A stretch of DNA of 45,122 nucleotides, taken from an uncultured Pelagibacteraceae bacterium (GTDB lineage Bacteria; Pseudomonadota; Alphaproteobacteria; Pelagibacterales; Pelagibacteraceae). How positions within the stretch are numbered: position 1 is the first letter of the stretch; each line of letters opens with the position of its first letter. A program made the translations under genes and the position numbers. Positions 1-45,122 of the stretch are shown piece by piece. The notes under the pieces were generated by a model, which saw nothing but the letters and a program-made list of their open reading frames with translations, searched no databases and was not told the origin of the DNA. The stretch is taken from positions 1 to 45,122 of the forward strand of contig CACLWL010000007.1 of NCBI GenBank assembly GCA_902610655.1. Reading direction: 5' to 3'.

Positions 1-2
1 TT

Positions 3-1235
3 AAGGATCTTTTTTGTACAAATAATATAAGAACAACTGCAGGAAGTAAAATATTAGAAAATTTTATTCCAACTTATGAGTCTACTGTTACACAAAATAT
101 TTTAAATGAAGGTGGAATAATTATTGGAAAATTAAATTGTGATGAATTTGCAATGGGATCATCTAATGAAACTAGTTATTTTGGAAATGTTCAAAATCCT
201 ATATCCGAGAATTTAGTTCCCGGAGGTTCTTCAGGTGGGTCATCTTCTTCATTAGCAGCAAAACTAACACCAGCAACTATTGGTACAGATACCGGAGGTT
301 CAATTAGACAACCTGCATCGTTTACAGGAACAGTTGGATTAAAACCAACTTATGGCAGTTGTTCAAGATATGGAATAGTAGCTTTTGCATCATCATTGGA
401 TCAAGCTGGCCCAATGACACAGGATGTCAAAGATTGTGCACTATTATTCCAAGTGATGAGTTCTTATGACAATAAAGACTCAACATCTGTTGAATTTAAT
501 AGAGGAAATTATTTAAAAGATTTAAATGATAATATTAAAGGAAAGAAAATAGGAATACCAAAGCAATACAGAGTTGATGGGATGCCAAAAGAAATAGATG
601 AACTATGGGATAAAGGTATAAAAATAATCGAAAGTAACGGAGGTGAAATTGTTGAAATTTCCTTACCTAATACTAATTACGCATTACCAGCATATTATAT
701 TGTTGCGCCAGCAGAAGCATCATCAAATTTAGCAAGATATGACGGCGTGAAATATGGGTTTAGGTCAAAAGGGATAAATTTAATTGATATGTATGAAAAG
801 ACAAGATCAGAAGGATTTGGAGACGAGGTAAAGAGAAGAATAATGATCGGTACATATGTCTTATCATCAGGATATTATGATGCATATTATTTAAAAGCTC
901 AAAAAGTAAGACGGTTAATTAAAAATGATTTTGACGAAGCCTATAAAAAAGTTGATGCAATTTTAACTCCATCGACGCCAAGTTCAGCTTTTAAAATTGG
1001 AGAAAAAACAAATGATCCAGTTTCAATGTACTTAAATGATATATTTACTGTACCAATTAATTTGGCTGGTTTACCTGCGATATCGATTCCAGCTGGCCAC
1101 GACAACAAAGGTTATCCTTTAGGTCTTCAAATCATTGGAAAAGCATTCGATGAACAAAATATCTTAAATATTGCTTATTCAATAGAAAAAAATATTAATT
1201 TCAAAAATAACATAAATGATTGGTGGATAAACTGA
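3..1235 (+). CDS. gatA: GatA, Asp-tRNA(Asn)/Glu-tRNA(Gln) amidotransferase subunit A (5' end missing)
   Basis: Amidase subunit of the GatCAB complex, which hydrolyses glutamine and passes the ammonia to misacylated Glu-tRNA(Gln) or Asp-tRNA(Asn). The frame is open from the first complete codon at base 3, so the gene starts upstream of the window. The amidase signature is clear: a glycine/serine-rich stretch [14 protein letters not shown], then [14 protein letters not shown] and [13 protein letters not shown], which carry the serine residues of the Ser-cisSer-Lys triad; the triad lysine lies outside the window. About 410 codons of the roughly 490 usual for the family are present. The 3' end overlaps gatB by 16 bases, as expected for co-translated subunits. 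Identification is secure; only the N-terminus is unseen. Confidence 0.97.
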
Positions 1236-2698
1236 GCAAAGAAAGTAAAGAATATTTAATTAAAAGAGAGATAAATGAATACGAGGTAGTAATTGGACTT
1301 GAGGTACATGCGCAAGTTTTATCTGAATCAAAATTATTTTCTAGTTCTCCAACAAAATTTGGTTCTGAACCAAATACTCAAGTGAGTTTAGTAGACGCTG
1401 CATTTCCAGGTATGTTACCTGTAATAAATGAATTTTGCATTAAACAAGCTATTAAAACTGGAATTGGACTTAAAGCTAAAATTAATAAAAAATCTGTTTT
1501 TGATAGAAAGAATTATTTTTACGCTGATTTACCGCAAGGTTATCAAATTTCACAATATAAAAATCCAATTGTGGGTGAGGGGTCTGTAATATTAGATATG
1601 CCCACAGGCGAAAAAAAGGTAAATATCGAAAGATTACATCTAGAGCAAGACGCTGGTAAAAGCATTCATGACATAGATCCTCAAAACACACTTGTTGATT
1701 TAAATCGATCAGGCGTAGCATTAATGGAAATTGTCAGTAGGCCAGATCTTAGATCTTTAGATGAAGTAAATTTTTATATTAAAAAGCTTAGATCAATTAT
1801 GAGATACCTAGGGACTTGTGATGGAAACATGCAGGAAGGTTCACTAAGAGCTGATGTTAATGTCTCAGTAAGAAAAAAAGGTACTAAAGAACTTGGTACA
1901 AGATGTGAAATAAAAAATGTTAATTCTATTAAGTTTATGCAAATGGCAATCGACTATGAAGCAAATAGACAGGTTGATATTATAGAAAAAGGAGGAGTAA
2001 TAGACCAAGAAACAAGATTATTCGATACTAAAAAAAATGAAACAAGGTCAATGAGAACTAAAGAAGATGCTCATGATTATAGATATTTCCCTGATCCTGA
2101 TCTTTTACCATTAGAATTAAATGATAATTTTATAAATGATATAAAAAAAACTATCCCAGAATTACCCGATGAAAAAAAGAAAAGATTTATCGAAAAATTT
2201 AAATTATCATCTTATGAAGCGAATATTTTAGTTTCAGATATTGAAACATCTAAATATTTTGAGGAAGTATCAAATAATTCAGATGTTAAACTTGCTACAA
2301 ATTGGATAACTGGTGAATTATTTGCATTATTGAATGAAAAAAATTTGGAAATTATTGATAGTCCAATTTCATCAAATAATTTAGCTAAACTTATATCTTT
2401 GATTAAAAATGGAACTATTTCAGGTAAACTTGCCAAATCAATCTTTGAAATGATGGCTGATGGAGATAAAGATCCAAATAAAATTGTAGAAGAAAAAGGC
2501 CTTAAACAACAAAGCGATCCAAAAGAACTTGAAAAGATTATAGATAAGGTAATTTTAGAAAACCCTCAAAATGTTAAGTCTTATAAATCAGGTAAAGATA
2601 AATTATTTGGTTTTTTTGTTGGACAAGTAATGAAAAATTCAGGTGGAAAAGCAAACCCACAGTTAGTTAATGAAATATTAAAAAAAAAATTGAACTAA
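1220..2698 (+). CDS. gatB: GatB, Asp-tRNA(Asn)/Glu-tRNA(Gln) amidotransferase subunit B
   Basis: tRNA-binding and kinase subunit of GatCAB; it activates the side chain of the misacylated tRNA before amidation. The family hallmark IGLEVHAQV lies at residues 25-33, followed by [15 protein letters not shown] and [10 protein letters not shown], and by a C-terminal YqeY-like helical tail ending in the typical [12 protein letters not shown] stretch. At 492 residues it is about normal length. The start is uncertain: the longest frame opens with TTG at 1220 (next GTG at 1223) inside gatA, and an ATG at 1275 would remove 18 residues. I keep the long form because the sequence just before [10 protein letters not shown] looks like coding sequence, and a short overlap with gatA fits coupling. 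Confidence 0.96.
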
Positions 2699-2699
2699 A

Positions 2700-3356
2700 A
2701 TGGGTTCAAATCTTCAGTTAAACAATCAAATAGTAGAATATATAAATAACCATTCATTATCATTGCACCCAGTTCAAAAGAAAATTATAGAATATAATGA
2801 AAAACTTGGCGATATTAAGAAAATGCAAATTTCAATTAGCCAGTGCCACTTTTTACATTTCATTATAAAGATTTTAAATCCTAAAAATATTTTAGAAATA
2901 GGTACATTTACAGGTCTAAGTACTCTTACTATGGGTTTAGCAATGAGTAAAGAATCTTTAATCATAGCTTTAGATAAAAATGACGAGACATCCAAAGTTG
3001 CAAAATTGTTCTTTGAAGAGGCTAATGTTGGAAAAAAAATTGAAATAATGATCAATAATGCTAGCACAAGTTTAGATCAAATTATAAAATCAAATAAATC
3101 ATTTGATTTAACTTTTATTGATGCTGACAAAGAAAATTATATTAATTATTTTGAGAAATCATTAAAGATTACAAGTAAAAATGGAATTATTATTGTCGAT
3201 AATGTCTTATGGTATGGGGATGTCGCAAATAAACAAAAAAAAGATAGACTAACAACTAAAATTAGAGAATTTAATTCATTTATAAAAAAAAATAACAAAG
3301 TTGAAAGTGTAATACTTCCTATTGGTGATGGTTTATCAGTGTGTAGAAAAATATAA
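2700..3356 (+). CDS. Class I SAM-dependent O-methyltransferase (caffeoyl-CoA OMT/COG4122 type)
   Basis: A 218-residue cytoplasmic methyltransferase of the small cation-dependent O-methyltransferase family. The SAM-binding motif I is ILEIGTFTGLST (residues 64-75), the metal and substrate region is TFIDADKENY (around D141), and a second acidic/amide pair is in IVDNVLWYG (D167, N168). Family members methylate catechol-like hydroxyls, but the substrate here cannot be read from the sequence. It starts one base after the gatB stop and its own stop overlaps the next start (TAATG), so it is probably translated with its neighbours. Placement next to trhO could suggest an RNA or modified-base role, but that is only a guess from position. 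Confidence 0.85.
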   Translation: MGSNLQLNNQIVEYINNHSLSLHPVQKKIIEYNEKLGDIKKMQISISQCHFLHFIIKILNPKNILEIGTFTGLSTLTMGLAMSKESLIIALDKNDETSKVAKLFFEEANVGKKIEIMINNASTSLDQIIKSNKSFDLTFIDADKENYINYFEKSLKITSKNGIIIVDNVLWYGDVANKQKKDRLTTKIREFNSFIKKNNKVESVILPIGDGLSVCRKI

Positions 3357-4255
3357 TGTATAAAATTTTCGGTTTCTACAAATTTAAGAGATTAAAAAAT
3401 TTAAAATCTATAAAAAAGACTTTAGAAACTTTCTTTAAAAATGAAGATATAAAAGGTTCTATAATTATATCATTAGAGGGAGTAAATGGGTCAATTGCCT
3501 TTAAATCAAATCAGCACATTAAAATTAAGAAAAAAATAAAAACTTTTTTTGACATAAGAAATTTTGATAATGAAAATTTATCTACCTATAAATATAAACC
3601 ATTTAATAAAGGTAAAATTAAAATAAAAACGGAAGTTGTGCCAATTGGAATTAAAATTAAAAAAAAAATATCTAATAATCAAGTTGATCCAAAAAAATGG
3701 AATAAATTTATTAAACAAAAAAACTTAGTCCTTATTGATACAAGGAAAGATTTCGAATTTAAAGCAGGAACTTTTAAAGGATCTATTAATCCTAAATTAA
3801 ATAATTTTAGAGATTTTCCTCAATACTTCAAAACACTAAAAAAAGATCAAAATATTGGAATGTTTTGTACAGGTGGTATTAGATGCGAAAAAGCAAGTAA
3901 TTATTTGAGAAATAATGGATTTAAAAATGTTTATCAATTGAAAGGTGGTATAATTAATTATCTTAATAAAATTAATAAAAAACATAGCTTGTGGAAGGGT
4001 GATTGCTTCGTTTTTGATAATAGAGTTACTGTCAAGCATGGATTAAAAGTTGGAAATTTTAAGATATGCCCTGGTTGTAGGGAGCCTATTAAATCTTCAG
4101 AAAGCAAATCTAATCTTTATGAAGAAGGAGTGAGTTGTAGTAGCTGTTTTTACAAATCATCAAGTATTCAAAAAGCAAGATTTAGAATGAGACAAAAACA
4201 AGTACAAGCTGCTAAAAAGGATGGGAGAAAATATTTTTTTCAAAGAGAAACTTAA
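3356..4255 (+). CDS. trhO: TrhO, rhodanese-domain tRNA uridine 5-hydroxylase (UPF0176)
   Basis: Predicted oxygen-dependent tRNA U34 hydroxylase that makes 5-hydroxyuridine, an early step toward wobble modifications. It is 299 residues long: an N-terminal acylphosphatase-like ferredoxin fold (about 1-100), a rhodanese domain (about 115-215) with the active-site cysteine C171 in MFCTGGIRCEKAS, and a C-terminal segment with two CxxC-type pairs (CPGC and CSSC) that could bind zinc. This order matches the TrhO/YceA family. The ATG overlaps the preceding methyltransferase stop by one base. The function is transferred from characterised relatives; the fold assignment is firm. Confidence 0.88.
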   Translation: MYKIFGFYKFKRLKNLKSIKKTLETFFKNEDIKGSIIISLEGVNGSIAFKSNQHIKIKKKIKTFFDIRNFDNENLSTYKYKPFNKGKIKIKTEVVPIGIKIKKKISNNQVDPKKWNKFIKQKNLVLIDTRKDFEFKAGTFKGSINPKLNNFRDFPQYFKTLKKDQNIGMFCTGGIRCEKASNYLRNNGFKNVYQLKGGIINYLNKINKKHSLWKGDCFVFDNRVTVKHGLKVGNFKICPGCREPIKSSESKSNLYEEGVSCSSCFYKSSSIQKARFRMRQKQVQAAKKDGRKYFFQRET

Positions 4256-4256
4256 T

Positions 4257-5618
4257 ATGAATTTACTTAAAGATAATATCCCAAAACTAGTTAGGAAATT
4301 AGCGTTACCAGCTATGGTTGGAATGTTATTCCAAACTTTATATAATATTGTTGATACTTTTTACGCTGGTAAAATTTCACCTGAGGCACTAGCTGCTTTA
4401 AGTAAATCTTTTCCAATATATTTTATTATTGTTGCTTCTTCTATTGGCGTAACAGTTGCTGGAACATCTTTAATAGGAAATAGTATTGGAGAAAACAATA
4501 AAAAAAATATTTTAAGTTATTTTACTCATATAATTTATTTTGCAATTATAATATCTATTTTGATAACTATAATTGGTCTAAGTTTTTCAGATGAAATTTT
4601 TGCTTTAATGGTAACATCAGATGAGGTAACAAAGTTAGGTATCCAATACACAGATATAATTTTTTCAGGTTCAGTTTTATTTATTTTAGTTGTTGCATTG
4701 AATTCTTTATTGCATGCAGAGGGCGATACCAAAACCTATAGAAATGTTCTTATATTGTCTTTTTTTATCAATTTAATACTAAACCCAATTCTAATTTTTG
4801 GATTGTTTATCTTTCCCGCTTTAGGTGTAAAAGGAATTGCTATATCAACTATATTTTCTCAATCTGTAGCATTTCTTATTATTTTTTTTAAAATATTAAA
4901 AAATTCAAGAATAAGAGAAATTACAAAAAAATTTCTAGTTCCGAAAATCTACTATTTCATAAATATTTTTTTTACAGCTATGCCAATAGTTGTTTCAATA
5001 CTTGCATACTCTATTACTGCCGCCATCGTTATAAAGTATGTTGGTATCTCTGGTGAATATGCCGTTGCTGGATATGGAGCTGGTACAAGAATAGAACAGG
5101 TTGTGTTATTACCTATATTAGGCATTAATACAGCAATCATATCGATAATTGCACAGAACTTTGGTGCAAAAAATATTGATAGAGTTAAAGAAACTTATTT
5201 TACATCAATAAAATATTCTTTTTTTATAATGATTGTATCTGGAATATTTCTATTCATGTTATCCGATTTAATAATGAGTTTTTTCTCTACTGATAAGACT
5301 GTAATTGAATTTGGCTCAAAATATCTTAAAATATGTTCATTCATTTTACCAGCATATCCAATCTTTTTCCTATCCAATGGCATGTTCATGGCTATAAAAA
5401 AAGCTGAGTACGCAATGATATCTAATTTGTTTAGAAATGGATTTAATCCCATAACAGTTTTTTTTCTTGCAAGTTATATAAATGCAAGTTTTGAAACTTT
5501 TTTCTGGATTTGGGCTGTAGTTAATTGGGTTTTTTCAGGAATTTATCTTAGTATTTTAATTTTCTATATTAAATTTAAATTAGAGAAAACTAGCGCTATC
5601 GTTAATCCACAACCATAA
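4257..5618 (+). CDS. MATE family multidrug/sodium-coupled efflux transporter
   Basis: Polytopic inner-membrane exporter of the MATE (NorM/DinF-like) family, which uses an ion gradient to expel cationic compounds or metabolites. The N-terminal signature LALPAMVGMLFQTLYNIVDT leads into about twelve hydrophobic segments in two homologous halves; the second half begins near YFINIFFTAMPIVVSILAY. From ATG 4257 it is 453 residues, normal for the family. A longer frame opens at 4221 inside trhO, but its extra residues are the out-of-phase trhO tail, and the hydrophobic family start follows ATG 4257 directly. The 3' end runs 39 bases into the convergent soxG gene. The substrate cannot be predicted. 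Confidence 0.9.
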   Translation: MNLLKDNIPKLVRKLALPAMVGMLFQTLYNIVDTFYAGKISPEALAALSKSFPIYFIIVASSIGVTVAGTSLIGNSIGENNKKNILSYFTHIIYFAIIISILITIIGLSFSDEIFALMVTSDEVTKLGIQYTDIIFSGSVLFILVVALNSLLHAEGDTKTYRNVLILSFFINLILNPILIFGLFIFPALGVKGIAISTIFSQSVAFLIIFFKILKNSRIREITKKFLVPKIYYFINIFFTAMPIVVSILAYSITAAIVIKYVGISGEYAVAGYGAGTRIEQVVLLPILGINTAIISIIAQNFGAKNIDRVKETYFTSIKYSFFIMIVSGIFLFMLSDLIMSFFSTDKTVIEFGSKYLKICSFILPAYPIFFLSNGMFMAIKKAEYAMISNLFRNGFNPITVFFLASYINASFETFFWIWAVVNWVFSGIYLSILIFYIKFKLEKTSAIVNPQP

Positions 5619-6143
5619 GTCTTCAGAAAAGGACCGTCTTACAAATAGATTTAAATCATTATTTTCATTATTATGTATAATTACATTAATGTGATTAACA
5701 ATAGTTTGTGAAACAGATCCTTTCTTCTTTTTAAATTCATTAAAATCAAAAGGACAACTTTTTGTCAATAAATCATAAATTTTATTACCTTTTAGATTAA
5801 ATAAAACCCAATGATCAGAAACGTTTGTAACAGCTCCTTGATTTATTTTTGATATTTCATTGAATAATTTTTTTTCCAATTCTATTTGGTCTTTAAAATT
5901 TTGATTTTTATTTTTTGAATAAACTAGCCATTCATCTGGGCTAAGCCATAGTAAACTATAATTTTCATTGCCAGATGAAGTGTTAGCCTCTGTAGGAGGT
6001 AAAATTGATAATATTTTTCCAATTTTGGTTGAAAATTCTCTTTTATTACTTCTTAGGTTAATTTTAATTGTAGGTTCAACTTCAGTAATTTTAATTTCAT
6101 TATACTTTTTTTCATTTTGTATTGGTGAATTAAAATTAAGCAT
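5580..6143 (-). CDS. soxG: Sarcosine oxidase gamma subunit
   Basis: Smallest folate-fold subunit of heterotetrameric sarcosine oxidase; it packs against the alpha subunit but has no known catalytic residues of its own. The 187-residue product contains the recognisable core LWLSPDEWLVYSKN and a C-terminal SEDLWLWINDSASFL stretch, and resembles a shortened GcvT-type domain. It is the last gene of the soxBDAG operon; its start overlaps the soxA stop by 8 bases, which implies coupled translation. Its last 39 bases overlap the convergent MATE gene. Sequence alone is weakly conserved in this family, but the operon position makes the call strong. Confidence 0.92.
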   Translation of the reverse strand: MLNFNSPIQNEKKYNEIKITEVEPTIKINLRSNKREFSTKIGKILSILPPTEANTSSGNENYSLLWLSPDEWLVYSKNKNQNFKDQIELEKKLFNEISKINQGAVTNVSDHWVLFNLKGNKIYDLLTKSCPFDFNEFKKKKGSVSQTIVNHINVIIHNNENNDLNLFVRRSFSEDLWLWINDSASFL

Positions 6144-9100
6144 TTAACCTCTTGTTTTCCTTGTCATAAAATACGGTGTCAGTTATTGTTACATTTATAT
6201 TTTTTTCTTCCATAGGTACTATAAGTTTTTTACCTTTCATCTTTTTTCCACTTTTAACTATAGCAAGTGCAATAGATTTGTTAAGATTTGGACTGTAGTA
6301 ACTAGATGTAACATGCCCAAGCATTTCTACTGGCTCTTTATTAATATCTTCAACAAGTTGTGCTCCTTCTTCAAGAACTTCTTTAGGATCATCAGTTAAA
6401 AGACCCACCAATTGTTTTCTATCCTCTCTGATAGTGTCACTTCTGTAAAGAGACCTTTTCCCAATAAAGTCATATTTTTTTTTACTAATTATCCAATCCA
6501 TCTGTAAATCCGAAGGTGTTAGTGTTCCATCTGTATCTTGTCCTGTGATTATAAAACCTTTTTCAGCTCTTAAAAGGTGCATTGTTTCTGTACCGTACGG
6601 AGTAATATTAAATTCTTTCCCTGCATCCATACAAGCTTTCCAAACATCATTTGCATAGTTTGATTGAATATTTATCTCATAGCTGTGTTCTCCAGTAAAA
6701 CTTATTCTCATAATTCTACAATCTACTCCATCTATTTTTGAATCTTTAAATGACATATGTGGAAAATTTTCATCTGATAAATTTAAATCTGGTATAATTT
6801 TTTTAATAATATTTTTTGAGTTTGGTCCACAAATACTAATTGTAGAATACTGATCTGTTACAGTTGTTAAATAAACATCTAACTCAGGCCACTCCGTTTG
6901 AAGATAATCTTCAAGTTTGGAAAGAACATTAGCTGCCCCTCCAGTTGTTGTTGTCATTATATAATGATTTTCAGCTAATCTTGTAGTAACACCATCATCA
7001 TATACCATGCCATCCTCATTTAGCATTAACCCATATCTGCATTTTCCGATAGCTAGTTTTGACCAAGCGTTTGTGTATACTCTGTTAAGAAACTCTGAGG
7101 CATCTGATCCCTGGATATCTATTTTTCCTAATGTTGATGCATCTAAAATTCCAGCGCTTTCTCTTGCAGCTTTACTTTCTCTTTGGACTGCTTCGTGCAT
7201 TGTCTCTCCATTTTTGGGGAAATACCAAGGTCTTTTCCATTGTCCAACATTTTCGAATTCGGCTTTATTATCCACATGCCAATTATGAATTGCAGTTTTT
7301 CTTGTGTGATCAAAAAACTTACCCACATTCCTACCAACAATTGTTCCAAATGTAAGAGGTGTGTAAGGAGGTCTAAATGTTGTTGTTCCTAATTCTCCCA
7401 TATTCGTCCCTGTGGTATCAGCAATAATACCTAAAGCATGCATATTTGAAAGCTTACCCTGATCTGTACCCATTCCAGTGGTCGTATATCTTTTGACATG
7501 TTCAATAGATTTGAAACCTTCTCTAAGAGCCAATTTAACATCTTTAGCAGTTGAATCATTTTGAAAATCTAAGAAGGGTTTAGTTTTGTGCAGAGGTTTA
7601 TCCGATGGTAATAACCAGATATTTTTTTTTGAAGATTCTTTTGAACAATTAACATTTATTTTGTCATAGCTTGATTTATCTAAACTAATAAATTTTTTTA
7701 CATTATAAATGGTATTATTAACAACATCATCTAGTTCGAAATCCCCATTACATGATCCAACACTAATTTGTTCTGAGGGAGTTTTAGTCTCATCTGGTAT
7801 GAATATATTATCATTACTTTTAAATTGTAATTTTCCACCTGACTGCGTATACAGATGTACCATAGGCGTCCATCCACCAGAAATTCCTATACAATCAGAA
7901 TTAAATTTAATTTTGTTGCCAACAATATTTCCTCCATCGGATGATAGTTTCATTGCTTCGAATGATTTAATTCGTTTATAGCCATTAGTCTCAACAATTG
8001 TATGTCCCCATAAAATTTTAATACCTAACTTTTGAGCTTCCTTAACTATATTTGAGTCTGAATTTTCTCTAATATCTATTATTACATTAACATTAACTCC
8101 GCTCTTACTTAATGATATTGCTGTCTCATATGCACTATCATTATTTGTAAATAATGAAATATTATTTCCAGTTTTCACTCCAAAATAATCAATGTATTTT
8201 TTAATTGACGATGATAAAATTATTCCAGGTCTATCGTTATTATTAAATATTAATGGTCTTTCTATAGAGCCACTTGCTATAATTACCTTTTGAGCTCTTA
8301 TTTTCCACAATCTTTGTCTAATTTTATTTTTTCTTTCATGTACACTTAGATGATCTGTTAAAGCCTCTCTAGCTAGTAAATAGTTATATCCATGAAACGC
8401 TGCTAGACTGGTTCTGCTTTTTATTACTAAATTTTTATAACTCTTTAAACTTTCTATTTCTCTAGCCAACCATTGGTTTGAATTTGCATTATTTATTTTG
8501 AAGCTTTCCTCATCTTGATAAATAGTTGAACCACCAAGAAAATTTTTATCGTCAATTAGTATTGTATCTAACCCTTTTTCTGCAGCTAATTTTGCTGATA
8601 TAACACCTGAAATTCCTCCACCAATGACTAGAGCATCACAATGAGCATATTGGTGATCGTATAAATCATCGTCAGCTTTTGTTGGTGATTTTCCTAAGCC
8701 AGCAGAATATCTTATAAAAAACTCATATTTCTCCCAAAAGCTGGCTGGCCACATAAAAGTTTTATAATAAAAACCAGCAGGTAGAATAGGGGATAATAAA
8801 TTGTTTATTCCACCAACATCAAAATTTACACTTGGCCAACAATTTTGACTAAATGCTTCTAACCCTTCATATAATTCAATTTCTGTTGCTCTTACATTTG
8901 GCTCTGTTGAAGCAGGATCACTACCTATTTGGACAATAGCATTAGGTTCTTCAGACCCACATGTCATAATACCTCTTGGTCGATGATATTTAAAACTTCT
9001 TCCTACTAAGTGAATATCGTTTGCTAATAAAGCAGAAGCTAGTGTATCTCCTTTAAAACCAAATAGTTTTTTCCCATTAAATTTAAATGATATTCTTACG

Positions 9101-9147
9101 GTTTGATCAATAAAGTTATTCTTATTTATTCGAAGTTCGTTGGACAT
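6136..9147 (-). CDS. soxA: Sarcosine oxidase alpha subunit
   Basis: Large subunit (1003 residues) of tetrameric sarcosine oxidase, which oxidises N-methylglycine to glycine and transfers the released one-carbon unit to tetrahydrofolate. Domain order is as in the family: an N-terminal ferredoxin-like segment (about 15-110, with KYHRPRGIMTCGSEEPNA), a dinucleotide-binding Rossmann domain (CDALVIGGGISGVISAK near 165-185) with a noncovalent cofactor role, a linker, and a C-terminal GcvT/aminomethyltransferase half beginning near RPWYFPKNGETMHEAVQRE. The C-terminal half holds the folate site. It lies between soxD (2 bases upstream) and soxG (overlapping). In marine oligotrophs this enzyme completes degradation of glycine betaine and dimethylglycine. 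Frames on the opposite strand between 7.0 and 8.0 kb are artefacts. Confidence 0.97.
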   Translation of the reverse strand: MSNELRINKNNFIDQTVRISFKFNGKKLFGFKGDTLASALLANDIHLVGRSFKYHRPRGIMTCGSEEPNAIVQIGSDPASTEPNVRATEIELYEGLEAFSQNCWPSVNFDVGGINNLLSPILPAGFYYKTFMWPASFWEKYEFFIRYSAGLGKSPTKADDDLYDHQYAHCDALVIGGGISGVISAKLAAEKGLDTILIDDKNFLGGSTIYQDEESFKINNANSNQWLAREIESLKSYKNLVIKSRTSLAAFHGYNYLLAREALTDHLSVHERKNKIRQRLWKIRAQKVIIASGSIERPLIFNNNDRPGIILSSSIKKYIDYFGVKTGNNISLFTNNDSAYETAISLSKSGVNVNVIIDIRENSDSNIVKEAQKLGIKILWGHTIVETNGYKRIKSFEAMKLSSDGGNIVGNKIKFNSDCIGISGGWTPMVHLYTQSGGKLQFKSNDNIFIPDETKTPSEQISVGSCNGDFELDDVVNNTIYNVKKFISLDKSSYDKINVNCSKESSKKNIWLLPSDKPLHKTKPFLDFQNDSTAKDVKLALREGFKSIEHVKRYTTTGMGTDQGKLSNMHALGIIADTTGTNMGELGTTTFRPPYTPLTFGTIVGRNVGKFFDHTRKTAIHNWHVDNKAEFENVGQWKRPWYFPKNGETMHEAVQRESKAARESAGILDASTLGKIDIQGSDASEFLNRVYTNAWSKLAIGKCRYGLMLNEDGMVYDDGVTTRLAENHYIMTTTTGGAANVLSKLEDYLQTEWPELDVYLTTVTDQYSTISICGPNSKNIIKKIIPDLNLSDENFPHMSFKDSKIDGVDCRIMRISFTGEHSYEINIQSNYANDVWKACMDAGKEFNITPYGTETMHLLRAEKGFIITGQDTDGTLTPSDLQMDWIISKKKYDFIGKRSLYRSDTIREDRKQLVGLLTDDPKEVLEEGAQLVEDINKEPVEMLGHVTSSYYSPNLNKSIALAIVKSGKKMKGKKLIVPMEEKNINVTITDTVFYDKENKRLNA

Positions 9148-9149
9148 AA

Positions 9150-9425
9150 TTATTTTATGGGTGGTTTTTCTCCCATTTTATAAGTAGCATGAATTTTATC
9201 GTTGGAGGTATCTCTGACCATATTAAACCATTTTCTACATCCATGTGTATGGTTCCATCTTTCGAATTGAACACCTTTAATGTTTTTTCTCATAAACAAA
9301 TATTCAGCCCACTGGTCGTCACTTAATTCTGTTGGTTGTTTAGGTCTTTCTATATGAGCTTCACCACCACAAGAAAACTCTACTTGATCTCTTTTACCAC
9401 AATACGGACAATTAATTATAAACAT
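9150..9425 (-). CDS. soxD: Sarcosine oxidase delta subunit
   Basis: Small zinc-binding subunit (91 residues) of tetrameric sarcosine oxidase. The ligand set is visible: C6 and C9 in INCPYCGKR, then a histidine near 59-61 and C63 in NHTHGCRKWF, matching the CxxC...HxxxC pattern of the family. Two bases separate it from both soxB and soxA, so the four genes are one transcript. The length is normal for SoxD. Confidence 0.97.
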   Translation of the reverse strand: MFIINCPYCGKRDQVEFSCGGEAHIERPKQPTELSDDQWAEYLFMRKNIKGVQFERWNHTHGCRKWFNMVRDTSNDKIHATYKMGEKPPIK

Positions 9426-9427
9426 TT

Positions 9428-10681
9428 TTAGTGAGCAACTGCAGCAGCACCATGTTCATCAACTAGATCACCACTCACAAATCTATTTAAATTAAACGCT
9501 GCATTCAGTTTATGTGGTTCGTCATTAGCTATAGTATGTGCAAATAAATCTCCAGACCCAGGAGTTGCTTTAAATCCTCCAGTACCCCATCCACAATTAA
9601 AATATAACCCTTTGACTTGTGTTTTGCTTAATATTGGACTTGCATCTGGACATATGTCTACGATTCCACCCCATTGTCTTAGCATTTTCATTCTGCTAAA
9701 GATTGGATAAAGTTCCAATATAGCTTTTAGCGTTCCTTCAGCAATGTTATGACTTCCTTTTTGTGTATAAGAAACATAGTCATCTGTACCCGCACCAATT
9801 ACAAGTTCACCTTTATCAGATTGACTTACATATGCATGAACAGCATTAGACATTACAACAGTATCAATAATTGGTTTCACAGGCTCTGAAACTAAAGCTT
9901 GCAAAGGTTTACTTTCTAGTGGCAATCGTATGCCAGCCATATTTGCTAAAACACTTGAATGACCAGCAGCGACTACTCCAATTTTTTTTGATTTGATAAA
10001 TCCTTTTGTAGTTTCAATACCTTCAACTTTATCACCAATTCTTTTAATGCCTTTCACTTCGCAATTTTGTATTATGTCTACACCCATGGCATCGGCACCT
10101 CTCGCGTAACCCCAAGCAACAGCATCATGCCTTGCTGTGCCAGCCCTTTTTTGAAGTGTACCACCTAAAACAGGATATCTAATATTTGATGACGTATTTA
10201 TAATTGGACAAAATTTTTTTACTTCTTCAGTATTAAGCCACACAGCATCAATACCATTGAGTCTATTTGCGTGAGTTCTTCTTTTTAAATCTCTAACATC
10301 TTGAAGATTATGAGCCAGATTCATAACACCTCTTTGACTGAACATTACATTGTAGTTTAGTTCTTGTGATAAACCCTCCCAAATTTTTAATGCGTGATCA
10401 TAGAGAGCTGCGCTCGCATCCCATAAGTAATTAGATCTTATTATTGTTGTATTTCTTCCAGTATTACCACCTCCTATCCAACCTTTTTCAACAACTGCAA
10501 TATTTGTCATGTTATGTTTTTTTGCTAAATAGTAGGCTGTAGCTAAACCATGACCTCCACCACCAACAATTATTGCATCATATTCTTTTTTAGGTTCTGG
10601 ATCTCTCCAAGCTCTTTGCCAATTTTCATGTCCACTTAGAGCATTTTTAATTAATGAGAATATAGAGTATTTATTTTTCAT
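9428..10681 (-). CDS. soxB: Sarcosine oxidase beta subunit
   Basis: Catalytic flavoprotein subunit (417 residues) that oxidises sarcosine. The FAD-binding glycine motif [18 protein letters not shown] sits at residues 37-54, followed by the family segment [16 protein letters not shown]185 in [15 protein letters not shown] corresponds to the histidine that carries the covalent FMN in characterised tetrameric enzymes. The C-terminal [14 protein letters not shown] closes the flavin site. It is the first gene of soxBDAG, with its own divergent promoter region between it and tRNA-Ser. All key residues are present, so the enzyme should be active. Confidence 0.97.
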
Positions 10682-10700
10682 AATTTGATCAAAAATACTT

Positions 10701-10729
10701 TATAAATATTGAATATTCAATGATTTCAA
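10701..10729 (-). promoter_or_regulatory. Predicted soxBDAG promoter with a palindrome in the spacer
   Basis: Reading the minus strand, TTGAAA (10729-10724) and TTTATA (10706-10701) are 17 bases apart, a good sigma-70-like arrangement 20 bases before the soxB start. The spacer holds a perfect 14-bp palindrome, ATTGAATATTCAAT (10708-10721), a position where a bound dimeric repressor would block polymerase. The same palindrome supplies a possible TTGAAT -35 box (10709-10714) for the divergent tRNA gene, so its symmetry may partly reflect two overlapping promoters. No regulator gene is adjacent. Confidence 0.5.
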
Positions 10730-10750
10730 GTTACACACTTACAACAAAAT

Positions 10751-10844
10751 GGTGAGGTGGGTGAGCTGGTTTAAACCAGGAGTTTGCTAAACTTCCGTAC
10801 GTTATAATGACGTACCGAGGGTTCGAATCCCTCCCTCACCGCCA
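10751..10844 (+). tRNA. tRNA-Ser (anticodon GCU)
   Basis: Class II tRNA of 94 bases including an encoded CCA. The acceptor stem GGTGAGG (10751-10757) pairs perfectly with CCTCACC (10834-10840), followed by discriminator G and CCA. The anticodon arm GGAGT-TTGCTAA-ACTTC gives anticodon GCU, which reads serine codons AGC/AGU. A long variable arm (CGTAC...GTACG) and the T arm AGGGTTCGAATCCCT are both typical of tRNA-Ser. It stands alone between two minus-strand genes and reads in the opposite direction. Confidence 0.97.
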
Positions 10845-10859
10845 TAAGATGGTACTTAT

Positions 10860-13076
10860 CTAATATAGTGGTTTATTTTTAAAAAAATCAATAATTTCAA
10901 CAGGTTTTTTTTGAACTATATAATTATAAACATTATAATTTTCTAAAACTCTTTGAACATAATTTCTTGTTTCTTTAAATTTAATCAATTCAATCCAATC
11001 AATATAATCAATTTCTTTTTTTTGCGGGTTTTTATTAATTTTTTTCCAATATCTAACCCTTTTGGGTCCAGCATTATATGCGGCAATTGCAAAAGGATAT
11101 GCACCATCGTATTCAAGAATTAAACCAGCAATATAATGGGAACCTAAATTAATATTGTATTCAGGATCAGAAGTTAATCTGGATTTTGAATATGGAAGTT
11201 TAGCTTGTTTGGCGACTACTTTTGCAGTGTAAGTCATTAATTGCATTAATCCTCTTGCACCAGCTGAACTATTAGCAGATATGTCAAACTCACTTTCCTG
11301 TCTAATTATTGATAGTATAAGAGCGCTATTTGGTATTTTTCTTCCATTAATTATTTTAGGAGTACCAATAACAGGATAATTGTAATTATTTATAAATCTT
11401 TTTTCATAGGAAGCAATTTTTGCAACTTGTATCGCAAAATCATATCTTGATATATCTGTAGCTAGTTCTGCTGCAAATGTTTCACTACCTTTAATAATAT
11501 TATCATTTGCAAGATGTCTTAAGATGAATTTTGTATATTTTGATTTATTAAGTTCGTCTAATAGATAAACTATTTTAACAATATCTTTTTCAAAAAACTT
11601 TTTTTTATAATCTTTATCAATATTTTCTTCTAATTTAAGTTCATATTTTTTGTCAGGGTAAACTTTCATAAAAGCAAGTTGACCATAATAAGTTGTTGGG
11701 AATTTAGCAGCATCTTTGTACCATTTATCGCTAGAGCTTTTATCACCAATTTTTTCATATGAACGACCAAGCCAAAATGCCCCTCTCGCTAGGCTTATAG
11801 GATAACCAACATTTGAATAAAATTTGTTAAAATGATCAATTGCTAAAATAGGATCATTTAAAAAACTCAACGCTATCCATCCACTCATCCATTCCGCAGA
11901 TGCAAACTCAGGTCCTTCTGTAAGAGCATGATTACTTGATATTTTATAAGCTAGCTCATATTTTTTCTTGTATATTAAAGATCTGGATATAATCTCTCTT
12001 TCTTTCCACCATTTGTCAGGTCTTACTAAATAATCTTTATTGTTTTTTATTTTTAGTAGAATTTCTAAGGATGAGTCCACCCGACCTCTTTTTCTTCTCC
12101 ACTTTAAACGGTCATAGTTTAATCCTGCATCGTTCTTATATTTTGCAGGAACTTTTGATATAGCCTTATCCACACCGTATGATTTACTCATAAGCAATTG
12201 CCTTGCCGTATAAAGAAGTTGCTCATTTTTTGGTAAATATCTTAACATTCTTTGTAAGTCCCAATATTTATTCTCCCATGCTAAATAATCTGCTCTTTTG
12301 ATATAATCATTTTTATCAAGGTATTTTTTATATTTTTTCCTGAAAAATCTTAAGTCGCTTTTACTTAACTTGGCTGTAATCCATCCTTTTTTAATAAATT
12401 TAACTCCTAGTTCGTAATTACCTTGAGCAATCAAGCTTTCACCGTATATCATTTCACCATAACCACTAAGTGGTTTTTCATTTTCAAATAAATTTACAAT
12501 TTTAATTGAGGAAATTCTTTCGGTTGATAGCTTATGTTCAGATAAATATCTAATTCTACCAATTCTTGGGTAGTTGGGATTGTTTAAAATGAATTGTTGG
12601 TAATCGTAAAAAGATGCTTTATTTCCTTTAGTAAGGAGATGTCTCCATTGCACAAAACTATTAATATTCTTATCTTTAGACTTCTTTGCAAGTGATAATG
12701 CTTCTGCCCATCTTCCTTTTTCAAAAGCCTCTATTGATTTCTTTGCCAGTCTAAATTTTTTTTTAGAAAAATATTTTGACTTATTTTCAGCAGTCTTAAC
12801 TGTTTTTGTTAATATTTTAGGTTTATTTTTAGGTACAATAATACCAATATTATCAATAGTTTTTTCTTTTGATGTTACTTCTACTTTTGGTGTATCTATT
12901 TTTGGTGAGGGTTTTTTAATTGGTTTTATTATATTTTTTGATAATTTTTTTTGTTCTATCTCTGCATTTAAAGTAGGTTTTTTTTTCGGTAGAACAATCT
13001 CCTCATTCGAATGACTGACATCATTATAAGAAACAAAAGAGAAAAATATGATTATTAAAAAATAAAATTTTTTCAT
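10860..13076 (-). CDS. slt: Soluble lytic murein transglycosylase (Slt family)
   Basis: Periplasmic enzyme that cleaves peptidoglycan glycan strands to 1,6-anhydromuropeptides. The 738-residue precursor opens with a signal peptide (KKFYFLIIIFFSFVSY, cleavage probably near residues 20-24), then a lysine/proline-rich linker to about residue 100, a long alpha-helical superhelix (about 105-560), and a C-terminal GEWL lysozyme-like domain. The catalytic glutamate is E594 in IIRQESEFD; GARGLMQLM and AIAAYNAGPKRV are the other family motifs. It is transcribed alone, divergently from dapA. The lysine/proline-rich N-terminal linker is longer than in E. coli Slt70 and may tether the enzyme or span the periplasm; this is inference. 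Confidence 0.95.
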   Translation of the reverse strand: MKKFYFLIIIFFSFVSYNDVSHSNEEIVLPKKKPTLNAEIEQKKLSKNIIKPIKKPSPKIDTPKVEVTSKEKTIDNIGIIVPKNKPKILTKTVKTAENKSKYFSKKKFRLAKKSIEAFEKGRWAEALSLAKKSKDKNINSFVQWRHLLTKGNKASFYDYQQFILNNPNYPRIGRIRYLSEHKLSTERISSIKIVNLFENEKPLSGYGEMIYGESLIAQGNYELGVKFIKKGWITAKLSKSDLRFFRKKYKKYLDKNDYIKRADYLAWENKYWDLQRMLRYLPKNEQLLYTARQLLMSKSYGVDKAISKVPAKYKNDAGLNYDRLKWRRKRGRVDSSLEILLKIKNNKDYLVRPDKWWKEREIISRSLIYKKKYELAYKISSNHALTEGPEFASAEWMSGWIALSFLNDPILAIDHFNKFYSNVGYPISLARGAFWLGRSYEKIGDKSSSDKWYKDAAKFPTTYYGQLAFMKVYPDKKYELKLEENIDKDYKKKFFEKDIVKIVYLLDELNKSKYTKFILRHLANDNIIKGSETFAAELATDISRYDFAIQVAKIASYEKRFINNYNYPVIGTPKIINGRKIPNSALILSIIRQESEFDISANSSAGARGLMQLMTYTAKVVAKQAKLPYSKSRLTSDPEYNINLGSHYIAGLILEYDGAYPFAIAAYNAGPKRVRYWKKINKNPQKKEIDYIDWIELIKFKETRNYVQRVLENYNVYNYIVQKKPVEIIDFFKNKPLY

Positions 13077-13082
13077 AAATTT

Positions 13083-13100
13083 TCGTATCTAATTATACGA
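13083..13100. promoter_or_regulatory. Small inverted repeat in the slt/dapA divergent intergenic region
   Basis: TCGTAT and ATACGA form 6-base arms around a 6-base spacer in the 44-base gap between the two divergent genes. On the minus strand it includes TATAAT, a possible -10 box for slt. It could be an operator, but short AT-rich palindromes are common here by chance. Confidence 0.25.
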
Positions 13101-13106
13101 TATATA

Positions 13107-13115
13107 TGCTATAAG
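13107..13115 (+). promoter_or_regulatory. Extended -10 box of dapA (leaderless promoter)
   Basis: TGC-TATAAG ends five bases before the dapA ATG. With a transcription start normally about 6-8 bases after the -10 box, the mRNA would begin at or next to the ATG. No Shine-Dalgarno sequence is present in front of dapA. The same TGN-TATAAG element occurs at the same distance before rsh and argC. Confidence 0.55.
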
Positions 13116-13120
13116 TATTT

Positions 13121-14005
13121 ATGTTCAAAGGTTCAAATGTTGCTTTAATTACCCCATTTAAGGATAATAAACTCGATATAGATGCTTATATAAAACTTAT
13201 TCATTTTCATCTTGATAATGGAACTAATGGGTTAGTACCAGCCGGCACCACTGGTGAGTCACCTACATTGAGTCATGATGAACATGAAAAAGTTATTGAG
13301 TTATGTATTCGAGAAAGCAAGGGAAAAATACCAGTTATAGCAGGTACAGGTTCTAATTCAACTTCTGAAGCTATATCGTTAACAAAACATGCTGAAAAAG
13401 TTGGAGCTGATGGAGCACTAGTGGTTACACCTTACTATAACAAACCTACACAGGAAGGTTTGTATCAACACTATAAAGCTATCAATGATAATACAAATTT
13501 GCCAATTATAATTTACAATATTCCTAGCAGATGTGTGATTGACATGTCAGTTGATACGATGGCTAGACTGTTTGAATTAAAAAATATAGTTGGAGTCAAA
13601 GACGCAACTGGTGATCCTGAAAGAATATCTGATACTTTAAAAAAACTTGGACCTGAGTTTATTCAATTAACAGGAGAAGATGGATTTGCTTATGAATTTA
13701 ATAAAAGAGGAGGAGTTGGAATTATTTCAGTTACAGCTAATATTGCCCCCAAACTTTGCTCTGACTTTCAAAAATATTCAAAGTCAAAAACTGATAATGA
13801 AATTAAAGAGGCAGAAAGAATTGATCAAATTTTACAACCTTTGCATAAATCTTTATTTATTGAAAGTAATCCCGCCCCAGTAAAATTTGCTGCAAAACTT
13901 TTAGGTCTATGTGGTGATGAAATAAGATTGCCTTTAGTTAAAGTAAAAAAAGAAACTGAAGATAAAGTTAAAGAAACTCTATCATCAGCAAAACTTATAG
14001 CTTAG
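13121..14005 (+). CDS. dapA: 4-hydroxy-tetrahydrodipicolinate synthase
   Basis: First committed step of lysine and diaminopimelate synthesis: condenses pyruvate with aspartate semialdehyde. The 294-residue TIM-barrel protein shows the full active site: AGTTGES (T43, T44), the tyrosine in IYNIPSR (Y132), and the Schiff-base lysine K160 in GVKDATGD. It heads a ten-gene co-directional run and its stop overlaps the smpB start by one base. The product also feeds peptidoglycan, in keeping with the divergent lytic transglycosylase gene next door, although that pairing may be accidental. Confidence 0.97.
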
Positions 14006-14475
14006 TGAAGCAAAAAACTAATTCTGGTTTAAAAATTATCTCTCTTAATAGAAAGGCTAGTTTTAATTTCTTTTTTGAAAATATTTATGAGGCAGGTATA
14101 GTTTTAAAAGGCTCAGAGATTAAATCAATTAGAGCAGGTAAAGCTAATATTTCTGACGCCTACGCTATTGAACGAGAAGGGGAGATAGTTCTAATTAATT
14201 CTAATATTGCATCATATAAACAAGCAAGCTTTTCTGATCATAATCCTTATGATGATAGAAAACTTTTATTAAATAAAAAAGAAATTAACAAACTTATCGG
14301 TAAGATTAATAGAGAAGGTTTCACTCTTATTCCAACAAAGTTATACCTAAAAAAAGGTAAAGCTAAAATTGAAATAGCGGTAGCAAAAGGGAAGAAAAAA
14401 TATGACAAAAGACAAACTAAAAAAACTAGAGACTGGAATAGAGATAAGGCTAGATATGTTAGAAAATCGAGTTAA
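14005..14475 (+). CDS. smpB: SmpB, tmRNA-binding protein
   Basis: Partner of tmRNA in rescuing stalled ribosomes (trans-translation). The 156-residue product has the family N-terminus [21 protein letters not shown]-like region, [18 protein letters not shown] and the basic C-terminal tail [17 protein letters not shown] that reaches into the empty mRNA channel. It starts with GTG at 14005, overlapping the dapA stop (TAGTG). The tmRNA gene itself is not in the window. Confidence 0.97.
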
Positions 14476-14965
14476 GCCTGTATTTCTTGCTATAGGATCA
14501 AATCTAGGTAATAAAAAATTAAATATTGAAAAGGCTAAATTTAAACTGTGCTTAAATGATAATATTAAAATTTTAAGTTGTTCAAGTTTTTATAAAACTC
14601 CGTCTTGGCCAAATAAAAAAAATCCTTTTTTTTTGAATGTAGTAATTAAATGTAATACCAATCTAATTCCAAGAGAACTCCTTAAAATTATTAAAAAAAT
14701 AGAACGCGACATAGGTAGAATTCCATCTTACAAAAATGCACCAAGAGTTTGTGATATAGATATTATTGATTTTTCGCAAAAAGATACAGTTTTTAAAGAT
14801 ATAGACTTGATTTTACCTCATCCGAGATTAGAAAATAGAAGTTTTGTTTTATTACCTTTATATGAAATTGATAAGCAATGGTGTAACCCTTCAAATAATA
14901 AAAAAGTAGTAGAATTATTAAGCAATCTACCAAGTGATACCTTAAGAACTATTAAATTTTTTTAA
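14456..14965 (+). CDS. folK: HPPK, 6-hydroxymethyl-7,8-dihydropterin pyrophosphokinase
   Basis: Transfers pyrophosphate from ATP to hydroxymethyl-dihydropterin in folate synthesis. Family motifs are present: [15 protein letters not shown] at the start, a central [28 protein letters not shown] with the metal-binding DID, and [16 protein letters not shown]. From ATG 14456 it is 169 residues, a normal HPPK length. A longer frame begins at 14402 but its extra codons are inside smpB and do not resemble HPPK, so the internal ATG, overlapping smpB by 20 bases, is preferred. The folate made here is the acceptor for the sarcosine oxidase and GlyA reactions. Confidence 0.93.
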
Positions 14966-14970
14966 TTTCA

Positions 14971-14979
14971 TGATATAAG
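14971..14979 (+). promoter_or_regulatory. Extended -10 box of rsh (internal operon promoter)
   Basis: TGA-TATAAG ends five bases before the rsh ATG and lies between folK and rsh. It gives the stringent-response gene a likely promoter of its own inside the dapA run, with an mRNA that would start at or very near the ATG. No Shine-Dalgarno sequence is visible. Confidence 0.55.
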
Positions 14980-14984
14980 TAACT

Positions 14985-16730
14985 ATGCTCAATTCTGACG
15001 ATTTAATAAATAAAGTAAAATCGTATAATAAATTTTTAAACCCTGATACGTTAGATAAAGCATATAATTTTGCACTTAAAGCTCATGAAAAACAAAAAAG
15101 AGATGAAGGATCACCTTATATTATTCATCCAGTAGCTGTAGCCAATATACTAACTGAACTAAAACTTGATAGCGCAACTATTGCGACAGGATTATTGCAC
15201 GATACAATTGAAGATACTCATGCAACATATAAAACAATTGAAAAAGAATTTGGAAAAGAGGTTGCAGATTTAGTTGATGGAGTTACTAAAATTTCTGCAT
15301 ATGAAAATCAAGCAGCATCAGACTCTAAAGCTGAAAATTTTAGAAAATTAATCTTAGCAACATCTAAAGATATTAGAGTGTTATTGGTAAAATTAGCAGA
15401 TAGACTTCATAACATGCGAACTATTCAATTTGTGAAAAATAAAGACAAACAAATTAGAAAAGCAAAAGAAACAATGGAAGTTTATGCACCCTTAGCTGAT
15501 AGAATGGGCATGAATAGAATAAGAGATGAATTAGAAGATTTATCGTTTCAAGTTTTAAATCCAAGCGCAAGAAAAATGATTAAAAATCGACTTGATCAGA
15601 TAAAAGAAAATAATTTAAACAACTTTAACAATATATCTGAAGATTTTAAAAATTTACTGAAATCCAATGAAGTTGAAGCAAAAATTTATGGAAGAGAAAA
15701 AACGTCATTTTCGATATGGAGAAAGATACAGCAAAAAAGAATTTCCTTAGAGCAAATTACAGATATAATTGGATTTAGAATTATCTTAGATAATATTCCA
15801 TCATGTTATAAAGCACTAGGAATACTTCACAGCAAGTGGAACTGTATTCCGGGACGCTTTAAAGATTATATATCATCACCTAAAATAAATAAATATCAAT
15901 CATTACATACAGCTATTATAGGACCAAACAATCGACCTATTGAAATTCAATTAAGAACAATGCAAATGCATGAATTTGCCCAAAGAGGGATAGCTTCTCA
16001 TTGGAAATACAAGTCATCAGAAAAATTTAATTCATTAACGTGGAAGGAATATGACTGGTTAGCGGATTTAGTAGAGATCATAGACAGAAACGAAAATCCA
16101 GAAGATTATTATGAATTTACAAAACTGCAAATGTTTCAAGAAAATGTTTTTTGTTTTACTCCAAAAGGTTCAGTTATTAAACTACCAAAAAATGCTACAC
16201 CTATTGACTTTGCGTATGCTGTTCACACTCAAGTTGGCGACACAGCAGTTAATTGTGAAATAAATGGAAGAGAAAGCCCACTTCAATCTATTTTAGCTAA
16301 TGGTGATGTAGTTAAAATTATTACTTCAAAAAAAATTTCGCCCTCTCTTCATTGGTTGACATCCACAAAGACTGGTAAAGCAAGAGCAGCAATTAGAAGA
16401 TACTGGGAATATCGAGATAGCCACAAGCTAACAAAAAAGAAAATATATAATACTAGGTTGTGGATTTCATTACCAGATAAACCTGGTAAGTTGGGTGAAG
16501 TTACTTCTCTTATTGGAGAAAATAATCTTAACATCTCTAGTGTAGAAATGATTGAAAAAACTAAACAAAGTATAAATTTCCAATTTAATTTAATAATTGG
16601 AGATCTCAAAAACTTTACAAAACTTATAAGTGAGTTAAAACAGAAAGAATATAATTTTAAAATTATTAGACATAAAGACAAAAAATATGCTTTCTTACAA
16701 AAAATCCTTAGCGGTTTTAAAAAAAACTAA
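14985..16730 (+). CDS. RelA/SpoT homologue, bifunctional (p)ppGpp synthetase/hydrolase, shortened
   Basis: Stringent-response enzyme of the long RSH type that makes and degrades (p)ppGpp. The HD hydrolase domain (about 25-155) keeps GLLHDTIEDT (H72, D73) and KLADRLHNMRT; the synthetase domain (about 230-345) keeps GREKTSFSIWRK, DIIGFRII, YQSLHTA and EIQLRT, so both activities look intact. A TGS domain follows (VFCFTPKGSVIKLPKNA, about 387-449), then only about 38 residues (WLTSTKTGKARAAIRRYW) before a C-terminal ACT domain (about 488-565). Ordinary long RSH proteins are above 700 residues and carry a helical plus zinc-finger/RIS module between TGS and ACT; that module is missing here in a 581-residue protein. 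The last 44 bases overlap pyrE. Confidence 0.93.
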   Translation: MLNSDDLINKVKSYNKFLNPDTLDKAYNFALKAHEKQKRDEGSPYIIHPVAVANILTELKLDSATIATGLLHDTIEDTHATYKTIEKEFGKEVADLVDGVTKISAYENQAASDSKAENFRKLILATSKDIRVLLVKLADRLHNMRTIQFVKNKDKQIRKAKETMEVYAPLADRMGMNRIRDELEDLSFQVLNPSARKMIKNRLDQIKENNLNNFNNISEDFKNLLKSNEVEAKIYGREKTSFSIWRKIQQKRISLEQITDIIGFRIILDNIPSCYKALGILHSKWNCIPGRFKDYISSPKINKYQSLHTAIIGPNNRPIEIQLRTMQMHEFAQRGIASHWKYKSSEKFNSLTWKEYDWLADLVEIIDRNENPEDYYEFTKLQMFQENVFCFTPKGSVIKLPKNATPIDFAYAVHTQVGDTAVNCEINGRESPLQSILANGDVVKIITSKKISPSLHWLTSTKTGKARAAIRRYWEYRDSHKLTKKKIYNTRLWISLPDKPGKLGEVTSLIGENNLNISSVEMIEKTKQSINFQFNLIIGDLKNFTKLISELKQKEYNFKIIRHKDKKYAFLQKILSGFKKN

Positions 16731-17274
16731 TGCTCTTCTCGAAGGACATTTTGTTTTATCATCTGGTTTACACTCAAACAAGTATATACAATGCGCAAAA
16801 CTGTTAAGTTTTCCCAATATCTCAAAAAAAATTTGTCATTCCTTAGGAAAAAAAATTAAAAGAAAAATTAAAAAAATTGATTTAATTTTGTCTCCTGCTA
16901 TGGGTGGTATTATTATTGGATATGAGATTGGTAGAATTTTAAATAAAGAAACTATTTTTTGTGAAAGAGTTAATAAAAAATTTGTTTTAAGAAGAGGTTT
17001 TAAAATAAAAAAAAATTCAAATGTTCTTATAGTTGAGGATGTTATTACAACAGGTAAATCAAGCCTTGAATGTGTTAATCTTATAAAGAAAGCAAAAGCT
17101 AAACTAGTAGGCTTTGCCTGTATTATTGACAGATCTAATAAAAAAAATTTGAAAATTAAAAACAAACCATTAATTTCCCAATTAAAAATAGAGGCTGATA
17201 TTTTTCATCGTAAAAAACTTCCCCTATCTTTAAAAAAAATTCCCATAACAAGTCCTGGTAGTCGAAGAGTATAA
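16687..17274 (+). CDS. pyrE: Orotate phosphoribosyltransferase
   Basis: Converts orotate and PRPP to OMP in pyrimidine synthesis. The 195-residue product shows the PRPP-binding loop VLIVEDVITTGKSS and an upstream LSPAMGGIIIGYEIGR stretch typical of the family; FVLSSGLHSNKYIQC is the N-terminal substrate region. The ATG at 16687 lies inside rsh, giving a 44-base overlap, and the stop overlaps the pdxJ start (TAATG). Very lysine-rich, like its neighbours. Confidence 0.95.
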   Translation: MLSYKKSLAVLKKTNALLEGHFVLSSGLHSNKYIQCAKLLSFPNISKKICHSLGKKIKRKIKKIDLILSPAMGGIIIGYEIGRILNKETIFCERVNKKFVLRRGFKIKKNSNVLIVEDVITTGKSSLECVNLIKKAKAKLVGFACIIDRSNKKNLKIKNKPLISQLKIEADIFHRKKLPLSLKKIPITSPGSRRV

Positions 17275-17990
17275 TGCAAAGACTTGGTATAAATATAGAT
17301 CATATTGCAACAATACGTAATGCTAGAGGTGAAGGACATCCAAATATTTTAAAGGCTGCTATGGAGGTTATGAAAATGGGTGCCGACTCAATTACAATAC
17401 ATTTGCGAGAGGATAGAAGACATATAAATGATAAAGATCTAGTTGATTTATCTAAAATAAAAAAAATTCCCATTAATTTAGAATTAGCTAATAATATAAA
17501 AATAATTAATCTAGCAATCAAATGTAAACCAAACTTTATTTGTGTAGTTCCAGAAAAAAGAAATGAAGTTACAACAGAAGGTGGATTAGACCTTAAAAAA
17601 AATAAAAATAAAATTAAAAAAATTATAAATTTATTTAATAAAAATAATATTAGAACAAGTTTATTTATAAATCCTAGTATTGAAGATATAAGATTATCCA
17701 AATCTATTAATAGTAAATGTGTAGAAATTCATACGGGTAAATTCTCTAGATTGGTAAGAGCAAATAAAAATTATAATAATGAGCTAAAAAAAATTAAAAA
17801 ATGTTCAAAATATGCAAATTTATTAGGAATAGATGTACATGCTGGTCACGGTCTAGATTATAAAAGCGCTCGTCTTTTATCAAACATAAAAGAAATATCA
17901 GAATTTAATATTGGTCATTTTATAATAGGAGAGTCAATTTTTGATGGTTTAAAAAAAGTAATTAAAAAGTTTAAAAAGATCTGCAAATAA
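17274..17990 (+). CDS. pdxJ: Pyridoxine 5'-phosphate synthase
   Basis: Closes the ring of vitamin B6 from 1-deoxyxylulose 5-phosphate and 3-amino-1-hydroxyacetone phosphate. The 238-residue TIM-barrel product begins LGINIDHIATIRNARGEG, a signature of PdxJ, and carries ITIHLREDRRHI, LELAN and GIDVHAGHGLDY, with IGHFIIGESI near the end. It shares one base with pyrE upstream and one base with acpS downstream. The pdxJ-acpS-lepB-rnc order is widely conserved in proteobacteria. Confidence 0.97.
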   Translation: MQRLGINIDHIATIRNARGEGHPNILKAAMEVMKMGADSITIHLREDRRHINDKDLVDLSKIKKIPINLELANNIKIINLAIKCKPNFICVVPEKRNEVTTEGGLDLKKNKNKIKKIINLFNKNNIRTSLFINPSIEDIRLSKSINSKCVEIHTGKFSRLVRANKNYNNELKKIKKCSKYANLLGIDVHAGHGLDYKSARLLSNIKEISEFNIGHFIIGESIFDGLKKVIKKFKKICK

Positions 17991-18376
17991 TGGAAATTAT
18001 AGGAAATGGTGTTGATATAATACAAAACTCCAGAATTAAAAAGTTAATCAGAAATAAAAAATTTATTTTAAGAGTTTTCTCAAAAAATGAAATCAATGAA
18101 TCAAAAAAAACAAAAAATAAAGCTAATTTTTTTGCAAAAAGATTTGCTGCTAAAGAAGCATTTGTTAAATCTATTGGTTTGGGTTTTAGAAAAGGAATTA
18201 ATCTAAAAGATATATATGTCCGTAAAGATAAACTTGGCAAACCAAATATAGTATTAAATAATAAAGTTAAAAAAATCTTAAGTAAAAAATTTAGCTCAAA
18301 CCGTTTAAAAATTTTCCTTTCATTATCTGATGAAAAAGATTACTCAATTGCATATGTTATTTTAAACAAAAAATGA
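17990..18376 (+). CDS. acpS: Holo-[acyl-carrier-protein] synthase
   Basis: Attaches 4'-phosphopantetheine from CoA to acyl carrier protein. The 128-residue product has the two family motifs: GNGVDIIQNSRI with the metal-binding aspartate, and FAKRFAAKEAFVKSIGLG with the catalytic region. The C-terminus LKIFLSLSDEKDYSIAYVI matches the usual HLSLSHE-type ending, here with SD replacing SH/E residues. It overlaps lepB by four bases (ATGA). Confidence 0.95.
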   Translation: MEIIGNGVDIIQNSRIKKLIRNKKFILRVFSKNEINESKKTKNKANFFAKRFAAKEAFVKSIGLGFRKGINLKDIYVRKDKLGKPNIVLNNKVKKILSKKFSSNRLKIFLSLSDEKDYSIAYVILNKK

Positions 18377-19098
18377 AAAAAATTATTTCTGAAAATTTAA
18401 AAACTTTATTATATGCACTCTTTATTGCTTTAATTATTAGATCAGTTTTTGTTCAACCTTTTTATATACCTTCCTCTTCAATGGAACCAAATTTACTGGT
18501 TGGCGATAGATTATTTGTTACAAAATATAGCTATGGTTATAGTAGGCATTCTTTTCCTTTTAGTCCTCCGTTATTTAAAAATAGAATATTTAATAAATTA
18601 CCTGAAAAAGGTGATGTTATAGTATTCAAGACACCTGCGGATAATAGAACAGATTATATTAAAAGATTAGTAGGCTTACCTGGAGATACAATTCAATTTA
18701 TAGATGGTCTATTATTTATAAATGATCTTGAGGTTCTAAAGGATTTAAAATCAAAAAAAGATGAAATTTTTTGTGGAGATAATTTAATTGATGTGAACAC
18801 GTTTAAAGAGAAAATATTGGACAAGGAATTTATAACCGTATACGGAAAACATTACAGTTTTCAAAATTCAGAAAAATTTATTGTGCCTGAAAAACATTAT
18901 TTTTTTTTAGGTGATAATCGTGATTGTTCAAAAGATAGTAGATTTTTATCTAGCGTAGGTTACGTTCATGAAAATAACTTAGTAGGTAAGGCACAATTCA
19001 TTTTTTTTTCATCAAATAGTAGAAAAGGAAGTATATTTGAAATATGGCGGTGGCATGAATTAATTAGGTTTAATAGATTTTTTAAAAAAATTACTTAA
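18373..19098 (+). CDS. lepB: Signal peptidase I
   Basis: Membrane-bound protease that removes signal peptides from exported proteins. The 241-residue product has one N-terminal membrane segment (about 10-28), the catalytic serine S36 in PSSSMEPNLLVGDRLFV, the general-base lysine K97 in DYIKRLVGLPGD, and the box E motif FFLGDNRDCSKDSR. It overlaps acpS by four bases and ends one base before rnc. It would process precursors such as Slt in this window. Confidence 0.97.
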   Translation: MKKIISENLKTLLYALFIALIIRSVFVQPFYIPSSSMEPNLLVGDRLFVTKYSYGYSRHSFPFSPPLFKNRIFNKLPEKGDVIVFKTPADNRTDYIKRLVGLPGDTIQFIDGLLFINDLEVLKDLKSKKDEIFCGDNLIDVNTFKEKILDKEFITVYGKHYSFQNSEKFIVPEKHYFFLGDNRDCSKDSRFLSSVGYVHENNLVGKAQFIFFSSNSRKGSIFEIWRWHELIRFNRFFKKIT

Positions 19099-19099
19099 T

Positions 19100-19762
19100 A
19101 TGCAAACTGAAAAAATTGAAAAAAAATTAAAAATAAAATTTAAAAATAAAAAATTATTACACCAATCGCTTACACATAAAAGCTACAATAAAAATAATAA
19201 TAATGAAAAACTTGAATTTTTAGGAGATAGAATTCTTGGTTTTGTTATTGCGAATAGATTAATAGAACTTTACCCAAATGATAAAGAAGGTGCATTGGAT
19301 AAAAAATTGGCTTCTTTAGTAAACAAAAAAAAGTGTTTTGAGGTATGTGAGTTTTTAAATTTAAATAAATTTATTAAAACCAGTACATCTTCAACAAATA
19401 ATAATAATATTGAAACTAAAATTATTTCTGATGCATGTGAGGCAATTATAGGAGCAATTTTTTTAGATCAAGGTATTAAAGTTGCAGAGCAATTTATATT
19501 AGACTTATGGTCATCAGAATTAAAAAAATCAATTATTACTAAAATTGATGCCAAAACAAGATTGCAAGAATTTTCCCTTAAGGAATTTAAAGTATTGCCT
19601 GTTTATAGACTAATAGCAAGCAAAGGCCCAAATCATAAACCGATTTTTAAAATTAAAGTTAAAATAAAAAATACCGAGGCTGAATTTGGAATTGGGTCCT
19701 CAAAGAAAATTGCTGAACAAAATGCAGCTAATAAATTATTAAAGAAAATTGATTTGATATGA
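19100..19762 (+). CDS. rnc: Ribonuclease III
   Basis: Double-strand-specific endoribonuclease for rRNA and mRNA processing. The 220-residue product has the RNase III signature EKLEFLGDRILGFVIANRL, the second catalytic acidic pair in SDACEAIIGAIFLDQG, and a C-terminal dsRNA-binding domain starting at TRLQEFSLKEF and ending SKKIAEQNAANKLL. It overlaps recO by four bases. The era GTPase gene that commonly stands between rnc and recO is absent here. Confidence 0.97.
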   Translation: MQTEKIEKKLKIKFKNKKLLHQSLTHKSYNKNNNNEKLEFLGDRILGFVIANRLIELYPNDKEGALDKKLASLVNKKKCFEVCEFLNLNKFIKTSTSSTNNNNIETKIISDACEAIIGAIFLDQGIKVAEQFILDLWSSELKKSIITKIDAKTRLQEFSLKEFKVLPVYRLIASKGPNHKPIFKIKVKIKNTEAEFGIGSSKKIAEQNAANKLLKKIDLI

Positions 19763-20442
19763 TTAAATCAGATGAAGGATTTTTACTTAGTAAATTTAAA
19801 TACAATGAAAATTCTATAATCGCTGATTTTTATACAAAAACAAATGGAAAAATATCTGGAATAATTTTTGGTGGGACATCAAAAAAAATTAAAGGTTATC
19901 TTCAAGTAGGAAATTTTTTTCATTTAAATATTAACTCCAAAAATGACACAAAAGTATCTTCAATTAATGTGGAAATAATTAAGCCATATACTCCATTATA
20001 TTTTAATAATCAAAAAAAGTTACATTGTATAATTTCAGCAATGACATTAATTAAAAATTTAACATCTGAAAATGAAGATAATAAAAATGTATTCGATTCA
20101 TTAGAAAATTTTTTTTTAGAATTAGATAAAAAAGAATGGTTAAAAAATTATATTATCTGGGAATTAACATTTTTAAAATATATTGGCTATGATTTAAATT
20201 TAAAAAATATTGTAGAAAAGGAGCTTGTTAATAATAAAACTGTGTACTTTGTCAAATCTTCAACACAAAAAAAAATTGTACCAAATTTTTTAGTTAATCA
20301 TGATTATGATAAAGTTGATCTTGTTGATATTTTAAAGGGTATCACATTGGTAGGTAATTATATGGAAAAAAATATTTTTTCTCCAAATAATATGAAAATT
20401 CCCTCTCAAAGATCAGAATTTATAAATTTACTTCAAAGTTAA
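19759..20442 (+). CDS. recO: RecO, DNA repair protein
   Basis: Loads RecA onto SSB-coated DNA together with RecR in gap and break repair. The 227-residue protein has the N-terminal OB-fold region (DEGFLLSKFKYNENSIIADFYT, typical of RecO, with GKISGIIFGG) and a helical C-terminal half (LKNYIIWELTFLKYIGYDL). No zinc-finger cysteines are visible. It is the last gene of the dapA run and its stop codon abuts the convergent hemB stop with no spacer. RecO is poorly conserved, but sequence and rnc-adjacent position agree. Confidence 0.92.
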   Translation: MIKSDEGFLLSKFKYNENSIIADFYTKTNGKISGIIFGGTSKKIKGYLQVGNFFHLNINSKNDTKVSSINVEIIKPYTPLYFNNQKKLHCIISAMTLIKNLTSENEDNKNVFDSLENFFLELDKKEWLKNYIIWELTFLKYIGYDLNLKNIVEKELVNNKTVYFVKSSTQKKIVPNFLVNHDYDKVDLVDILKGITLVGNYMEKNIFSPNNMKIPSQRSEFINLLQS

Positions 20443-21438
20443 TTATAGTTCTTTAGCAACTTGGATTGCAAAGTAAGTAATTATTGCGTTAGCTCCTGAC
20501 CTTTTAAAACTTAAAAGAGTTTCTAGAATAGCATCCTTATTTATTATTTTTCTTTGTATGGAGCTTGTTATCATGCTGTATTCACCTGAAACTTGGTAAG
20601 CAACCACTGGAATTTTAAATTTATTTTTTACTTTTTCAATAATATCAAGGTATGGCAAACCAGGTTTTACAATAACCATATCTGCACCTTCTTTAATGTC
20701 TAAAGCTACTTCTCTTATAGCTTCATTAGAATTTCTAAAATCCATTTGATAAGATTTCTTATCACCTTTAAGCAAATTTTTTGTTCCTACAGCGTCCCTA
20801 AAAGGTCCATAAAAATTTGAAGCATATTTAACTGCATAAGATAGTAGTTGAACATTTTTAAAACCATTTTTATCTAAAGCCTTACGAATTACTCCAATTC
20901 TTCCATCCATCATGTCAGATGGTGCTAATACATCACATCCTGCTGAAGCTTGCAATAATGATTGCTCAACTAAAATTTTTATTGTCTCATCATTAAGAAT
21001 ATTTCCATTAGCATAAATACCATCATGTCCATGAGTAGTATATGGGTCTAATGCTACATCACACATTATACCAATTTTATTTTTAAATTTTTTTTTGACT
21101 TGCTTGCACGCTCTACATACTAAATTATTAGGATTTAGTGATTCTGTACCTAATGAATCCTTTAGTTTTTTTTGTGTATAAGGAAAAAGAGCTATCATTG
21201 GTATTCCTAAATCAATAGCAGTCTTAACAACAGAATTTAACTTATCTAAAGTATATCTAAATATACCCGGCATAGATTTGACAGGTATTTTTTTATTTTT
21301 TCCTTCTACAATAAATATTGGTAAAATAAGGTCATCTACTGATAAATTATTCTCGCTTATTAATCTTCTGGACCATTTACTCTGTCGGTTTCTTCTTAGT
21401 CTGAGTTGGGGATATTTTCCAGTGATAATCATTCTCAA
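20443..21438 (-). CDS. hemB: Delta-aminolevulinic acid dehydratase (porphobilinogen synthase), Mg-type
   Basis: Condenses two 5-aminolevulinates to porphobilinogen in haem synthesis. Numbered from the TTG at 21438, the two active-site lysines are K204 (LLSYAVKYASNFYGP) and K258 (MVIVKPGLPYLD). The metal site region reads CDVALDPYTTHGHDG, with aspartates instead of the three-cysteine zinc site, which marks the magnesium-dependent class. The frame opens with TTG at 21438; the ATG at 21432 (MIITGKYPQ) is an equally good and perhaps better start. It is convergent with recO and divergent from the oxygenase gene. Confidence 0.96.
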   Translation of the reverse strand: MRMIITGKYPQLRLRRNRQSKWSRRLISENNLSVDDLILPIFIVEGKNKKIPVKSMPGIFRYTLDKLNSVVKTAIDLGIPMIALFPYTQKKLKDSLGTESLNPNNLVCRACKQVKKKFKNKIGIMCDVALDPYTTHGHDGIYANGNILNDETIKILVEQSLLQASAGCDVLAPSDMMDGRIGVIRKALDKNGFKNVQLLSYAVKYASNFYGPFRDAVGTKNLLKGDKKSYQMDFRNSNEAIREVALDIKEGADMVIVKPGLPYLDIIEKVKNKFKIPVVAYQVSGEYSMITSSIQRKIINKDAILETLLSFKRSGANAIITYFAIQVAKEL

Positions 21439-21502
21439 TAATTTTTATATATGCGACAATAGTTATATGTATTATAAGAGGAAATAAAGTATTAATTTTT
21501 AA

Positions 21503-22126
21503 ATGAATAATGTGACATCAATAAACAAATTAAAAAACAATAATTTACCAAACGATTTTCAAAAACAAAATATCAAGTTTGATATTGATAAGTTGAGAAA
21601 TGCTTGTAACGAAGTTTTAAAGATTAAGGGTTTCGATACAAGTTTAGGAATACCTCATTTTGCAGGAATTTCTCTTAATCAAATACCTGGAGATCCAGAT
21701 TCAATTAAAGGAAATAAAGTTAGAGGAGTTTATTGGACTAAACCAGATGCAACAGGAATTGAAGTTTCAAGAGATGTCACAATAGATGAAAGTAAATATA
21801 CAGAATTTGTAAAAGATTACGAGCATACTTATTTCAAAGAAGTTTATGATGAATTATCAAAAGTATATAAACTTGGCAGAGTAAGACTTTTATTAAAAGA
21901 ACCTAGATCAACTTTAAGTTGGCATAGAGATCCAGAGCCCCGATTACATATACCGATATATACAAATCCAGGTGCAATTATGGTTATAGATAAAGCTGCT
22001 GAGCACATGCCCGCAGATGGATCTGTGTGGGTCACCAATAATTTAAAATATCACAACGCATTTAATGGTGGAGAAGAAAATAGAGTTCACTTAGTAGCTT
22101 GTGTTTTAGACTATAAATTTAATTAA
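21503..22126 (+). CDS. Aspartyl/asparaginyl beta-hydroxylase-like 2OG-Fe(II) oxygenase
   Basis: A 207-residue cytoplasmic protein with the features of the Asp/Asn beta-hydroxylase-type cupin family. The iron-binding facial triad can be read as H141 and D143 in TLSWHRDPEPRLHIPIY plus H184 in LKYHNAFNGG, with R194 (EENRVHLVAC) placed to hold 2-oxoglutarate. The first 25 residues are a poorly conserved polar extension. No signal peptide. The substrate is unknown: family members hydroxylate protein Asp/Asn/Arg/Pro side chains or free metabolites. It stands alone ahead of rpiB and 64 bases from divergent hemB, so context does not indicate a role. TATTAA (21490-21495) seven bases before the ATG could be its -10 box. 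Confidence 0.8.
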   Translation: MNNVTSINKLKNNNLPNDFQKQNIKFDIDKLRNACNEVLKIKGFDTSLGIPHFAGISLNQIPGDPDSIKGNKVRGVYWTKPDATGIEVSRDVTIDESKYTEFVKDYEHTYFKEVYDELSKVYKLGRVRLLLKEPRSTLSWHRDPEPRLHIPIYTNPGAIMVIDKAAEHMPADGSVWVTNNLKYHNAFNGGEENRVHLVACVLDYKFN

Positions 22127-22133
22127 TTTTATA

Positions 22134-22139
22134 TATAAT
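22134..22139 (+). promoter_or_regulatory. Candidate -10 box of rpiB
   Basis: TATAAT ends six bases before the TTG start of rpiB, so the transcript would begin at or next to the start codon. There is no Shine-Dalgarno sequence between them. The spacing resembles the boxes before dapA, rsh, plsX and argC. Confidence 0.45.
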
Positions 22140-22145
22140 ATTTTC

Positions 22146-22571
22146 TTGAGAAAAATATATATTTCTTCTGATCACGCTGGATTCACTTTAAAAGAAAAAA
22201 TAATTAACCATTTTAGAAAAAAAAAACTCAATTTTACCGATTTAGGGCCATATTCTAAGAAAAGAACTGATTATCCACAATTTGCACATAAATTGGCAAA
22301 TAAAGTCAAAAAGAATAAAAATAATGTAGGCATTTTGATATGTGGCTCAGGCACAGGTATGAGCATGGTGGCAAATAAACATAAGAAAATAAGGGCAGCC
22401 CAATGCTTTAGCCCTAAATCAACGAAATTATCTAGATTGCATAATGATGCAAATGTTATTACATTAGGCTCAAGACTAATTTCAAAAAATAATGCTTTAA
22501 AATTTATAAGCATATTTTTGGGAACAAATTTTGAAGGTGGAAGACACTTAAAAAGAGTAAAAAAAATATAG
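22146..22571 (+). CDS. rpiB: Ribose-5-phosphate isomerase B
   Basis: Interconverts ribose 5-phosphate and ribulose 5-phosphate; the latter is a direct precursor for the ribB product three genes downstream. The 141-residue product has [27 protein letters not shown], the catalytic-cysteine motif [13 protein letters not shown], and [16 protein letters not shown], all diagnostic. The start is TTG: homologues begin with a short MRKI-like stretch immediately before the first strand, and no ATG lies nearby. The glyA ATG follows 8 bases after the stop. Confidence 0.95.
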
Positions 22572-22579
22572 GATTATTT

Positions 22580-23890
22580 ATGTCAAGTGAAGGCAAATAT
22601 TTAAATATAGAATATCAAAATTTCTTTGAAAAAAAATTATCTGAAACTGATCCGGAAGTATATAAAGCTGTTACAGATGAATTAATTAGACAACAAAATC
22701 ATATTGAACTCATTGCATCTGAAAATATAGTTTCTCAAGCCGTGCTTGAAGCTCAAGGTTCTGTATTAACAAATAAATATGCTGAAGGATATCCTGGAAA
22801 GAGATATTACAATGGATGTGAATACGTTGATGTTGCAGAGACTTTAGCAAACGAGCGATTAAAAAAATTATTTAATTGTAAGTTTGCAAACTCACAACCA
22901 CATTCTGGTGCTCAAGCGAATGGTGCTGTTTTCTTAGCTTTACTAAAACCAGGAGATACTTTCATGGGTATGAGTTTAGACTCAGGTGGTCATATAACTC
23001 ATGGTTTAAAAATATCTATGTCAGGTAAATGGTTTAATGCAATTTCGTACGACGTTGATAAAGAAACTGAACTTCTAGACTATGATGTTATAGAAAAAAT
23101 GGCTCTTGAACGTAAACCTAAATTAATAATTGCAGGTGCTAGCGCATATTCAAGGGTAATTGATTTTAAAAGATTTAGAGAAATTTGTGATAAAATTGGA
23201 GCTTACTTAATGGTTGATATGGCACATTTTTCCGGTTTAGTTGCAGGTAAAGGTTATCCTAATCCAGTTGATCATGCACATGTAGTAACTTCTACAACGC
23301 ATAAAGTTTTCAGAAGTGCAAGAGGTGGTATAATATTAACCAATCACGTGGATCTTGCTAAGAAATTTAATACAGCTGTTTTTCCTGGATATCAAGGTGG
23401 ACCATTAATGCATATTATTGCTGCTAAAGCTGTTGGATTTTTAGAAGCTTTAAAACCTGAGTTTAGGGAATATATCAATTCTGTTTTAGCAAATGCAAAA
23501 ATGCTTGCAGAAACTTTAAAAAATAATGGCTTTAAAATTTATTCAGGTGGTACAGATACCCATTTAATGCTTGTTGATCTTAGACCTTTTAATGTGAAAG
23601 GAAATATAGCATCTGATAGTTTGTCTAGAGCCAACATCACTTGTAATAAAAATGGAATACCTTTTGATACAGAAAGTCCAATGATAACATCTGGTATTAG
23701 ATTAGGATCTCAGGCTGCAACTACTAGAGGTTTTGGATTAAAAGAATTTGAAAAAGTTGGTAATTTAATTACTAAAGTAATCAAAGGTTTATCTGAAAAC
23801 CCAGAAGATAATAGTAAAGTTGAGGCTGAAGTTAGAAAAGAAGTTGTAGATCTTTGTTCTAATTTTCCTATATATAAGCACTTAAGATAG
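22580..23890 (+). CDS. glyA: Serine hydroxymethyltransferase
   Basis: PLP enzyme that interconverts glycine plus 5,10-methylene-THF with serine plus THF. The 436-residue sequence has [29 protein letters not shown], the cofactor aspartate in [14 protein letters not shown], the Schiff-base lysine K242 in [13 protein letters not shown], and [18 protein letters not shown]. The stretch after the lysine reads KVFRSARGG, whereas most bacterial enzymes have KTLRGPRGG; the catalytic residues are unaffected. An AGGA Shine-Dalgarno precedes the ATG. It supplies the sink for glycine and one-carbon units released by sarcosine oxidase. Confidence 0.97.
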
Positions 23891-23906
23891 TACTTAAAAA
23901 AAATTT

Positions 23907-24365
23907 ATGATTTGTCCTATTTGTAAAAAAGGCGAGACTTCCGTTGTTGACTCTAGGCCAACAGAAGATGGTACCAGCATTAGAAGAAGAAGACTTTGTA
24001 TATGTGGCGAGAGATTTACTACATTTGAAAGAGTTCAATTTAGAGAATTAACTGTAGTAAAAAAAAATGGAAGAAAATCTACGTTTGATAGGGAAAAACT
24101 TTCCAAATCAATCTACATAGCTTTAAAAAAAAGACCTATAGACACTGACACAGTTGAAAAATTCATTACAAGAATATCCAGGTCGCTTGAGGAGCTTGGT
24201 CAAAACGAAATAGCATCGAATACTATCGGAACAATGGTTATGGAAGGGCTTAAAGAATTAGATCCAGTTGCTTATGTTAGATTTGCTTCTGTATACCGAA
24301 ATTTCCGGGAAGAAAAAGATTTTATTCAGTTTGTTGACAAGATAGATGTCTTCAAAAAGAAATAG
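23907..24365 (+). CDS. nrdR: NrdR, ribonucleotide reductase transcriptional repressor
   Basis: Nucleotide-sensing repressor of ribonucleotide reductase operons. The 152-residue product has an N-terminal zinc ribbon (CPIC at 3-6) followed by [14 protein letters not shown] and the ATP-cone domain ([20 protein letters not shown] through about residue 140). The second half of the zinc ribbon reads [12 protein letters not shown], a CxC where E. coli NrdR has CxxC, one residue fewer. The glyA-nrdR-ribD order is common in alphaproteobacteria. Its stop lies 20 bases inside ribD. Confidence 0.94.
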
Positions 24366-25446
24366 TTCACCTGATAATCATATTTATTATATGGATCAAG
24401 CTTTAAGCTTGGCTAGAAAAAATCAAGGTTTAACTGGTGAAAATCCTTCTGTTGGGTGTGTATTAGTAAAAAAAGACCAAATTATTTCATCAGGGGTTAC
24501 TGGCATTAATGGAAGACCACATGCAGAGGTTAATGCAATTAATAATTCAAAAGAAAAAGTTAATGGCTCAACACTCTATGTAACACTCGAGCCATGTAAT
24601 CATTACGGAAAAACACCACCTTGTACTAACTTAATTAAAAAAAAAAAAATTAGAAAAGTTTATTATGGTGTAAATGATATTGACACAAGAACGTCTAAAG
24701 CAGCAAAAAAGTTTTTTAAAAAAAATAATATTAATTTTAACAAAGGTATATTATCAATAAAACTTAACAATTTTTATAAAAGCTATTTTTATATCAGAAA
24801 AAACAAATTACCTTATGTTATTGGAAAAATAGCTTCTTCAAAAGATGCTTATATCAAGTCAAATAAAGATAGAATGATAACAAATAATAATTTGCAAGAT
24901 GTTTCTCATTTAATGAGATACCGTAATCATGGTATCTTAATATCCTATAAAACTTTAAACTCTGATAATCCAAGATTGAATTGTCGTCTTCAAGGACTTC
25001 AAAAATACTCTCCTAAAAGAATAATACTAGATAAAAATTTAAATTTTAATAAAAATACTTTTTTAATTAATACTGCTAAAAAAGTACCTACTTATATTTT
25101 TTACAATAAAGATAACTACAAAAAGATTAAATTCCTTAAAAAAAAAGGTGTTAAAACAATAAAACTTGAATTAATTAACAACAATTTTCTACCAAAAGAT
25201 ATTTTTCAAAAACTTTACAAAGAGAATATATTTTATTTGCTTGTGGAGGGTGGTCGAAACCTAACTAGTAATTTTTTTGAAAGTAATGCATTTAATGAGT
25301 TTTTCCATTTTAAATCCTCTAAAAAACTAAATAATAACGGTATTATCAGATTATCAAATTTTGAACAAAAAGTAAAAAGTAAGTTTAAAAAAATTGAGAA
25401 AGTCTCAACTTATACTGGAGATGATAAAATTTTAAGATATTATTAA
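24346..25446 (+). CDS. ribD: RibD, bifunctional diaminohydroxyphosphoribosylaminopyrimidine deaminase/reductase
   Basis: Carries out the second and third steps of riboflavin synthesis. The N-terminal deaminase domain (about 10-150) has the zinc-binding PHAEVNAI and [14 protein letters not shown] motifs; the C-terminal reductase domain (about 155-366) has [16 protein letters not shown] and [16 protein letters not shown]. The length, 366 residues, is normal. The ATG at 24346 overlaps nrdR by 20 bases; a second ATG at residue 16 would also leave the deaminase core whole. The reductase half is unusually lysine- and asparagine-rich and diverged, but its key glycine-rich loop is kept. Confidence 0.95.
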
Positions 25447-25448
25447 AT

Positions 25449-26042
25449 ATGTTTAATGGAATAATTTTTAATCAAGGTAAAATAAAAAAAATAACCTCCA
25501 TGAAAAAGGGTATTAATCTTTTTTTAAAGTCAAATTTAAAGCTAACCACAAAGGACTTGGGTATTTCTGTATGCTGCGATGGTGTCTGTTTGACATTAAT
25601 CTCAATAAAAAAGGATATTTTAGAATTTTATCTTTCAAAAGAAACTATTAACAGGTCTAAATTTAATAAAGTTAAGGTAAATGATGTTATTAATCTTGAA
25701 CTACCAATGAAATATGGCCAAAAAATTTCAGGTCATATTTGTCAAGGCCATGTTGATACAGTAGCAAAAGTTAGTAAAATTTCTTATGTCGATAAATCAT
25801 CCATATACAATTTTTTAATTAATAAAAAATTTAAAAAATATCTAATTGAAAAGGCTTCTATACTGATTAATGGTGTTTCTTTGACTATTTCAAATATTAC
25901 TAGCAATGGTTTTCAAATATGGGCAATACCACACACTTTAAGACTTACTAATCTTAAAGATTTAAAAAAAAATGATATTGTAAATATAGAAATTGATATT
26001 TTATCTAAATATATAAAAAAGTTTATAAATGAAAAAAAATAA
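25449..26042 (+). CDS. ribE: Riboflavin synthase alpha chain
   Basis: Dismutates two 6,7-dimethyl-8-ribityllumazine molecules to riboflavin. The 197-residue protein shows the expected internal duplication of two lumazine-binding halves: the first with MFNGIIFNQGKI at the start and VCCDGVCLTL, the second with GQKISGHICQGHVDTV and LINGVSLTIS. It starts two bases after ribD and its last 14 bases overlap the next gene, so the rib genes are co-translated. Confidence 0.96.
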   Translation: MFNGIIFNQGKIKKITSMKKGINLFLKSNLKLTTKDLGISVCCDGVCLTLISIKKDILEFYLSKETINRSKFNKVKVNDVINLELPMKYGQKISGHICQGHVDTVAKVSKISYVDKSSIYNFLINKKFKKYLIEKASILINGVSLTISNITSNGFQIWAIPHTLRLTNLKDLKKNDIVNIEIDILSKYIKKFINEKK

Positions 26043-27129
26043 TTTTACTAAAATTGAAAAAATTATAAATGCAGCAAAAAAAGGAGAAATGTATATTCTT
26101 GTTGATGATGAAAATAGAGAAAATGAGGGAGATTTAGTTGTACCTGCTTCTAATATTACAGCAAAAAAAATAAATTTTATGGCGAGATATGGTAGGGGAT
26201 TAATATGTTTAGCCCTTACTGGTAAGCAAGCTAAAAAATTAAACTTATCATTAATGTCCCCTGTAAATAAATCTAGAAATCAAACTGCATTTACTGTCTC
26301 AATAGAGGCGAAGAAAGGTGTTACAACAGGAATTTCTGCAAAAGATAGATATGTTACAATAAAAACAGCAATCAAGAATAATGTAAAAAAAAAAGAGATT
26401 GTTTCTCCGGGACACATATTCCCAATTATTGCTAAAGAAGGTGGCGTATTAGTTAGAGCAGGTCATACTGAAGGGTCTGTTGATATTTCAAAACTTGCAA
26501 AAAAAAATCCCTCAGGTGTCATTTGTGAAATAATGAATGATAAAGGCAAAATGGCAAAAGGCAAAGAATTAATTGATTTTGCAAATAATCATAAACTAAA
26601 AATTGGTAGAATAGATGATTTAATTGCCCATAGATTAAAAGTTGAAAAATTAGTTAAACTTAAAAAAACTGATACAATTAAAATTAAAAATCAAAAATAC
26701 AAAATAAAAATATTTGAAAATCTTCTTGATGGATCTGAGAATTTTGCTTTAATAAAAGGTAGAATATTAGCAAAAAAAAACATCAGGGTTAGGGTTATTT
26801 CCTCAAATTTAGTTAGAAATTATTTAATGGGAAAAAAATTTCCTGATTTATTTAATAAAACTATTAAATATTTTAAAAACTTTAATAATTGTGTTCTGAT
26901 ATTTATTAAAGATACAAATTTAAAGTCTGTTTCACAAACACTTACCGCATATAAATCTAATAAAAGTCACAAAAGTTCTGACAAGTTAATCAGGAATTAT
27001 GGTATTGGTGCTCAAATTATCAAATCATTGAATATTAAAAATATGATTTTAGTAACTAGATCCCAGAAAAAAATAGTGAGTTTGGAGGGTTTTGGACTTA
27101 GAATAATCAGACAGGAAATTATAAAATGA
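26029..27129 (+). CDS. ribB: 3,4-dihydroxy-2-butanone-4-phosphate synthase with decayed GTP cyclohydrolase II-like domain (RibBX type)
   Basis: The N-terminal half (about 1-205) is a complete DHBP synthase that makes the four-carbon unit of riboflavin from ribulose 5-phosphate: LVDDENRENEGDLVVPA, GRGLICLALT, GVTTGISAKDR and GGVLVRAGHTEGSVD are all present. The C-terminal half (about 210-366) has the position and ending (IGAQIIKSLNIKNMILVTRS) of GTP cyclohydrolase II but lacks its three zinc cysteines and the catalytic RCDCG and arginine motifs, so it should not hydrolyse GTP. This matches the RibBX class known in proteobacteria. A separate active RibA would be needed elsewhere. It overlaps ribE by 14 bases and ribH by four. 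Confidence 0.92.
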   Translation: MKKNNFTKIEKIINAAKKGEMYILVDDENRENEGDLVVPASNITAKKINFMARYGRGLICLALTGKQAKKLNLSLMSPVNKSRNQTAFTVSIEAKKGVTTGISAKDRYVTIKTAIKNNVKKKEIVSPGHIFPIIAKEGGVLVRAGHTEGSVDISKLAKKNPSGVICEIMNDKGKMAKGKELIDFANNHKLKIGRIDDLIAHRLKVEKLVKLKKTDTIKIKNQKYKIKIFENLLDGSENFALIKGRILAKKNIRVRVISSNLVRNYLMGKKFPDLFNKTIKYFKNFNNCVLIFIKDTNLKSVSQTLTAYKSNKSHKSSDKLIRNYGIGAQIIKSLNIKNMILVTRSQKKIVSLEGFGLRIIRQEIIK

Positions 27130-27512
27130 AAAAAAAAATCTTAATAGTTGTAGCAGATTACTACAAAAATATATCAAATGGTCTTTTAAAATCAGCTCAA
27201 TCAAAATTAAAAGGTTCATACTCAATCTCAGTTATAAAAGTTCCGGGTGTTTTTGAAATCCCAGTTACAATCTCTAAAAATATTAAAAAGTTCGATGCAT
27301 TTTTGGCTCTAGGCTGTGTTATAAAAGGCCAAACACCACACTTCGATTTTATTTCATCTGCATCAATAGATGCGATAATGCAGTTGTCGATTAGTAACAA
27401 GAAACCTGTTGGAAATGGAATTTTAACATGTCTGAACATGAGGCAAGCTAAAGCTAGAATTAAAAAAGGTCTCGAAGCATCCAGTGCCGTAATTTCTGTT
27501 TTGAACCAATAA
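27126..27512 (+). CDS. ribH: 6,7-dimethyl-8-ribityllumazine synthase
   Basis: Condenses the RibD and RibB products into the lumazine precursor of riboflavin. The product is 128 residues, somewhat shorter than the usual 140-155. Motifs: VADYYKNISNGL near the start, VPGVFEIPVTI, ALGCVIKGQTPHFDFIS with the catalytic histidine, and PVGNGILTCLNMRQA. The shortening is at the N-terminus and the C-terminal helix. It shares four bases with the preceding gene. Confidence 0.95.
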   Translation: MKKKILIVVADYYKNISNGLLKSAQSKLKGSYSISVIKVPGVFEIPVTISKNIKKFDAFLALGCVIKGQTPHFDFISSASIDAIMQLSISNKKPVGNGILTCLNMRQAKARIKKGLEASSAVISVLNQ

Positions 27513-27515
27513 TCT

Positions 27516-27917
27516 ATGCCAGATAAAAAAAAAAGTATTGTTAATACTAGAGTGATAATAATACAAAAACTATACGGAAAGTTTTTTAATAATGATGAGG
27601 TACTGTCGTTTCCAAAACATAGATTTAAAAAGTTTATTAAAGATGTAGTATTTGGAACAATTGAAAGAGATGACGTCATTAAAGAAGAACTTATACTTTT
27701 AGAAAAAAATTATAATTTAAAAAAGTTGGATAAAATATTTGTAGTCATTATTAAAGCAGCTATTTTTGAATTTTTGTATAAATCTAAAACACCTATGAAA
27801 ATTATTATAAAAGAATATTTAGATGCATCAAATTTTTTTTTAGATTCTTCACAAATTAAGTATTTACATTCAATTATAGATAAACTTGGTAAAAATATTA
27901 GAAAAAATTATGAATGA
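27516..27917 (+). CDS. nusB: NusB, transcription antitermination factor
   Basis: All-helical RNA-binding factor that, with NusE, binds boxA of rRNA leader transcripts. The 133-residue product shows the expected helical pattern and family landmarks DKIFVVIIKAAIFEFLYKSKTPMKIIIKEYLDAS-like region (for instance the FEFLYKSKTPMK segment), which corresponds to the conserved LAxYEL...PxxVxINEAVELA part of the family. Conservation is modest, but the ribH-nusB-thiL order is widespread and supports it. The 3' end overlaps thiL by 8 bases. Confidence 0.9.
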   Translation: MPDKKKSIVNTRVIIIQKLYGKFFNNDEVLSFPKHRFKKFIKDVVFGTIERDDVIKEELILLEKNYNLKKLDKIFVVIIKAAIFEFLYKSKTPMKIIIKEYLDASNFFLDSSQIKYLHSIIDKLGKNIRKNYE

Positions 27918-28869
27918 GTTTAAAATAATAAATAATTATTTTAAGTCCCTTACTAAAAAAAATCCTTCTGCAAAAAAACTAAATGATGATGTTTTTTTTG
28001 ATAAAAAAAAAGGAATTGTTATATCTTTAGATACATATAATTCTGGTATACATTTTTTAGGATTTAAATATCCTTATTATATAGTAAAGAAAATAATAAG
28101 GTCTTCATTATCAGATTTAATATGTAAAGGAGTTAAACCAAAATACTATTTTTTATCAGGCGGTGGCAACAAGCAAACTTTTACTAAAAAAAATCTTTCT
28201 TTGATCTCAAAATCATTAAATGAGGAGCAAAAAAAATATTCAATTATAATTGGAGGCGGTGACACAGTTTATTCAAAAATTCCATCTTTTTCCATCACTA
28301 CAATAGGTTTTGCAAAAAACATTATAGAGAGAAACAGAGCAAAAAAAAATGATGATATTTACGTTACAGGTAATATTGGTGATAGCTTTATAGGACTTAA
28401 TGTTATGCGAAAAAAATATGCTATGGGGGATAAATTAAAAAATTATTTTATAAACAAGTACTATTGTCCTGATATTCCTTATAATTTTTCAAAGCATCTA
28501 TTTAGTTTTGCAAACACATCTATTGATATTTCTGATGGATTAATTTCTGATATGTTAAGATTAATAAATTCTCAAAAATTATCTTTTAGTATTGATGTTG
28601 ATAAAATTCCAATTTCAAAAAAATTAAATGATTATTTAAAAAAGTATAACAAAACTAAAAATAAATTAATATTTAATGGAGACGATTATCAAATATTATT
28701 TACATCATCTAAAGTAAATAGATTCAGAATTAGAACTATTGCTAATAAGTTGAATCAAAAAGTTACTATTATTGGTAAAATCAATGATGGTTATAAAAAA
28801 AATTTGTTAAAAGAGGGCAATAAATCATTAAAATTATCTAATTTTAAAGGATATTCACATAAGTTTTAG
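27910..28869 (+). CDS. thiL: Thiamine-monophosphate kinase
   Basis: Phosphorylates thiamine monophosphate to the active diphosphate. From ATG 27910 it is 319 residues. Family motifs of the AIR-synthase-like fold: LNDDVFF near the start (the metal-binding aspartates), SLSDLICKGVKPKYYFLS, IIGGGDTVYS (GGDT loop), DIYVTGNIGDSFIGL and SIDISDGLISDMLRL, with NGDDYQILFTSS near the C-terminus. A longer frame starts at 27886 within nusB, but homologues begin at the ATG chosen here. No thiamine riboswitch precedes the operon. Confidence 0.94.
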   Translation: MNEFKIINNYFKSLTKKNPSAKKLNDDVFFDKKKGIVISLDTYNSGIHFLGFKYPYYIVKKIIRSSLSDLICKGVKPKYYFLSGGGNKQTFTKKNLSLISKSLNEEQKKYSIIIGGGDTVYSKIPSFSITTIGFAKNIIERNRAKKNDDIYVTGNIGDSFIGLNVMRKKYAMGDKLKNYFINKYYCPDIPYNFSKHLFSFANTSIDISDGLISDMLRLINSQKLSFSIDVDKIPISKKLNDYLKKYNKTKNKLIFNGDDYQILFTSSKVNRFRIRTIANKLNQKVTIIGKINDGYKKNLLKEGNKSLKLSNFKGYSHKF

Positions 28870-28952
28870 AAAGTTAAATATTGCCTTTTGCCCTTTTTTT
28901 TGTAATGTCCGCATTTTAATACTTACTAACTAACTAACAATTAAAAGGATTT

Positions 28953-31058
28953 ATGGAAGATTCGGCTTCAAATATACTTCAGTTAATAATTTTATCAGGT
29001 TTACTATCAATTGTTTATGGATTTTTTACAGGAAAAAATATTTTAAATTCCAGTGCAGGTAATTCTAAAATGCAAGAAATTGCATCAGCTATACAGGTTG
29101 GTGCTAAAGCTTATTTAAATCGTCAATATAAAACAATAGCAGTTGTTGGTGTTGTAGTATTAGTTATAATTAGTTTTGCATTTAGCATCTTAGTTGGATT
29201 AGGATACTTAATTGGAGCTGCACTATCAGGTATAGCTGGTTATGTAGGGATGCTTGTATCTGTCCAGGCTAACGTTAGAACAGCCGAAGCATCTCGTAAA
29301 GGTTTACATCAAGGTCTTTCAATTGCTTTTAAATCTGGTGCTGTTACAGGAATGTTGGTAGCAGGTTTGGCTTTATTATCTATTTCAGTTTATTATTATT
29401 TATTATTATCTTTTGGTATCGATGAAAGAGAAATCGTTAATGCTTTAGTAGCTTTAGGTTTTGGTGCATCTTTAATTTCAATTTTTGCAAGACTTGGAGG
29501 TGGTATATTTACTAAAGGAGCTGACGTAGGTGCAGATTTAGTAGGTAAAGTTGAAGCTGGTATTCCTGAAGATGATCCAAGAAATCCCGCAGTAATTGCG
29601 GATAATGTCGGCGATAATGTAGGTGACTGCGCAGGTATGGCTGCAGATTTATTCGAGACATATGCTGTTACAATTGTTGCTACTATGGTCTTATCTTCAA
29701 TATTCTTTCATGGTGATCTTAATATGATGGTTTATCCTTTATCTATTGGTGGTGCCTGTATATTAACATCTATTATTGGAACGTATTTCGTTAAACTAGG
29801 TAAATCAAAAAATATTATGGCTGCTTTATATAAAGGATTCATAGTAACAGCAATTACATCATTAGTAATTTTATATCCAATAACAGATTATGTTTTAGGT
29901 TTAGAAAATACTTATACTGTATCTGATAAGTCATTTACAGGTATGAGTTTATATCTTTGTGGAGTAATAGGTTTGGCAATAACTGGTTTACTAATATGGG
30001 TTACAGAATATTATACTGGAACTAATTATAGACCAGTGAAAAGTGTTGCATCATCATCAACAACAGGTCATGGTACTAATGTTATACAAGGGCTTGCAGT
30101 ATCAATGGAAGCCACTGCAATTCCAGCTTTAATAATTGTAGGTGGAATACTTTTAACAAATTACATTGCTGGCCTTTTTGGTATAGCAATAGCTGTAACT
30201 ACAATGTTAGCGCTAGCTGGAATGGTTGTGGCATTAGATGCATATGGTCCAGTTACTGACAATGCAGGTGGTATTGCTGAAATGTCAAATTTACCAAAAA
30301 ATGTTAGAAAAACAACTGATGCATTAGATGCAGTTGGAAATACTACAAAAGCAGTTACTAAGGGTTATGCTATAGGATCAGCTGGATTAGGAGCTCTAGT
30401 TTTATTTGCTGCATATACGGAGGACATCAAACATTTTTCAAAAATTGCAGGCTCACAACTTGAAGGCATAGTTGTTACTTTTGATTTATCTAATCCATTT
30501 GTAGTAGTTGGATTATTGGTTGGAGGTATGCTACCTTATTTATTCGGATCTATGGGCATGCAAGCAGTTGGTAGAGCAGGCGGAGCAGTAGTTGTAGAGG
30601 TAAGAAGACAATTCAAAAAAATTCCTGGAATAATGAAAAGAAAATCTAAACCAGACTATGGTAAATTAGTTGATTTATTAACAAAAGCAGCAATAAAAGA
30701 AATGATAGTACCATCTTTACTACCCGTGCTATCACCAATAGTTCTTTATTTTATAATTTTATTAATTGGTGGACAAGTCGCAGCATTATCATCGGTTGGT
30801 GCCATGTTGTTAGGAGTTATAATAACCGGACTGTTTGTTGCAATATCTATGACAGCCGGTGGTGGAGCTTGGGACAACGCAAAAAAATATATTGAGGATG
30901 GTAATTTTGGGGGTAAAGGTTCAGAGGCACATAAAGCTGCAGTTACAGGTGATACAGTAGGTGATCCGTACAAGGACACTGCGGGACCAGCTGTAAATCC
31001 AATGATTAAAATTACTAATATCGTCGCTTTGCTTTTATTAGCGGTTATAGCGGGTTAA
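28953..31058 (+). CDS. hppA: Membrane-bound H+-translocating pyrophosphatase, K+-independent type
   Basis: Inner-membrane pump that couples pyrophosphate hydrolysis to proton export, saving energy from biosynthetic pyrophosphate. The 701-residue protein has about 16 membrane segments. The substrate site [20 protein letters not shown] and [20 protein letters not shown] is intact, as is the C-terminal [18 protein letters not shown]. The loop [10 protein letters not shown] carries lysine at the position that separates K+-independent (lysine) from K+-dependent (alanine) enzymes. An AAAAGGA Shine-Dalgarno precedes the ATG. The 83 bases upstream contain a T-rich tract and short CTAA repeats but no convincing hairpin. 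Confidence 0.97.
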
Positions 31059-31085
31059 TTAAAATTTAATTATTTGTTTTTCTTT
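31056..31085 (+). terminator. Possible intrinsic terminator after hppA
   Basis: TAATTAAA-A-TTTAATTA is a perfect 8-base inverted repeat (31056-31072) that includes the hppA stop codon, followed by TTTGTTTTTCTTTTT. The stem is only A-T pairs, so it would be weak. It also covers the 3' end of the convergent bamE gene. Confidence 0.35.
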
Positions 31086-31530
31086 TTCCTAATGGATCAT
31101 TAATCTTTTGTCTCATACTTGATAAAAAGTCATAAACAAAAGATCGTTTTCTATATTTTGGATCTGTTGAGTTTTCAGCAAAAGTTAATTTATTCATATC
31201 GTTTTTATTGTACAATTTCTTTGATGCAACCAATCCCATATTGTTTAATTCAAGAACTAAGACATTGTTTACTATTAATTTTTCTTTACCTAAATAATAT
31301 ATTTTTCCAGTGGTTACTTTTCGTTCAATATAAATCCACACGTCATTATCAAAAGTGCTTTTTGTAGATGGTTCCCCTAATAATTTTAATACATCATTCT
31401 TATTTGAACTATTTATTACTAATTTTTCGTGTTTTTTCTCTAAAAAATGAACTCCGTGGTGTTTAACCACTTTATTAAATGAACAGCTTAAAATAAATAT
31501 AAATGATATAGAATAAATTATAAATCTCAT
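31066..31530 (-). CDS. bamE: BamE/SmpA-like outer-membrane assembly lipoprotein
   Basis: Small lipoprotein accessory of the BAM complex, which inserts beta-barrel proteins into the outer membrane. The 154-residue precursor has a lipoprotein signal ending in the lipobox ILSC with C16 as the lipidated residue, then the BamE core: a short helix-loop (SSNKNDVLKLLGEPST), and WIYIERKV on the beta strand typical of the family. The final 40 residues are polar and variable. Its start codon interlocks with that of the divergent chaperone gene (shared bases in CATG), and its 3' end is 7 bases from hppA. The bamE / CBP3-like divergent pair is a recurring alphaproteobacterial arrangement. Confidence 0.88.
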   Translation of the reverse strand: MRFIIYSISFIFILSCSFNKVVKHHGVHFLEKKHEKLVINSSNKNDVLKLLGEPSTKSTFDNDVWIYIERKVTTGKIYYLGKEKLIVNNVLVLELNNMGLVASKKLYNKNDMNKLTFAENSTDPKYRKRSFVYDFLSSMRQKINDPLGKRKTNN

Positions 31531-32005
31531 GAGTAATAAAAATTATATTAATATTTATAACAATTTGATCAAATTCTCTAGAAATAAATCAATTTTTACT
31601 TCTTTCACAGATAAGGATACTTTTTCTGATCGACTTTTAATATTTTTATTTCATTTTGGTTTTTTTTTAAAGGAATATAAAAAAACCCAAAAAAAGGAAT
31701 TATTGCAAGATGTTTTTGACTATATTTTTAGAGAACTTGAAATTAGTATTAGAGAGATTGGTTATGGTGATGCATCAATAAATAAAAAAATGAAAACTTA
31801 TGTTAATTCTCTTTATTCAATTTTAGAGAAGATAGATAATTGGGATAATCTTAATTCATTGGAAAAAAATCAAATTTTTGAGAGTTTTTTTAATTATGAA
31901 GGTGATATAAGTAAATTAATTAAATATTTTGATAAATATAGTATTTTTTTAAAAAATAGATCTTTTAATTCTTTCGTAAACGGTGTAATTAATCTAGAAA
32001 TTTAA
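31529..32005 (+). CDS. Ubiquinol-cytochrome c chaperone (CBP3/UQCC1-like)
   Basis: Predicted assembly chaperone for the cytochrome bc1 complex, bacterial relative of mitochondrial Cbp3. The 158-residue helical protein has the characteristic stretch [20 protein letters not shown] followed by [20 protein letters not shown], which corresponds to the family pattern of an acidic helix then G-GD--I-KK-K. No signal peptide or membrane segment. It begins on the same four bases as bamE on the other strand, and precedes rpmF directly. The DUF177 (YceD) gene commonly found between this gene and plsX in alphaproteobacteria is absent. Confidence 0.82.
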
Positions 32006-32007
32006 TT

Positions 32008-32187
32008 ATGGCTGTACCTAAACGTAAAACGTCTAAATCAAGAGCTGGTAAAAGAAGATCGCATATAAAGATTTCTTCAAAAAATATAATTGAAGATAAA
32101 AAAAGTGGTGAATATAGACTATCTCATCATTTAGATCTAAAAACCGGTATGTATAAAGGTAGACAAGTTTTAGACCCTAAAGAATAA
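32008..32187 (+). CDS. rpmF: Ribosomal protein bL32
   Basis: Large-subunit ribosomal protein of 59 residues. It starts [19 protein letters not shown], the hallmark of bL32, and ends in a [12 protein letters not shown] stretch like the family HxxxGxYRGRQVL. It has no cysteines, so it is the zinc-free form. The ATG is two bases after the chaperone stop. rpmF-plsX linkage is common across proteobacteria. Confidence 0.97.
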
Positions 32188-32193
32188 ATAATT

Positions 32194-32199
32194 TATAAT
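32194..32199 (+). promoter_or_regulatory. Candidate -10 box of plsX
   Basis: TATAAT ends six bases before the plsX ATG in the 18-base gap after rpmF. A start site at the normal distance would give an mRNA beginning at or next to the ATG. No Shine-Dalgarno sequence is seen there. Confidence 0.45.
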
Positions 32200-32205
32200 C
32201 TATTA

Positions 32206-33219
32206 ATGGATAATAATATTACGATTGCTGTAGATGCAATGGGCGGTGACGGATCTCCGAAAAAGATTTTAGAAGGTATAAATGAACATAATAAAAAATC
32301 GAAAAATGTTAATTATTTAATTTTTGGTGATAAAAATATTATCGATACCTCTATTCCAAAATCATTAAATAAAACATGTTATGAAATTATACATACAAAA
32401 AATAAAGTTGAGGGAAAAGATACTCCATTAGAGGCAGCTAAGAGAGGGAAAGATACAAGTATGTGGTTGTCAATTGAAAGTGTAAAAAATAGAAAGGCGG
32501 ATATTGTGATATCGGCAGGCAACACTGGCGCATTGTTAGTTATATCAAAACTTAATCTTAAAATGATTGAAAATATTGACAAACCAGCTTTATCAGCATT
32601 ATGGCCTAATAAAACTGGTATGAGCGTTGTTTTAGATCTTGGAGCAAATATTGAATGTAATGAAAAAAATTTAATAGATTTTTCTATTATGGGAGCATCC
32701 CTGTTTAAATCTCTTTATCCAAATGAAAAAGCAAAAGTTGCTTTACTAAATATAGGATCAGAGGAAATGAAAGGTAACGATGTACTTAAGAACACATACC
32801 AAAAAATGAATGAAATCAAAAGTTCTCAATTTAATTTTGAAGGTTTTATCGAGGGAAATGACTTAATGAATGGCAATGTAAATGTAATTGTTTCAGATGG
32901 ATTTACTGGCAATGTTGCTCTTAAGACGGCAGAAGGAACAGCAAACTTTATTACTAATGAATTAAAAAAAATGTTTAATAATAATTTTTTAGGTAAACTA
33001 TCTGGTTTAATAAATTATTTAAATTTAAAGTCGTTTAAAAAAAGATTAGACCCGAGACTTTATAATGGAGCAATTTTTATTGGTTTGGACTCTCCCGTAG
33101 TAAAAAGTCATGGGTCTACAGATTATATAGGCTTTTCGAACTCTTTATCAGTATGCGAGAGAATAGTAAGAGGTGATTTGATTAAAAAAATAAAAAGCAA
33201 TATTTACAGTGAGAATTAA
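32206..33219 (+). CDS. plsX: Phosphate acyltransferase PlsX
   Basis: Makes acyl-phosphate from acyl-ACP for phospholipid synthesis. The 337-residue protein has the family start ITIAVDAMGGDGSP (residues 6-18), DIVISAGNTGALL, SVVLDLGANIE, VALLNIGSEEMKG and NVIVSDGFTGNVALK, ending in GLDSPVVKSHGSTD. The gene that usually follows plsX, fabH, is absent: the plsX stop lies inside the start of ihfA. Confidence 0.97.
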   Translation: MDNNITIAVDAMGGDGSPKKILEGINEHNKKSKNVNYLIFGDKNIIDTSIPKSLNKTCYEIIHTKNKVEGKDTPLEAAKRGKDTSMWLSIESVKNRKADIVISAGNTGALLVISKLNLKMIENIDKPALSALWPNKTGMSVVLDLGANIECNEKNLIDFSIMGASLFKSLYPNEKAKVALLNIGSEEMKGNDVLKNTYQKMNEIKSSQFNFEGFIEGNDLMNGNVNVIVSDGFTGNVALKTAEGTANFITNELKKMFNNNFLGKLSGLINYLNLKSFKKRLDPRLYNGAIFIGLDSPVVKSHGSTDYIGFSNSLSVCERIVRGDLIKKIKSNIYSEN

Positions 33220-33502
33220 TCTTACAAAAAAAGATATAGTTAATTCTATTTATATGCAGATAGGTTTCTCTAAAAAAGTATCTGAAAATCTATTTGATGA
33301 CATTCTAGATGTTATAATTGAAAATTTAATAGAATACAAAAAGCTAAAAATTAGTAATTTTGGAACCTTTATATTAAAAAATAAAAAAAGTCGTCCTGGA
33401 TATAATTTTAAGACAAAACAAAAAAAATTAATTTCTGAAAGAAGCGTTATTTTATTCAAACCTTCAAAAGAATTTAAGCATTATATCAATAATAATGATT
33501 AA
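33209..33502 (+). CDS. ihfA: Integration host factor alpha-like nucleoid protein
   Basis: HU/IHF-family DNA-bending protein of 97 residues. The start LTKKDIVNSIYMQIGFSKK and the core LKISNFGTFILKNKKSRPGYN, with the DNA-intercalating proline of the beta arm in RPG (62-64), then SERSVILFKPSKEFK, follow the IHF alpha pattern. It starts with GTG at 33209, overlapping plsX by 11 bases. The alphaproteobacterial plsX-fabH-ihfA-merR order supports the alpha-subunit assignment over HU. Confidence 0.92.
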   Translation: MRINLTKKDIVNSIYMQIGFSKKVSENLFDDILDVIIENLIEYKKLKISNFGTFILKNKKSRPGYNFKTKQKKLISERSVILFKPSKEFKHYINNND

Positions 33503-33872
33503 TAAGACTAATAATGCATATAAAACTATTGGAGAAGTAGCTGAATTATTAAATTTAAAAAATAAAAAAACAGGCCGATTAAATACTTATATATTAAGAT
33601 TCTGGGAGAAAGAATTTAAACAATTAAAACCTTTCTTTTTAAATAATGGTAGAAGATATTATGATAAAAAAACTATCGATTTATTAGTTAAAATTAAATT
33701 TTTGTTAAAAGAGAAAGGTATGACCATAAAAGGTGTTAAAAAGCTTCTCAATGATAAAAGATTAATCCTTGACGATCGATCAGATGATCATATAAGTATG
33801 TCTAATAAATATTTGAAAGATAGATTAATTAAGATTTCAAATATTTTAAAAGATTTAAAAAAAATAAAATAA
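33495..33872 (+). CDS. MerR-family transcriptional regulator
   Basis: A 125-residue DNA-binding protein. The N-terminal winged helix reads YKTIGEVAELLNL, TYILRFWEKEFKQLKP and GRRYYDKKTIDLLVKIKFLL, which is the MerR pattern; a coiled-coil (MTIKGVKKLL and beyond) follows. There is no cysteine-rich effector domain, so it is not a metal sensor; it resembles the short regulators found next to ihfA in alphaproteobacteria. It overlaps ihfA by 8 bases. Targets are unknown. Confidence 0.9.
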   Translation: MINKTNNAYKTIGEVAELLNLKNKKTGRLNTYILRFWEKEFKQLKPFFLNNGRRYYDKKTIDLLVKIKFLLKEKGMTIKGVKKLLNDKRLILDDRSDDHISMSNKYLKDRLIKISNILKDLKKIK

Positions 33873-33873
33873 A

Positions 33874-34065
33874 ATGGCAAAGAAAACTCACGTCAAAGTA
33901 AGATTAGTTCCTGAGGCTAAACCTGATAGTCCTTTTTTTTACTATGTCAAAAAACCTGCTGGTGGTGAAAAAGCAAAAGTTAAATTAAAAGCAAGGAAGT
34001 ATAATCCATCAACTCGAAAACACGAAATTTTTGTAGAAAAAAAATTACCTCCACACAGTAAATAA
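33874..34065 (+). CDS. rpmG: Ribosomal protein bL33
   Basis: Large-subunit protein of 63 residues. MAKKTHVKVRLVPEA, FFYYVKKP, and KLKARKYNPSTRKHEIFVEKKL follow the bL33 pattern of KIRLVSTA...FYxTxKN...KKFDPxxRKHVxYKExK. It is slightly longer than the usual 50-56 residues because of a GGEKAK insertion. There are no CxxC pairs, so it does not bind zinc. It starts one base after the regulator gene and ends one base before the convergent chorismate mutase. Confidence 0.95.
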   Translation: MAKKTHVKVRLVPEAKPDSPFFYYVKKPAGGEKAKVKLKARKYNPSTRKHEIFVEKKLPPHSK

Positions 34066-34066
34066 T

Positions 34067-34357
34067 TTATTTCTTTTTAAATATTTTTCGCTCATAATTT
34101 ATATAGGACCAAATCATATTTTTCCAAATCCTATTTGTTATTTTTGGATCAATCCTCTTTAAAACTGATTTTTTCTTAATTTTTTTTAAAATTATTGATA
34201 TTCTTTTTTTATCAATAATTTGATTTTTATAATCTTTAAGTTTTACAACTTCTGTAACTAAATTAGTTCTAATTTTTATTATGTCTATTAATCGGTCGTC
34301 TATTTTATCAAGTTTTTTTCTGAGTATATTGAGTTTTTTTTTATTTTCTGGCGACAT
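34067..34357 (-). CDS. Chorismate mutase, AroQ class
   Basis: Converts chorismate to prephenate for phenylalanine and tyrosine synthesis. The 96-residue protein is a stand-alone three-helix AroQ domain. Residues matching the E. coli P-protein active site are visible: R13 and the acidic DKIDDRL stretch, R30 in KIRTNLVTEVVKLK with K39/K41, and R52 in IIDKKRISIIL. No fused prephenate dehydratase or dehydrogenase. Divergent from ctaA with 43 bases between; convergent with rpmG with a one-base gap. Confidence 0.85.
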   Translation of the reverse strand: MSPENKKKLNILRKKLDKIDDRLIDIIKIRTNLVTEVVKLKDYKNQIIDKKRISIILKKIKKKSVLKRIDPKITNRIWKNMIWSYINYERKIFKKK

Positions 34358-34400
34358 TTATTCAATTGGTTTTAACAAAAATTAATATATTTATTTTAAT

Positions 34401-35420
34401 ATGTATATAGATAATATTAATCTAAGAAATAGTATTTCCTCTTGGCTTTTATTTATGTTTTGCATTATAGCCATCATGATAATAGTTGGTGGTCTAACTA
34501 GACTAACAGATTCTGGTTTATCAATAACCGAATGGGAGTTATTTGCTGGCTTTCTGCCACCTCTTAATCAAAATGACTGGAATAAATATTTTGATTTATA
34601 TAAAGAAATTCCTGAATTCAAATTGCAAAATTACGATATGACAATGAGTGAATTTAAAATAATTTTTTGGTGGGAATGGATACATAGGTTTTTAGGAAGG
34701 CTTATTGGTATCTCTTTTTTGATTCCATTGGTCTATTATACATACCGTACTAGTTTCAAAACTTTATTTAAATTATATCTAATTTTCTTTTTAATTTGTT
34801 TTCAGGGTTTTATAGGATGGTACATGGTTTCTAGTGGGTTAGTAGATAGAGTTGATGTTAGTCACTATAGACTTGCGCTACATTTAATGATTGCTTTTTT
34901 TATAATTTCTTTGATTTTATGGAATTTTCTTGAGCTTAAATATCAAAGTTTGGAAAAAAATAAATTTAATTACAATTTATCCTTTTTCTTTTTAATCATT
35001 GTTTATGCGCAAATTTCAATAGGTGCTTTTGTTTCTGGCATGGATGCTGGCACTATTTATAACACTTGGCCAATGATGGGATCTAATTTCTTTCCCGATG
35101 ATAATAATTTTTTTAATTTGTTATCATTTTCAGCTTTTAATGACCCATCTTTAGTTCAGTTTATGCATAGAAACCTAGCTTATATAATTATATTAGTTTA
35201 TTTATTTATTTTTTTTAATGTCTATAGAGATAAGATTGAAAAACTTTATAGACCGATTAATCTTATAGGTTTATTTTTGATAATACAGGTTGCGTTAGGA
35301 ATTTTAACTTTGTTATATGGTGCACAGATTTATTTAGCATCTATGCACCAGATAAGTTCAATTTTCTTAGTTAGTTCCTGTGTTTATTTTTTATTTTTAA
35401 ACAAACAAAGTTCTAGCTAA
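34401..35420 (+). CDS. ctaA: Heme A synthase (CtaA/COX15 family)
   Basis: Inner-membrane enzyme that oxidises haem O to haem A for the aa3-type cytochrome c oxidase. The 339-residue protein has about eight membrane helices and the COX15-type signature GGLTRLTDSGLSITEWE near residues 30-46. The histidines expected to bind haem are visible in WWEWIHRFLGRLIG, SHYRLALHL, VQFMHRNLAY and SMHQISSI. The last eight bases, including the stop, overlap the 3' end of metY on the opposite strand. Confidence 0.95.
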   Translation: MYIDNINLRNSISSWLLFMFCIIAIMIIVGGLTRLTDSGLSITEWELFAGFLPPLNQNDWNKYFDLYKEIPEFKLQNYDMTMSEFKIIFWWEWIHRFLGRLIGISFLIPLVYYTYRTSFKTLFKLYLIFFLICFQGFIGWYMVSSGLVDRVDVSHYRLALHLMIAFFIISLILWNFLELKYQSLEKNKFNYNLSFFFLIIVYAQISIGAFVSGMDAGTIYNTWPMMGSNFFPDDNNFFNLLSFSAFNDPSLVQFMHRNLAYIIILVYLFIFFNVYRDKIEKLYRPINLIGLFLIIQVALGILTLLYGAQIYLASMHQISSIFLVSSCVYFLFLNKQSSS

Positions 35421-36741
35421 CAGCTTTAAGACTCGGTTTTCCTGAAGCATCTAAAGCTTGTTTTAAATCAGCCACAATGTCATCAGGATGTTCTATTCCA
35501 ATCGAAAGCCTTACGTATCCTGGTGTAACACCGGCAGCTAAAAGTTCTTCAGGAGTTAATTGACTATGAGTTGTTGTTGCGGGATGGATTGCTAAGCTTC
35601 TTGCATCTCCAATATTTGCAACATGGTAAAACATTTTTAAAGCCTCAATAAATTTTTTACCTGCTTCAACGCCACCTTTAACCTCAATACCAACTAACGC
35701 TCCATTTCCACCAGAGAAATATTTTTTAGTTCTTTCACCAACAGCACCTTTATGAAGAGTAGGGTATATAACACGCTCAACATTTTTATGTTTTTGAAGA
35801 AAGTCAACAACTTTAGTTGCATTAGAGCAATGTTGTTGCATTCTTAATGGAGCTGTTTCAAGACCTTGAATAATTCCCCAAGCATTATCAGGTGCTAATG
35901 GTGCGCCTAAGTCTCTAAGCAAACAAACTCTAGCTCTCACAGCAAAAGAAACATTTGCACCAGTTAATTGTGGAACTACTTCTCCCCATTTTGCTCCTCC
36001 ATAACTCATATCAGGTTCATTAAACAATGGTTGTCTTTTAGGATCTGCAGTCCAATCAAAATTACCTGCATCTACCAAACAACCACCTATTACAGTTCCA
36101 TGACCACCAATAAATTTAGTTAGTGAATGAACTACTACGGCAGCACCATGATCTAAAGGTTTACATATTATTGGTGCAGCTGTGTTATCCATTATTAGTG
36201 GAATGTTATGTTTTCTACCTATATCTGATACTTCCTTAATTGGAAAAACTCTTAATGCAGGATTTGGTAAAGTTTCTGCATAAAAACATCTAGTTTTATC
36301 ATCAATTGCTTTTTCAAAATTTTTAGGATCAGAAGGGTCTGCGTACCTTACTTCTATACCTAATTTTTTTAAAGTATGCGTGAACAAGTTGACAGTACCT
36401 CCGTATAAGTCTGTTGAGCTTACAAAATTGTCTCCTGACTGACATACATTTAATATAGCAAATGTAGAAGCAGCTTGACCTGAACCAACACTAACGCAAG
36501 CTAATCCATTTTCAAGTGCAGCAACTCTTTTTTCAAGTACGTCATTTGTTGGATTCATTATTCTTGTATAAATGTTTCCAAACTCTTTAAGAGCAAACAA
36601 ATTTGCTGCGTGTCCTGTATTGTTGAATTGATATGATGTTGTTCTGTATATTGGAACAGCTACAGCAGTAGTTGCGGGATCACTTCTGTAATCTCCACCA
36701 TGTAATGCAATAGTTTCCGGATTTTTAGATTGTTTTGACAT
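35413..36741 (-). CDS. metY: O-acetylhomoserine (thiol)-lyase
   Basis: PLP enzyme that makes homocysteine directly from O-acetylhomoserine and sulfide. The 442-residue sequence belongs to the Cys/Met-metabolism PLP family: GNIYTRIMNPTNDVLEKRVA, VGSGQAASTFAILN, IMDNTAAP with the cofactor aspartate, the Schiff-base lysine in VVHSLTKFIGGHG, and SLAIHPATTTHSQL. Length above 420 and sequence separate it from MetB/MetZ. It is preceded by a strong Shine-Dalgarno GGGAGG. Works downstream of hom, which lies 2.2 kb away on the other strand. Confidence 0.95.
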   Translation of the reverse strand: MSKQSKNPETIALHGGDYRSDPATTAVAVPIYRTTSYQFNNTGHAANLFALKEFGNIYTRIMNPTNDVLEKRVAALENGLACVSVGSGQAASTFAILNVCQSGDNFVSSTDLYGGTVNLFTHTLKKLGIEVRYADPSDPKNFEKAIDDKTRCFYAETLPNPALRVFPIKEVSDIGRKHNIPLIMDNTAAPIICKPLDHGAAVVVHSLTKFIGGHGTVIGGCLVDAGNFDWTADPKRQPLFNEPDMSYGGAKWGEVVPQLTGANVSFAVRARVCLLRDLGAPLAPDNAWGIIQGLETAPLRMQQHCSNATKVVDFLQKHKNVERVIYPTLHKGAVGERTKKYFSGGNGALVGIEVKGGVEAGKKFIEALKMFYHVANIGDARSLAIHPATTTHSQLTPEELLAAGVTPGYVRLSIGIEHPDDIVADLKQALDASGKPSLKAVS

Positions 36742-36748
36742 TAATTTC

Positions 36749-36795
36749 CTCCCTTTTTATAATTTTATTTTATTACAGCTAGATTGAATGTCCAA
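36749..36795 (-). promoter_or_regulatory. Predicted metY promoter and ribosome binding site
   Basis: On the minus strand TTGGAC (36795-36790) and TAAAAT (36772-36767) are 17 bases apart, followed by GGGAGG (36754-36749) seven bases before the ATG. With that start site the leader is only about 20 bases. Further upstream is an 8-base A/T inverted repeat, 36800-36807 with 36824-36831, enclosing 16 bases. metY genes of SAR11 relatives are known to carry SAM-responsive leaders, but I could not match a SAM-II or SAM-V core here. Confidence 0.45.
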
Positions 36796-36852
36796 TTTAA
36801 TAAAAAACCTTGTAGTATAAGCATTTTTTATCCAACTAATACAACCTATTAA

Positions 36853-36881
36853 TTGACATACTAAATATTTATAAGTATTAA
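36853..36881 (+). promoter_or_regulatory. Predicted rplM-rpsI promoter
   Basis: A perfect -35 box TTGACA (36853-36858) is followed after exactly 17 bases by TATTAA (36876-36881). The rplM GTG start is only ten bases further on, so the leader would be very short. An overlapping TATAAG (36870-36875) is too close to TTGACA to be paired with it. Confidence 0.6.
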
Positions 36882-36891
36882 TCCCAGCCAA

Positions 36892-37353
36892 GTGACTAAA
36901 TTTTTAAAAAAATCTGAAATAACTACATCATGGGTCGAAATAGACGCTAAAGATGCTGTTGTTGGCAGATTAGCAACAATTATAACAAAAATCCTTAGAG
37001 GAAAAAATAAAAATACTTTTTCCCCTCATGTTGATCACGGCGACTTTGTAATAGTTAAAAATGTGGAGAAAATCAGATTTACTGGAAACAAATTTCAAAA
37101 TAAAAAATATTACAGACATACTGGTTATCCTGGCGGTATAAAAGAGACAACCCCTGAAAAGCTAAGTGAAAAAAATAAACCAGAAGAAGTACTAAAGTTA
37201 GCTGTAAAGAGAATGCTTCCTGGTGGTGTTTTATCTAGAAATCAATTAAGTAAATTAAAAATCTACGCCGGGGAAGAGCATCCACATTCAGCTCAGAATC
37301 CTAAGGTATTAGATTTATCAAAAATGAATAATAAAAATATTATTCGAAATTAA
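36892..37353 (+). CDS. rplM: Ribosomal protein uL13
   Basis: Large-subunit protein of 153 residues. Recognisable blocks: TSWVEIDAKDAVVGRLATII, FSPHVDHGDFVIVKNVEKI, YYRHTGYPGGIKE, AVKRMLPGGVLSRNQLSKLK, and the ending YAGEEHPHSAQNPKVLDL. The start is GTG, placed by homology to the family N-terminus. It is followed after one base by rpsI, the universal partner. Confidence 0.97.
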   Translation: MTKFLKKSEITTSWVEIDAKDAVVGRLATIITKILRGKNKNTFSPHVDHGDFVIVKNVEKIRFTGNKFQNKKYYRHTGYPGGIKETTPEKLSEKNKPEEVLKLAVKRMLPGGVLSRNQLSKLKIYAGEEHPHSAQNPKVLDLSKMNNKNIIRN

Positions 37354-37354
37354 A

Positions 37355-37762
37355 ATGGAAACAAATTTAGATATTAAAGATATAACATATGCAACAGGTA
37401 AAAGAAAAACCTCTATAGCACGTATTTGGCTTAAAAAAGGTTCAGGAAAAATAACTGTAAATGGCAAAGACTATGATAACTATTTCACTAGAGCTAATCA
37501 TAAAATGCAATTATTAAGACCATTTGAAATATTAAATCAATCAACTTCATATGACGTTAACTGTAAAGTTAAAGGTGGAGGTTTAACAGGTCAGGTAGGT
37601 GCTATGGTTCATGGCATTTCTAAAGCTTTAGTAATGATAGATAGTGAATCTAAATCTACTCTAAAAAAAGAAAAACTAACCACTCGAGATTCTAGAGCTG
37701 TTGAAAGAAAAAAATACGGCCATAGAAAAGCTAGAAGAAGCTTTCAGTTTTCTAAAAGATAA
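37355..37762 (+). CDS. rpsI: Ribosomal protein uS9
   Basis: Small-subunit protein of 135 residues whose C-terminal tail contacts P-site tRNA. YATGKRKTSIARIWLKKGSG, NCKVKGGGLTGQVGAMVHGI and the ending RKKYGHRKARRSFQFSKR (the universal KR terminus) identify it without doubt. The ATG is one base after the rplM stop. Confidence 0.98.
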   Translation: METNLDIKDITYATGKRKTSIARIWLKKGSGKITVNGKDYDNYFTRANHKMQLLRPFEILNQSTSYDVNCKVKGGGLTGQVGAMVHGISKALVMIDSESKSTLKKEKLTTRDSRAVERKKYGHRKARRSFQFSKR

Positions 37763-37781
37763 TTTTTTTTTCAATATAAAC

Positions 37782-37790
37782 TGTTATAAG
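37782..37790 (+). promoter_or_regulatory. Extended -10 box of argC (leaderless promoter)
   Basis: TGT-TATAAG ends six bases before the argC ATG, in the 34-base gap after rpsI. It is the third copy in this window of a TGN-TATAAG element directly in front of a start codon, and it lacks any Shine-Dalgarno after it. Confidence 0.55.
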
Positions 37791-37796
37791 TATAAA

Positions 37797-38816
37797 ATGT
37801 CCAAAATAAATGTTTTAATTGCTGGTGCGACTGGTTACCTGGGTATTGAATTAGTTAAAATTTTAATTAAACACAAAAAAATTAAAATTAAATACTTGTG
37901 TGGTTATAGTTCGATAGGAAAAAAAGTAACAGATTTTGATAAATCTATAAAATTAAAACTTCCTAAGATCAGTAAAATTACTAAATCTAAAATTAACGAA
38001 TGTGATATAATCTTTTCTGCTTTACCAAATGGTGAAGCACAGCTTATTTCTAAACAACTAAACAAAAGAAATATTTTGATCGATTTATCAGGAGATTTTA
38101 GACTTAAAAAAAGCAGTGTCTATTTAAAGTGGTACAAGCAAAAACATAAAGCAATAAGTAATATAAAAAAAAGTGTTTATCTTTTACCTGAGCTATCAAA
38201 TCATAAATTAAAAAATTATAACATTATTTCGTGTCCAGGATGCTATCCTACGTCAATACTATTACCTTTAGTTCCTTTAATTCAAAAAAATATAATAAAA
38301 ACAGACAACATTGTTATTGATTCAAAATCTGGATATTCAGGTGCCGGGAGGGGAGTGCATAAAAAATACAAAAAAGATAATTTATATGGATCACTTAGTG
38401 CGTATGGTATTAACATGCACCGTCATAATCCTGAAATTTTACAAGTGCTAAATTACTATACAAATAGAGAACCTAAATTTACTTTTAATCCTCATTTAAC
38501 TCCAATGTTCAGAGGTATATTAAGCACTATTTATGTAGATACCAAAAAGGGTACTAATCAAAATAAAATTTTAAGTACACTTAAAAATTTTTATAAAAAA
38601 AAAAGATTTGTTAAAATAGCAAATAAAGACACACATCTTAGTACAAATAACGTGATAAATACAAATAATTGTATTATTTCGGTTTGCAAGTCTAAGTATA
38701 AAAATAAAATTATATTATTATCTGTTATAGACAATTTAATTAAAGGTGGATCTGGTCAAGCAGTACAAAATATGAATTTAAGATTGGGCCTTAGTGAAAA
38801 CGAGGGTATGAAATGA
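37797..38816 (+). CDS. argC: N-acetyl-gamma-glutamyl-phosphate reductase
   Basis: NADPH-dependent reductase of arginine synthesis. From ATG 37797 the protein is 339 residues: a Rossmann start KINVLIAGATGYLGIELVKIL, IIFSALPNGEAQ, the catalytic cysteine in ISCPGCYPTSILLPL, SKSGYSGAGRG, and MHRHNPEILQ. The frame stays open back to 37701 inside rpsI, but those 32 residues are out-of-frame ribosomal-protein sequence and the family N-terminus begins at 37797. The stop overlaps the next small gene (ATGA). Confidence 0.95.
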   Translation: MSKINVLIAGATGYLGIELVKILIKHKKIKIKYLCGYSSIGKKVTDFDKSIKLKLPKISKITKSKINECDIIFSALPNGEAQLISKQLNKRNILIDLSGDFRLKKSSVYLKWYKQKHKAISNIKKSVYLLPELSNHKLKNYNIISCPGCYPTSILLPLVPLIQKNIIKTDNIVIDSKSGYSGAGRGVHKKYKKDNLYGSLSAYGINMHRHNPEILQVLNYYTNREPKFTFNPHLTPMFRGILSTIYVDTKKGTNQNKILSTLKNFYKKKRFVKIANKDTHLSTNNVINTNNCIISVCKSKYKNKIILLSVIDNLIKGGSGQAVQNMNLRLGLSENEGMK

Positions 38817-38989
38817 TTAGACTATTAATAGTAATTTTAATTTTGTTAAATTCTTGTGCTTTCGGCAATAAAAAAAATGTATCTAAAAAGGTAGATTTTG
38901 ATAATTTCTACGACTTAAGTATTGATGAATATAAAAAAAAACTTGATGATTATAATAATTCAAAAGATTTTCCTAACATAGATAAATGA
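38813..38989 (+). CDS. Small predicted lipoprotein, 58 residues
   Basis: A short gene squeezed exactly between argC and hom: its ATG overlaps the argC stop (ATGA) and its TGA overlaps the hom ATG. The product starts MIRLLIVILILLNSCAFG, a lipoprotein signal with lipobox LNSC and C15 as the lipidated residue; the mature part is about 44 polar residues with SIDEYKKKLDDY. The perfect stop-start interlocking on both sides supports real translation. I do not recognise the family. Small lipoproteins beside amino-acid biosynthesis genes (for example LptM next to lysA) are known, but similarity to LptM is not visible here. Confidence 0.72.
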   Translation: MIRLLIVILILLNSCAFGNKKNVSKKVDFDNFYDLSIDEYKKKLDDYNNSKDFPNIDK

Positions 38990-40275
38990 AAAAAATATAT
39001 AATGTTGCTATAGTTGGATTGGGACAGATTGGTTCATACCTTTACAAAGAGATTTCGTCCAAAAAAAAAGAAATACAAAATAAAACTGGAAAAATTGTAA
39101 ATATAGTAGCTATCAGCGCAAAAAATAAGAATAAAAAAAGGATTTTTAAGGTTAACAAAAAAATCTTCTTCTCAAATCCTTTAAAAATAATAAATGATAA
39201 AAAAATAGATATTTTATTTGAATGTATAGGATTATCTGATGGAATTTCTAAAAAGATAGTAGAAAAAGCAATTAAGAAAAAAGTGCATGTTATAACTCCC
39301 AATAAAGCTTTAATTGCAAAACATGGCGAACATCTCTCAGATTTAGCAGTAAAAAATAAAGTTAACCTAGAATTTGAAGCATCTGTAGGTGGTGGTATTC
39401 CAATTTTAAGAACTATTAAAGAAGGGTTAGCTACAAATAGTATCCATAAAGTTTATGGGATACTTAATGGCACTTGTAACTATATTTTATCTGAAATGGA
39501 AAATACAGGTAGTTCATTTAAAAATGCATTAATTAAAGCACAAAATCTTGGATATGCAGAACCTGGTAATCCAAAATTGGATCTAAATGGTTACGATACA
39601 CTTGCAAAAGTGAAGATTCTTTCTGCCTTGGCATTTAATAAAAAAATTTCAAAATCAAAATGCATGATGGAAGGAATTGAAAATATTGAAAGCAAAGATT
39701 TTGATATGGCTGAACAGTTAAATCTAAGAATTAAACTTCTTGGTGTAACAGAGATGATCAATAATCAACTTTTTGAAAGGGTTCACCCGTGTTTAGTTAA
39801 AAAGAATACATATATTGCAAATGTTAGCGGAGTTATGAATGCGGTTATTCTTGAGGGAAAACCAGTTGGGGAATCTGTTCTTCAAGGAGAAGGGGCAGGG
39901 CCTGGTCCAACTTCATCTGCTTTGATGTCGGATTTTTTATCTGTATTAAGAGGTAACATAAAATTTCCTTTTGGACTAACAAACAATGTTAGAAAAAAAG
40001 TTAAAATTTATGATGATAAAAATTATATTAATTCACTTTATTTAAGATTTGAAGTTAAAGATAAACCTGGTGTCTTGTCTCAAATTACTAAAAATTTAGC
40101 TAAGTATAAAATTTCTATCCAAAGATTAATACAGATACCTAATAATGCTAACAAAAAAGCATCAATAATTATTATAACTCATAGTGTTAAAGAAAATAAT
40201 TCAAAAAAATGCTTAAAATCACTTACATCAAATAAGAACATCATTAAAAAACCAGTTTTATTAAGACTTTTTTAA
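38986..40275 (+). CDS. hom: Homoserine dehydrogenase
   Basis: Reduces aspartate semialdehyde to homoserine, the branch point to threonine and methionine. The 429-residue protein has the NAD(P)-binding start VAIVGLGQIGSYLYKE, VITPNKALIAKHGE, EASVGGGIPILRTIKEGLA, GILNGTCNYILSEME and the catalytic region around EPGNPKLDLNGYDTLAKVKIL, and ends with an ACT domain (about 345-425, RFEVKDKPGVLSQITKNLAK) that commonly mediates threonine feedback inhibition. No fused aspartate kinase. It abuts the following transporter gene without a gap. Confidence 0.96.
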   Translation: MKKIYNVAIVGLGQIGSYLYKEISSKKKEIQNKTGKIVNIVAISAKNKNKKRIFKVNKKIFFSNPLKIINDKKIDILFECIGLSDGISKKIVEKAIKKKVHVITPNKALIAKHGEHLSDLAVKNKVNLEFEASVGGGIPILRTIKEGLATNSIHKVYGILNGTCNYILSEMENTGSSFKNALIKAQNLGYAEPGNPKLDLNGYDTLAKVKILSALAFNKKISKSKCMMEGIENIESKDFDMAEQLNLRIKLLGVTEMINNQLFERVHPCLVKKNTYIANVSGVMNAVILEGKPVGESVLQGEGAGPGPTSSALMSDFLSVLRGNIKFPFGLTNNVRKKVKIYDDKNYINSLYLRFEVKDKPGVLSQITKNLAKYKISIQRLIQIPNNANKKASIIIITHSVKENNSKKCLKSLTSNKNIIKKPVLLRLF

Positions 40276-41178
40276 ATGGAAATATATATAAAACTTTTCG
40301 AAGTCATATTTCCTGTTTTTTTTATAATAGGTATTGGGTACTTTATTGGTAAAAAAGATAAAAAATTTGATACAAAATTTATAACTGACTTTGCGGCAAA
40401 TGTCGGTTCTCCCGCGATGATTATTTATGCTTTAAATGTTAAAAATATAAATTTTCAAACCTTCGTTGATTATTTTTGGTATTATTTAATAGCTATATGC
40501 GGTTTTGCAGTTATAGGAGTTATTTTTTTATATTTTATAAAATCTAAGGACATTATTAGAGAATTGCCACCTTTTATGATGCCAAATACAGGTAATATGG
40601 GTTTTCCCATATGTCTTTTTGCATATGGTTTTGATGGATTAGGTGTAGCTGCTGCAATAACAGCATTAATTATTCTTTTTCATTTCACTGTTGGTGTTTT
40701 TTTAGCTGATAGAAAATTTAGTTTTAATGTTATTTTAAAAAGTCCGCCTTTTTATACAATTATTATATCTGTATTATTACTTTATTTTAATATCGAGCTT
40801 CCAGTATTTGTTGAAAATACTACATTTTTATTAATGTATGCTACTATATTTCTAATTTTAATGTCTTTAGGAATTGCACTTACTCGTCTTAAAGTTTTTT
40901 CTTTAAAAAGATCATTAATTTCATCATTTGCTAGAGTTATTTTAGGTCCAGCTGTTGGTTTTGCAATTATTTATTATTTCAATTTAAGTGGTTTTGCTGC
41001 TGGTGTATTATTAATTCAATGTTCTATGCCTAGCGCAATTCTAAATTTTCTTGTTGGTTCAATGTATTCACCTAAAGAGAACGTAGATAATGTAGCAAGT
41101 ATGATTTTTGTATCAACAGTTATTTCATTTGTAACTATTCCAATTATTGTATTCATAGCATTAAATTTCTTTCCTTAA
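40276..41178 (+). CDS. AEC (auxin efflux carrier) family permease
   Basis: A 300-residue inner-membrane protein with about ten hydrophobic helices. The AEC family pattern is seen in the N-terminal IGIGYFIGKKDKKFD, the central PFMMPNTGNMGFPICLFAYG with the conserved asparagine/glycine-rich break, and the C-terminal GVLLIQCSMPSAILNFLVG. Bacterial members export or take up organic anions such as malate; the substrate here is unknown. It starts directly after hom and overlaps the EamA gene by one base, so the four-gene argC-lipoprotein-hom-AEC-EamA run is one unit. Amino-acid or keto-acid export is a reasonable guess from context only. Confidence 0.88.
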   Translation: MEIYIKLFEVIFPVFFIIGIGYFIGKKDKKFDTKFITDFAANVGSPAMIIYALNVKNINFQTFVDYFWYYLIAICGFAVIGVIFLYFIKSKDIIRELPPFMMPNTGNMGFPICLFAYGFDGLGVAAAITALIILFHFTVGVFLADRKFSFNVILKSPPFYTIIISVLLLYFNIELPVFVENTTFLLMYATIFLILMSLGIALTRLKVFSLKRSLISSFARVILGPAVGFAIIYYFNLSGFAAGVLLIQCSMPSAILNFLVGSMYSPKENVDNVASMIFVSTVISFVTIPIIVFIALNFFP

Positions 41179-42029
41179 TGAAGGCTATAGCTTTTAACTT
41201 ATTGGCTTGGGTAATGTTGCCAATAATGGATGGTATAGCTAAATACCTTAGTGCCGATCTTCCGGTTTTACAAATTACTTGGGGAAGATATTTTTTTACA
41301 GTAGTTTTTACTTTGCCTGTAATGTTTTTTCTTTTTAGAAAAAATCTTGTTTGGACAAGTGAACCTAAATTACAAATTTTAAGAGGATTATTACTTTTGA
41401 TAGCGAATGTTTGTTTTTTCTATTCAATATCAATAATATCATTAGCAAAAGCACTAACGCTCGCATTTATAGCTCCATTAGTAGTGACTGCATTTTCACC
41501 AATTTTGTTAGGAGAAAAAGTTGGATATAAAAGGTGGTTAGCTGTGATAATTGGTTTTTTGGGATCTCTAATTGTTATTAGACCTGGTTTTGTAGAAATA
41601 AATTTTGCAAGTTTTGCTGCGCTAGGTACAGGTATTATGTATGGATTTTATTTAATTATTACACGTAAGTTAAGTAAATCAGACAATCCTTTATTAACGC
41701 TTTTGTTAACTGGTGTAGTGGGGGCGATAATTATATCTTTAACGATGCCATTTGTTTGGGTTGCCCCTACGTTAAATCAGTGGTCACTATTGGGTGCTAT
41801 TGGTGCATTTGCCTGTGTAGGTCATTTTTTCCTCATATTATCCCTTAAATATGCAGATGCGTCTAAACTTGCTCCTTTTAGCTACTTTGAAATTGTTACT
41901 AATATTATAATTGGCTATTATTTCTTTAGTGATTTTCCTGATAATGCGACCTTCCTTGGGTTATTTATAATCGTTATTTCTGGAATCTACATTGCTAGAA
42001 GAGAGGCTTATCATAAGTCCAATTTTTAA
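41178..42029 (+). CDS. EamA/DMT-superfamily transporter
   Basis: A 283-residue inner-membrane protein with ten predicted helices in two EamA repeats. N-terminal LLAWVMLPIMDGIAKYLS and LSLAKALTLAFIAPLVVTAF-like helices (for example the segment ending FSPILLGEKVGYKRW, the canonical LGE motif at the end of repeat one) support it. The second repeat spans about 145-275. Family members export amino acids, nucleotides or drugs. The start shares a base with the AEC stop (TAATG). It is the last gene before the accessory region. Confidence 0.9.
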   Translation: MKAIAFNLLAWVMLPIMDGIAKYLSADLPVLQITWGRYFFTVVFTLPVMFFLFRKNLVWTSEPKLQILRGLLLLIANVCFFYSISIISLAKALTLAFIAPLVVTAFSPILLGEKVGYKRWLAVIIGFLGSLIVIRPGFVEINFASFAALGTGIMYGFYLIITRKLSKSDNPLLTLLLTGVVGAIIISLTMPFVWVAPTLNQWSLLGAIGAFACVGHFFLILSLKYADASKLAPFSYFEIVTNIIIGYYFFSDFPDNATFLGLFIIVISGIYIARREAYHKSNF

Positions 42030-42524
42030 TATTAGGTATCATTTATTTACTAATTATTAATGTAAAACTTTAAGTATAACATTTAAATTATTGTAATTAT
42101 TACATTATTTGTATTAAAAAAATGATTTAATTAATCAATAAAGCTAGCATTATTAATTAAAATATTGTTATTCTAGTAAATGAAGTAAGGATAATTATTT
42201 ATATTCGTCTCAAAAATAACTTAAAATATTAAAAATGACATAAAATATAGGTTTTTGAATGAACTATTTCTGATTTTAAAAGATTAAAAATTATAAGAAC
42301 ATATTAAACAGGGCAATCTAAGAGTGTTGTTAATGTTTAATAATAGAGCAATGCATAAACTGAATATGGCATTTAAACGGACATAGAGGGGTCTAATTTT
42401 AGCAGACTGTGCTAAATGCTACAACTGAAGGGTGAATTATGCTCTTAACATGAATTTTAATTAAAATGTTAAAAAAACGTTGATTTTGTTAACTTTTTTT
42501 ACAGAAAATAACTTATAAAAGGGT
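42030..42524. other. Geneless 495-base stretch between convergent genes
   Basis: No plausible coding frame on either strand. The first 270 bases are nearly pure A/T. Bases about 42300-42445 are less AT-rich and contain a perfect hairpin TTTAGCA-GACTG-TGCTAAA (42398-42416), then an A/T inverted repeat around ATTTTAATTAAAAT and a T7 tract near 42493. In a genome with mostly 0-40-base gaps this is exceptionally long. It could hold a small RNA, or be debris from insertion and deletion at the edge of the accessory region; I cannot decide. Confidence 0.6.
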
Positions 42525-42794
42525 TTAAATACTTACTTTCTCAGATCTAAGTAATCGGAGCTTTTTCCTAATCCCACCTATTCCAGAGTAACCTCCAAGC
42601 CCTCCATCTGATCTAATTACTCTATGACACGGTATTTTGGGTGCGTAAGGGTTTTTAGCACATGCATTAGCAACTGCACGAGCCGATTTTGGTCTTTTAA
42701 TGCCTATTGCGACTTGTTTATAAGTTTTAACCTGACCTTTTGGAATAGTTTTTAAATAGTTCCAAACTTTTTTTTGAAAAAATGTACCTTTCAT
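42525..42794 (-). CDS. ogt: Minimal O6-alkylguanine-DNA alkyltransferase domain protein
   Basis: DNA repair protein that transfers alkyl groups from O6-alkylguanine to its own cysteine. From ATG 42794 it is 89 residues, only the DNA-binding/active-site domain: FFQKKVWNYLKTIPKGQVKTY (helix and wing), ARAVANACAKNP with the conserved arginine finger region, the active-site C56 in IPCHRVIRSDG, and GGYSGIGGIRKKLRLL. The N-terminal domain of full Ada/Ogt proteins is absent. Because cysteine, not tryptophan, is at the active site it is not a classic ATL. The frame continues 27 codons upstream to 42875, through a GC-rich block whose codons do not look like this genome, so I start at the internal ATG. 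Confidence 0.88.
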   Translation of the reverse strand: MKGTFFQKKVWNYLKTIPKGQVKTYKQVAIGIKRPKSARAVANACAKNPYAPKIPCHRVIRSDGGLGGYSGIGGIRKKLRLLRSEKVSI

Positions 42795-42805
42795 CTTAAA
42801 AACCC

Positions 42806-42990
42806 CTGTTTCCTTGCACTTTTTACAGTGCAAAGAACAGTTGTTTTGGCACGTCGTTGTAGGCGCTACCGCCATGCCTCCCGCCTCACAATTTTAGCGC
42901 TACTCTGCGAAGCTTTCTGCCTCCTGGCTTGGTCCTCTCGGCATTTCCCCAGTCGGTCAGTTAAGAGTTACCTCTTAATTGGAGAAATAA
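42806..42990 (-). ncRNA. Candidate GC-rich structured RNA or leader upstream of ogt
   Basis: Bases 42841-42960 contain 69 G/C of 120 (about 57%), roughly twice the surroundings. Structures visible: TTAAGAG-TTAC-CTCTTAA (42961-42978); a 9-pair stem of 42859-42868 with 42895-42903 (GTA-G-GCGCTA against TAGCGC-TAC, one bulge); TGCC 42918-42921 with GGCA 42940-42943; and a long hairpin at 42806-42840 of about 14 pairs with one bulge and a six-base loop. On the minus strand that last hairpin is followed by GGG and U5, terminator-like, and the ogt ATG comes three bases later. Strand is inferred from this. I found no match to SRP RNA, tmRNA, RNase P, 6S RNA or a riboswitch core. Confidence 0.45.
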
Positions 42991-43084
42991 TACCAATAAT
43001 AATAAGTTGTATTAATCACTTTTTGATTGTTTTTTTATTTTTTTTCTAAAATTAGTGAATAGTGGGGATAACTTTTTTCATTGC

Positions 43085-43558
43085 TTAATTGAACCATCTA
43101 AAACCCTCATACATAGCAATTCCATAAATTGAATGTCTAATTAAAAAAATTAATGAGGTTTTCAGTGGTATATTTGTATTTCTGGCAAATATACCTTGTC
43201 CGGTAAATGGCAAAAATATCAATAATGGAGCTAAAGTAGTTAGAGCCCCAAATATGAAGCCTGAAAAATAGGACATTTTAAGACCAATTAATATAAAACA
43301 AATATAATAAATAATAGCCCAACAAATCGATAGGTAATAGTGAAATAGCCAACCTAGAACAACCTCATATTTGAACGAATCCATTTCTGCAATATTAGGG
43401 TTATAAAATTTGGCTTTTTTAAGCATATAATAGGTCCATCGACCAACGACAGCCCAGGAAGGTTCAGGAATACCCAAAAACTTCATTAAAAAACCCAAAA
43501 TATCAAGAATTATACACGAAAAAATACCAGCAATAATTATACTAAAAATATCGATCAA
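43085..43558 (-). CDS. DUF2938-family membrane protein
   Basis: A 157-residue inner-membrane protein with four predicted helices. The pattern of DUF2938 is visible: an N-terminal helix ending LDILGFLMKFLGIPEPSWAV-like (VGRWTYYM follows), the GWLFHYYLSICWAIIYY helix, APLLIFLPFTGQGIFA, and the ending RHSIYGIAMYEGFRW. The function of the family is unknown. The start is TTG at 43558: an AGGA Shine-Dalgarno lies at a suitable distance and no ATG fits. It sits six bases after the stop of a tiny two-helix protein gene, suggesting the two work together. Confidence 0.85.
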   Translation of the reverse strand: MIDIFSIIIAGIFSCIILDILGFLMKFLGIPEPSWAVVGRWTYYMLKKAKFYNPNIAEMDSFKYEVVLGWLFHYYLSICWAIIYYICFILIGLKMSYFSGFIFGALTTLAPLLIFLPFTGQGIFARNTNIPLKTSLIFLIRHSIYGIAMYEGFRWFN

Positions 43559-43564
43559 AGTTTC

Positions 43565-43729
43565 CTAATAGATTAATAAAAATAAGAGGACAAATATGCT
43601 TATAAAAAAGATTCCAAAAATGCCCATTAAGATTCGGGTTTTTGTTTGGTTTTTTAATTTTGGCCAATAATTCATAATTAGAAATGTTCCTACAATAACA
43701 ACTAGACCTATAATTACATATCTTGGCAT
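43565..43729 (-). CDS. Small two-helix membrane protein, 54 residues
   Basis: A minus-strand frame with ATG at 43729 and TAG at 43567-43565. The product begins MPRYVIIGLVVIVGTFLIMN, has a short basic loop (YWPKLKNQTKTR), then a second hydrophobic helix MGIFGIFFISIFVLLFLL. AAGG lies at a plausible distance before the ATG. Its stop is six bases before the DUF2938 start, and the AGGA for that gene overlaps its final codons, so translation is probably coupled. I do not recognise a family. The clear helix-loop-helix layout and correct spacing argue against chance. Confidence 0.65.
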   Translation of the reverse strand: MPRYVIIGLVVIVGTFLIMNYWPKLKNQTKTRILMGIFGIFFISIFVLLFLLIY

Positions 43730-43753
43730 TAAAAAACCTTTTACATTAATTGC

Positions 43754-43782
43754 TTGACTTATTAAATGAGTTATATTATTAC
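43754..43782 (+). promoter_or_regulatory. Possible integrase promoter
   Basis: TTGACT (43754-43759) is followed 17 bases later by TATTAC (43777-43782), whose last bases enter the inverted repeat before the integrase. A transcription start would fall within the repeat, so a protein bound there would repress. Alternative -10 hexamers exist in this AT-rich stretch. Confidence 0.35.
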
Positions 43783-43811
43783 TAATGATAATTAATTGTT
43801 ATCAATAGTAA
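43779..43811. repeat. 33-bp inverted repeat immediately before the integrase gene
   Basis: Arms TTACTAATGATAA (43779-43791) and TTATCAATAGTAA (43799-43811) match as inverted repeats at 12 of 13 positions around a 7-base centre, TTAATTG. The right arm ends four bases before the integrase ATG. It could be an autoregulatory operator, a hairpin masking the start codon, or a recombinase binding site with a 7-bp crossover region, which is the layout of tyrosine-recombinase core sites. Confidence 0.7.
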
Positions 43812-43815
43812 TAAT

Positions 43816-44769
43816 ATGAATGAGCTTACAACAGACCTAAAATCACTTCATGAGGCAACTTTAAATAACCTCAAAAGTTCTAAAGCAAATAATACTTTAA
43901 GAGCTTATAAATCAGATTTTAAAGATTTCGGAGCTTTTTGTGCAAAACATGGCTTAAATTCTTTACCATCAGAGCCTAAAATAGTTTCTTTATACCTAAC
44001 CCATCTTTCTAAAAATTCGAAAATAAGCACTTTAAGAAGAAGACTAGTATCAATTAGTATGGTTCATAAGTTAAAAGGGCATTATTTGGATACAAAACAT
44101 CCAATTATTGTTGAAAACTTAATGGGAATAAGAAGGGTAAAGGGAAGCATTCAAAAAGGAAAAAAACCTATATTAATCAATCATTTAAAATCTATAATTA
44201 ATGTAATAAATGAACAAAAAATTGAGGATATTAAGAAGTTTAGAGATAAATCAATAATATTAGTTGGCTTTAGTGGGGGATTTAGACGAACTGAGTTAAT
44301 TTCAATCGATCATGAAGATTTAGAATTTGTACCTGAGGGGCTCAAAATCACTATTAAAAGGTCAAAAACTGATCAATTCGGTGAAGGGACGATTAAAGGA
44401 CTGCCCTACTTCACTAATAAAACTTATTGTCCAATTGTTAATCTTAAAAAATGGTTAGAAATTTCTAAGATTAAATCTGGACCAATTTTTAGAAGATTTT
44501 CTAAAGGTTTATCTTTGACAGAAAAAAGATTAACTGATCAATCAGTAGTATTATTAATGAAAGAATATTTAAATTTAGCAGGTATAGAAAATAAAAATTT
44601 TGCAGGTCATAGTTTAAGATCAGGATTTGCAACTGTTGCTGCCGAGTCTGGTGCTGATGAACGTAGTATTATGGCAATGACTGGTCATAAAACAACACAG
44701 ATGGTTAGAAGATATATTAAAGAAGCAAATATCTTTAAAAACAATGCACTAAATAAAGTTAAATTATAA
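43816..44769 (+). CDS. Tyrosine recombinase/integrase
   Basis: Site-specific recombinase of 317 residues. The N-terminal SAM-like core-binding domain (about 5-110) has NTLRAYKSDFKDFGAFC; the catalytic domain (about 120-310) holds the full set: R157 in GGFRRTEL, K184 in KRSKTDQ, H265 and R268 in GHSLRSGF, H291 in TGHKTTQ, and the nucleophile Y300 in VRRYIKEA. It is complete and should be active. Sequence style is closer to phage/island integrases acting on a short core site than to XerC/XerD, which also lie in other contexts. It is preceded by a near-perfect inverted repeat. No excisionase or phage genes are visible nearby. Confidence 0.93.
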   Translation: MNELTTDLKSLHEATLNNLKSSKANNTLRAYKSDFKDFGAFCAKHGLNSLPSEPKIVSLYLTHLSKNSKISTLRRRLVSISMVHKLKGHYLDTKHPIIVENLMGIRRVKGSIQKGKKPILINHLKSIINVINEQKIEDIKKFRDKSIILVGFSGGFRRTELISIDHEDLEFVPEGLKITIKRSKTDQFGEGTIKGLPYFTNKTYCPIVNLKKWLEISKIKSGPIFRRFSKGLSLTEKRLTDQSVVLLMKEYLNLAGIENKNFAGHSLRSGFATVAAESGADERSIMAMTGHKTTQMVRRYIKEANIFKNNALNKVKL

Positions 44770-44776
44770 ATTAAGG

Positions 44777-45122
44777 TTATATTGGTATCCAATCACTAGG
44801 CCAAAAATCATTATTATTTGAAGGATTAATATTTTTTGGTCTAATACAAATCTTATTGGGATTATTATTTAACCAGGCACCCCACCAATGAAATGATGTG
44901 GGACCTACTATAAAGTGTTTGCTAAAATTGAATAAATGGAAATCATTTAATGATTTATTTGTATGATTTTCAATAAATATGTATTCATTTTCACTAAAAT
45001 ATTCTCTTAAACCTTTGAAATCATTTGACCAAATAAAAAAAACAGGATTATCAATTTTTTGCTTAATATAAGCAACAGATCGGTGAATATAATCAATAGT
45101 ATCTTTAGTAAATTTAAAAGAC
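44777..45122 (-). CDS. GT11-like glycosyltransferase (alpha-1,2-fucosyltransferase family), 5' end missing
   Basis: The C-terminal 115 codons of a gene that begins beyond the window. The translation has DYIHRSVAYIKQKIDNPVFF, IWSNDFKGLREYF, IFIENHTNKSLNDFHLFNF, SKHFIVGPTSFHWWGAWLNN and PNKICIRPKNI, ending DFWPSDWIPI. The SFxWWGAWLN motif with the downstream PNK...P and D/W-rich tail is characteristic of GT11. Such enzymes add fucose or a related sugar to surface polysaccharide or glycoprotein chains. It is convergent with the integrase gene, seven bases after its stop, and suggests that a cell-surface polysaccharide cluster lies to the right. Confidence 0.82.
   Translation of the reverse strand, partial: SFKFTKDTIDYIHRSVAYIKQKIDNPVFFIWSNDFKGLREYFSENEYIFIENHTNKSLNDFHLFNFSKHFIVGPTSFHWWGAWLNNNPNKICIRPKNINPSNNNDFWPSDWIPI

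Follow-up and report, generated by a model that had tools for sequence, protein, structure and literature searches.

The locus examined here raises the question of what a GC-rich, strongly folded block of DNA represents immediately in front of ogt, the gene for a DNA-repair alkyltransferase, in an uncultured member of the Pelagibacteraceae. The window, i.e., the whole stretch analyzed, comprises 45,122 nucleotides of contig CACLWL010000007.1 (GenBank assembly GCA_902610655.1). A first-pass annotation made from its letters had described the block as a probable functional RNA that resembled no RNA class it could recall and whose layout also fitted a cis-acting leader of ogt. The class is already catalogued. 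A covariance-model search against Rfam (cmscan) returned a known family, IMES-2 (RF02035), matched at full length on the minus strand at 42846-42985 (model positions 1-141 of 141, 134.1 bits, E = 1.3e-34; the curated cut-off is a gathering score of 54.7), and IMES-2 alone among the Rfam models reached an E-value below 1 at this block. The window RNA has the same four hairpins and conserved loops as IMES-2, with no difference in membership; the additions made here are the host family, the genome sites, an upstream box, and the pairing between the loops of P3 and P4. IMES-2 was reportedly discovered in 2009 in ocean sequence data. It is reported to be abundant in marine samples, and its hosts are taken here to be SAR11, which are abundant ocean bacteria. 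No published function for IMES-2 was found in the literature searched, where the single whole-word match to 'IMES-2' was a squid genome paper.

The compositional and structural description of the block held up well. The best 120-base stretch has 70 of 120 bases as G or C (58.3%, at 42848-42967) compared to 28.4% in the window, and across the 45 kb 120-base windows of at least 50% G+C occur in the GC island of the IMES-2 RNA alone. The region 42796-42990 of the minus strand folds at -71.5 kcal/mol (z -5.6), a value equaled by none of 200 shuffled sequences; the 140-nt core, folded without the terminator, stands out less (z -2.5, with 3 of 200 shuffles as good). The range originally assigned, 42806-42990, differs slightly from the boundaries of the RNA, which comprises the matched core and a terminator extending to 42798. 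The features of the locus are listed in Table 1.

Table 1. Features of the IMES-2 locus and its neighbors in the window.
Feature	Positions	Strand	Basis
89-aa protein, MGMT (ogt) DNA-binding domain, outside the RNA	42525..42794	-	PF01035, E 5e-32
116-aa ORF, the ogt frame open through the terminator into P4, ATG inside the RNA	42525..42875	-	
3' terminator hairpin, then GGG-U5	42798..42840	-	Fold z -6.3; sequence
IMES-2 RNA core	42846..42985	-	cmscan, RF02035 positions 1-141
P4, 9-bp hairpin, one non-standard pair	42848..42878	-	Rfam structure; covariation
P4 loop AGCGCC, proposed second half of the kissing helix (the window copy can form 5 of the 6 pairs)	42862..42867	-	Covariation
P3, 8-bp hairpin	42883..42913	-	Rfam structure; covariation
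P3 loop AGCGCU, proposed first half of the kissing helix	42896..42901	-	Covariation with the P4 loop
P2, long hairpin, internal loop GAAA / CAAG, GAGA tip	42917..42960	-	Rfam structure; lower stem 9 of 11 pairs change on both sides
P1, 7-bp hairpin, four-base loop	42961..42978	-	Rfam structure; 100% of cells paired, 34 sequences
Candidate -10 element TATTAT, weak	42987..42992	-	Consensus scan only: 2 sites against 1.2 expected by chance
Conserved 15-nt box upstream of the RNA, CAATCAAAAAGTGAT in the window and CAACTAAAAAGTGAT as family consensus; probable promoter element	43015..43029	-	Comparison of upstream regions
DUF2938 membrane protein, between the IMES-2 RNA and the recombinase	43085..43558	-	
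Tyrosine recombinase	43816..44769	+	PF00589

Conservation of base pairing was analyzed in an alignment of 34 diverse IMES-2 sequences (A1), the covariation of which supports the stems given by Rfam. With the six kissing pairs included, 93.5% of the cells of the structure are paired and 34 of the 44 pairs are changed on both sides, and neither value was reached by any of 500 shuffles, in agreement with the earlier view of the block as a functional RNA. A contact between the P3 and P4 loops was first suspected by eye. Loop columns 91-96 and 130-135 of A1 (n = 34) have a covariation score of 0.343 (shuffles 0.121), and the loop helix contains 24 doubly changed cells, compared to 6.0 in shuffles, and no one-sided changes. 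Double changes occur in three of the six kissing pairs, a number no higher than in shuffles (140 of 500 have at least 3), and six further pair types are present, which is weakly above them (34 of 500 reach 6).

The larger collection of IMES-2 sequences comprised 187 rows, 164 of them distinct after identical cores were merged and 163 after removal of L130, which lies at a contig end and has no upstream sequence. Among the 163, pair 94-132 is GC in 139, AU in 22, UA in 2, and broken in none, and pair 93-133 is CG in 144, UA in 16, AU in 1, and broken in 2. An unguided scan, which came after the suspicion by eye and used average-corrected mutual information with no structure supplied (effective number 31), placed these two pairs jointly at ranks 2 and 4 of 9,345. 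For the remaining four kissing pairs the scan gives no signal, as two are invariant and pairs 92-134 and 91-135 rank 778 and 2750; pair 92-134 is formed in 125 of the 163 sequences and the outermost pair 91-135 in 25. The P3/P4 loop combinations include AGCGCU/AGCGC, AGUACU/AGUACU, AGCACU/AGUGCU, AGUGCU/AGCAC, AGUUCU/AGAACU, and AGAACU/AGUUCU, and in one subtype, AUCGCU/AGCGCAU (34 sequences), the fifth and sixth pairs are retained only when a C is permitted to bulge out. A minimum of 12 changes of pair type at the kissing positions is needed on a tree that leaves out the loops, and a minimum of 20 on a tree that leaves out P3-P4. Independent double changes on well-supported branches were too few for a sign test: the loop-free tree gave 5 and 3 (P = 0.06 and 0.25) and the other tree 2 and 2 (P = 0.5), and every one of them went in the expected direction.

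Taken from these alignments, the P3-P4 kissing interaction is very probably real, and it probably forms within one molecule. The consensus printed by Rfam has both loops unpaired and mostly in capitals, i.e., strongly conserved, so the seed alignment of RF02035 may have been too uniform for the contact to be seen in it; an Rfam match line cannot show crossing pairs. The loop-loop covariation is an addition of the present analysis, and the contact is not claimed as unreported. A distinct P3-P4 module, with P4 of the form CGAAGGUAGNNCU..CAACAGCG, was observed in L119, L126, L208, L209, L210, L211, and L212. It spans five genera (g2, g3, g4, g6, and g10) on RNAs whose P1-P2 parts look ordinary, a pattern suggesting that recombination has exchanged the module.

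Conserved signals flank the RNA on both sides. Upstream regions were compared for 186 copies (133 from genomes and 53 from contigs, 172 of them distinct, L130 excluded), and in all 186 the best match to a 15-nt box begins between 43 and 46 bases upstream of the model. The box scores at least 10 of 12 in 163 of the 186 regions, compared to 1 of 186 shuffled regions, and four of its letters are identical throughout; taking the best match within a range in itself favors consensus letters. When the box pattern was searched in seven genomes, 41 sites were found, compared to 24 for the reversed control. Of 29 sites viewed in context, two are the boxes of IMES-2 copies and the other 27 fall within frames that stay free of stops for 100 codons or more, so the box may be dedicated to IMES-2; the remaining 12 sites, outside this count, are that of L263, where the contig ends early, and 11 others, including the IMES-2 box of G043. 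In G009 the IMES-2 box has GCGAT, a reading that the search pattern misses.

A sigma-70 promoter, with the GTGAT end of the box as the -35 element, was considered and set aside. Its -10 part, sought as at least four matches to TATAAT 15 to 18 bases past the box, was present in 113 of 186 regions and in 116 of 186 shuffled tails; hexamers with at least five matches were slightly commoner than in shuffled tails (38 against 26 of 186). As TATAAT-like hexamers are hardly above the shuffled level, the box alone is claimed, and it is probably a promoter element.

At the 3' end, the hairpin CTGTTCTTTGCACT..AGTGCAAGGAAACAG (42840-42806), which has one bulged A, is followed by GGG-TTTTT (42805-42798), AAG, and the ATG of ogt (42794-42792), an arrangement that had been described accurately. 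A simple terminator scan listed nothing at this position in the window, probably because of the bulge. The 60 nt 3' of IMES-2 fold at -16.8 kcal/mol or lower in 133 of 133 genome copies, a figure computed without a shuffled control, and a strict test requiring a U run recognized 82 of the 133 terminators; one genome copy with too little downstream sequence was excluded from both counts. The 116-aa version of ogt that begins inside the RNA has a doubtful start that gene callers may pick, and in the 89-aa form the Pfam domain begins at residue 6.

IMES-2 was detected in 134 of 197 genomes sampled from the family of the window, in exactly one copy each and in 12 of 14 genera. Among 77 genomes at least 90% complete, 44 have the RNA and in 33 it was undetected, so it is dispensable. 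A class-wide sample yielded IMES-2 in 3 of 385 genomes, and an order sample searched with a model built from our own alignment gave matches in 108 of 247; all of these genomes belong to the same family. Our own model, R1, was also run on 20 of the 63 genomes without a match and revealed no credible hidden divergent copy (6 of the 20 had matches up to E = 1, the best being 0.18). A phage-borne element was rejected as an explanation, as viral contigs gave no match to an exact pattern of P1 and its flank, a pattern of limited reach that fits 133 of 163 distinct copies, does not fit that of the window, and would overlook divergent copies, and blastn of the window RNA against 50,697 phage records found no match.

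The genomic neighborhoods of IMES-2 differ between genera. The genus of the window, g1, has ogt downstream on the same strand at a distance of 50 to 66 bases in 29 of 29 copies. The nine genera g2, g3, g4, g6, g8, g10, g11, g13, and g14 (96 copies) have an mnmA-like tRNA thiolase gene (PF03054) upstream on the same strand in 95 copies. In 92 copies the gene on the downstream side encodes a membrane protein and lies on the opposite strand, and no Pfam family was obtained for this membrane protein. Genera g7 (three copies) and g9 (six copies) have another neighborhood, with the gene for a 482-aa protein in common. Near the 105 copies of the 11 genera other than g1, ogt was found in no case, with mostly 1.5 kb searched per side and less than 1.4 kb of sequence available on one side for 10 of the 134 copies; the downstream gene tested for runs opposite to IMES-2 in 92 of these 105. 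The position before ogt is accordingly a feature of 29 of 134 copies in a single genus and is not conserved across the family.

The gene ogt itself is not tied to the RNA. In the complete, single-contig genome G009 an intact ogt, at 125101, lies 178 kb from IMES-2, at 303459, and all ten IMES-2-less genomes tested retain ogt. The 330 bases upstream of ogt in IMES-2-less genomes contain no GC island, with a maximum of 45% G+C per 60 bases compared to 53% in two positive loci. Among the best 80 of 465 ogt loci, 53 carry IMES-2 within 300 bases upstream according to a strict regular expression. Because other neighborhoods exist and ogt is kept without the RNA, IMES-2 is independent of ogt across most of the family. 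Further observations were made around the locus. In the genus of the window the tyrosine recombinase gene lies beside the locus both with and without IMES-2, and the place of DUF2938 is taken in some other loci by a small protein (MGSIDGE... or similar). Six genomes without IMES-2 (L230, L231, L232, L233, L235, and L236) have ogt directly after or overlapping an upstream acetyltransferase-like frame, as judged by eye.

RNA regulators of the family were searched for in 18 near-complete genomes, 10 with and 8 without IMES-2, the genome of the window not being among them. Hfq (PF17209), ProQ (PF04352), and CsrA (PF02599) were each detected in 0 of the 18, the searches being positive in 5, 1 (E. 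coli), and 3 of 14 controls, respectively. The 6S RNA (RF00013) had no match in 197 family genomes, that of the window included, under strict filters that a divergent 6S may escape, and was found in 5 of 14 controls, Caulobacter among them. The regulator set of the Pelagibacteraceae thus appears unusually bare within these samples. With the proteins undetected in 18 genomes, IMES-2 could be grouped neither with the Hfq-dependent antisense sRNAs nor with the CsrA/RsmA-titrating RNAs.

The reading favored here, to which we assign as a whole a probability of about 0.57, is that IMES-2 would be a gene on its own, free-standing and present once per genome, whose product is a non-coding RNA about 190 nt long that acts in trans. 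The gene would probably be transcribed from its own promoter, marked by the conserved 15-nt box, and transcription would end at its own terminator. The RNA is predicted to fold into four hairpins, with the loops of P3 and P4 joined as a kissing helix of four to six pairs that would leave little conserved sequence single-stranded. Such a compact molecule would most likely act by binding or titrating a protein, and neither as a leader nor as a classical antisense RNA. The free-standing, trans-acting character is highly likely, if slightly less so in view of the -10 counts, and the protein-binding mode has about even odds. With the loops joined, most of the conserved sequence would be base-paired, so that little seed would be left for antisense pairing; together with the undetected Hfq, ProQ, CsrA, and 6S, this favors a trans-acting RNA with a protein partner.

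The best-surviving alternative is an antisense small RNA, in which the P3 and P4 loops would open and pair with target mRNAs and the kissing helix would be the closed, inactive form. Both loops keep GUAG or a sequence near it followed by NNCU in the alignment, and the type of loop pair differs between lineages, as a recognition sequence could. This function is nevertheless unlikely, since the two loops change together, which pairing with one target would not need, little conserved sequence beyond the loops is unpaired, and Hfq and ProQ were undetected in 18 of 18 genomes.

The covariation of the loops fits pairing between molecules as well as within one, and IMES-2 could in principle form dimers or rings. 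Loops of the phi29 packaging RNA pair between molecules in this way, and the common IMES-2 loop AGCGCU is self-complementary. For ROOL and GOLLD, kissing loops between molecules have been described, part of them already detected by covariation (PMC12286853). ROOL, GOLLD, and OLE resemble IMES-2 in being structured RNAs partly held by kissing loops, some with covariation; they differ in being large, and they assemble into RNA-only multimers (PMC12286853). The IMES-2 RNA is small, and in our reading the near-equal lengths of P3 and P4 and the short linker between them also suit side-by-side pairing within one molecule, which makes dimers or rings quite improbable. An extended form of this proposal has a similarly slim chance: the loops would recognize each other between molecules and build an RNA-only or RNA-protein assembly in bacteria where Hfq, ProQ, CsrA, and 6S were undetected, paired substitutions would alter the loop code from lineage to lineage, and the P3-P4 module would seemingly be exchanged as an allele.

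A compact protein-binding RNA could also be a functional substitute for 6S RNA that binds RNA polymerase. The lack of a 6S match in the family would leave room for such a role, and IMES-2 shares with 6S RNA (RF00013) a free-standing bacterial gene and a similar length. The fold of 6S is a single long hairpin with a large central bubble. IMES-2 forms four separate, covarying hairpins and has no match to RF00013, and neither IMES-2 nor 6S was detected in 33 of the 77 near-complete genomes, so the 6S equivalent was rejected and a substitute role is very unlikely.

The least probable reading is a cis-acting leader or attenuator of ogt, whose domain would sense something and whose terminator hairpin would decide ogt transcription; it has in its favor the position 50 to 66 bases before ogt on the same strand in all g1 copies and a terminator ending three bases before the ATG, but stable hairpins also trail copies away from ogt, and as a general function it is refuted by the neighborhoods of the other genera, the distant ogt of G009, and the genomes that keep ogt without the RNA. 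Read-through from IMES-2 into ogt is possible in the genus of the window and may well feed ogt expression there.

IMES-2 is now placed in one bacterial family, as a self-contained gene that is present or absent among relatives. This placement, together with the loop-loop contact, turns the RNA into a testable problem, as strains that carry it can be set against strains that lack it, and the P3/P4 loop pair offers a clean mutate-and-compensate design. With Hfq, ProQ, CsrA, and 6S undetected in the sampled genomes, any regulatory RNA in this family would be of mechanistic interest.
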